Part shown: positions 1 through 35,189 of the stretch, in pieces
How the letters are laid out: every line of letters begins with the position of its first letter
Numbering within the stretch: the first letter of the stretch is position 1
Virus record (IMG/VR): IMGVR_UViG_3300046001_005644
Span: 1-35,189 of that record
DNA length: 35,189 bases
Source of the DNA: a virus
Direction: 5' to 3' (one strand)
Position numbers and translations under genes: made by a program
The notes under the pieces: generated by a model
Databases searched by the model: none
Told to the model about the DNA's origin: nothing
Seen by the model: only the letters and a program-made list of their open reading frames with translations

Positions 1-129
1 GAAGACATTAAATGCCAATCATGCGAAAACTATACGGACAGAACATGCCAAAAGTGGGGGATGATCCCGCCCGATGAAGTGCTGAAATCTGGCTGCGATT
101 CATGGCAATACGATTGGATACCGTTTTAA
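1..129 (+). CDS. 3' fragment of the small cysteine protein gene (second view of 34995-35189)
   Basis: The frame is open from base 1 to the TAA at 127-129 and encodes the last 42 codons of the protein that is complete at 34995-35189. No start codon is present because the contig was cut inside the gene. The first codon reads Glu here, where the complete copy has Ile, matching the three-base difference at the contig end. Treat it as the same gene, not as a second copy or a pseudogene. Confidence 0.85.
   Translation, partial: EDIKCQSCENYTDRTCQKWGMIPPDEVLKSGCDSWQYDWIPF
4..129. repeat. Left copy of 126-bp terminal overlap
   Basis: Bases 4-129 are identical to 35064-35189, so the contig closes on itself with a period of 35,060 bases. 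This is best read as an assembly overlap of a circular or circularly permuted molecule. The three bases before the repeat differ (GAA here, ATC at the other end), so the overlap is not seamless: this could be a strain variant or an end error. Confidence 0.95.
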
Positions 130-141
130 TTTAATTATTTT

Positions 142-182
142 GTATAGTTTTTGTTGATTATTAAGTTTAGATGCACTATACT
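142..182 (+). promoter_or_regulatory. pL-like promoter 2 with two operator-like sites
   Basis: The -35 TTGATT (154-159), a 17-base spacer and the -10 TATACT (177-182) form a good sigma70 promoter. A 17-bp site, GTTTAG-N5-CTATAC (165-181), covers the -10. A second half-site, GTATAG (142-147), starts a 17-bp window whose centre is 23 bp upstream. The whole block is a near copy of the promoter at 30400-30440, with the same spacing. I infer that it is a repressor-controlled promoter inside the pL-type operon, driving the accessory genes from about 0.2 kb onward. Confidence 0.7.
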
Positions 183-230
183 TCTTTCATCGGCCAAACA
201 TCTGATTTAAGTGACTTCCAAATATGAGTC

Positions 231-386
231 ATGCACTTACAGGCAGAACCCGATGAAGTTTCAGCCACGAAAGCCGCGATTGAACGTAAAGCGGAAATAG
301 TCAAGCTGATGACAGCCTGGAACAGACAGGCACTACTTATAAGCGCTCTTAAATTGGCTTTAGCCGCCAATGCAAAAAGGTTTTGA
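231..386 (+). CDS. Possible small protein, 51 aa
   Basis: This ATG-initiated frame lies just downstream of the promoter at 154-182 and ends at TGA 384-386. The product is helical and alanine- and lysine-rich with no recognised domain. No convincing ribosome binding site precedes the ATG, and its 3' part overlaps one arm of an inverted repeat (332-351). It could therefore be a chance frame over a structured leader RNA. It is included because it is the first open frame after the promoter and looks like ordinary protein sequence. Confidence 0.35.
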   Translation: MHLQAEPDEVSATKAAIERKAEIVKLMTAWNRQALLISALKLALAANAKRF

Positions 387-457
387 TACTTCCCTTTGCT
401 GCTTTAGGAGTAGGGCGATAACGCTGCTTTATGCGAGTAAGAGCGCTTATCAGTAGT
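332..457. repeat. 20-bp inverted repeat with 86-nt loop; boxA-like word in left arm
   Basis: Arm 332-351 and arm 438-457 are complementary at 19 of 20 positions. In the transcript they would close a large stem-loop. The left arm ends with CGCTCTTA (344-351), identical to the boxA of lambda nut sites, and a small hairpin (ATTGGC/GCCAAT) follows at about 353-370. The position, in the leader after a phage promoter and before a gene with a strong ribosome binding site (476), would suit a nut-like or attenuator RNA. That role is inferred; the repeat itself is seen. Confidence 0.5.
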
Positions 458-475
458 AGCAACCAAGGAGGCCGC

Positions 476-628
476 ATGTTTGATTTTGATGATGACGCAG
501 ATCAGGAAATAGACGATCTGAAAAAAGAAGCAAGAAGCGCCCGAAAGTGGGCAAAGAATGATCGCCTTGCAGATGGCGATCCAGACAAAATTACTGATGA
601 CGGAGATGAAGATGATGAAGAAATTTAA
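476..628 (+). CDS. Small acidic protein, 50 aa
   Basis: The start is set by a perfect AAGGAGG about six bases before ATG 476. The product is very acidic, with Asp/Glu runs at both ends and a short basic helix in the middle, and has no recognised domain. Small acidic proteins of this sort in early phage operons often bind and inhibit nucleic-acid-binding host proteins, but nothing in the sequence identifies a target. The next gene begins inside its 3' end in another frame, which points to coupled translation. Confidence 0.7.
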   Translation: MFDFDDDADQEIDDLKKEARSARKWAKNDRLADGDPDKITDDGDEDDEEI

Positions 629-791
629 TTTTAATATTGTCTTTGAAAAATACGCCAAGTCTTGTGATTTTGGCGGTGAAGTCTTGGCGATAAATGAAGA
701 AGATGCAAAAGCATCAGCCCGCGAATGGGCAAAAATGAACGGCTTTAATGGTGTCGTTAAAACATGCAAAGTGAATGAGGTTAAAAAATGA
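612..791 (+). CDS. Small hypothetical phage protein, 59 aa
   Basis: The start at 612 (or 615) is chosen because GGAG lies about six bases upstream. The frame overlaps the last codons of the acidic-protein gene and its stop overlaps the next ATG (ATGA, 788-791). The product begins with a basic Met-Met-Lys-Lys segment, then a short beta-alpha fold-like stretch (NIVFEKYAKS, then an AREWAKMNGF helix). It resembles the many small phage proteins of unknown role in early operons. I do not recognise a family. Confidence 0.65.
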   Translation: MMKKFNFNIVFEKYAKSCDFGGEVLAINEEDAKASAREWAKMNGFNGVVKTCKVNEVKK

Positions 792-1012
792 AATCATTTT
801 CAGCTATTCAATCTTCATTGGTGCTGGTTGGCGTATTCGCCCTGATGATGTACGCAACATCTGACGAAGTAAAAGAGCGACAGCACGATGCCGAAGTGAC
901 CAAGGACGCCATTAAAACCGCCCGCATTGAAGCCGCAGAGAATAAGCGGATAGAGGCAGCACTGGCAAAGCAAGGCGCTTATATGACTGGCTTTCAAATG
1001 GTGCAGAAATGA
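788..1012 (+). CDS. Small membrane-anchored protein, 74 aa
   Basis: Residues about 7-24 (SSLVLVGVFALMMYATSD) form one hydrophobic segment near the N-terminus, followed by a charged, helical tail rich in Lys, Glu and Ala. This suggests an inner-membrane protein with a cytoplasmic or periplasmic coiled tail. It overlaps the upstream gene by ATGA at 788-791 and the downstream peptide gene by ATGA at 1009-1012. Its function is unknown. Superinfection exclusion or membrane-associated host takeover are possibilities only. Confidence 0.65.
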   Translation: MKSFSAIQSSLVLVGVFALMMYATSDEVKERQHDAEVTKDAIKTARIEAAENKRIEAALAKQGAYMTGFQMVQK

Positions 1013-1110
1013 AGAAGTACCGCCCATCGTTTGCGTTTTGGTATCGCGCATACAACCAACAAAACAACCCAAAGCGATTTTTTAAAGCAGTATCACAGTG
1101 GATTTTTTAA
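1009..1110 (+). CDS. Basic aromatic micro-protein, 33 aa
   Basis: ATG 1009 overlaps the previous stop by ATGA, and TAA 1108-1110 ends one base before the next ATG (1112). The peptide is rich in Phe, Tyr, Trp and Lys/Arg (FAFWYRAYNQQNN, then RFFKAVSQW). Tight coupling on both sides and non-random composition argue that it is translated. No family is recognised. The following gene has no good ribosome binding site of its own, so translation of this peptide may be needed to deliver ribosomes to it. Confidence 0.55.
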   Translation: MKKYRPSFAFWYRAYNQQNNPKRFFKAVSQWIF

Positions 1111-1111
1111 A

Positions 1112-1534
1112 ATGACCACCCCACAACAAACAAGACAAAACATAGAGTCAGTTTTCTCTATGATCGCCGCAAAATCACGCTCACAAAGAGAGCTTGTCGA
1201 GCTTTTCGGTTTTATGCCGCAAACGATTAAAAGTTATCTCAAAATTCTCAAAAAAGAGAAGTTCATTTACATTGAGCAATACCGGCAATTTAAAACTCAC
1301 AGGACGGTTAGAGAGGAAATTTACGGCGTGGGAAACCTGCCAGACGCTTTCAAAACGCAGTCGAAAAACGCAAAGCGAAGCGAATTTTGGCGCGAGAGAA
1401 TCAGGAATGGCTATGTGCCAACGCCCAAGCTAGTGAAGGTACCGCAGCCGACTGTTTTGCCTGAATTTACCAGGCAATATTGGTTTTCACCGCTTGGCAT
1501 GTATATCGAGTCTGATTATATGGTGACAGCATGA
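1112..1534 (+). CDS. Winged-helix-like DNA-binding protein, 140 aa
   Basis: The N-terminal half reads as a helix-turn-helix of winged type: SRSQRELVELFGFMPQTIKS with a following wing at about residues 25-65. The C-terminal part is basic and aromatic without a recognised domain. ATG 1112 is preferred over upstream in-frame codons because it directly follows the stop of the 33-aa gene, giving coupled initiation. Likely a phage transcription or replication regulator in the pL-type operon. The target is unknown. Confidence 0.65.
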   Translation: MTTPQQTRQNIESVFSMIAAKSRSQRELVELFGFMPQTIKSYLKILKKEKFIYIEQYRQFKTHRTVREEIYGVGNLPDAFKTQSKNAKRSEFWRERIRNGYVPTPKLVKVPQPTVLPEFTRQYWFSPLGMYIESDYMVTA

Positions 1535-1863
1535 GCGATAAAAATATGTTCTTGGGTGACTCGGCTTACCCGCATACGCCAAAAACATTTCCAACTGAGT
1601 TAATAGATCAGTTGCGATTCTGCGCAAATGCTCTTGAGACTGAATATGGCTATAACATTTTTTCAATCGCTATTGCTAAATCAATTGACCGCATTGAGCA
1701 GCTAGAGCGCGAATTGGCAGAGTCGAAAAAAGGCCATGCTCGATATGAGTATATGCGCAAACTAACCCCGAACAGTTTCAAATGCTTATGGCTTGAAAAT
1801 TTAGATGGCAAGGCAAGATTTGATGATTTGGTTGACGCAGCTATTAAGGAAGGTGAAGCATGA
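1531..1863 (+). CDS. Hypothetical phage protein, 110 aa
   Basis: The gene overlaps its upstream neighbour by ATGA (1531-1534) and its downstream neighbour by ATGA (1860-1863), so it is locked into the operon. The middle of the product contains a short heptad-like helix (SIDRIEQLERELAESKKG), typical of small accessory phage proteins. The family is not recognised and no catalytic motif is visible. Confidence 0.65.
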   Translation: MSDKNMFLGDSAYPHTPKTFPTELIDQLRFCANALETEYGYNIFSIAIAKSIDRIEQLERELAESKKGHARYEYMRKLTPNSFKCLWLENLDGKARFDDLVDAAIKEGEA

Positions 1864-2510
1864 CCAACGATAAAATGAAAGATGATTTAATTGAAGTCGC
1901 AATGGCGCTAGATCACGCGACAAAAGAATTGAGCAGATTTGTGCTGAATAATCAGCTTGAACCATATTTTTCTGCATCGGAAAAGCTATATTTGATTATT
2001 GCAGCACTAGCGCAGCAAGCTAGTGCTGTGTCTGAATGTGGAATTGCATTCTGTCTTGGGTGTGAGCCTAAAAATGCTGATGGTTCTTGTCCTGATGCTG
2101 CTAAAGAAGTGCAGGTAAGCCAGCCTGAATGCACTTGCCCTGCAAAAGATATGCCGTTCGGCCGTTGCTGCAAAGCCAAGCTGCAAAACTTGGAGGAACT
2201 AGCGCAAGACGATCAGGAAACAATGGAGGCGCAAGACTCTGAAATTAAACGACTGAAAGAAAAGTGCGCAGTATTAGTCAGGAGAAGCCCTGAATTTAGA
2301 ACGTCCGTTGATGAACTGACAGATGAAAACGAAGCGCTGAAACTCAGAATTGAAGAGTTGGAAGCAGCAACAGAGCATTTAGGCTTGACGCCAAAAGAAG
2401 CCAAAGATGGTCTTATACGATACAAGGCGTTGAAAGCAGAGCGCGACAAGTTGCAGATGGAGTGCAATGAGTGTAGAGAATTACTTGGGTTGAGGGAGAA
2501 GGCGAAATGA
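1860..2510 (+). CDS. Coiled-coil protein with cysteine cluster, 216 aa
   Basis: The N-terminal third is helical. Residues about 60-108 hold many cysteines (for example CLGCEP, CTCPA and GRCCKAK), which could bind zinc. From about residue 108 to the end the protein is a long charged coiled coil with Leu/Glu/Lys heptads. It is translationally coupled on both sides (ATGA at 1860 and 2507). I do not recognise a family. The region before the coiled coil looks like low-complexity linker sequence common in phage accessory proteins. Confidence 0.65.
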   Translation: MTNDKMKDDLIEVAMALDHATKELSRFVLNNQLEPYFSASEKLYLIIAALAQQASAVSECGIAFCLGCEPKNADGSCPDAAKEVQVSQPECTCPAKDMPFGRCCKAKLQNLEELAQDDQETMEAQDSEIKRLKEKCAVLVRRSPEFRTSVDELTDENEALKLRIEELEAATEHLGLTPKEAKDGLIRYKALKAERDKLQMECNECRELLGLREKAK

Positions 2511-2680
2511 AAACAGTAACTTTTGACCCTAAGAAGTACAAGGTAGTGCCGATTGAGCCAACAGACGCAATGCTATACGCTGTTTGGAATACAGGAGCGG
2601 GCGCAATGAAGGAGGCAAATAAATTAGCAGATCATATTTATCGTTCTATGATCGCAGCAGCACCGAAGGAGGGGGAATAA
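2507..2680 (+). CDS. Small phage protein, 57 aa
   Basis: ATG 2507 overlaps the previous stop (ATGA) and its TAA overlaps the next ATG (TAATG, 2678-2682). The peptide pattern, DPKKYKVVPIEPTDAM followed by a helix and a C-terminal YRSMIAAAPK, resembles a widespread type of short phage protein or domain that ends in an 'AAAPK'-like tail. Its role is unknown. Good coupling and family resemblance make it a credible gene despite its length. Confidence 0.65.
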   Translation: MKTVTFDPKKYKVVPIEPTDAMLYAVWNTGAGAMKEANKLADHIYRSMIAAAPKEGE

Positions 2681-2943
2681 TGAGCGAATCAGAATTAATT
2701 GAAAGGCTTGCCGCAGCGGTTGCGGATCGCGTCAAGCCGACTTTTTCGCAAGAGGTCGAATTATGGGACATGGAAATAGTAGCGCAGTATTTAAGGCGAA
2801 ACATTGCTACGGTTCGCAAGCAGTACGCCTGCCTACCTTCATTCCCAAAGGCGATTCGGCTTCCTGCAACTGGAACCGCGCAGGCGTTATATAATGCGTC
2901 AGAAGTAATCGTATGGGCGCAGCGGCACAAAGAGAAGAATTAA
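2680..2943 (+). CDS. Probable excisionase / AlpA-type DNA-binding protein
   Basis: The 87-aa product has a helix-turn-helix with wing at about residues 28-80: WDMEIVAQYLRRNIATVRKQ, then a basic RLP turn and a C-terminal helix (NASEVIVWAQRHK). This is the layout of small MerR/AlpA-like recombination directionality factors. It lies directly upstream of the candidate attP and the integrase, the usual xis position, and is co-transcribed with the pL-type operon (TAATG overlap with the previous gene). An alternative is an AlpA-like transcription activator. Confidence 0.65.
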   Translation: MSESELIERLAAAVADRVKPTFSQEVELWDMEIVAQYLRRNIATVRKQYACLPSFPKAIRLPATGTAQALYNASEVIVWAQRHKEKN

Positions 2944-2949
2944 TGTGCA

Positions 2950-3185
2950 ACTCCCCAAAAATTACCCAAGTCGGCCTGAAACCCGCATGGTCATTAGATG
3001 GTTGATTCCGGCTCTCGGCACCAGGAACACGTTTCATATTCAAGGGCAAAAGGCGATAAACCTAGAGAAATCAACGGTTTATCGCCTTTTTCTATTGTGC
3101 TTTATTAAGATAAAAGCGGATAAAGAAGGATATAAAAACCCTTGTCACTCCCCATAATTTACGCAATACTTCCCCACTTTATTAC
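2950..3185. other. Candidate attP with tRNA-like core and arm-type repeats
   Basis: The core GATTCCGGCTCTCGGCACCA (3004-3023) has the form of a tRNA 3' end: part of the T-loop, T-stem CCGGC, acceptor strand TCTCGGC, discriminator A and CCA. No rest of a tRNA gene is present, so the phage carries only the 3' end, as attP sites for tRNA integration do. Related arm-like repeats lie on both sides: ACTCCCCAAAAATTAC (2950-2965), ACTCCCCATAATTTAC (3147-3162) and a looser ACTTCCCCACTTTATTAC (3168-3185). The A73 discriminator and the acceptor strand would suit a tRNA-Leu; this is inference. Confidence 0.7.
3048..3090 (+). terminator. Rho-independent terminator, 15-bp stem
   Basis: A perfect 15-bp inverted repeat (3048-3062 and 3076-3090) with a 13-base loop ends in CCTTTTTCT on the plus strand and has AAAA at its foot, so it may work in both directions. 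It sits between the putative xis/attP core and int. It could end the long pL-type transcript before int, so that int needs its own promoter or antitermination. Confidence 0.8.
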
Positions 3186-3199
3186 CCACGGGCTTAACA

Positions 3200-4186
3200 G
3201 TGGCATCAATTACCAAGCAAAAAAAAGGATGGCGCGCACAAGTTGCAATCAAAGGCGTGCGCGAGTCTGGTACTTTTACAACAAAACTGGAAGCAACAAC
3301 CTGGGCAACTGAGCGAGAAGCAGCACTACGCAAGCAATCCAGCACCGGCATGACTGCAGGTAAAACGTGCCAAGATGCTTTTGATCGCTACTCTTTGGAA
3401 GTCAGCCCACACAAAAAAGGCGCGCGATGGGAAGATATACGCCTGCAGGCATTAGCCAAGCATAAGATTGATGGGGAAATGATTGGGGAAATGCTGCTAG
3501 CCGATTTAACTGCAGATGCTTTGGGGAAATGGCGAGACGCACGACTACTGCAGGTATCTGGATCCACGATCAATAGAGACATGAATCTACTTTCACACGT
3601 TTTCACGATCGCGCGCCGTGAGTGGAAATGGATTTCATCAAGCCCGACTGCAGATGTGCGCAGGCCGAAAGACCCGCCACACCGCGATCGCCTTATATCC
3701 GATGACGAAAGCGATCGCCTGCAGTTGGCGCTTGGCTATGATGGGGAAATTGTCGATAGCAAGTCTGCAGCCGTTGCAGTAGCGTTTCTGTTTGCGATCG
3801 AGACAGCTATGAGAGCAGGGGAAATATGCGGCTTGACTTGGGATAGAGTCGAAGGCACTGCAGCGCGATTGCTCAAAACAAAGAACGGCACAAAGCGAGA
3901 TGTACCACTGTCGGCGCGCGCGATCGAACTACTGCAGCAGTTACCGCGCGACAATCAGACATGCTTTGGAATAACCTCTGCTAGTCTTGATGCGCTTTTT
4001 AGGAAAGCCAAGACGCGCGCAGGAGTGGAGGATTTGAAATTCCACGACACAAGGCACGAAGCAATCACCAGACTTGCCAAAAAACTGAACGTCTTGGAGT
4101 TGGCGCGCATGGTCGGACATAAGGATTTGAACGAACTACAGACCTATTACAACGCTACCGCCGAAGAATTGGCGACCAAACTATGA
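3200..4186 (+). CDS. int: Tyrosine recombinase integrase, 328 aa
   Basis: The protein catalyses site-specific integration and excision. The N-terminal arm-binding domain is at residues 1-55, the SAM-like core-binding domain at about 56-150 and the catalytic domain at 165-325. The catalytic set is visible: R205 (in AMRAGEICGL), lysine K226/K228, H282 and R285 (HDTRHEA), H307 (VGHKD) and nucleophile Y316 (TYYNAT). The start is GTG 3200; no better ATG exists. Its stop abuts the stop of the lysozyme gene on the other strand. Word usage is unlike the rest of the genome: nine CTGCAG, five CGATCG, two GCGATCGC and five GGGGAAAT, suggesting recent acquisition. Confidence 0.95.
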   Translation: MASITKQKKGWRAQVAIKGVRESGTFTTKLEATTWATEREAALRKQSSTGMTAGKTCQDAFDRYSLEVSPHKKGARWEDIRLQALAKHKIDGEMIGEMLLADLTADALGKWRDARLLQVSGSTINRDMNLLSHVFTIARREWKWISSSPTADVRRPKDPPHRDRLISDDESDRLQLALGYDGEIVDSKSAAVAVAFLFAIETAMRAGEICGLTWDRVEGTAARLLKTKNGTKRDVPLSARAIELLQQLPRDNQTCFGITSASLDALFRKAKTRAGVEDLKFHDTRHEAITRLAKKLNVLELARMVGHKDLNELQTYYNATAEELATKL

Positions 4187-4627
4187 TTAAATCAATTTAA
4201 TCTCTGCCTCGCGCCTCAACGTCAGCCCACGCAAAACACGCCCCCCGCCTTTATTCCACTTGCGCAGTTCAGAAGGTACGCTTTCCCATTGTCCAGAATT
4301 AACCCGCTTGCGTAATGTGCTGGACTTTAGCCGACCCGCGCCAAGATTAAACGCGAAGTCAATCAAAGCCGCCGCACGTTCTGGCGTGTCTATTTTTGGG
4401 CATAGCTTGATCACTGCCGGCATGTAGATATTTTTGATCATCCAGAGCAGCATAAAATCTGCATATTCTCGCGTGATCGGCATATCTTTGAGCGTGACAG
4501 CGCGACCGTCAGGGTAGAAAGTCGCGCCAAATCCGATCGTGGCAACACCCGCAGGGCATAAATAAGGCCGCAAATAGCAGCCCTCGAAACGCCGCGCCAG
4601 TGCCGCCGCAATCTCAATCGTTTTCAC
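4187..4627 (-). CDS. GH24 endolysin (lysozyme), 146 aa
   Basis: Phage-type lysozyme that cuts the glycan strands of peptidoglycan at lysis. The GH24 pattern E-8-(D/C)-5-T is seen as E15 (ARRFEGCY), C24 and T30 (ATIGFG), so this is the version with cysteine in place of the aspartate. AALIDFAFNLGAG and the C-terminal GLTLRREAE are also typical. No signal peptide or SAR segment is seen, so export should depend on the upstream holin. ATGA overlap (4624-4627) links it to that gene. Confidence 0.92.
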   Translation of the reverse strand: MKTIEIAAALARRFEGCYLRPYLCPAGVATIGFGATFYPDGRAVTLKDMPITREYADFMLLWMIKNIYMPAVIKLCPKIDTPERAAALIDFAFNLGAGRLKSSTLRKRVNSGQWESVPSELRKWNKGGGRVLRGLTLRREAEIKLI

Positions 4628-5088
4628 TTGTTACGCTTCATTAGAGTACGATCTGCAAGGTAGATGCCCAACGCCGCAGAACATACCATCGCCGCATTTT
4701 CAGACAGCACGAATGCGCCAAACTCAGCAAACGTGAGCATGGCAATCGACCACGTTGCAACACCTGGTCGAATGATGGCGTTCCAAGCATCGACCCAAGC
4801 CACGCCGATAGTTCTAGTCGTACTCTCGACCACCTCACCCCACGCACCCGCTTCAATGTTGGCAATATCTGCATCAGACTGTACTTGGATCGTCTTAACG
4901 CCCAAGTCTGCCTGCAACTTGATTGATTCAAGGTTGCGGGCATGTTCTGCCGCATCACCTGCCGACTGTAACTCCATGCGCTCCATTTCCATCTTGTGAT
5001 CCTGCTTGGCTGTGAGCCAGTGCGATACCTCGCCCCAGATCATGCGGAAAGCGTTACCACCGAGAAAACTGATTAATGAAGTCATCAT
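4624..5088 (-). CDS. Holin-like protein (3TM/GTA-holin type), 154 aa
   Basis: The protein has a membrane-associated N-terminus (SLISFLGGNAFRMIW), a charged helical middle (residues about 27-75) and two hydrophobic segments in the C-terminal half (RPGVATWSIAMLTFAEFGAF and MVCSAALGIYLAD). This matches the layout of the '3TM holin' family found next to lysozymes in phages and gene transfer agents. It is directly upstream of the lysozyme and overlaps it by four bases. It would form the inner-membrane lesion that times lysis. Confidence 0.75.
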   Translation of the reverse strand: MMTSLISFLGGNAFRMIWGEVSHWLTAKQDHKMEMERMELQSAGDAAEHARNLESIKLQADLGVKTIQVQSDADIANIEAGAWGEVVESTTRTIGVAWVDAWNAIIRPGVATWSIAMLTFAEFGAFVLSENAAMVCSAALGIYLADRTLMKRNK

Positions 5089-5089
5089 T

Positions 5090-5485
5090 TTATTTTCCTG
5101 TCATCGTGATTAGATATTGAACGAAAAGCCCAGCCACTGTTATGGTTGACACAATCAGCGTCAACTTGCCCCAAAGAGCGTCAATTTTTGTATTGAGCTT
5201 GTCAAAATCTGAATTTACTTTGTTCGACAAACCATTAACTTCGAGCTTTGTTGCAAAGTCTTTTTCAATCTCGCGTTTTAAGTTTTCGCTGTTTTTTTCC
5301 ATGGAAATACTCTGCTCCTTTATCAGAATGGTTTGGTTTGCTATTTGTGCTTTCAACTCAGATAAAAGTGAGATAAAACGCCGTTCCATCTCTGCTGTAT
5401 TTCTCTCTATATCGCCCATTCGCTGTTTTGCGACCTCTCGCGCAATGAGATGCTGCGCTTCTGTCTCGCTGTAAGTTTTATCCAT
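5090..5485 (-). CDS. Coiled-coil protein with C-terminal membrane segment, 131 aa
   Basis: Residues 1-105 are a long amphipathic coiled coil (heptads through ERNTAEMERRF and LKREIEKDF). The last 25 residues contain one hydrophobic segment (LTLIVSTITVAGLFVQYLI). This is the shape of XhlA-like haemolysin/holin-accessory proteins. Position between tailspike and holin supports a lysis role. No lipobox or second overlapping spanin gene is seen, so it is not an obvious Rz/Rz1 pair. A structural role cannot be excluded. Confidence 0.65.
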   Translation of the reverse strand: MDKTYSETEAQHLIAREVAKQRMGDIERNTAEMERRFISLLSELKAQIANQTILIKEQSISMEKNSENLKREIEKDFATKLEVNGLSNKVNSDFDKLNTKIDALWGKLTLIVSTITVAGLFVQYLITMTGK

Positions 5486-5487
5486 GA

Positions 5488-7167
5488 TTAAACCACCCGA
5501 ATCTGTAGCGCTGTTCCGATTCTATAAAGCCCGCCAAGAGGTATGCCCCCCGCAGCTGCGCCAGCGTCATTCGCAAATGCCTGAATGCCAGAAAATACAA
5601 CGGCGCGATCATTTCTAAACATGGCTACATTATTCCCAGCCGAATCCGCAAACACCGCCGAGTATGCGGTTGCTGTCTGGTCTTTACCCTTTAGATATGC
5701 CCTTACGCTGGCAACCGGAACGGAGCCGAAGCCAAATTGTCCCGATGAATCTTTAGTCAAATGATTCGATGTGTCTGTCCATGTTCGCGTGGCGGTTCCT
5801 GAAGTGGAAACCCCATTCATTACCGTTTTAACTGTTGCATCGGATAGGCCACCCGTTAAACAATCATCACCACCAGATACAAGATTGACAACTTGGTCAG
5901 CATTTGAATGAAGGATGCTCGGCGATACCGTATTGCCAGCAGAAAACACATAATCTGTCGGGCCATGATAAACAGTTGCCCCTACAGGGTTGTAAATATA
6001 ATTCCCTGTAATCGTCATGCTTTTATTTTGTACGCCGCCCGCAAATGTATTAATCTCGGGGGCGAAATTAGATTCGCAATGGTTATTACTAAACACAAAA
6101 CCCGCTACGCCCTGAGTCAATACAATACTTGACTGTATCCCCTCGATCACATTCCCATCAATTACTAGACCACTACAGCCGCGAGAGCCATCGACAGAAC
6201 GAACTAATGTACTTCCGTTTTCCACAACGCATGAATTAAAACGCACATCATATAGACCAACGGAATTGATAAAACTTGCTGGAGTGTTGCGGATATTGCA
6301 GCCAACAAAGTGCATTGTTTGAACGTATGTATCTGAAAGAATGCAGCGCATTAAAGCAAAACGGCAATCATCAAAACGTACACGTAAATATTTTTTTGAA
6401 AGCACAAAACTTTCATTAAAAATAGATGAAGTCTCAAAATGCAAATCTTTGAACTTTACAAATTCAACTTTAGGATCAACCGTCACCGAAATTGTGCTAT
6501 CAAAGATTGTCACCGCGCCCGTAGTGTAAAATCCTGCACCAGCACCGTCTCCACGGATTACAAAATCGCTTAACGTGGTATCCACCAGACGATCAATATT
6601 GACCGATGCCGTAATTAAACATCTGCCTGGTATAACCAATTCAGGCCAACGTGTAAATGTTGCGCAATGATTGATTGCAAGCTGTAGCGCGTCCTGCATT
6701 GGCACAAGTGCCGTTCCTGCTAATATGCTGGCCTTTTGTGCTGCTGACATAAAATCCCAGAGATTTACTTCTAGTCTTTCCTTTTCCTGCAATGTTGTTG
6801 CTGTTGCGCCAATTGCGGAAGAAATATGCCCTACTAGAGAACTTCCAGAAGATGCCGCAAGAGCAATAGCAAATGCAATTGATTCTGAATCATTGCCTGC
6901 AATATTGTTTTCCGTCCATTGAGTGGCCCCCGCCTCATTCTTTAAAACAAACTTATACACAATGGACGAATCAAGCCATAATGTTGCCTCACCGCGAGAA
7001 TCTAATACAATTGGGTTAGTATTGAGCGAAGTCAGCGCGGCATCTTGCCATGTGCTTGTGGGCGTGGTCGATCCGGTTAAATAAGTCTCCAGCGTTCCGT
7101 TGACTAATGGCACGCCGAGCGAGTCGAGAAACTGGTATTTTGGTATTGTTGCTATGGTTCCGGTCAT
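5488..7167 (-). CDS. Tailspike / tail fibre, 559 aa
   Basis: The N-terminal about 85 residues (PKYQFLDSLGVPLVNGTLETYL through GEATLWLDSSIVYKFVLKN) match the widespread virion-attachment domain of podovirus tailspikes. A region with short repeating V-x-F-x-N/C patterns (about 170-420) looks like a right-handed beta-helix, expected to bind or cut surface polysaccharide. The C-terminus (GGIPLGGLYRIGTALQIRV) is a common fibre end motif. ATG 7167 is preferred over 7194 because 7194 lies inside a terminator hairpin and has no ribosome binding site. It is separated from the upstream gene by that terminator. Confidence 0.85.
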   Translation of the reverse strand: MTGTIATIPKYQFLDSLGVPLVNGTLETYLTGSTTPTSTWQDAALTSLNTNPIVLDSRGEATLWLDSSIVYKFVLKNEAGATQWTENNIAGNDSESIAFAIALAASSGSSLVGHISSAIGATATTLQEKERLEVNLWDFMSAAQKASILAGTALVPMQDALQLAINHCATFTRWPELVIPGRCLITASVNIDRLVDTTLSDFVIRGDGAGAGFYTTGAVTIFDSTISVTVDPKVEFVKFKDLHFETSSIFNESFVLSKKYLRVRFDDCRFALMRCILSDTYVQTMHFVGCNIRNTPASFINSVGLYDVRFNSCVVENGSTLVRSVDGSRGCSGLVIDGNVIEGIQSSIVLTQGVAGFVFSNNHCESNFAPEINTFAGGVQNKSMTITGNYIYNPVGATVYHGPTDYVFSAGNTVSPSILHSNADQVVNLVSGGDDCLTGGLSDATVKTVMNGVSTSGTATRTWTDTSNHLTKDSSGQFGFGSVPVASVRAYLKGKDQTATAYSAVFADSAGNNVAMFRNDRAVVFSGIQAFANDAGAAAGGIPLGGLYRIGTALQIRVV

Positions 7168-7180
7168 GGCTGCCCCAATG

Positions 7181-7203
7181 AAAAAAGCCCGCATATAGCG
7201 AGC
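7181..7203 (-). terminator. Rho-independent terminator upstream of tailspike
   Basis: Read on the minus strand, GCTCGC-TATAT-GCGGGC forms a six-pair stem (one G-T pair) followed by TTTTTT. It lies between the ejection-protein gene and the tailspike start, so late transcripts should partly stop here unless antiterminated. Confidence 0.75.
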
Positions 7204-7217
7204 TGGAAAGGTTTAAT

Positions 7218-7313
7218 ATGGAATTTACTGATTGGCTTTGGATTAAGTTCTGGGTAGTAATTGGCGTTGCATGCGTCTATAAATTTTTCATGGGATACTA
7301 TGGCAAGGATTAA
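7218..7313 (+). CDS. Small membrane protein encoded against the late operon, 31 aa
   Basis: ATG 7218 has a strong GGAAAGG six to seven bases upstream. The peptide has Trp/Lys-rich ends and one hydrophobic segment (WVVIGVACVYKFFMGYY). It fills the 115-base gap between two late genes but runs on the opposite strand, and its TAA overlaps the stop of the ejection-protein gene. Tiny single-segment membrane proteins like this are common phage cargo. No promoter of its own was identified. Confidence 0.55.
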   Translation: MEFTDWLWIKFWVVIGVACVYKFFMGYYGKD

Positions 7314-9748
7314 TCAGCATTTGCAGGGATTAAAATCCTGCTGCTTGTTGCGCCGTTTTTATTAATCAGATCCAACAGCTTATTTGCTTGCACCTTGTCA
7401 CCCGATTTTAACGCCGCCGCCAGATCATTTGGATTAGCAAGCAGACGAGCCAAATTATTGTTTAGCTTATCACCCGCTTTTTCATTGATCACTTTAATTA
7501 TTGGATCTGAATAAGCGCCAATAAATGGGATTTTCTTCCCTAAAATATTAGCCGCTTTACTGTCCAAAAATCCGAGCTTCTTTAATGCCTCTATTTTTTG
7601 AGCTGTATCAGGCCCAGAAACACGCCCCAAAAGCTCGGTTTTGATGCTATTTGTTACGGCATCGCCCACCGCTTTTAATGTGGCTTGCTCTTTGGCATTA
7701 AATAGCTCTTTACTTGCGCCAGATCTCGACCGCATCCATGCTGTAAATTTACTGGTTAAATCGCCAGAAACGTTGCCAGTTCCCGCCGCTTCATTAATAG
7801 CAAACCGCTTCATCTCATCCATTAAAGCAGGCTGATCTCCAATTAGCCGCTTGAATGACTGCATATCCTCGACCTGCGAGCGCCGACCACTGAAAAATTT
7901 ACCTGGTATCTCTGCGCCCTGAACTAAAGCCTGACCATCTCCACCTTGTTTAAATATGCCTTTTTGTGGGCCAGTTTCAAACTTGTTCATCTTTTCGGCG
8001 TGCATTCTTAATGCTTCCCGATACCTATCGCCCATGCCTTTAGGGAAAAACTCACCCTCGCCGACAGACTCACCCGCAGCGCGATTAAGGCGAGAATCAA
8101 TCGCCGCTTTCATCTCCTGCAATGCCGCCGCATCTTGATTGTCACCACTTAATTTTGCTTTTTTCGCTTGAGTTCCTATAGATGATCTTAGGTTTTGAAT
8201 TGTGTTTAAAGGTACAGCCTTGCTGACAATTTCCGCTTGCTGTGGTGCGCCCTGCGCCGCTTCCATTGCTCTTTGATACATAGACTCCGCACCACTACCA
8301 GCGTATATTTTTTCACCGCCAGCAGAATCGTGGAGCATGTTTAACAAGGTTGCCGGATCATTGTCCGGCAGGTAGCCTTGTTCGTGCATTCTCTCTGCCA
8401 TGCGTTCTATTGAAACGCCTTTATTCGGCTTGACCAAGTTATTAAGACCAGACTCACGCAGGTTTTTAATTTCCCCTGAAAGCTCTTTCCCAGATCTCGA
8501 AATGGTATTAATACCGCCAGCACCGCGCACCGCTGAAACAAGATCCATTGCGCCTTTTTCTGCTTTCAATGGAGCAACGCCGCCTATTTTTTCCGTTCCT
8601 ACTTGAAACGCTTTATCAATAGCCGCCTGAACCTGCCCACCAGTGCCAAAAGTACCATCACCCAAGTATTTAGACTGAGCGCCGACAAGATCATCGAAAG
8701 GTAAATGAATAGCAGACTGACCGAAAGGATCAATGCCATCAAAAGCCTGACCCACTCGCTTAGTCGCGTCACTTCTAGCGCCCATTGCATATTTCTGGAT
8801 TGCACCGCCAGCAGTATCAGCAGCATCTTGCACGCTGATCCCAATCGGCGCAATTTTCTCCAATGCCGCTTTGTATGCTTCTTGCTGCAATCTTTCAGCG
8901 TCACCAATGGCATTAGTTCCCGCCGTTTTAAGCGTTCTTTGCAATTGGCTTGTAACCGGATTTTGTAATATTTGAGGCACTGTCGGCGCATAACCTGCAA
9001 GCGCGTTTTGTGGCATTGGCCCGGGCTGTAAAGCGCTAATTAATTGTTCAGGTGTAACGCCGAGGGAATCAGCCAATTTTGCAGCAAGTTTATTTTCTGA
9101 TGGCCTATTAACAGAGCGAACGCCGCGCCCAATCATTCCAGCAAGACCGCCGAAGCCCTGCGCCGCCACTGGCAAGGCACCGCCAATAAAGGCACCAGTG
9201 CCAACGTGTTCAGGATCAATAAGCGCCATTGATGCCGCGCCAGATCCAGCGCCACCCAATCCACGAAGTAGCACGTTTGCAGCAAGACCAGATCCAACCT
9301 CGCCCGCTTTAACTCCAGTAGTAAAACCGCCCGTTCTCAGTGATTGCGCCAAAGCATTAGCCACAGGAGCCGCACGACCGATATGTGGAGCGATCATGCC
9401 AACACTCTTACCAAGCACGCCGCCGACTGGCAAAGTTCCGATTATCTCGCCCGCTACCTTGCCAACTGCCGCAGTATTCGGGTTTTCCTCCGCATACGGC
9501 GCAAGTTCTCCCGCTAATTTCTTTTTGCCATATGCCGCATCATTGACCAGCCAATCGCCGACAGTATCGCCACCGATTGATTTAATGCCCTTGCCAATGA
9601 GATTTTGCGCACCAAGAGCAACACCGCCCAGACCAGCGCCAGCCGATGCAAGCGCTGTCGTTGTGTAGCCTGGTGCGTCTTTGGCTTGCTTTGTTTCATT
9701 TTCTTTTTCTAGCCGCAATCTAAACTCGAACTCTTCGTTTTCGTTCAT
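7310..9748 (-). CDS. Internal virion / DNA ejection protein, 812 aa
   Basis: A large protein whose N-terminal about 220 residues are rich in Gly and Ala with amphipathic, membrane-active-looking helices (ALASAGAGLGGVALGAQ, GAGSGAASMALI). The rest is helical and charged. Its place, last of three genes after the gp10-like gene, is that of P22 gp16/gp20 ejection proteins, which leave the virion to form a channel across the envelope. No lytic transglycosylase motif is visible. It overlaps the previous gene by ATGA (9745-9748). Confidence 0.75.
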   Translation of the reverse strand: MNENEEFEFRLRLEKENETKQAKDAPGYTTTALASAGAGLGGVALGAQNLIGKGIKSIGGDTVGDWLVNDAAYGKKKLAGELAPYAEENPNTAAVGKVAGEIIGTLPVGGVLGKSVGMIAPHIGRAAPVANALAQSLRTGGFTTGVKAGEVGSGLAANVLLRGLGGAGSGAASMALIDPEHVGTGAFIGGALPVAAQGFGGLAGMIGRGVRSVNRPSENKLAAKLADSLGVTPEQLISALQPGPMPQNALAGYAPTVPQILQNPVTSQLQRTLKTAGTNAIGDAERLQQEAYKAALEKIAPIGISVQDAADTAGGAIQKYAMGARSDATKRVGQAFDGIDPFGQSAIHLPFDDLVGAQSKYLGDGTFGTGGQVQAAIDKAFQVGTEKIGGVAPLKAEKGAMDLVSAVRGAGGINTISRSGKELSGEIKNLRESGLNNLVKPNKGVSIERMAERMHEQGYLPDNDPATLLNMLHDSAGGEKIYAGSGAESMYQRAMEAAQGAPQQAEIVSKAVPLNTIQNLRSSIGTQAKKAKLSGDNQDAAALQEMKAAIDSRLNRAAGESVGEGEFFPKGMGDRYREALRMHAEKMNKFETGPQKGIFKQGGDGQALVQGAEIPGKFFSGRRSQVEDMQSFKRLIGDQPALMDEMKRFAINEAAGTGNVSGDLTSKFTAWMRSRSGASKELFNAKEQATLKAVGDAVTNSIKTELLGRVSGPDTAQKIEALKKLGFLDSKAANILGKKIPFIGAYSDPIIKVINEKAGDKLNNNLARLLANPNDLAAALKSGDKVQANKLLDLINKNGATSSRILIPANAD

Positions 9749-11010
9749 TTTTGCCCCGCTTTAAATTGCTGATAACGGCGCTCTTTTTCAGCGTCAGAAT
9801 ATGCGCCACCAATAGCCGCGCCCTGATTTTCATATCGAGACGTGTCAAGCTCTGGCTTGCCATAGTTTGCGCGGACATTTTCAACATTCAACTTATGCAA
9901 GCCAACTGCCCGAGCATTGATTTTCTTAATCTCACCAAGCCGCTGTTTAACTAGCTCTGTGTCGTTGATATTCTCGAATAGCTCATTCCAAGCCCTTTGT
10001 GCGTCACCGTCAGTCTGAACGCCTGAATTAAGACGAAGAGAATCATTGCGCATTTTCTCAATAGATGACTTAAACGATGATAGATTGCGACTCTCTTCGC
10101 TAGATCCGATGGTGTTATCTCTTGCCTTATTCAAAGCATTAGAAACAAGCCCAAATTTCAATTTCTTTCCGTCTATTTGCTTCAATACAGCATCAATATC
10201 TGATTGCGTATTACTTGCAACTCCGATTGCATCAAGTGCAGTCTGTTGCATTTTCAATGCTTGCGATGGCAGTGGCTTCGACTCGTCAGCAATCCTTTTT
10301 GCCTCAGCCCTAGATTCACCAACATCCTGGCCGCGAACCGTTATAGCCTGCCCATTTGCCGCAGTTTTCGCAGTACGTTTGCTGTTTTCTATTGACGCTC
10401 CAACAGTCGCCGCATTATTCAATCCTGATTGCGTATTATTTGCTACTGTATTGGCGTCAACCATTGTCTTATCTGCCAATTCTTTCGGCGTAAGCATAGA
10501 CCTAACCTGACGCATGCTCCAAGCAGGAACCTCTGCATCCGATTTTGGCATTGTTGACATTAAATGTTCGTAAGTTTGCTGATCTAGCCCGCCCGATCTA
10601 GCGTGTCTGTCCAGGCTGTTTTGAATATCGGCAACGGTAGAGAAGTTTGATAGCTCCGTTATTTTTGAGTGCAAATTTGCTTGCGATGTTTTAAAATCAG
10701 ATGAACTTGCATCACTGACGTTCTTTTGTGCCGATGCTTTATCCTGCTGAATCTTTGCCAGTTTTGCTGCCATTTCATTGGCTTGACCTGCAAAGCCGTT
10801 TGAATAAAGCATGTTCATGTTTCCGGTGTCATCACCAGGACGCATTTTGCCTATTACCTCGCGGAGCTTATTGCTTTCACCAAGCGCCCGCACTGCCTCA
10901 TCTTCGTTACGCTGCATCACATTACGGTCTAGTCTCTGCTTCATGTAGTCATTTTCAGACATAGCAGGAGGCAGCATATTTTGATAGAAAGATGTGTCAA
11001 CTTGCGCCAT
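9745..11010 (-). CDS. Probable ejection/internal virion protein, 421 aa
   Basis: Almost wholly helical and rich in Ala, Asn, Gln, Lys and Glu, with low-complexity coiled stretches and no cysteine. It lies between the gp7-like gene and the 812-aa gene, and all three together match the three-component ejection set of P22-like phages (gp7, gp20, gp16). The likely role is DNA delivery after adsorption. The assignment is mainly positional. The start at 11010 is just upstream-coupled to the previous gene (one base between stop and start). Confidence 0.65.
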   Translation of the reverse strand: MAQVDTSFYQNMLPPAMSENDYMKQRLDRNVMQRNEDEAVRALGESNKLREVIGKMRPGDDTGNMNMLYSNGFAGQANEMAAKLAKIQQDKASAQKNVSDASSSDFKTSQANLHSKITELSNFSTVADIQNSLDRHARSGGLDQQTYEHLMSTMPKSDAEVPAWSMRQVRSMLTPKELADKTMVDANTVANNTQSGLNNAATVGASIENSKRTAKTAANGQAITVRGQDVGESRAEAKRIADESKPLPSQALKMQQTALDAIGVASNTQSDIDAVLKQIDGKKLKFGLVSNALNKARDNTIGSSEESRNLSSFKSSIEKMRNDSLRLNSGVQTDGDAQRAWNELFENINDTELVKQRLGEIKKINARAVGLHKLNVENVRANYGKPELDTSRYENQGAAIGGAYSDAEKERRYQQFKAGQK

Positions 11011-11011
11011 A

Positions 11012-11725
11012 TTAAACCCCGAATTTCATTGGTGACTTCATATAATCGGTTGCTTGATTTGCCAAGTTTCCAGCAAATCTGCCCTGTGCCATATAGCCAG
11101 CCGCCCGCGCATTTGCTCCCTGTATTAAATTATTTCCAACATTTAACGCATTGCCAGATCTCAGATTTGCATTATTTGAGGATAAATTTGAGCCAAGATT
11201 GCCCGCATAATCTGCCGCATGTTGGCCTGTTCCAATAATCCCTGACAATCGGTTAAATTGGCTGTTCTGGTCTTGGTTGAATCGGTTGTATGCGTTGCCG
11301 TATTCCTGAGATGCCATGCCTTGATTGTAATCAGCCGAAGCCTTTACAGCCGCGCCAGAGAGCAAACCACCACGTGCCGCCATGCTTCTATCAATTCCCT
11401 TTTGCCCTTGAGCCAAGCGCCATTGATAGCCGGGGTCGGCATTAAAATCTCCCGCGCCAAATTGTTTAGAAAGTGCGCCATAGTTTTGCGAATTAGCATC
11501 ACCACCAAGCCCCATTAATTCCATCAGGCGATTCTGTCCTTTTAGCCCACCATCCAAATACGGCTGTTGCTGCGCCATGCCGATGCCATACATATTCTCA
11601 TTTTGGGCAATTGATTCTTTTGTCGCCGCCTCACTTCTCACAGAAGCCGCATGTGTTGCTGCCTCTTGCTTTTTTGCTGCCTTATTCGATGTGAATAGGC
11701 CGATTGCATCATTCCAAAAGCTCAT
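11012..11725 (-). CDS. DNA transfer protein, P22 gp7-like, 237 aa
   Basis: ATG 11725 is chosen because AAGGAG lies seven bases upstream; longer in-frame starts run into the previous gene. The product is Gly/Ala/Asn/Gln-rich (NAYNRFNQDQNSQFNRLSG) and contains the DPGYQWRLAQGQKGIDRSMAARGGLLSG stretch, split here as DPGYQWRLAQGQ and SMAARGGLLSG. This pattern is frequent in phage DNA-injection proteins. It is the first of three probable ejection proteins. Confidence 0.75.
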   Translation of the reverse strand: MSFWNDAIGLFTSNKAAKKQEAATHAASVRSEAATKESIAQNENMYGIGMAQQQPYLDGGLKGQNRLMELMGLGGDANSQNYGALSKQFGAGDFNADPGYQWRLAQGQKGIDRSMAARGGLLSGAAVKASADYNQGMASQEYGNAYNRFNQDQNSQFNRLSGIIGTGQHAADYAGNLGSNLSSNNANLRSGNALNVGNNLIQGANARAAGYMAQGRFAGNLANQATDYMKSPMKFGV

Positions 11726-11735
11726 GATTTTCTCC

Positions 11736-12074
11736 TTATGTTGTTTCGTAACCGGATGCAACCAAAGACACGCCAGCGCCCGCACTAGCAAGCGCTTGGA
11801 TCATGCCGCCCGCTGCTAATGTCTGACCGATAGCTGATCCAACGTTAAGCGATTCACCCGCCGCCAGAGTACGCGCAGAGAGAATGCAATTTGCTGCCGT
11901 AGCAGAGCCGCCAGATGGCACAAGATACAATGTCGCAGTCAATGCGCCCGCCGTGGTATTCGTCACGGTACAGGCCGAGATTGTGACCAGCGTATTGGCA
12001 CCCGCTGTGAAATAAGTAGCCGCCGAAGTAGTCAGCAAAGAACCTGCCACAAGTCTTAAAGGTAGTCGTTGCAT
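11736..12074 (-). CDS. Small virion-region protein, beta-rich, 112 aa
   Basis: The Thr/Ala/Gly-rich sequence with alternating hydrophobics (NTLVTISACTVTNTTAGALT and LAAGESLNVGSAIGQTLAAG) predicts a compact beta-sandwich. AAGGAC seven bases before ATG 12074 supports the start. It lies between a gp10-region gene and the ejection genes. Similar short proteins occur in tail or head-completion regions of P22-like metagenomic phages, but I cannot name a function. A decoration or tail-completion role is possible. Confidence 0.65.
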   Translation of the reverse strand: MQRLPLRLVAGSLLTTSAATYFTAGANTLVTISACTVTNTTAGALTATLYLVPSGGSATAANCILSARTLAAGESLNVGSAIGQTLAAGGMIQALASAGAGVSLVASGYETT

Positions 12075-12082
12075 GTTTGTCC

Positions 12083-12520
12083 TTATGTCATTAAGCCAGC
12101 GTTAATAAGCGCTGTTCTGATGTTGTTTAAAAGAGTTATTGCCGCATCACGATTCACCGCCGTGTCATACCCGCCCGCTGCTGTGCCGACACCTCCCGCA
12201 GGAGCTGCGCCGCCTGATGCTTTAGGCGTAGCAATTTGTGGCTGCGTAATGTCTTGGAATATCGTGTCAGTGAAAAAAGGTTGCTGCGTCATTTCAGTCA
12301 TTGCCGCTTCTGCGATAGGCTGCGAAATTGTGTCTGTGGCTGCGCTACTTGTTGAGTTTGGAGCGACTAGATCAGCGAGAACATCGACCCCGTTGTCACC
12401 GAGTGGCCCACCTATGCGCGAAAAAACAGTTTGCAATGCTCTGTAAGCTTCTGGTGTCAGTGTTCCGTCAGGCTTGACGAACTGAATACGGGCAGGAAAG
12501 AGATTTAAGATCGTTGACAT
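12083..12520 (-). CDS. Virion-region protein with conserved N-terminus, 145 aa
   Basis: The first 40 residues (PARIQFVKPDGTLTPEAYRA, then LQTVFSRIGGPLG) are a pattern seen at the start of several podovirus tail-region proteins. The remainder is low-complexity with a Gly/Ala-rich linker and a C-terminal helix (AITLLNNIRTALINAGL). The ATG overlaps the previous stop (TAATG), with GGGGA seven bases before it. It may bridge tail machine and ejection proteins. The function is unknown. Confidence 0.65.
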   Translation of the reverse strand: MSTILNLFPARIQFVKPDGTLTPEAYRALQTVFSRIGGPLGDNGVDVLADLVAPNSTSSAATDTISQPIAEAAMTEMTQQPFFTDTIFQDITQPQIATPKASGGAAPAGGVGTAAGGYDTAVNRDAAITLLNNIRTALINAGLMT

Positions 12521-13944
12521 TAGCTAGTCCCCGAAGTGGCATCGACTAGCGCACCGATCACGACAAAGCGAACGGGATCAGTCATTGAAATCTCCCAAGA
12601 ACGATTTCGACCTTGCCCAAGCCGATTGAATTTAGCCCGTGAGCTATATTCGCCAGAGAAGCCAACCGAAGTAGTTTTTGTATTGCTCCAAGTGTTGCCG
12701 CCATCGTTTGAATATCTCAGCATCAGCGTGGCAGAATCGCCCGTAGAGAGGCCAACACCTGTGCGCATGTCAATCTGTAGGTCTTGGAAAAATAAACGGT
12801 TCTGGAGCTGCTCATTTGTTGCCGCGACACGTAAGCGCAGTATGTTGTCGCCATCGTCCGTGAAGTAATCCATGTCGAGGACATACATGCGTCCATCTTC
12901 CCAGTCACCAACCAGATGCAAGTCACCTAGCATCATGTGACAAGATGGACGCCATTGAGACTCAACGCCCGTGGATGGCTTTCTGTAGCTACGTTCATGC
13001 CACATCTGGGAAGCAATGTCGTAAGCCCACGTCTTTCCAGCAGTTGGAAACGTCAGGATATAAAACCAGTGGCCTTCTTGTTGGTAGATCAGTGCAAAAG
13101 CGTCTGAAATATCGCCATACTGTGAGATAGCGTATTCGATTGCGTGAGTAGATATCCGCTGTGGACTGTAGCCATTTGCCCGCCACACCACGCCCGCACC
13201 CGCCTCTGTGCCACCCAACCAAAATACTGTGCTGTCCATCTTGGCAATCGTTGCCGCTGCCGAGCATCCCTGTTCGATGAATGTATTGCCAGAGCGCTCC
13301 ATAGGGAATGCGGCATTTCCGGTATTGAACCAAATCTCGCCAGAATGATCACCGAATAACCACACCTCACGATGTGCCGTGATAATGCCCACCGTGTTAT
13401 CCGGTGCACCCTCTGCACTGGCAAAGTCCAATCCATCCCACGTTCCACCGTCAAGGATTGCAGACAAGTAAAATTTCTGCGATCCGTCACCAGTCACCAG
13501 AAAATAGCTATCGTCGTAAGTCGCACGCTTAACGCCATTCGGGAAAGCGGGATCAATAATCTGCGCAAGTGTCGAAGCCGCTACCGTCACGATATAGCCG
13601 CTTGTACCGTCAACAATGAGAAGCTGCCCGCCATTCGATGCAATGCTGATTTGCCCTGCACCCGTATTGACTGAGCCGACCACTGTAAACGTGAAATCTT
13701 GCGCAATCTTGTACACGACAGAGCCAGCCACCACCCACGCATAGCCCGCCTCAGCGATACCGCCGCGCACTGGATAAGTGGGCAACGTGAGAACCTTGCG
13801 AAGCCCGGGCGTACCGTATAAGGCCAGTGGAGCGCGTCCGTTGCTTTCGTCTAGCTCAACGAAACAGTTCAATGTTCTTTGAGCGTCAACGTTGGAGCTT
13901 CTCGCCTGATAACTCTGGCCGATGAATGGGATTTTTATCTTCAT
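12520..13944 (-). CDS. Tail accessory factor, P22 gp10-like (packaged DNA stabilisation)
   Basis: The 474-aa protein starts with KIPFIGQSYQARSSNVDAQR and LNCFVELDE, the hallmark of the Phage_stabilise family, and continues as a beta-rich propeller-like protein with WLGGTEAGAGVVWRANGY near the middle. In P22, gp10 binds gp4 under the portal and closes the head, holding the DNA in. It overlaps the gp4-like gene by ATGA (13941-13944), keeping the same order as P22 4-10. Confidence 0.9.
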   Translation of the reverse strand: MKIKIPFIGQSYQARSSNVDAQRTLNCFVELDESNGRAPLALYGTPGLRKVLTLPTYPVRGGIAEAGYAWVVAGSVVYKIAQDFTFTVVGSVNTGAGQISIASNGGQLLIVDGTSGYIVTVAASTLAQIIDPAFPNGVKRATYDDSYFLVTGDGSQKFYLSAILDGGTWDGLDFASAEGAPDNTVGIITAHREVWLFGDHSGEIWFNTGNAAFPMERSGNTFIEQGCSAAATIAKMDSTVFWLGGTEAGAGVVWRANGYSPQRISTHAIEYAISQYGDISDAFALIYQQEGHWFYILTFPTAGKTWAYDIASQMWHERSYRKPSTGVESQWRPSCHMMLGDLHLVGDWEDGRMYVLDMDYFTDDGDNILRLRVAATNEQLQNRLFFQDLQIDMRTGVGLSTGDSATLMLRYSNDGGNTWSNTKTTSVGFSGEYSSRAKFNRLGQGRNRSWEISMTDPVRFVVIGALVDATSGTS

Positions 13945-14624
13945 ACGCCAGACAAGAATCGAGTTAAGTTAGAGACACCGACAGCCGAAGAAAGAACAGG
14001 TACGACAACGTTTGTTTTGCGTATAGCTTTGCGTGCGAGGAAAGCGTTTTTTGCTACTGATGCGGGCAACTCCCTTACACCTGGAGCCAGTTCTTCTGCA
14101 AGGCTGTAAGCAATCGCCCTGCGATACCCTTGTGCCAGTGGATAATCAGTCGTTAAGTTTGCGAACTCGCTTAAATCAGACTGCACTTGCAGATGCAATT
14201 CGGCGCTTGCTGTTGGGTATGGATAGAGATAGATTTTCGCTGTTGGCAGCGCGGCATCGTAATAGCCATACGCAGGTATATTGCTGCCAACTGTTTTATA
14301 AGCGATGTTGTTGTATTCCTCGCGTGTGATCCACTCGATCGGAAAATCAACGCCGCCAGATCGCACGAAAGAGCCGTTTTCAACTGTGGCAGGCCGAGGA
14401 ATATTGACCATCATTGAGGGGCCGACCGTAATCGGGTTACCTGAGATTGTGGCGACAACTTCCTGCACTGATACGATAAAAAAGTTTTGCGTATTCCATG
14501 AGTCGATCATGTCGTTCAACACGCCAAGCGCATAGCTTGTGTCAGTACCAGAGAGCGCCTCGCCGGGGTCTTTGAAGCCAATCAACGAGTACGCCCGTTC
14601 GATTAGAGAGAGTGCATTAGCCAT
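13941..14624 (-). CDS. Tail accessory factor, P22 gp4-like
   Basis: The 227-aa product has the start ALSLIERAYSLIGFKDPGEA and LGVLNDMIDSWNTQNF, characteristic of the P22 tail accessory factor gp4 / head-completion family, followed by a beta region and a C-terminal helix. It joins the portal to gp10. No muramidase motif was confirmed. It sits after the coat gene and its terminator and is coupled to gp10. Confidence 0.88.
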   Translation of the reverse strand: MANALSLIERAYSLIGFKDPGEALSGTDTSYALGVLNDMIDSWNTQNFFIVSVQEVVATISGNPITVGPSMMVNIPRPATVENGSFVRSGGVDFPIEWITREEYNNIAYKTVGSNIPAYGYYDAALPTAKIYLYPYPTASAELHLQVQSDLSEFANLTTDYPLAQGYRRAIAYSLAEELAPGVRELPASVAKNAFLARKAIRKTNVVVPVLSSAVGVSNLTRFLSGV

Positions 14625-14646
14625 TTTCTACCCTTAAATAAGTAAA

Positions 14647-14675
14647 GAAAAACCCACCCCCAAAATGAAGGTGGG
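14647..14675 (-). terminator. Terminator after the coat gene
   Basis: On the minus strand a CCCACC / GGTGGG stem (14653-14658 with 14670-14675), an 11-base loop, then TTTTTC. It lies eight bases after the coat stop codon. Confidence 0.8.
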
Positions 14676-14682
14676 CAGGTCT

Positions 14683-15885
14683 TTAGTTACTCAGGATGCG
14701 GCAAGCCAATTCTGCGCGAATGGTTTTGAAGCCATACAGCACATCGATACGGCAAGGGATCGTGTCAGTGTTGATTGCATACTGACGCGCGATACGCATC
14801 GATATACCATCGAACGATTGACGGGAACCCCACGCGCCATACTTGGACACATCTTCCAGATCGGCAGTCGCGAAGGTGAAAGCGTCTTTGTGGAATGCCA
14901 ATGAAGGCTTATAGATGGCAGACGCACCGCCAACCTTAACGATGGCGTTTGTACCAGTCGGCAATGCAACAACGTTTTGCTTACCAAGCGAAGTCGGGCC
15001 ATAGATAGGAGGAGAAATTTGAACAGTGCCAGCACCGCCCGCATAATCAGCCGTAACAACGAAACCCTGCAAGACGCCTGTATCGGCCTTTGTTTCAGGA
15101 TGGCAGCGATTGACCGAAGCGATTGTGATGCAGTCGCCCTTTTTGAATGTCGCTGTACCAGTCTGAACAACGATACCAGTCGCACCCGTAGCGGTTGCGC
15201 CGTTAGTGGTGTAAAGCGTGACAGAAGGCGCTGTGCCTGTTGCCTGAGAAGCCAGCAAAGTGTTTTCGTAGATGCTACCGAAGCCAGCAGTGCGACCCAC
15301 AAGACCTTCACGGTATTGCTTGCCGATCTCTGTCGAGTCTTGGAAAAGACCTTTTAGCGCATCGACCAAGTCAACGTTGTCTTGCGTGTTCAGCAGTAAC
15401 GAACGTTCAGAGCCTGGGGCCAAGTTATCCACCAGCGCTTTACGTGCTGCGAGTGTCTTAGCCATATTCAACGCTGAACCAACGTTATTGACGTTGTTGT
15501 AAACATCGAGCGCCATTGTCAGCGCGTCAGCTTCCAAATTGGCCGCCAATACAGACATGGCAGGCTCAAGAATACGGGAGGCGAAATCATCCATGCTTAG
15601 AGTCAATTCAGCCGATGTAAATGTAGTATCTACACCTTTTTGTGTTGCCACTTGCAATGTGGTGCTTGATTCGACTGTATCGAGATTGGAAGCAATCGCT
15701 GCGCCTGATCGCACTGTGTATTGATTCGGCAAGCGGATTTTCAGAGAGTCGCCAATCTTTGCGCCACTTGACGCAAACGAGTCATCGTATTGGCGATTGA
15801 TCGAACCGATGAAGTTCAATTTCTGATGCAAAATAGAAAGAGCTTTGCGGGTTACTGCTGCTGGGGTGAGGATAGTATTGCTCAT
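14683..15885 (-). CDS. Major capsid protein, P22 coat (gp5) family, 400 aa
   Basis: Matches the P22 coat family: an N-terminal segment with AVTRKALSILHQKLNFIGSI, GDSLKIRLPNQYTVRSG, DTTFTSAELTLSMDDFASRI and a C-terminal DVLYGFKTIRAELACRI. The length is close to P22 gp5 (430 aa). It assembles on the scaffold into a T=7-type HK97-fold shell. A Gly/Thr-rich middle insertion (about residues 215-260) corresponds to the I-domain region. Terminators with strong hairpins lie on both sides. Confidence 0.95.
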   Translation of the reverse strand: MSNTILTPAAVTRKALSILHQKLNFIGSINRQYDDSFASSGAKIGDSLKIRLPNQYTVRSGAAIASNLDTVESSTTLQVATQKGVDTTFTSAELTLSMDDFASRILEPAMSVLAANLEADALTMALDVYNNVNNVGSALNMAKTLAARKALVDNLAPGSERSLLLNTQDNVDLVDALKGLFQDSTEIGKQYREGLVGRTAGFGSIYENTLLASQATGTAPSVTLYTTNGATATGATGIVVQTGTATFKKGDCITIASVNRCHPETKADTGVLQGFVVTADYAGGAGTVQISPPIYGPTSLGKQNVVALPTGTNAIVKVGGASAIYKPSLAFHKDAFTFATADLEDVSKYGAWGSRQSFDGISMRIARQYAINTDTIPCRIDVLYGFKTIRAELACRILSN

Positions 15886-15907
15886 GATTTTTTAGTCCTT
15901 AGAAATG

Positions 15908-15928
15908 AAAAAACCACCCGTAGGTGGC
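15908..15928 (-). terminator. Terminator between scaffold and coat (UACG loop)
   Basis: On the minus strand CCACC-TACG-GGTGG followed by TTTTTT. The UACG tetraloop closed by C-G belongs to the very stable UNCG class. The coat ATG follows 23 bases later. Confidence 0.8.
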
Positions 15929-15939
15929 TGTGTCGTGGT

Positions 15940-16707
15940 TTAGCGTCCGCGAGTTCGTTGCGCCTCTTTTCGCATCCACGTATCTATGTCGTCCTCGTCA
16001 CTTGGAAGTGGTGAACTAGACGACTTTCCGCGCGAACCGACAGGCGTTATTGGCTCGGGTGCTTTGCTTGGTTTTGCTTGTGGCTTAGATGAAATATCTT
16101 TTTCAATATCCATCAAAGCGCGAGCAGCTTTAAAAGGAGACATTTGCGAAATCTGCAAAGCCTTATTTGGGTTTTTGCCGAGAAAGTACGCAACATCAGG
16201 GCCGGCATCTGAGTCTGATATAAACTCAGCCATGCCTTCATTGATAGCTAGGGCAGGATTGCCCACTACCGTCTGAAAGTCTGGATACCGTTCTTGCGCT
16301 TTTTCTGCGCGCTCTGTGAAAGCATCACTTGCTTGCTCTGCCCGTAATGATTTTTCACGCTGAGATAATTTCTCTTCGGCGCGCTTCTCTGCTAAGTGCT
16401 CAATTTGTGCTTGTAGATATTCTTCCTCGTCTCTGAAAGTTTCCCGCACTGGCTCCACATCACGGATTTTCGATTCAGCTTGCTCGCGCATTTGCTGCTC
16501 TATCCGTCTATGAACCCTGCGCTCTTCTTTTAGTAGCCGCTTTTGAATCGCCGCGTCCATCTCTGCTTGAGTGAACATCTTTGATTCTTCCTGCTGTGTT
16601 TCCACGACTTCGTCAGATGCAGTCTCTGACGAGCTGTTAGGCTCTGTTTGTTTTACTTCCTCAGTTTCGGAAGTTGCCAATGCTTCGGCGTTCATTTCAT
16701 CAGACAT
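15940..16707 (-). CDS. Scaffolding protein, 255 aa
   Basis: Highly charged and helical, without cysteine. An acidic N-terminus (residues 1-45), a long Lys/Arg/Glu coiled region (46-130) with MFTQAEMDAAIQKRLLKEER, and a basic C-terminus (DIDTWMRKEAQRTRGR) that would form the coat-binding helix-turn-helix as in P22 gp8. It lies immediately before the coat gene. It would direct procapsid assembly and then leave. Confidence 0.85.
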   Translation of the reverse strand: MSDEMNAEALATSETEEVKQTEPNSSSETASDEVVETQQEESKMFTQAEMDAAIQKRLLKEERRVHRRIEQQMREQAESKIRDVEPVRETFRDEEEYLQAQIEHLAEKRAEEKLSQREKSLRAEQASDAFTERAEKAQERYPDFQTVVGNPALAINEGMAEFISDSDAGPDVAYFLGKNPNKALQISQMSPFKAARALMDIEKDISSKPQAKPSKAPEPITPVGSRGKSSSSPLPSDEDDIDTWMRKEAQRTRGR

Positions 16708-16754
16708 TTAAATCACCCTTTAGGGAACCCCATCAGACCGGACGAGTACGGACG

Positions 16755-16777
16755 AAAAAAAACCACCCGAAGGTGGT
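16755..16777 (-). terminator. Terminator upstream of scaffold (UUCG loop)
   Basis: On the minus strand ACCACC-TTCG-GGTGGT followed by seven or more T. The cUUCGg loop makes it very stable. It is almost the same hairpin as the one between scaffold and coat. Confidence 0.82.
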
Positions 16778-16796
16778 CTTATTTAATTTTTGACTG

Positions 16797-17369
16797 TTAG
16801 AGCAACATCGCCATGATCTGCGCGATCTGTTCATCTTCCTGAGCCTGCCGCATCTCTGCGACCAACTCTCTGTATATTTCTTGGTATGCCTCTTTATAAG
16901 CAATGCCCAAGCGATCAAGAGCATCACGCATCTGATCTTCGCTATGATCTGGCTGTGTGACCTCTGCCACCGCTTGCGCTTCAATCTCTTGCGCTGCTTC
17001 TGGTTCGATCTGTTCTAGCTTGTGCTGTATTGGTGGGCTTAGTAACTTATCCCACGCTGAACCCTTTTCGCGCTTGAATGTACCGCCGAGAAGCTGAACA
17101 TCATCACCGCCAGTTCTTGCCAGTGTCGCGCTATTGAAAGTGAGTGAATAACTCCCCGCATCTGCAATCAGAGTGTAAGCACCAGCGCCAGAACTCTTGG
17201 CAATGGTCGCCGCTTGCCCTGTTATTGCGTAACTTCCTGCCGCTGCTGTGACTAGCTTACTTCGCTTAATCGTTGCAGCGACACCAGACAGCGCGTAAGA
17301 ACCTGCCGCGCAACTCAGAGAGTAATTAGCAGGACTCGCCCCACCCGTTAAAGCGAGTAAGAGCGACAT
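16797..17369 (-). CDS. Repeat protein with AGSYALSG units and helical tail, 190 aa
   Basis: Residues about 12-85 carry three to four copies of a 20-30-residue unit built on (A/C)AGSYA(L/I)(S/T)G-xAAT(I/L), predicted as short beta hairpins. After a linker (FKREKGSAWDKLL), residues 105-190 are acidic and helical, ending AQEDEQIAQIMAMLL. It lies between a structural gene and the scaffold. The two-part design suggests a virion or scaffold-associated adaptor. No named family is assigned. Confidence 0.65.
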   Translation of the reverse strand: MSLLLALTGGASPANYSLSCAAGSYALSGVAATIKRSKLVTAAAGSYAITGQAATIAKSSGAGAYTLIADAGSYSLTFNSATLARTGGDDVQLLGGTFKREKGSAWDKLLSPPIQHKLEQIEPEAAQEIEAQAVAEVTQPDHSEDQMRDALDRLGIAYKEAYQEIYRELVAEMRQAQEDEQIAQIMAMLL

Positions 17370-17373
17370 TTAT

Positions 17374-18873
17374 TTATTCCCAGCCGAATACGGGCGTTAC
17401 CCGATGAACTACTGTTCCCGTTGTGCCTGCTGTGCCGATGTGCCTTGTGCAAAGTTGGACGAATTCCCCAGGGTTAATGAACACAGGCGCATCGCCAAAA
17501 TCCATGAACGTTTCGTTTTGAGCCACTACAGTGGAAACAGCTTGCGCCGCAGGAACAATCTGAGTGAACGGGAGTGCTATACGTCTAGGCGCTTTGGTTG
17601 TCGCCGCCTCTGTAGTAGCAAGAGATACCGCCGTGTGACCAAATGCAAGAAACCACTCAGCAACATAAGGGCCGCCTACAATAACCGTTTGAACATAGCT
17701 ATTCAGGTATAGCCCGCGCAAAATCAAACGCCGACCGGGATAGTTGACAGTACCCGCTGGTACTTGGAAGGACATAATAATGGCATCAGTATTCGCAGCA
17801 AGAGAAACAGTCTCCCAGAAAGTACCGCCAAGGCCAGAGCCAAGCGCCGCTGTCGTTGTTGTAGGGACCGCTGCCGTGACGTTGGCCTCATTACCCGTGG
17901 TGATTGTTCCAAAGCGTGCCGATGTTCCCATCGTGCCACCGCTTAGACCTTGGTACGATCCATTTAAGCGATTGCCTTGTGTTGATAATGTGGTGGACAT
18001 TTGCGGGCCACCGATACGGATATTGTATGCGCCCATCGTGGCTTGTAATACACCACCCGCAGCACCGCCTGTAATGCGATGCTTAAGGAAGAATTGACCA
18101 GCGCTAGACATGCACATACGGCTTTGTCCAGCAGGAAGCGGAATAGTGCCCAAGCAGTTTGCGCCAGTGCCATCATTCACCCAGAACTGTGCCTCGACTG
18201 TCGTAGCGTAGCAGATGAATTGATAGCGTTTTGAATTCGTATAGGCCCATGTACCAGTGCCAGCAGTTGCAGGAAATATTCCAGTTGACGCCTCCGCACC
18301 ATTGAATGATGCAATTCCCTGCAAGCCAGAAGAATTCAAGCGGAAGAATACACCGTCAGTCGGTGCGACAGTTTGAGCGCCAGGAATACCTATGCCGAAC
18401 TCGATAAAGCTATTTGCCTGTGGTTGCGCCGAGAAGCCAAGTTCTGCATCAGCGGCCAGCGTTGTTGTGCCGAGTAAAGGAAAGAATGCATAAGTTGCAA
18501 AGACTGTGCCTGTTGTTGTTGTAGTGATGCTTGTTGCGTTGGTTGTCAGTTGACCCGCTGTCCACGTGTCTGTCATCGTGGTATTGCTGTACGTGTGCTT
18601 GCCTGTATCCTGCGCGACTGTATTAAATACGTGATCGTCCATGATGATATCCGAGCTTGCACGCTCACGATAATCGACGTCAACCTCAGGAGAGCGCAAG
18701 AGAATATCGCCAGTCAACGAGCCGCCGTCATTCTCGCCAAAGTGACGAGTCGCGCCCACGTTTCCAGGGTTCGCCGTTGCGTCTGTCTCTGGCACTACTT
18801 TAAGCTGATTTGAAGCATTAACCTCTACGCCCAAGCCAGAACCAGAGCCGCGAATGATTGCATCTAAAGACAT
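17374..18873 (-). CDS. Large beta-rich virion-region protein, 499 aa
   Basis: Thr/Gly/Ala-rich with alternating hydrophobic pattern throughout and few charged residues. The middle (FFPLLGTTTLAADAELGFS through RYQFICYATTVEAQFWVNDG) reads like a concanavalin/lectin-type jelly roll. It lies between portal-proximal small genes and scaffold, where P22-like metagenomic phages often keep head-decoration or accessory structural proteins. The function is not known. A surface decoration or glycan-binding role is an inference from composition and fold pattern. Confidence 0.7.
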   Translation of the reverse strand: MSLDAIIRGSGSGLGVEVNASNQLKVVPETDATANPGNVGATRHFGENDGGSLTGDILLRSPEVDVDYRERASSDIIMDDHVFNTVAQDTGKHTYSNTTMTDTWTAGQLTTNATSITTTTTGTVFATYAFFPLLGTTTLAADAELGFSAQPQANSFIEFGIGIPGAQTVAPTDGVFFRLNSSGLQGIASFNGAEASTGIFPATAGTGTWAYTNSKRYQFICYATTVEAQFWVNDGTGANCLGTIPLPAGQSRMCMSSAGQFFLKHRITGGAAGGVLQATMGAYNIRIGGPQMSTTLSTQGNRLNGSYQGLSGGTMGTSARFGTITTGNEANVTAAVPTTTTAALGSGLGGTFWETVSLAANTDAIIMSFQVPAGTVNYPGRRLILRGLYLNSYVQTVIVGGPYVAEWFLAFGHTAVSLATTEAATTKAPRRIALPFTQIVPAAQAVSTVVAQNETFMDFGDAPVFINPGEFVQLCTRHIGTAGTTGTVVHRVTPVFGWE

Positions 18874-18885
18874 TTTTTATCCTTT

Positions 18886-19179
18886 TTAGTCAGCCCACAC
18901 CCACCGAAGTGAGAATGTGCCTTGCAGCTTTTCAGTGCTGCGTGCGTAAATAGTGAACCCTGTTGCCAGCGTTGGCGTGCCGCATGTTAATCCTACTAAT
19001 GCGGTGAAATATCTGTGGTCGTTTGCTGAATGGTCGGTAGTTGTATCGTCTGCCATTACATAGGCTTCTGCCTTGCTACTGGCTAAGATTGAACCCTGAC
19101 CAGTAACGGCGATAGATGCCTCATTACTGCCAGGGAACGCGCCAAAATCAATTGTTGCTGTACCTTGTCCGGTTGCCAT
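18886..19179 (-). CDS. Small virion-region protein, 97 aa
   Basis: Begins TGQGTATIDFGAFPGSNEAS and ends FSLRWVWAD. The pattern (beta-rich, Gly/Thr/Ala, 'TIDFGAFPG' start) recurs in small proteins next to portal genes of tailed phages. Its start codon overlaps the previous stop. The size and beta-character fit a decoration or neck-associated protein, but no function can be claimed. Confidence 0.65.
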   Translation of the reverse strand: MATGQGTATIDFGAFPGSNEASIAVTGQGSILASSKAEAYVMADDTTTDHSANDHRYFTALVGLTCGTPTLATGFTIYARSTEKLQGTFSLRWVWAD

Positions 19180-19586
19180 TATGCCGCCGTAAATACGCCG
19201 TTAGTGCCGTCTAGCGTGACCGTTACAGTCTCGCCAACCGCTACCACTTGGCTCGATCCATAATCCCAAGAGCCGACTGTTGTGTTGGTCGTTGAATCAA
19301 CTAGCAAGGCATAACGGAAAGTAAAGCCAGCGCCTGTTGCAGTCCATACCGCAGGACTATTCAAAACTAGCTTAAACGTACCCGCAGATTGAGCCGCGCT
19401 CGATGTTGTTGCCGCATTGCCGCCTGCTGTGTAGCCGTTAGCAGTTGCCAGATCAGAAGTACCAGCAACAAACGTGCTATTGGCTGGCAATGTCGCAGCA
19501 AGCGCAACTTTCCACGCATCAGAACCGGAATTGATAGCTTCCATTAGTGGCTCGATAGCATCAGTCATTTTTACAAATGCAACCAT
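19179..19586 (-). CDS. Small virion-region protein, 135 aa
   Basis: Starts with a short helix (FVKMTDAIEPLMEAINSG), followed by a beta-rich Thr/Ala/Gly domain with FRYALLVDSTTNTTVGSWDYG. This arrangement is common in phage structural-region proteins of unknown function. It starts two bases after the portal stop and shares a junction with the next 97-aa gene, so the two probably work together. Confidence 0.65.
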   Translation of the reverse strand: MVAFVKMTDAIEPLMEAINSGSDAWKVALAATLPANSTFVAGTSDLATANGYTAGGNAATTSSAAQSAGTFKLVLNSPAVWTATGAGFTFRYALLVDSTTNTTVGSWDYGSSQVVAVGETVTVTLDGTNGVFTAA

Positions 19587-19587
19587 G

Positions 19588-21888
19588 TCAGCCCTCTACC
19601 TTTTCGCCAACAAATGAACCGTCAGCCTGTTTAACTATGCGCACTTGGGCAGACTTAGGCCGCTGCATCTCTGCAAGCATCAAAGCATCTTGCTCACGAT
19701 CTGCCGCCATCTCTTGAATCAATTGCTGTTGGCCTTGAGCGATCACCGCCACCGCCTCGCCTGTACTTTGAATTGATGCCGCCAGCGACTCCATGACGGG
19801 TGCCAAAGCGCCGACCAATTGACCTTGAGCGTCAAGCAATACAATCGGCTGTTGCGTCTGTTGCGCTTGCTGCTGTGGCTCTTGCTGCTCACTGTGTGGC
19901 TGCTGCATCGCTTGCATTTGCAGATCCTGCTGTGCGTCTTTAATTTCGCCCAATGCCTGCACTCTTTCCAGATCAAGCTCTACAGACATGCGCTTCATTG
20001 ATTCCTGCTGGCACTTCACCTGCATTGCGCCAAGCTCTTTATCTTTCTGTTCGATCGCATCACCAGCCGCTTGCATTTGCTGATCCATCGCTTGAATCTG
20101 CTGCTGCATCTGATCCATAGCTTGCTGAATCTGTGGCGGCAATTGCTCTTCTTTGTCCTTGTCGAGTGTCTGCTGAACCTGTGGCAATAGCGTCAGTTTC
20201 AAACGCTCTGCCATGTCATCAGCACCGGGCCAGTCCATATTTTTGACCAGTAGATCTCCAATGACCTGCCACAATTGCGGATTCGCTTGTGTCATCGCTG
20301 TCATTGCGTCCACGGCTTCCATGCGCTTAGTAGAGAAGCCAGGGCCGCTTGATGTATAGACGTCATAAGTGCCAATGTTCGGGTTGAATATCCGTTGCAT
20401 TGCGCCTTGATCGTCCTTGTATTCTGTCAGTGCCTCTGCGTTTTCAGGGTCAAGCGTAGCCATCGCGCCAGATCCATCTTCGCCCAAGATTCGTGCGACT
20501 CGTTCTGTGTCGTAAATCTTGGGAATCATGTCTAAAATAATGCGCCCAACATGACGGATTGCGCGACCAAGATTATCAACATAATGAAAAGTAGCATTGT
20601 CGCCCTCGCGCTGTCTTGCCCTGATAGCCACGCCAGATGTTTCATTGCTCTTTTGGCCCAGTGAAGCATCATACTGCCCTGTCTCTGATTTAATATCGTC
20701 AGCCGCGCCCATTGCTATCTGGTTTAAACCAGTCTCGACAGTGGCGGGGGAATTGCGTTGTGGTGCAGGTATCGGGTTGCCCGACTCGTCCAGATGGTTA
20801 TACGGTAAGAAAGCATGGTTTGCGCTGTTCGCTGTCTGCCATGTCTTTTCATAGCCCTCTACAGCCTCAGCAGGAGCCAACCAAGGCGCTTTAGGCGATT
20901 GCATCACACGCTCAACGATAGCCGACTGCGCAACGTTATACATGCGTTGTGAGTCTTTTGCATTGCGCACCAAGCCCGACAGATAGGTTTTCCCGTCCAC
21001 TTCCCACTCGTTGCCGATTACGCGAGCAACAGGGATAAACTTACACGGAAATTCGCGCTCTTCAAGAATCTCTTTACCGTTGAGCTTGCGCCACATTGTC
21101 GAGCGCTTCTTGGCCTTGCGAGTCTTGATCGGTACTTCACCTACAACCACGCCTTGCGGTAGCTTGTCGCCCTTAAATGACGTTGCGCCAGTCGCCCACA
21201 TGTAAAGATCAGTTTCCTTGTCGATCAGTTCAAAATACTCAACCAATCTGACGTTCTTTTCAGAGTCGAACCACGAAGCATCGTTATCAAACCTCCAGTC
21301 GATCGCCTCCGCTTTCGGGTACATCTCTTTGAATTCTTTTTCGCTTACTTTATCTTCAATGAAGAAGTATTTGCGATCAGCGCCCGCTGGATCTTCCGCG
21401 TTTGGATCGTCATAGCATTTAAACGGGTCTTTAACGCGCTTGATGAAAATATCCTGGTTAAATGAGTCATCAGAAACATAATCAGCAACCACGCGAATAT
21501 AGCCTAGGCCGTGGATAACTTGATGTTCTGATGCTGTGTCGTAAGCAATATCAGCATCAGAGTTTGCCTCGATATGACGCACCAAGCCCATCAGAATATT
21601 GGCGACTTCTACATCAGAGCCATCATCAGCAGGACGAAAGCGAATAGCAGGGCGATTCTGTCTAATGTCGTTTGTCACCTGGCGAATGTGCTGCGGCATC
21701 TTGTTTATCGTCAACATAGGACGATTGCCACGCGCTTGCATGTCGGACTCGTCCCACTGCCAAGGATCATCAGGCGAAGCAGCGGCAAAACGAATGTCTG
21801 AGCGCATTTTCTCGATGTTATGAGCGCACTTCTCCATAGACAATTCAAACCGCTTTAACGCAGTTTCTAATACATCTTCTTTAGCCAT
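19588..21888 (-). CDS. Portal protein, P22-type, about 766 aa
   Basis: The dodecameric ring through which DNA enters and leaves. Typical features: NKMPQHIRQVTNDIRQNRPA, YIRVVADYVSDDSFNQDIF, KDSQRMYNVAQSAIVE and SNETSGVAIRARQREGD. The last about 160 residues are a Gln-rich coiled coil (MDQMQQQIQAMDQQMQAAGD), analogous to the barrel helices of P22 gp1. Start at ATG 21888 is chosen for TAATG overlap with the terL stop and because MAKEDVLETALKRFE is a family-like beginning; ATG 21903 is an alternative. Confidence 0.93.
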   Translation of the reverse strand: MAKEDVLETALKRFELSMEKCAHNIEKMRSDIRFAAASPDDPWQWDESDMQARGNRPMLTINKMPQHIRQVTNDIRQNRPAIRFRPADDGSDVEVANILMGLVRHIEANSDADIAYDTASEHQVIHGLGYIRVVADYVSDDSFNQDIFIKRVKDPFKCYDDPNAEDPAGADRKYFFIEDKVSEKEFKEMYPKAEAIDWRFDNDASWFDSEKNVRLVEYFELIDKETDLYMWATGATSFKGDKLPQGVVVGEVPIKTRKAKKRSTMWRKLNGKEILEEREFPCKFIPVARVIGNEWEVDGKTYLSGLVRNAKDSQRMYNVAQSAIVERVMQSPKAPWLAPAEAVEGYEKTWQTANSANHAFLPYNHLDESGNPIPAPQRNSPATVETGLNQIAMGAADDIKSETGQYDASLGQKSNETSGVAIRARQREGDNATFHYVDNLGRAIRHVGRIILDMIPKIYDTERVARILGEDGSGAMATLDPENAEALTEYKDDQGAMQRIFNPNIGTYDVYTSSGPGFSTKRMEAVDAMTAMTQANPQLWQVIGDLLVKNMDWPGADDMAERLKLTLLPQVQQTLDKDKEEQLPPQIQQAMDQMQQQIQAMDQQMQAAGDAIEQKDKELGAMQVKCQQESMKRMSVELDLERVQALGEIKDAQQDLQMQAMQQPHSEQQEPQQQAQQTQQPIVLLDAQGQLVGALAPVMESLAASIQSTGEAVAVIAQGQQQLIQEMAADREQDALMLAEMQRPKSAQVRIVKQADGSFVGEKVEG

Positions 21889-23114
21889 TAGTTTTGCATC
21901 CATGTACCCTGATGTGCGTCGGGCATTGTGAGTATCGGCTTGCGGTCTCTCTTGTGCGCTGTGGCGCGTCTTGCGCCTTCGCATGCGTATCTGAGAGAGT
22001 CAATAACGTGGTTGTCTTTGTCGCTTAATATTGGAAGAATCTTTGTATCGTCCAGCGGATCGGTCTTGTAACTGTAGAGCGTCAATTCGTCTATCAAATG
22101 CTTGCATCGAGGATGCACAACAATATCGAAAGACTTTATAAATTCAACTCCCTCTTCCAGACTCTTTGCACCTTTAACCGCTGCGCGTATCTTTGGAAAT
22201 CCATTGCGTTGCATGTGGCTAATCGTCTCTGGCCTTGCGCTGTCTGCTGTGATGGGCCACTTTTCGGCATCAGGTACAGACATAAACAACTCAGGCAAAT
22301 TAACAATCTCGCAGCCCACCGCATAAGCCTCGTAATCAACGTAAAGCCGATTACCCTCAATGTCGCATCGGACAAGCACCGAAGGATCAACAGAGAAGCC
22401 CCAGTCAGCGCCGAGCCTGTGAATCGTCCCCGCTGGTCTTTCAAACTCTTCTATCGTCCAGTTAGTAAAGACTCGCGCACCAGATTTAGCTTGGTACTTA
22501 CCTTCCCAAATGTGCAGATATTTGTCAGTGTCGCGCCGCTTGTCGTACTCCATTTCGTCACGGAGTACATCAGGGAACCACGGATTGTCTTGCCAATTGA
22601 CGTGTAAAAGGATCGTGCTTGGCGGTAGTTCATCAGCCTTGAACATCACATCAACCGGGTCAGTCTCCAGTCGCGGGTTATATGTGAACCATATCTCACT
22701 GCCTGGCGTTCTGATTGTCGGGATTAAATCGTTTAGCGATGCGCGGCTAATCGTTTGCGCCTCCTCAACCCAACAGCGCGTGATGCCTTCCATACTTTTT
22801 ATGGATGCAGAATTGCCACGTAAGCCAGCGAAGATAAACAAACTGCCGTTCTTCCCGCGTATCTCGTTCTCGACTGAATCGAAGAAATGAGACAGCCCCA
22901 AGCGTTCTATCTCGTCATCTAACAAGCGCTTAACAGAATCCTTGATAGACTTCTGAATCTCACGTGCGCACAAAATACGCTGTGGACCCTCTGCCGCTTG
23001 CAATATCAACGCAGCAGCAGCAGAACGGCTCTTGGCGCTTCCACGACCGCCGCGCATGACTTTGTACCTAGAAGGCTCCCAAAGTCTCTGCGACCACTCA
23101 GGAAGCTGTGCCAT
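21888..23114 (-). CDS. terL: Terminase large subunit, 408 aa
   Basis: Packaging motor and nuclease. Walker A is GGRGSAKS at residues 22-29 (K28); Walker B with catalytic acid is RCWVEEA at 113-119; the coupling-type motif follows in TYNPR. The C-terminal RNase-H-like nuclease starts at LGADWGFSVDP and ends with DNHVIDSLRYA. This is the Terminase_3/PBSX-type arrangement. Its start lies inside the 3' end of terS. Confidence 0.95.
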   Translation of the reverse strand: MAQLPEWSQRLWEPSRYKVMRGGRGSAKSRSAAAALILQAAEGPQRILCAREIQKSIKDSVKRLLDDEIERLGLSHFFDSVENEIRGKNGSLFIFAGLRGNSASIKSMEGITRCWVEEAQTISRASLNDLIPTIRTPGSEIWFTYNPRLETDPVDVMFKADELPPSTILLHVNWQDNPWFPDVLRDEMEYDKRRDTDKYLHIWEGKYQAKSGARVFTNWTIEEFERPAGTIHRLGADWGFSVDPSVLVRCDIEGNRLYVDYEAYAVGCEIVNLPELFMSVPDAEKWPITADSARPETISHMQRNGFPKIRAAVKGAKSLEEGVEFIKSFDIVVHPRCKHLIDELTLYSYKTDPLDDTKILPILSDKDNHVIDSLRYACEGARRATAHKRDRKPILTMPDAHQGTWMQN

Positions 23115-23403
23115 TAGGTTTTACAAAGGTAACTGTCACGCCAAGGTTAAGCGGTGCATCAGGATCGCCAGCCAATGTCATCGGAAGAACCTTGCCGATC
23201 AATGAAAGAAACGCGCCCTTAGTCTTTTCCTCTGTTGCGCACTCGATCAAGTAATCAACACCGCCCGCACGATCAAGCGCTTGCAAGATCATTTCTTTTA
23301 GCTGCGCTGTGTTGCGATTTACTGCGCCTTTTGGTCTGCCTGGCCCCGATCCTTTAGCAGCAACGCCGCGCAAATTGGGGTTATTTGAGGTTATTTTATT
23401 CAT
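23098..23403 (-). CDS. terS: Terminase small subunit, 101 aa
   Basis: Start at ATG 23403, with AAAGG nine bases upstream; longer in-frame starts cross a small hairpin. The product has a basic Gly-rich N-terminal segment (GSGPGRPKGAVNRNTAQLKE), a helical middle and a beta C-terminus (LNLGVTVTFVKP), typical of small terminases that recognise the packaging site and feed DNA to TerL. It overlaps terL by 17 bases. The assignment relies on motif style and position. Confidence 0.82.
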   Translation of the reverse strand: MNKITSNNPNLRGVAAKGSGPGRPKGAVNRNTAQLKEMILQALDRAGGVDYLIECATEEKTKGAFLSLIGKVLPMTLAGDPDAPLNLGVTVTFVKPNGTAS

Positions 23404-23504
23404 AAAACATAGCCTTTCGGCAACCCCGAAGAATGTCGGGTGCATAAAATAGAAAAGCCAGCGCCGCAATCGAATGCAGTTCGCTGGCGGGGTGTGATAG
23501 GTGT

Positions 23505-23597
23505 CTATGCAAATAATGCTAAGTTGAACGCGATATCAATTGCGACAACTAGCAACATCAATAAAACTATTTCCCTGATGCTGCGATTTTTCAGCAT
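23505..23597 (-). CDS. Single-span membrane micro-protein, 30 aa
   Basis: ATG 23597 is preceded by GAGGTG seven bases upstream. The peptide is a basic N-terminus (MLKNRSIRE) and one long hydrophobic helix (IVLLMLLVVAIDIAFNLALF). It sits between the tandem terminators and terS, so it is the first gene of the antiterminated late transcript. Micro-proteins of this type are frequent in phages. The function is unknown. Confidence 0.55.
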   Translation of the reverse strand: MLKNRSIREIVLLMLLVVAIDIAFNLALFA

Positions 23598-23670
23598 ATC
23601 CGACACCTCACTGTGAGCGTTTTAACAACTGTCGCCTGTTGTCTGCGGTACTAGGTAGCCGCCAGAAACT

Positions 23671-23694
23671 AAAAAACCGCTGATTAGGCGGTTA
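23671..23694 (-). terminator. Late-leader terminator 2
   Basis: On the minus strand AACCGC-CTAATCA-GCGGTT followed by TTTT. It is the second of two tandem terminators between the pR'-like leader genes and terS, as expected for an antitermination-controlled late operon. Confidence 0.78.
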
Positions 23695-23737
23695 AGTGTT
23701 TGAATTGCCGAGAACCCCGAAACAGGTGTCCAGAAAG

Positions 23738-23766
23738 CAAAAAAGCCCACCGATTAGGGTGAGCTT
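23738..23766 (-). terminator. Late-leader terminator 1
   Basis: On the minus strand AAGC-T-CACC-CTAATC-GGTG-G-GCTT (one mismatch), followed by TTTTTTGC. Together with the next hairpin it should stop transcription coming from the promoter at 24330-24358 unless an antiterminator acts. Confidence 0.78.
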
Positions 23767-23816
23767 CAATTATTTAGTGCGAAGAAATCAACACTACAAA
23801 AAACAGGGTACATTAA

Positions 23817-23984
23817 TTATAAAGATTGTGCAACCTTTTTTATTGCCTCGCGTATTCCCTCGCTGACATTGCCGTTTCCTATCTTTCTAGCAGCTTCCAA
23901 AGTAGCAGGATCGAGATAGACGTTTATCCGCTTTCCCTCGTCCATCTTCTTTTGGAAGCCTTTCGGTTTCTTTTCGGTTGTCAT
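23817..23984 (-). CDS. Ribbon-helix-helix (Arc/CopG-like) DNA-binding protein, 55 aa
   Basis: A basic N-terminal arm (TEKKPKGFQKKMDEG), a beta strand (RINVYLDP) and two helices (ATLEAARKIG, VSEGIREAIKKVAQ) give the complete ribbon-helix-helix fold in 55 residues. AAGGCGG lies seven bases before ATG 23984. The ATG overlaps the stop of the 51-aa gene upstream. It could autoregulate the promoter at 24330-24358, whose 14-bp inverted repeat resembles an operator, or act as an antitoxin or Arc/Mnt-like repressor. Confidence 0.7.
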   Translation of the reverse strand: MTTEKKPKGFQKKMDEGKRINVYLDPATLEAARKIGNGNVSEGIREAIKKVAQSL

Positions 23985-24136
23985 CGTATTACCGCCTTAA
24001 TTATTTTTAATGAGAATTTTAATTCAAGCAATCGACCAAGAGAGAATGGGACTGTGCCTCCCGTTGTGTAAGCAATTTTGACAAGCCGCTTTGCCTCCTT
24101 ATCGGCTGCGGCTTGATGATCGTATAGTTTTACCAT
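23981..24136 (-). CDS. Small basic protein, 51 aa
   Basis: The start overlaps the end of the 50-aa gene (GGATGGTAA) and the stop overlaps the RHH gene start (ATGA). The peptide (YDHQAAADKEAKRLVKIAYT, then LGRLLELKFSLKIIK) is helical and basic. No family is recognised. Pairing with an RHH gene invites a toxin-antitoxin idea, but nothing in the sequence shows toxicity. The tight four-base coupling is the main reason to call it. Confidence 0.5.
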   Translation of the reverse strand: MVKLYDHQAAADKEAKRLVKIAYTTGGTVPFSLGRLLELKFSLKIIKAVIR

Positions 24137-24282
24137 CCTTGCAAATCACACCAAGAATCAAACGCATCATCACCCATGCGCTTGCAAACTTCATCAAAAG
24201 TCATTTGAAAAGCAGCATCGTTACTTGTTGAGCGCAAACCGATTAATGCTGCTTGAAGTTCTTTGGTAGTGAATTTTGACAT
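24130..24282 (-). CDS. Small hypothetical protein, 50 aa
   Basis: ATG 24282 is chosen because GGGAG lies eight bases upstream; it is the first gene after the pR'-like promoter. The product reads SKFTTKELQAALIGLRSTSN, a helical unit, then FDEVCKRMGDDAFDSWCDL, with two cysteines. The function is unknown. It would be made from the short leader transcript even when the late operon is off. Confidence 0.6.
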   Translation of the reverse strand: MSKFTTKELQAALIGLRSTSNDAAFQMTFDEVCKRMGDDAFDSWCDLQGW

Positions 24283-24329
24283 TTTATTTCTCCCGTTTGA
24301 TTCTGCGTTATTGCTGAACCGATGAATAG

Positions 24330-24377
24330 AGTATATACACACAAATTAGACAATGCAAGGTTTATTTGTGTGTATAT
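24330..24377 (-). promoter_or_regulatory. pR'-like late promoter with 14-bp inverted repeat
   Basis: On the minus strand, -35 TTGCAT (24358-24353), a 17-base spacer and -10 TATACT (24335-24330) make a good sigma70 promoter directly downstream of the Q-like gene. A perfect 14-bp inverted repeat (24333-24346 and 24364-24377, 17-base gap) overlaps the spacer and -10 on one side and lies upstream of the -35 on the other. That is where lambda-type Q or a repressor would bind. Target protein unknown: Q-like protein or the RHH protein are candidates. Confidence 0.65.
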
Positions 24378-24396
24378 GCAAAATAACGTATTTTAT

Positions 24397-24762
24397 CTAT
24401 CCATACATCGAAAACGTAAGTTGCTCATGCGCCCAAGCAAGACGCAAACAATACACAGGCAGACTCAGCGAAGGATATTCGGCCCGAAGCTTTGCCGCCT
24501 TGTTCGTTGACGTTGCACGGTCTTTATAGTGCATCCGAATAATCGCTACAAATTGAGGCGCTAATTTCATGATGCAATCATGTAGCCGCTTAGTTTCCGG
24601 TGGTATCTCGACATAATCAGCACTAGACCGCGCAGATGACTGCACACGCTCATTAACGAAGTTAGACGCCTTTGGGTAGCCTCCCTCTGTTTTATCGTGA
24701 TAGAAGCCCGCCCAGATGTGCAGATCGTCAATAATGCGTTGGTGTTCATTTGGTCGCTTCAT
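24397..24762 (-). CDS. Q-like late antiterminator (probable), 121 aa
   Basis: The 121-aa product has an N-terminal helical region (HQRIIDDLHIWAGFYHD) and a C-terminal region with MKLAPQFVAIIRMHYKDRAT and KAAKLRAEYPSLSLPVY, resembling the sigma-region-4-like/HTH layout of phage antitermination Q-type proteins. The position is diagnostic: last gene of the early operon, immediately before a strong promoter and tandem terminators that precede terS. The function follows mainly from that context. It overlaps the previous gene by ATGA. Confidence 0.65.
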   Translation of the reverse strand: MKRPNEHQRIIDDLHIWAGFYHDKTEGGYPKASNFVNERVQSSARSSADYVEIPPETKRLHDCIMKLAPQFVAIIRMHYKDRATSTNKAAKLRAEYPSLSLPVYCLRLAWAHEQLTFSMYG

Positions 24763-24965
24763 TCTTCGCCCCTAAGTTTATAAGCCGTACATTTTCGATT
24801 ATCAAATTTGTTTCGTATGTTGCAGATAGTCACCCGCTTCTCGCCTATTTCTACCCATCCGATGTGTTTGCAGCCTTTGCATGTGCGCTTCTCTAAGTTA
24901 ATCCGTGCCTCTTCGCGCTCAATGAGAATATCAAGCGGGTCACGGCTAAAATCCCCGCGCCTCAT
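24759..24965 (-). CDS. Small zinc-finger-like protein, 68 aa
   Basis: The cysteine pattern CKGCKH ... ICNIRN ... RKCTAY suggests a small zinc-binding knuckle at residues 28-62, preceded by a charged helix (IEREEARINLEKR). It has ATGA overlap on both sides. Such small Zn proteins are frequent in nin-like regions of phages. Its partner is unknown. A nearly related cysteine layout appears in the 64-aa protein at 34995-35189. Confidence 0.65.
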   Translation of the reverse strand: MRRGDFSRDPLDILIEREEARINLEKRTCKGCKHIGWVEIGEKRVTICNIRNKFDNRKCTAYKLRGEE

Positions 24966-25426
24966 GCTGCCACCCTCGTCTCTGCTGTCTTGATATAACC
25001 CTCAACTTCGAGAGCAGCAATCTCATAACTCCTTTTTGATACTCTGCTTAAAATGCTGTCTAAGCCGTTTGCCGCTGCTGTCATGCTCTTTCTATCCAAC
25101 GCGCTTACAAAGACGCTGCCAGTGCGTTCATATCGCCCTACAATCAATTCCGTCACTTTAATGGCGCTCATAATTGCCAGTGCTTCCATGTCTTTACGTC
25201 CTTCGATTGGCTTGCAGTTGCTCTCATACGACATGGCGCCAGCGATAATGCAAAGCTCCTTGCTTAGTTGGTTGATCGTTGCAATGCTTGGCTCTTCCTT
25301 TGCCGCCAATAGTTTCATGTGCAATTCAAGCGCAAGTCCTGGGTAAGCTTCAAGCGCCGACACTCTGCGAATAATCTTTGGCACAAAGACCATTTTTGGC
25401 CTGTATTGCTTATTGCGCTTTTTCAT
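24962..25426 (-). CDS. Hypothetical protein of the nin-like region, 154 aa
   Basis: Helical throughout after a basic N-terminus (KKRNKQYRPKMVFVPK). It contains an alpha-helical core (YPGLALELHMKLLAAKEEPS, SKELCIIAGAMSYES). No catalytic or DNA-binding motif was recognised. Coupled to both neighbours by ATGA overlaps, so it belongs to the early operon between replication genes and Q. Similar-looking proteins occur in proteobacterial prophages near RusA and Q, without known function. Confidence 0.65.
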   Translation of the reverse strand: MKKRNKQYRPKMVFVPKIIRRVSALEAYPGLALELHMKLLAAKEEPSIATINQLSKELCIIAGAMSYESNCKPIEGRKDMEALAIMSAIKVTELIVGRYERTGSVFVSALDRKSMTAAANGLDSILSRVSKRSYEIAALEVEGYIKTAETRVAA

Positions 25427-25593
25427 ACCTTCCCCGTTCTATATAAATCTAACGTCAATCTGTCAATCAAATCCGCTTGCTTTTCGATGACCTCATCTTT
25501 CAACTTGCAGGACTCGCACAATTCGTTGAGCAATTCCTCGTTGCGGCGGTTCGTTCCCATGCTTGCGAAGAAGTCTTTAAATAGTTTTTTCAT
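25423..25593 (-). CDS. Small coiled-coil protein, 56 aa
   Basis: ATG 25593 overlaps the HNH stop (ATGA) and its TGA overlaps the next ATG (25423-25426). The peptide has a basic N-terminus (KKLFKDFFASMG) and one amphipathic helix (EELLNELCESCKLKDEVIEK, then ADLIDRLTLDL) that could dimerise. A C-x2-C pair lies within the helix. Function unknown. The paired overlaps make translation likely. Confidence 0.6.
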   Translation of the reverse strand: MKKLFKDFFASMGTNRRNEELLNELCESCKLKDEVIEKQADLIDRLTLDLYRTGKV

Positions 25594-26294
25594 ATTAAAA
25601 ATCCTCTTGATTGCATAAATTCAATTGGATCTCTTGCACTTTTTTGTAGGTTGCAAGTAGATCTTAAAAGTTGGATATTTGAATCAATGTTCAATCCACC
25701 TCGACTCAAAGGAATAATATGATCAAGGTGGTACTTTTTCCCCAATGCCTTTTGGCAGCAAGCACACTTTCCTTTTTGTAGCGCATACAACCGATCAGAA
25801 AGACCAATAGTTAAAATTCCATCGGAATTCCTTACCCTTGACCTTCTGTTTTGGCGATGCACACTACATCGGTCTTTATTATTTTCTCGCCATAAAAAAG
25901 ATGTCATCAGAGTTTTTTCTTTATTTAAAATCCTCCAATTTCTAGCCATTATTTTTAATTTTTCAGGATTGGCAATTTTGTAAGCCGCAGAAGTTTCTTT
26001 CGTTCGATCTTTATTATTTTCAAACCACTTATCCCTATAATTTTTTGTATGACTTGGGTTTTCTTCTCTCCATTTCTTATTAGCTTTGTTGTGGCACGGC
26101 TTGCACATGGCCGTATTAAAAATAACTCCGCACTGAACGCATGGCCTATCTATGTATTTTTCTTTCCGCACATAAGTTGATTTATTCTTTTCGACCCATT
26201 TTTTATTTGCTTCCCTATTGCATATTCTGCAATTTAGAGTGTCAAAAATAACTCCACATTTTTTACATGGCCGTGTCTTGTATATTTTTTTCAT
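25590..26294 (-). CDS. HNH endonuclease (homing type), about 234 aa
   Basis: The C-terminal HNH domain has CACCQKALGKKYHLDHIIPL and SRGGLNIDSNIQLL, with the metal-site histidine pair and CNLQKS. The N-terminus carries two copies of a zinc-knuckle unit, PCxxCGVIF(D/N)T-x-x-C-x-x-C followed by ANKKW, at residues 9-33 and 51-75, probably for DNA recognition. Starts: ATG 26294 overlaps the stop of the 26-aa frame; ATG 26309 is an alternative. The gene is more AT-rich than its neighbours, as expected for a free-standing homing endonuclease that entered later. Confidence 0.85.
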   Translation of the reverse strand: MKKIYKTRPCKKCGVIFDTLNCRICNREANKKWVEKNKSTYVRKEKYIDRPCVQCGVIFNTAMCKPCHNKANKKWREENPSHTKNYRDKWFENNKDRTKETSAAYKIANPEKLKIMARNWRILNKEKTLMTSFLWRENNKDRCSVHRQNRRSRVRNSDGILTIGLSDRLYALQKGKCACCQKALGKKYHLDHIIPLSRGGLNIDSNIQLLRSTCNLQKSARDPIEFMQSRGFLI

Positions 26295-26371
26295 GGTTGG
26301 TCGCGCCATTTACGTCTTTTTATGATTGCTGCGTCCGGTGCTTGCTCTGCTGGCCTATCAGTCGCTTTCAT
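26291..26371 (-). CDS. Micro-ORF between rusA and HNH gene, 26 aa
   Basis: ATG overlaps the rusA stop and TGA overlaps the HNH start, ATGA at both ends. The peptide is KATDRPAEQAPDAAIIKRRK plus a short tail. It may serve mainly to couple translation, or be the remains of a gene split when the HNH gene inserted. No family is recognised. Confidence 0.35.
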   Translation of the reverse strand: MKATDRPAEQAPDAAIIKRRKWRDQP

Positions 26372-26706
26372 GCAATCACCTCGACTTCAACAAAATATTC
26401 TTTAGGCTTTCCGGTTCGCTGTTTGTATTGCCAGTCAATGCCAGGATCACCGTCATCAATTTTCAACCAGTCGGCAATGCCATCACGCACCGCTTTGAAC
26501 CCACTTGATAAATTGTCACTATCCAATTTTCTTGGTGCAACACGTGTTAGCAAAATACTCATTGGTGTTTTTGGTGGCTCTGCGTTTTCGGTCATTGCTT
26601 TGAGTGCCGCCAGTCGTTGCGATTTTGTCAATCTTGCTTTTACTGCCCAATGCAAACGCATATTTGCAATACTGACAATTTTTATTGGAATTGTTATTTC
26701 TATCAT
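26368..26706 (-). CDS. RusA-like Holliday junction resolvase, 112 aa
   Basis: RusA-family endonucleases cut four-way junctions during phage recombination and before packaging. The signature D-x-D-N (KLDSDNL) followed by K(A)VRDGIADWLKIDDGD gives the catalytic acidic residues, and the length is right for the family. It sits in the nin-like region as in many lambdoid phages. It overlaps the upstream Arg/Pro-rich gene by ATGA (26703-26706). Confidence 0.85.
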   Translation of the reverse strand: MIEITIPIKIVSIANMRLHWAVKARLTKSQRLAALKAMTENAEPPKTPMSILLTRVAPRKLDSDNLSSGFKAVRDGIADWLKIDDGDPGIDWQYKQRTGKPKEYFVEVEVIA

Positions 26707-26891
26707 TTATTGCTTTCTGTTAATTTCCATTCGTCCGCCTTACTTTGTCCGCCCCGTACGCGTCCGCCTTCCGTTCTATCTAAAGATAGAAACGGACGGA
26801 CGGACGGTAAAAATGGGGTTTTTGTCCGGTTTAAAATATCAATCCGGACAGGCGGACGGACAGGCGGACGGCATAATATAGATATATTCAT
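26703..26891 (-). CDS. Arg/Pro-rich small protein over DNA repeats, 62 aa
   Basis: The frame begins with GGTGA seven bases before ATG 26891 and ends in an ATGA overlap with rusA, so it is properly placed in the operon. Residues 7-50 are CRPPVRPPVRIDI and RPFLSLDRTEGGRVRGG-like low-complexity sequence forced by repeats of CCGTCC/GGACGG in the DNA. It may be a real peptide or simply an open path through a repeat-rich replication site. Confidence 0.45.
   Translation of the reverse strand: MNISILCRPPVRPPVRIDILNRTKTPFLPSVRPFLSLDRTEGGRVRGGQSKADEWKLTESNK
26733..26871. repeat. CGGAC repeat cluster; candidate replication origin
   Basis: A tandem 12-bp repeat GGACAGGCGGAC (26846-26857, 26858-26869), a CGGACGGACGGACGG run (26793-26807) and inverted GTCCGCC copies at 26733-26770 surround an AT-rich hairpin (TTCTATCT/AGATAGAA near 26774-26791). 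The cluster lies directly next to the primase-helicase gene. Iteron-like direct repeats beside a replication gene suggest an origin; this is inferred. Confidence 0.45.
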
Positions 26892-26894
26892 AAC

Positions 26895-28949
26895 TTATTC
26901 ACCTTCATTAATATTATGTTCTTGGCAAATTTTTACGCTGTTTTTATAAATCTCAACGTAGCCTTTTTCCTCAAGCGCATTTTTAAGGTCGTGAAATCTT
27001 TGGCGGTTAATCCCTTTTTCATCACAGGCAGCTTTCCATTGATCGGTATCAACCTTTGCAATATCATCATTTCCACGCTCAATTTCATTGTCGTAGTGCA
27101 ATTGAAGAGCCGCCAAAATGGTTAATCCTGATCTTTGATTGGCGCTTAATGGGTCGGCTTTTTTGCCAATCTTTGCCATCAGCCCCGAAATATCGACCGC
27201 TTGAAGGAATGCGCCTTGCACTGGATCGCCGTTTTTATCTAATAAAGGCAATGGCACTTGTGTGATGGCGAACGCTTTTGACGCTGGCATTTCAGCGTCT
27301 TTCATTTTCATTGACTCAAAAGTAATGGTCTTTGATCCACTATCAAGCTGGCATTTATACTCAGCATCGAGCGCACCACGCAGCGCAGTAGAACCCCTCG
27401 AACGTCCCTTATCTGCCGCACCTGAGTGATGCACTACCATCACGCAACACTTGTACGGCTGACGCAGATAAATATCCAAATGCTGAATAAATGAGTTCAT
27501 GTCCTCTGTGCTGTTTTCATCGCCGCCCATGTTCCGCGCCAAGGTATCGATGATGATCATGGAAGGAATGCAGCCATGCTGTTCTGATAGCTGCTTTATT
27601 GCTTCCGCAACGATTGCCGCCTCTGTTGCATCGTAAAGCTGTGCCGCCCTGTGGCTTTTATATAGTGGTGCGCCTTTGAGACTCACGCCTGTGCCTAATT
27701 CCCACGCCTTAAAGCGCCGCGCCAGTCCGTTATGGCCCTCGCCCGCAATGTAAAAAACCGCGCCTTGCTTAACGGCGTGACCATGCCAAGGCGTTCCAGT
27801 GGCGATACAACACGCCAAGTCGATTGACACAAATGATTTCCCCCCGCCTGGATCACCAAAGATTTGCGCCAAAGAATCGCCTTCGATATAGTCATCGACT
27901 AACCATTGAATCTCTGTCAGTTCAAGCGAATCAACCCGCGAGAATTCAAAAGCCATCTTGTCTTTAATTGGCGCAATGACTAATTCAATCTGATCACGCA
28001 CCGCATCAGGCCCACGCAAAGCATGAAGATCATTAAAATCTGTTGGCTTTCCTATGCTAATTTCTGAGGAATTGAATGTTGGGTGTACCACTTCGCCGTG
28101 TACCATCGCCGCGACTTTGTGCGCCTCAGTTAACCCAGGGTTACCATCGGTGAATTGGTCGTTATCTGCGCCGATAATGATTTTTGATGTGGGGAACATT
28201 TCCCGCACTGTTTTGGCGACCTTGCCCAAATTGCCGCAATTGAAAGCGACAAAAACGCAATAGCCTGTTGATTCGTAGATACTCGCACCAGTGGCGAAGC
28301 CTTCGCAAATAAAGATCACCTTTCGATTACCGGCGATCTCATAAAATCCACCGTCAATTTTGCCGCCCTTGAGAAACCGCTTATTTCCGTCAGAATCTAT
28401 CGTTTGATAGCTGATGTGCTTACCATCAGCATTTAGCACTGGAATGACCAACCGCCCCGCCCGATCTATCTTGATGCCGTGTGGCTGGATAAACTTGCGC
28501 AATAAGTAAGGATGATCAGCGCTGGCGTTAAAATAAGCTTCAATTTCATCTTCTGCCCGTTCTGCCGCTTGTTCTTGCCCCGCCTTGCGCTCTGCTTCTT
28601 TCTTGGCTTTTATCTCAGCAATCCACTTGGTATGCTCGACATTTTCCATAAAAGTAAATGCCCTGCCGATCTCAGCCTTCCAGTGGGCCTCAAATACCGG
28701 CTCTTTCCAGCAGCCGCAAATGCCAGCGGGTATTTTTCCATCGGTGTGCAAAATGTACCAACCATCAAGCGCCCCTTTTTTGCTTGAAGTGTGCGGTACT
28801 CGGTGGATTTCCCCATCGTCCTCAATGCTGTCAATAACAAGCCCATTGGCGAGGCAATGAGAGCGAAAAGAATCAATGGGATTAACTAGTGATGTTTCAT
28901 GCAGCGCAGGCACGAAGCCGCTAGGGAAAAATTTTGATATGTCTGCCAT
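26895..28949 (-). CDS. Toprim primase / RecA-fold helicase, 684 aa
   Basis: Two parts. The N-terminal half is a Toprim primase-like module with E216 (VIFICEG) and D262/D264 (IIIGADND), preceded by a helix-rich Lys/Glu linker at 100-140. The C-terminal half is a RepA/AAA_25-type NTPase with Walker A GDPGGGKS at 365-372 and Walker B at IIIDTLA (D468), followed by MVVHHSG and a C-terminal winged region. It would prime and unwind phage DNA, taking the O/P position of lambda. No CHC2 zinc finger is obvious. Confidence 0.9.
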   Translation of the reverse strand: MADISKFFPSGFVPALHETSLVNPIDSFRSHCLANGLVIDSIEDDGEIHRVPHTSSKKGALDGWYILHTDGKIPAGICGCWKEPVFEAHWKAEIGRAFTFMENVEHTKWIAEIKAKKEAERKAGQEQAAERAEDEIEAYFNASADHPYLLRKFIQPHGIKIDRAGRLVIPVLNADGKHISYQTIDSDGNKRFLKGGKIDGGFYEIAGNRKVIFICEGFATGASIYESTGYCVFVAFNCGNLGKVAKTVREMFPTSKIIIGADNDQFTDGNPGLTEAHKVAAMVHGEVVHPTFNSSEISIGKPTDFNDLHALRGPDAVRDQIELVIAPIKDKMAFEFSRVDSLELTEIQWLVDDYIEGDSLAQIFGDPGGGKSFVSIDLACCIATGTPWHGHAVKQGAVFYIAGEGHNGLARRFKAWELGTGVSLKGAPLYKSHRAAQLYDATEAAIVAEAIKQLSEQHGCIPSMIIIDTLARNMGGDENSTEDMNSFIQHLDIYLRQPYKCCVMVVHHSGAADKGRSRGSTALRGALDAEYKCQLDSGSKTITFESMKMKDAEMPASKAFAITQVPLPLLDKNGDPVQGAFLQAVDISGLMAKIGKKADPLSANQRSGLTILAALQLHYDNEIERGNDDIAKVDTDQWKAACDEKGINRQRFHDLKNALEEKGYVEIYKNSVKICQEHNINEGE

Positions 28950-28950
28950 G

Positions 28951-28959
28951 TGATATAAT
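28951..28959 (+). promoter_or_regulatory. Extended -10 promoter (pO-like)
   Basis: TGATATAAT is a perfect extended -10 (TGN + TATAAT) on the plus strand. The -35 is poor (TTTTGA at 16 bases), which extended -10 promoters tolerate. It lies just upstream of the primase-helicase start codon on the other strand and points toward the ribbon-helix-helix gene. Confidence 0.6.
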
Positions 28960-28965
28960 TTGCCC

Positions 28966-29008
28966 GTTAGATTTGTACTAAGCCCACCCGAAATGTGGGC
29001 TTTTTTTT
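28966..29008 (+). ncRNA. Oop-like short antisense RNA (about 43 nt)
   Basis: Between the 'cII-position' gene and the primase gene, the plus strand carries an extended -10 promoter, a predicted start near 28966 and, 15 bases later, a terminator with stem AAGCCCAC/GTGGGCTT (28980-28987, 28995-29002) and eight T (29001-29008). The unit is antisense to the leader between the two minus-strand genes. Lambda oop RNA lies in the same position and orientation. The sequence elements are seen; the RNA itself is predicted. Confidence 0.6.
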
Positions 29009-29042
29009 ACCTAAAATTAAGTAGTGCCTCTACCGAATCGCC

Positions 29043-29252
29043 TTACTTCCCGTGTGACTCCACCAGCAAAGGATTGTCGCTACACATGCGATGAACTAAT
29101 CTAAGCTCATCGAAATAGGAGGCAACATGGGAAGCAAGAACTTTATTCACGTAGGCATTGCGATCCAAGCCCTTGGCGAGTGCAATAGCATCAAGCGCCC
29201 GCACCAGATCAGCGTCAGCAAGGCCGCGCAGTTCTTTTTGATCTGCGCTCAT
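29043..29252 (-). CDS. Ribbon-helix-helix-like protein in the cII position, 69 aa
   Basis: Residues 9-50 (LRGLADADLVRALDAIALAK, then GLDRNAYVNKVLASHVASYF) fit a beta-helix-helix DNA-binding fold of the Arc/MetJ class. It overlaps the cro-like gene by ATGA (29249-29252). The place, between cro and the replication gene, is where lambda keeps cII. It might tune lysogeny, but it is not a CII homologue by sequence. Confidence in the fold is moderate. Confidence 0.65.
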   Translation of the reverse strand: MSADQKELRGLADADLVRALDAIALAKGLDRNAYVNKVLASHVASYFDELRLVHRMCSDNPLLVESHGK

Positions 29253-29482
29253 GCTGTTTTACCAGTGCGCAGGTATGCCCAATCAACGTCTGGCCTGAGC
29301 TGCTCGCAGATAACCTGGCGAGCTGTTGCTCGCTCAATTACTGGGCAGTGTTCAGCAGGAATTTTCCTATCTGTTTTTTTCCATTGGCTAACCGCGCCTT
29401 TTGTTATTCCAAGCAAGTCAGCCAAAAGCCTTGCCGACCCAATGATAGAAATAGCCTTATTTAATGGCTCTTGTGATTGCAT
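29249..29482 (-). CDS. Cro-like / YdaS-type HTH regulator, 77 aa
   Basis: A small helix-turn-helix protein with LADLLGITKGAVSQWKK as the recognition unit, then IPAEHCPVIERATARQV and LRPDVDWAYLR, a pattern of YdaS/Cro-family regulators. ATG 29482 is chosen over GTG 29488 because GGGGG lies five to six bases upstream. It is divergent from cI, across an operator region, so it should act as Cro: repress cI and early promoters and favour lytic growth. Confidence 0.85.
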   Translation of the reverse strand: MQSQEPLNKAISIIGSARLLADLLGITKGAVSQWKKTDRKIPAEHCPVIERATARQVICEQLRPDVDWAYLRTGKTA

Positions 29483-29509
29483 AAGCACCCCCGTTATTTA
29501 ATTTAACAA

Positions 29510-29538
29510 AGTCTAGTCCTTCTATACTTTTATGTCAA
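29510..29538 (-). promoter_or_regulatory. pR-like promoter for cro operon
   Basis: On the minus strand -35 TTGACA (29538-29533, consensus), a 17-base spacer and -10 TAGACT (29515-29510). It drives cro, the RHH gene and the replication operon. Two operator-like sites overlap its -35 and its spacer/-10. Confidence 0.8.
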
Positions 29539-29574
29539 GAATATGTGTACCGATTGCAATTAGATTTTCTATAC
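29511..29574. promoter_or_regulatory. Tripartite operator OR, three 17-bp sites
   Basis: Site 1 GTCTAG-N5-CTATAC (29511-29527), site 2 GTCAAG-N5-GTGTAC (29534-29550, weak) and site 3 AATTAG-N5-CTATAC (29558-29574). Gaps are 6 and 7 bp, so centres are 23 and 24 bp apart, as in lambda OR. Site 1 covers the pR spacer, site 2 the pR -35, and site 3 the -10 of the likely cI promoter (TATACA, 29570-29575). Confidence 0.72.
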
Positions 29575-29583
29575 AATTTACAA

Positions 29584-30093
29584 ATGAATATTAAAAATAA
29601 AATTTCTTTATGGATTCGCAGCTCAAGAAAAGAAGCTGGATTTTCTGGCGACGAGCTTGGCGCGAAATTGGCAATGGAACTTGGCGACGAGAAAGGCCAT
29701 ACGAAGGCCAATATATCCCACTGGGAACTTGGAAGGCATGACCCAAGCTTCCGTCAAATATTGGCTATAAGTAAGGTAACAAAATCCCCGCTGCCACAAG
29801 ATATTTTATTTATTGCAAATAAAATAAATACAGATAAGCAGCCGCAAGTAAAAATTCATGCAGATACACAAGCATTAATTGATCTAATGAATAGCACGGA
29901 TGACCGTGGAAAAAAGAAAATACTTAGTGCCGCGCAGGACACCTGGGAAATCCACGAAGCGCATTTAAGAAAAATCGGCCAATCTAGTGCTGGTGTGAGT
30001 GATCAAATTGGCCGCATTGGTAATATAAGCAGAAAGCACAATAAAACAGAGCCTAATGATGATCTGAACGCATCATCTGATGACGCGACATAA
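29584..30093 (+). CDS. CI-like repressor without peptidase domain, 169 aa
   Basis: Residues 1-75 form a helix-turn-helix of the XRE type (KISLWIRSSRKEAGFSGDEL, KANISHWELGRHDPSFRQIL). The C-terminal half is short, charged and lacks the S24 Ser-Lys self-cleavage domain, so RecA-driven self-cleavage is not expected. Start ATG 29584 lies eight bases after a -10 (TATACA), implying an almost leaderless mRNA, as with lambda cI. The GTG at 29545 would be inside the operator. It should bind GTNTAG-N5-CTATAC sites. Confidence 0.85.
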   Translation: MNIKNKISLWIRSSRKEAGFSGDELGAKLAMELGDEKGHTKANISHWELGRHDPSFRQILAISKVTKSPLPQDILFIANKINTDKQPQVKIHADTQALIDLMNSTDDRGKKKILSAAQDTWEIHEAHLRKIGQSSAGVSDQIGRIGNISRKHNKTEPNDDLNASSDDAT

Positions 30094-30226
30094 TAGCCTC
30101 TCTTAATTCCGCTGTCGGGAACTCTTCCGACAGCTCTACAGCTTTTGCCATAAACCAGATTTTTGCATCCTCATTCATCGTATTATAAAAAATTAGAAGT
30201 TTGCGCTCCATATGCGTGATGCTCAT
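30053..30226 (-). CDS. Small protein convergent with cI, 57 aa
   Basis: The frame (MSITHMERKLLIFYNTMNED, then KIWFMAKAVELSEEFPTAEL) looks protein-like: helical, with a C-terminal His/Met/Arg-rich end. It overlaps the last 41 bases of cI on the opposite strand. It contains an 8-bp stem (GCTGTCGG at 30111-30118 with CCGACAGC at 30127-30134). The ribosome binding site is weak. It may be a small regulator transcribed against cI, or a chance frame. Confidence 0.45.
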   Translation of the reverse strand: MSITHMERKLLIFYNTMNEDAKIWFMAKAVELSEEFPTAELREAIMSRHQMMRSDHH

Positions 30227-30313
30227 TCTTTATGTCTCTATGTTGTTGTTTAATATTAAACAATATCACGTAACATTTGCTTACAAATCGAATTATTACA
30301 AATCAATTACATT

Positions 30314-30340
30314 TTATTAATAGCCTAGAACTATTAATAA
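30314..30340. repeat. AT-rich 10-bp inverted repeat
   Basis: TTATTAATAG (30314-30323) and CTATTAATAA (30331-30340) are perfect complements around a 7-base loop, followed by AAAAAA. This lies in the 300-base non-coding stretch 30227-30528 between cI and the pL operon, about 70 bases upstream of pL. It may be a binding site or a weak terminator. No gene is seen in this stretch. Confidence 0.4.
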
Positions 30341-30399
30341 TAAAAAATCCTGTATCCATAGAACAACAAAGAGAAATATAAAAAATATTTATTTATTTT

Positions 30400-30440
30400 G
30401 TATAGTTTATGTTGATTTATTTGTTTAGCCGCTCTATACT
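30400..30440 (+). promoter_or_regulatory. pL-like promoter 1 with two operator-like sites
   Basis: -35 TTGATT (30412-30417), 17-base spacer, -10 TATACT (30435-30440). The 17-bp site GTTTAG-N5-CTATAC (30423-30439) covers the -10, and GTATAG (30400-30405) starts a second 17-bp window whose centre is 23 bp upstream. It drives the recombination cassette beginning at 30529. Confidence 0.8.
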
Positions 30441-30528
30441 TCTTTCGTACCAAACAACCCACCCAATAAAAATCTGTTGAGGCAGATAAAACAGGTGGCC
30501 TCATAAGTAACGAAAAGGAGTTTTACAA

Positions 30529-30906
30529 ATGAACGACATAAACCGACTGCCAGTATTACTGGCCGCACTGAAAGCCGCGAAAGCGACCGAGAACGAAGCA
30601 AAAGAAATCCGCACAGGATTAGAAACGGCAATTTTGGATTTGTGCCCAACGGTTGAGGCCGAAGGAATAATGAAGCTTGAGGGCTTCACGATCACAACCA
30701 AGATGACCCGCGCAGTAGATACAGAAGCATTACAAGCCGCTTGGGGATCGCTACCCGCAAACGCACAAAAAGCCTTCAAATGGAAGGCCGAAATCGACCT
30801 GAAAAACTACCGCTCTATTCAAGAAATGGACACGGCAAGCTTCACGACCCTGGCGCAATTTGTTACATCGAAGCCAGCGAAACCAACGATCACAATTAAG
30901 GACTAA
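30529..30906 (+). CDS. First gene of the pL operon, hypothetical, 125 aa
   Basis: AAGGAG nine bases before ATG 30529 fits a strong start. The product is helical at the N-terminus (PVLLAALKAAKATENEAKEI), with a mixed C-terminal part (FKWKAEIDLKNYRSIQEMD) ending in a basic tail. It precedes the Sak4-like gene by two bases and is likely part of the recombination module. No domain is recognised. Sequences like this are often found next to phage single-strand-annealing ATPases. Confidence 0.7.
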   Translation: MNDINRLPVLLAALKAAKATENEAKEIRTGLETAILDLCPTVEAEGIMKLEGFTITTKMTRAVDTEALQAAWGSLPANAQKAFKWKAEIDLKNYRSIQEMDTASFTTLAQFVTSKPAKPTITIKD

Positions 30907-30908
30907 TC

Positions 30909-31655
30909 ATGGCCTTCGACCTATCAAGCGTGAGCAAAACACGCCGTATTCGCGCCCCTAAAATTGTATTAGCCGGGCAAAACAAAATTGGTAAAACTAC
31001 CTTCGCCGCCATGTCGCCAAACGCCATTGGCATATTAACCGAAGATGGAGCTGATGCCGTGGACGCACAGGCATTCCCGCTCGCAACAACATTAAATGAA
31101 GTGTACGAAGCAATAAGTACACTTATTAGTGAGCCGCACGACTTTAAAACAGTCTTTATTGATTCGATTGATTGGCTTGAGCCATTAGTACAAACGCATG
31201 TTTGCCAAGCCAACGGCTGGAAAAATATCGAAGCACCCGGCTTTGGCAAGGGTTACATCGCAGCAGCCGAAGAATGGCGCAATCTGTTATCTGGCTTGGA
31301 AGCACTCCGCGCACAAAGAAACATGGGTGTGATTCTCATTGCCCACGACAAAATCAAACGTGTTGATGATCCGCTTACAGAGGGATATGACAGCCACGTA
31401 TTGAAGCTAAACGACCGCGCCAGCGCCCTTGTTGCTGAATGGGCCGATGTGATTGGTTATGCAGGTTATCGCATTTTCACAAGCCAAAAGGATGCAGGTT
31501 TTGGCAACAAAGAAACCAAGGCCACAAGCACCGGAGAGCGCATTTTGCACGTAGAGCCGCACCCCGGTCACTGTGGTGGCAACCGCTTTGGTTTAACGAA
31601 TATGCCGCTTGACTGGACGGTATTTTCAGCAGCACTTGAAGCAGCACAGTCTTAA
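30909..31655 (+). CDS. Sak4-like RecA-fold ATPase (recombinase), 248 aa
   Basis: Walker A GQNKIGKTT at residues 23-31 and Walker B TVFIDS at 81-86 with a following WLEPLVQ. MGVILIAHDKIKR and WADVIGYAGYR complete the AAA_24/Sak4 pattern of phage single-strand-annealing-type recombinases, which work with an SSB-like partner. The gene order (ATPase, DUF669, nuclease, helicase) is the usual cassette. It begins two bases after the previous gene. Confidence 0.85.
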   Translation: MAFDLSSVSKTRRIRAPKIVLAGQNKIGKTTFAAMSPNAIGILTEDGADAVDAQAFPLATTLNEVYEAISTLISEPHDFKTVFIDSIDWLEPLVQTHVCQANGWKNIEAPGFGKGYIAAAEEWRNLLSGLEALRAQRNMGVILIAHDKIKRVDDPLTEGYDSHVLKLNDRASALVAEWADVIGYAGYRIFTSQKDAGFGNKETKATSTGERILHVEPHPGHCGGNRFGLTNMPLDWTVFSAALEAAQS

Positions 31656-31697
31656 TCAGTCCGACACGAAACCACTTAATTTTTGGAGATTTAAATC

Positions 31698-32183
31698 ATG
31701 GCTACATTTTCATTTGACGCATCAAACATCGCCCCAGCAGCTAACTTTTCACCAGTGCCAGCAGGTCAATACATTTCACAAATCATCGACTCGTCAATCG
31801 GTGCGACTAAGGACATGACCGGGCAAATTCTTAAACTCACGTTTGAGATTCTGGACGGTGAATTTAAAGGCCGCAAGATCTGGAACAATCTGAACATTCA
31901 GAATAAAAACCCTGATACAGAACGCTATGCACAAGCCGACCTTTCGGCAATCTGCCGCGCAACAAATCAGATTAAATTGACTGATACCGCATCACTTCAC
32001 AATATACCTTTGAAAATCAAGGTAACAATTCGTGAAGCTTCCGGTGGATATGAAGCACAAAACCAGATCAAAGGTTTTGATGCTGCAAGTAGTGGTTTTA
32101 CTAGCCAGCCAGCGCCAAGCCAACCAGTACCAGGCATGACACAAGCCGCGGCAAATCCATCAAAACCAGCTTGGGCTAAGTAA
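31698..32183 (+). CDS. DUF669-family protein (SSB-like), 161 aa
   Basis: Matches the DUF669 pattern: FSFDASNIAPAANFSPVPAG, then QILKLTFEILDGEFKGRKIW and CRATNQIKLTDTASLHNIP-like segments, followed by a Pro/Gln-rich linker. DUF669 proteins are predicted to be OB-fold single-strand DNA-binding partners of Sak4 recombinases. GGAG nine bases before ATG 31698 supports the start. The C-terminus is PAWAK, without the acidic tip of host SSB. Confidence 0.8.
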   Translation: MATFSFDASNIAPAANFSPVPAGQYISQIIDSSIGATKDMTGQILKLTFEILDGEFKGRKIWNNLNIQNKNPDTERYAQADLSAICRATNQIKLTDTASLHNIPLKIKVTIREASGGYEAQNQIKGFDAASSGFTSQPAPSQPVPGMTQAAANPSKPAWAK

Positions 32184-32184
32184 T

Positions 32185-33213
32185 ATGGCACTGTTACCCT
32201 TGGCGGTAACAGACCCCGTTGCAGATGCTATATTTGCCAGCTACAAGGCACAATATAGCATCGAGCCGCAACGCGGTTATGTTGGCGCGTCCTCCATTGG
32301 CAAATCATGCACTCGCGCCCTCTGGTATCAATTCCGGTGGGCGAAAGCACCTGAGTTTTCAGGCCGACTTTACAGGCTATTTCAATCTGGTCACTTGCAA
32401 GAGCCGCGCATTAATGCCGACCTTCGCGCCATTGGCATGACTGTTTATGAAGTCAATCCAGCGACAGGCAAGCAATGGTCATTTGTTGAAAAGTCTAGCG
32501 GCGGTCATTTCCGTGGCAACTGTGACGGTATCGTCACTGGCGTACCACAAGCGCCATTGTCGCCGCACATTCTTGAAGTGAAAACGTCCAGTGCAAAACT
32601 CTTTGCAGTGATGCAAAAAGACGGTGTTAAGAAGGCCAAGCCAGAACACTACGCGCAAATGCAAATTTACATGAAATGGTCGATTGATCTTTTCGGTAAC
32701 GAAGGATGCAAACGTGCGCTATATGTCACGGTGAATAAAGACACGGACAATATTTATTCTGAGCGCATCGAGTATGTGGAGGAAGAAGCGCAAGCCCTGA
32801 TTGACAAGGCAAATCACATTATCGAATCGCCAGAGCCGCCAATCGGCATTAGCACCGACCCAACGTATTACGAGTGCAAGTTTTGCGACTATTCAGACAT
32901 TTGCCATGGCAAAGAGATACCAGCGCCAACGTGCCGCACTTGCGCCCATGTAACGCCAGTAATGAATGGCGATGGAACTTGGACTTGTGGCTTTGATGAA
33001 GTGGGCCAGCTTGACGACATGCAGCAAAGAACAGGATGCACAAAACACCGCTACATTCCAATTTTACTTAAAGCACATGGCGAACCTGTCGATTTTACAG
33101 ACGGCAATGTCACGTATAAAACAATGGACGGTAGAACATTTATCAATGGTGAAGGTGGCTTTGGCGATAGTTTCAGCAGCGTTGAAATTTATGTGAGTGA
33201 GCCAGCCAAATGA
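32185..33213 (+). CDS. Cas4/RecB-like PD-(D/E)XK nuclease with Fe-S cysteines, 342 aa
   Basis: The catalytic core is D114 (GNCDGIV), E131 and K133 (LEVKTS) and a Q-x-Q motif (HYAQMQIYM). Four cysteines at 42 (GKSCTRALW) and at 231, 234 and 240 (ECKFCDYSDIC) form the C-n-C-2-C-5-C pattern of Cas4/AddB iron-sulphur nucleases. A further zinc-ribbon-like C-x2-C (CRTCAH) and C/H set follows. It probably resects DNA ends for Sak4. It is not part of a CRISPR locus. Confidence 0.88.
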   Translation: MALLPLAVTDPVADAIFASYKAQYSIEPQRGYVGASSIGKSCTRALWYQFRWAKAPEFSGRLYRLFQSGHLQEPRINADLRAIGMTVYEVNPATGKQWSFVEKSSGGHFRGNCDGIVTGVPQAPLSPHILEVKTSSAKLFAVMQKDGVKKAKPEHYAQMQIYMKWSIDLFGNEGCKRALYVTVNKDTDNIYSERIEYVEEEAQALIDKANHIIESPEPPIGISTDPTYYECKFCDYSDICHGKEIPAPTCRTCAHVTPVMNGDGTWTCGFDEVGQLDDMQQRTGCTKHRYIPILLKAHGEPVDFTDGNVTYKTMDGRTFINGEGGFGDSFSSVEIYVSEPAK

Positions 33214-33389
33214 TACAAGCGCCACACGTGACCGATCAGAAACATATAGACAACCAGACACCAGGAATATTAGACAGCCCAAGGCGCTTTTGCACTATCT
33301 GCAAACACGCCCGATCTGTCGCCCAATTCTGGAATAAAAAACAGATTCCTGTCTATAAATATTGTGGAAAATGTGGAGGCAAAAAATGA
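33210..33389 (+). CDS. Zinc-ribbon micro-protein, 59 aa
   Basis: Linked by ATGA overlaps at both ends (33210-33213, 33386-33389). Two cysteine pairs, CTIC (residues 28-31) and CGKC (52-55), about 20 residues apart form a treble-clef-like zinc ribbon. The N-terminus is polar. It may be an accessory of the nuclease or helicase on either side. The function is unknown. Confidence 0.65.
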   Translation: MIQAPHVTDQKHIDNQTPGILDSPRRFCTICKHARSVAQFWNKKQIPVYKYCGKCGGKK

Positions 33390-35008
33390 AACTCCGTGAT
33401 TATCAATCTAAAACTGTTGCCGACTTATTCGCCTGGTGGACAGATCACCAAGAAAATAATGATGTGCCGCTTTTGGTATTGCCGACAGCCGCAGGTAAAA
33501 GCGTTATTTGCGCCGACATTGTGCGCCGCATGTTTGACGATTACCCCGACTTTCACCCGCGAACGGTGGTACTTGTGCCTAGCAAAGAACTTGCAGAACA
33601 AAACGCCGCCAAATTAGTTGCGCTACTACCAAGCCATGTTAGTGTTGGTTTTGTCTCTGCCAGTTTAGGCAAGAAGCAATTTACTTCTGATGTGATCGTT
33701 GCCACCATCGGCAGCATTGCAAAATCAGCGCACTTGCTTGGCAATATCAAAGTGGTGATTATTGACGAGGCGCACCTAGTATCAACAAAAGGCGCTGATG
33801 CAGGTATGTACCGCCAATTTTTGGCAAGCTTGGCAAAGTTTTGTAATTTCCGAGTATGCGGCATGACCGCCACGCCGTTTAGGGGAAATGGTGTCTGGTT
33901 GACTGATGGAGACAGCCCGCTATTTACTGGAATTGCGCATAACGTGACCATGCGAGAGCTGTTAGACGATGGCTACATCGCGCCATTAGTGCCGCCGCCA
34001 GGCGCTTTAACTGTTCGCATTGATTCGTCAAATGTTGGTATCAGCAATGGCGATTACAAAATCAACGAGCTTTCAGAAGTCGTTGAAAAGTATCTGCAAA
34101 ACGTTGCAGAGGAAGCCGCGAAACTAGCAGCCGACCGTAAAAAATGGATTGCCTTTACTCCCTCGGTAGCCAATGCCGAAAGCCTATGTGAGAAATTCAA
34201 TGACCTTTGTATTAGCTCTGCTGTTGTCTGTGGCGATACTCCAAAAGACGAACGAGAACGATTAATTAGACATTTTAGGCAAGGCAAAATAGATTGCTTA
34301 GTCACCGTCTTGGCGCTCTCTGTTGGCTTTGATGTGCCTGATGTTGATTGTATTGTATGGTGTCGCCCGACTAAATCGCCAGTGTTGTACGTGCAAGGCA
34401 TGGGCCGAGGTGTACGAATCTACGAAGGCAAAGCCGATTGTCTGGTTTTAGACTTCACCGACACAGTGGAAAGACTCGGCCCCGTTGATACTATCCGTGG
34501 ACGATCAGCCAAAGGCGGTGGCGGTGACGCGCCTTATTGCCTATGCCCCGAGTGCGGCGATAGAAACCACGCCACGGCGATGATATGCGCAGCTTGTGGC
34601 GCAATCATACGCGAAGAAATAGTAAAGCCAATGAATGCCATAGCCAGCCGCGCCGCTTTGTTATCACACCAGGTAAAAGCAGCGGAGCCAGTATGGATTG
34701 ATGTGACAAAGGCCACCTATTCGCGCCATCAAAAAGAAGGCAAGCCCGACACTTTGAGAGTGGATTATTACGGAGGCATTTTGCGCGTGGCGAGTGAGTG
34801 GGTATGTTTTGACCATTCAGGCTATGCCAGAAACAAGGCTGATGATTGGTTTAGAACTAGAAAGCCAGAAACATTCACCGCATCGCCTGGATGCGTAGAT
34901 CAGTTGCTAGACTGGATTGATTCAGGCTTTACGCTTCGCCAGCCAAACAAGATTTTAACCCGCCAGAACGGTAAATTTACGGAGATAGTAAGTCATGACT
35001 TTAATTGA
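33386..35008 (+). CDS. SF2 DEAH helicase with zinc finger, 540 aa
   Basis: The helicase core has Walker A PTAAGKS (33-39), DEAH in VVIIDEAHLV, motif III MTATPF and motif VI GMGRGVR. Residues about 390-420 hold a zinc ribbon (CLCPECGD and ICAACG). The C-terminal about 90 residues (GKPDTLRVDYYGGILRVASE) form a domain common in phage RadD-like helicases. GGAGG seven bases before ATG 33386 fixes the start. It probably remodels forks or recombination intermediates. Confidence 0.9.
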   Translation: MKLRDYQSKTVADLFAWWTDHQENNDVPLLVLPTAAGKSVICADIVRRMFDDYPDFHPRTVVLVPSKELAEQNAAKLVALLPSHVSVGFVSASLGKKQFTSDVIVATIGSIAKSAHLLGNIKVVIIDEAHLVSTKGADAGMYRQFLASLAKFCNFRVCGMTATPFRGNGVWLTDGDSPLFTGIAHNVTMRELLDDGYIAPLVPPPGALTVRIDSSNVGISNGDYKINELSEVVEKYLQNVAEEAAKLAADRKKWIAFTPSVANAESLCEKFNDLCISSAVVCGDTPKDERERLIRHFRQGKIDCLVTVLALSVGFDVPDVDCIVWCRPTKSPVLYVQGMGRGVRIYEGKADCLVLDFTDTVERLGPVDTIRGRSAKGGGGDAPYCLCPECGDRNHATAMICAACGAIIREEIVKPMNAIASRAALLSHQVKAAEPVWIDVTKATYSRHQKEGKPDTLRVDYYGGILRVASEWVCFDHSGYARNKADDWFRTRKPETFTASPGCVDQLLDWIDSGFTLRQPNKILTRQNGKFTEIVSHDFN

Positions 35009-35189
35009 AATCCGCGCAATGAAAGACCTTTTTAAGCGTGAACTGAACAGGCTGGAAAGCATCGACATTAAATGCCAATCATGCGAAAACTATACGGACA
35101 GAACATGCCAAAAGTGGGGGATGATCCCGCCCGATGAAGTGCTGAAATCTGGCTGCGATTCATGGCAATACGATTGGATACCGTTTTAA
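34995..35189 (+). CDS. Small cysteine-containing protein, 64 aa
   Basis: Starts inside the helicase 3' end with GGAG ahead of ATG 34995 and ends with the final base of the contig. Residues 27-53 carry CQSCENY, RTCQKW and SGCDSW, a four-cysteine zinc-knuckle pattern also seen in many small phage proteins, followed by WQYDWIPF. In the circle, the next element is the promoter at 154-182. The function is unknown. Confidence 0.75.
   Translation: MTLIEIRAMKDLFKRELNRLESIDIKCQSCENYTDRTCQKWGMIPPDEVLKSGCDSWQYDWIPF
35064..35189. repeat. Right copy of 126-bp terminal overlap
   Basis: Identical to bases 4-129. It holds the 3' part of the small cysteine-containing gene 34995-35189. Because the two copies lie at the extreme ends, they represent one locus seen twice, not a biological duplication. 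Confidence 0.95.

Follow-up and report, generated by a model that had tools for sequence, protein, structure and literature searches.

The window analysed here is a viral DNA record of 35,189 nucleotides (IMGVR_UViG_3300046001_005644), the ends of which carry an exact direct terminal repeat of 126 bp (positions 4–129 and 35064–35189), and the record is therefore probably a single complete genome, circular or terminally redundant. Its virion genes are P22-like (phrog_156 portal, 3.8e-131; phrog_578, 1.4e-127; P22-like portal matches). A cI-like gene on the plus strand (29584–30093) encodes a repressor of 169 aa with a helix-turn-helix (HTH) domain and without an S24 domain. It diverges from a cro-like gene on the minus strand (29249–29482), the 77-aa product of which falls in the YdaS/P22-Cro family (PF15943, 9.8e-26; PF14549, 1e-08; both above the Pfam cut-off) and matches the Cro structure 3bd1 in the PDB (4.4e-11). 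Between the two genes lie three similar sites of 17 bp each, termed S1 (GTCTAGTCCTTCTATAC, 29511–29527), S2 (GTCAAGAATATGTGTAC, 29534–29550) and S3 (AATTAGATTTTCTATAC, 29558–29574). They are separated by a 6-bp gap on the cro side and a 7-bp gap on the cI side, giving centre spacings of 23 and 24 bp, as a preliminary description of this DNA had proposed.

That description also placed S1 and S2 on the elements of pR and S3 over the -10 of cI, and both placements hold. A consensus scan finds pR as TTGACA-17-TAGACT (29510–29538, minus strand), with its -35 inside the left half of S2 and its -10 inside S1, and equivalent hexamers lie within the half-sites of nearly every relative. The predicted pRM -10, TATACA (29570–29575, plus strand), starts within S3, in its right half, lacks a good -35 and stands 8 nt before the cI ATG. 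The same distance recurs in most relatives, and hence cI is probably transcribed with little or no leader, to judge from the position of this predicted hexamer.

With matrices built from relatives only, S1 and S2 are each the top match of their own class over the whole window on both strands, while S3 ranks second in its class, behind positions 165–181, likewise an operator site. Scored together with a relatives-only matrix, the S1-S2-S3 composite reaches 45.5 bits, against maxima of -0.4 in random 35-kb sequences (n = 40), 9.3 in AT-rich random sequences (n = 40) and -5.0 after dinucleotide shuffling of the 102-bp cI-cro intergenic region (n = 3000). The 35-kb window contains three matches to GTNTAGN5CTATAC, each within an intergenic operator, and none to its reversed control pattern; the genome-wide search suggested earlier thus returns no multitude of equal matches in coding DNA. 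The window sites are weaker than those of the relatives, matching the family consensus at 31 of 36 half-site bases. S2 and S3 do look weak if scored singly with a simple consensus, as they might if the sites were a chance resemblance within AT-rich promoter DNA. This reading is contradicted by the gulf between the composite score and the shuffles, by conservation and by regulon specificity, the motif being confined to operators in the relatives, and we reject it as having practically no chance of being right. The middle site had been singled out as weak, and its apparent weakness arises because its left half doubles as the pR -35: in the relatives this half reads GTCAAG, the reverse complement of CTTGAC.

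Relatives were collected by a protein search with the CI N-domain that ignored the operator. The hosts of the closest 19 genome matches (E <= 6e-29) are all Oxalobacteraceae (Massilia, Janthinobacterium, Duganella, Herminiimonas and Undibacterium), with one more close match in a Xanthobacteraceae MAG, and the phage family to which this right operator (OR) belongs has its relatives mostly in Oxalobacteraceae from soil and water. Three sites stand directly upstream of cI in 45 of 49 CI-family loci (at most 12 mismatches in 36, with gaps of 3 to 12 bp searched), and most of the 45 have 0 to 3 mismatches. The gaps of 33 distinct triplets are 6/7 (n = 18), 7/6 (n = 8, an order found in several Massilia relatives), 6/6 (n = 4), 6/5 (n = 2) and 7/7 (n = 1). 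Mean information is about 1.5–1.7 bits per site column, compared with 0.4–0.8 bits per gap column. In one lineage (L056 and L074) a CI-family N-domain is present, but no three-site operator can be recognised in the DNA preceding the matched start. In the reverse direction, 2.9 million viral contigs were searched with the operator alone, both gaps being left free from 0 to 25 bp; this gave 17 matches, every one beside a window-type cI or a fragment of it, with gaps of 6/7 (n = 15), 6/6 (n = 1) and 7/7 (n = 1).

Further from the window, a Paraburkholderia locus (L058; 36% identity) has drifted half-sites with gaps of 6/7 and its ATG 9 nt past site 3. In Aggregatibacter phage S1249, to which the window CI has a weak match (2e-4), a distant cI is preceded by three AT-rich dyads at 1091, 1114 and 1138 (L080, 1091–1154), spaced 23 and 24 bp apart. 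The dyads were picked out by eye in AT-rich sequence and suggest that the operator geometry extends to Pasteurellaceae phages. A similarity search of phage records with the immunity-region DNA gave no match, nor did a protein search of phages and plasmids with the CI-family N-domain at 1e-5; at this sensitivity, the family was not detected among 50,697 phage records. A literature search on the operator and on repressors of Oxalobacteraceae phages found nothing relevant.

In a set of chromosomal loci, mostly from Massilia (L038–L042 and L044–L050), cI and a three-site operator are divergent from a small gene, and no window-like cro was detected. The small gene of L040 is holin-like (phrog_20, 1.8e-10; PF16082, 4.2e-05, below cut-off), and the other ORFs searched near it fall in no clear phage family. 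The Massilia cI and small gene are possibly a domesticated, SOS-controlled lysis pair.

A second, OL-like operator of the window phage lies 889 bp from OR, ahead of the recombination operon. It consists of two sites 23 bp apart, A (GTATAGTTTATGTTGAT, 30400–30416; rank 11 with a symmetrised matrix, rank 4 with the S2 matrix) and B (GTTTAGCCGCTCTATAC, 30423–30439; rank 3 with the symmetrised matrix), and a consensus scan finds a pL-like promoter across them (TTGATT-17-TATACT, 30412–30440, plus strand). The pL-type early operon (30529–35008, plus strand) encodes a DUF7173 protein, a Sak4-like ATPase, an SSB-like protein, a Cas4-type exonuclease and a helicase, and the pR-type operon has a primase-helicase gene downstream of cro (26895–28949, minus strand). 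With OL before the recombination operon and a replication gene on the cro side, the overall layout is lambda-like. The pL promoter-operator stretch is also duplicated, positions 129–200 being 82% identical to 30387–30456. The copy has its own sites A (GTATAGTTTTTGTTGAT, 142–158) and B (GTTTAGATGCACTATAC, 165–181; rank 1 with the symmetrised matrix) and its own promoter (TTGATT-17-TATACT, 154–182, plus strand), and lies upstream of a region leading to the integrase (3200–4186). This third CI-type operator is absent from all whole relatives searched.

In the relatives, a matrix scan finds the second operator downstream of cI, at a distance of 0.9 to 4 kb and in the same orientation, typically as GTATAGTTTTTCTTTAC - 7 bp - GTATAGN5CTATAC. 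A pair of sites at 23/24 spacing together with -35 and -10 hexamers is present in 18 of the 18 relatives tabulated, and in one lineage (L067, L068 and L078) a third OL site lies 23 bp upstream of the pair. Across 18 whole relative records (768 kb), GTNTAGN5CTNTAC is confined to OR and OL, and its reversed control pattern occurs once.

We consider it very likely (probability about 0.9) that positions 29511–29574 are the OR of a lambda/P22-type lysis-lysogeny switch, on which CI is predicted to act as it would on the OL-like promoters. The analysis establishes the sites, their spacing, their placement on promoters, their conservation and their specificity to the CI regulon; we infer that CI binds them, the order in which they fill, that cI represses itself and that pRM may be activated from S2. 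CI dimers would recognise GTATAG-N5-CTATAC; on S1 and S2 they would cover the -10 and -35 of pR, turning off cro and the replication operon, and at higher concentration CI would occupy S3, over the pRM -10, and repress its own gene. The arrangement of S1 and S2 on pR and of S3 on the cI -10 argues for both pR repression and cI autorepression, and the latter, which the preliminary description had predicted, is well supported by this anatomy. CI at S2 might also activate pRM, a possibility raised by the poor pRM -35. The OL-like promoter at 30400/30423, downstream of cI, and its duplicate at 142/165 would be silenced by CI as well, and Cro would probably compete for the same sites.

The sites might instead belong to Cro only, and a YdaS/P22-Cro-like gene is indeed found beside 26 of 45 operators. 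However, the chromosomal Massilia loci retain the sites beside cI without a detected window-like cro, so that the sites follow cI, and the nearest gene on the S1 side, in those loci with a visible ORF, encodes a small protein that is holin-like in L040; binding by Cro alone is accordingly very improbable.

The closest known kind of system to this switch is the lambda/P22 immunity switch, here in a P22-like podovirus, and the window operator is real and well conserved, a further switch of a known type and ordinary in principle. As in lambda (J02459), divergent cI and cro flank three sites of 17 bp separated by 6 and 7 bp, of which the first two lie on pR and the third on the cI promoter; another operator, downstream of cI and oriented like it, drives recombination genes, and the replication genes are on the pR side. 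The preliminary description called the geometry exactly that of lambda OR. The two gaps and spacings are the same, but their order is mirrored, since the annotated lambda OR (OR3-6-OR2-7-OR1) has its 7-bp gap next to cro, whereas the window has its 6-bp gap there. The site sequences also differ, the window CI lacks S24, and the window OL has two sites plus a second copy. BLASTP of the window CI and Cro against those of lambda gives E values of 0.10 and 0.056 over 18–21 residues, bearing out the earlier view that these proteins are not lambda-like, and by sequence they fall outside the families of lambda CI and lambda Cro. To call the immunity region unrelated was nevertheless too strong: there is no useful alignment to lambda, but the virion is P22-like, Cro is of the P22-Cro/YdaS family, and the N-domain of P22 c2 is among the nearest solved folds to that of the window CI. 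The window differs from P22 immC in having a CI that resembles c2 weakly (profile E 0.0019) and carries no C-terminal S24.

Gifsy phages have short, non-cleavable repressors that are inactivated by an antirepressor (PMC3121763). The window CI is likewise short and lacks an autocleavage motif, within a lambdoid layout; in contrast to Gifsy, no antirepressor gene was found in the window, where E. coli-type LexA boxes are not above chance. The restriction-modification controller C.Csp231I is an HTH dimer that binds the palindrome CTAAG-N5-CTTAG at two 15-bp operators 18 bp apart (PMC4321490). It shares the HTH dimer, the 5-bp spacer of the palindrome and a weak sequence and fold similarity with the CI N-domain, but differs in its role, in the lack of a cro and in its two 15-bp operators separated by 18 bp.

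What fixes the 23/24-bp spacing is a separate matter, in which the C-terminal part of CI is central. The S24 domain of lambda CI provides both the pairing of dimers (cooperativity) and RecA-stimulated self-cleavage. A domain scan did not find S24 (PF00717) in the window CI; the domain is present in 31 of 41 CI-family members and absent from the window CI and 9 of the 40 relatives scanned, and the operator code and spacing are identical in the two groups. In an N-domain tree built on 73 columns, the well-supported branches require at least two changes of C-terminal type (four most parsimoniously), and the window CI is divergent, on a long branch. Its structure model is confident for the N-domain and low for the C-terminal part (pLDDT <50 from residue 114), and no match reached E 0.001 in a fold search with the model, which ranked HTH proteins such as HipB, P22 c2 and C proteins highest.

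The preliminary description predicted cooperative repressor pairs. Pairwise cooperativity of the lambda kind between CI dimers, provided in the S24-less window CI by a C-terminal helical module, could set the spacing. Such contacts are consistent with the retention of 23/24 bp at nearly all OR and OL pairs and at the third OL site of the L067/L068/L078 group, and several short CIs have in common a C-terminal segment of helical character. On the other hand, the C-terminal part is poorly conserved across the short CIs and modelled with low confidence, and promoter hexamers account for most of the spacing, so that we place this explanation just short of even odds.

The spacing may also be a by-product of promoter architecture, whether or not the dimers touch. 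The hexamers sit at half-sites throughout, with the pR -10 in S1, the pR -35 and the pRM -35 position in S2, and the pRM -10 in S3, and sigma-70 spacing alone could therefore impose 23/24 bp. Gap + 11 equals the promoter spacer in the relatives and at OL, a 6-bp gap going with 17 bp and a 7-bp gap with 18 bp, and the spacing by itself is thus no proof of dimer-dimer contact. That it is unchanged in CIs with (31/41) and without (10/41) S24, across the changes of C-terminal type forced by the tree, points the same way, as does lambda, in which the pR hexamers also begin in OR2 and OR1, 23 bp apart. The repressor of the lambdoid phage 933W is reported not to bind adjacent sites cooperatively (PMC3317979), and cooperativity is therefore not readable from geometry. 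Two features do not fit: the third OL site of the L067/L068/L078 lineage is not positioned by the pL hexamers, and the poor pRM -35 leaves no obvious promoter reason for a strict 17/18 there. We regard promoter architecture as a serious candidate, though one that we would not back at even odds. A bolder form of it, offered tentatively and with the expectation that it may well fail, is that the spacing common to lambda and the CI family is imposed by sigma-70 geometry, as the coincidence of half-sites with hexamers would imply, and not by lambda-type contacts between dimers; CIs could then exchange S24 for short unrelated tails while the operator code and spacing stay fixed.

In this respect the CI family offers a natural experiment on the determinants of operator spacing in phage switches, as one DNA code and geometry serves repressors both with and without the cooperativity and cleavage domain, and it makes this more interesting question testable. 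The operator and cI signature should also allow immunity groups to be read from sequence alone in Oxalobacteraceae environmental phages and prophages, and it predicts the existence of Oxalobacteraceae prophages for which CI self-cleavage would not be the means of induction.

Two minor observations concern the DNA around the end of cI. In the window, a 57-aa ORF (MSITHMERKLLIFYNTMNEDAKIW..., 30053–30226, minus strand) is convergent with cI and overlaps its end. In one relative (L003), a second ORF, judged S24-like by eye (LRVRDQGMEPMLFEDDWIVIDTSDTARRDREIYAVNWNGEACVQQL..., 10780–11181), follows directly after cI.
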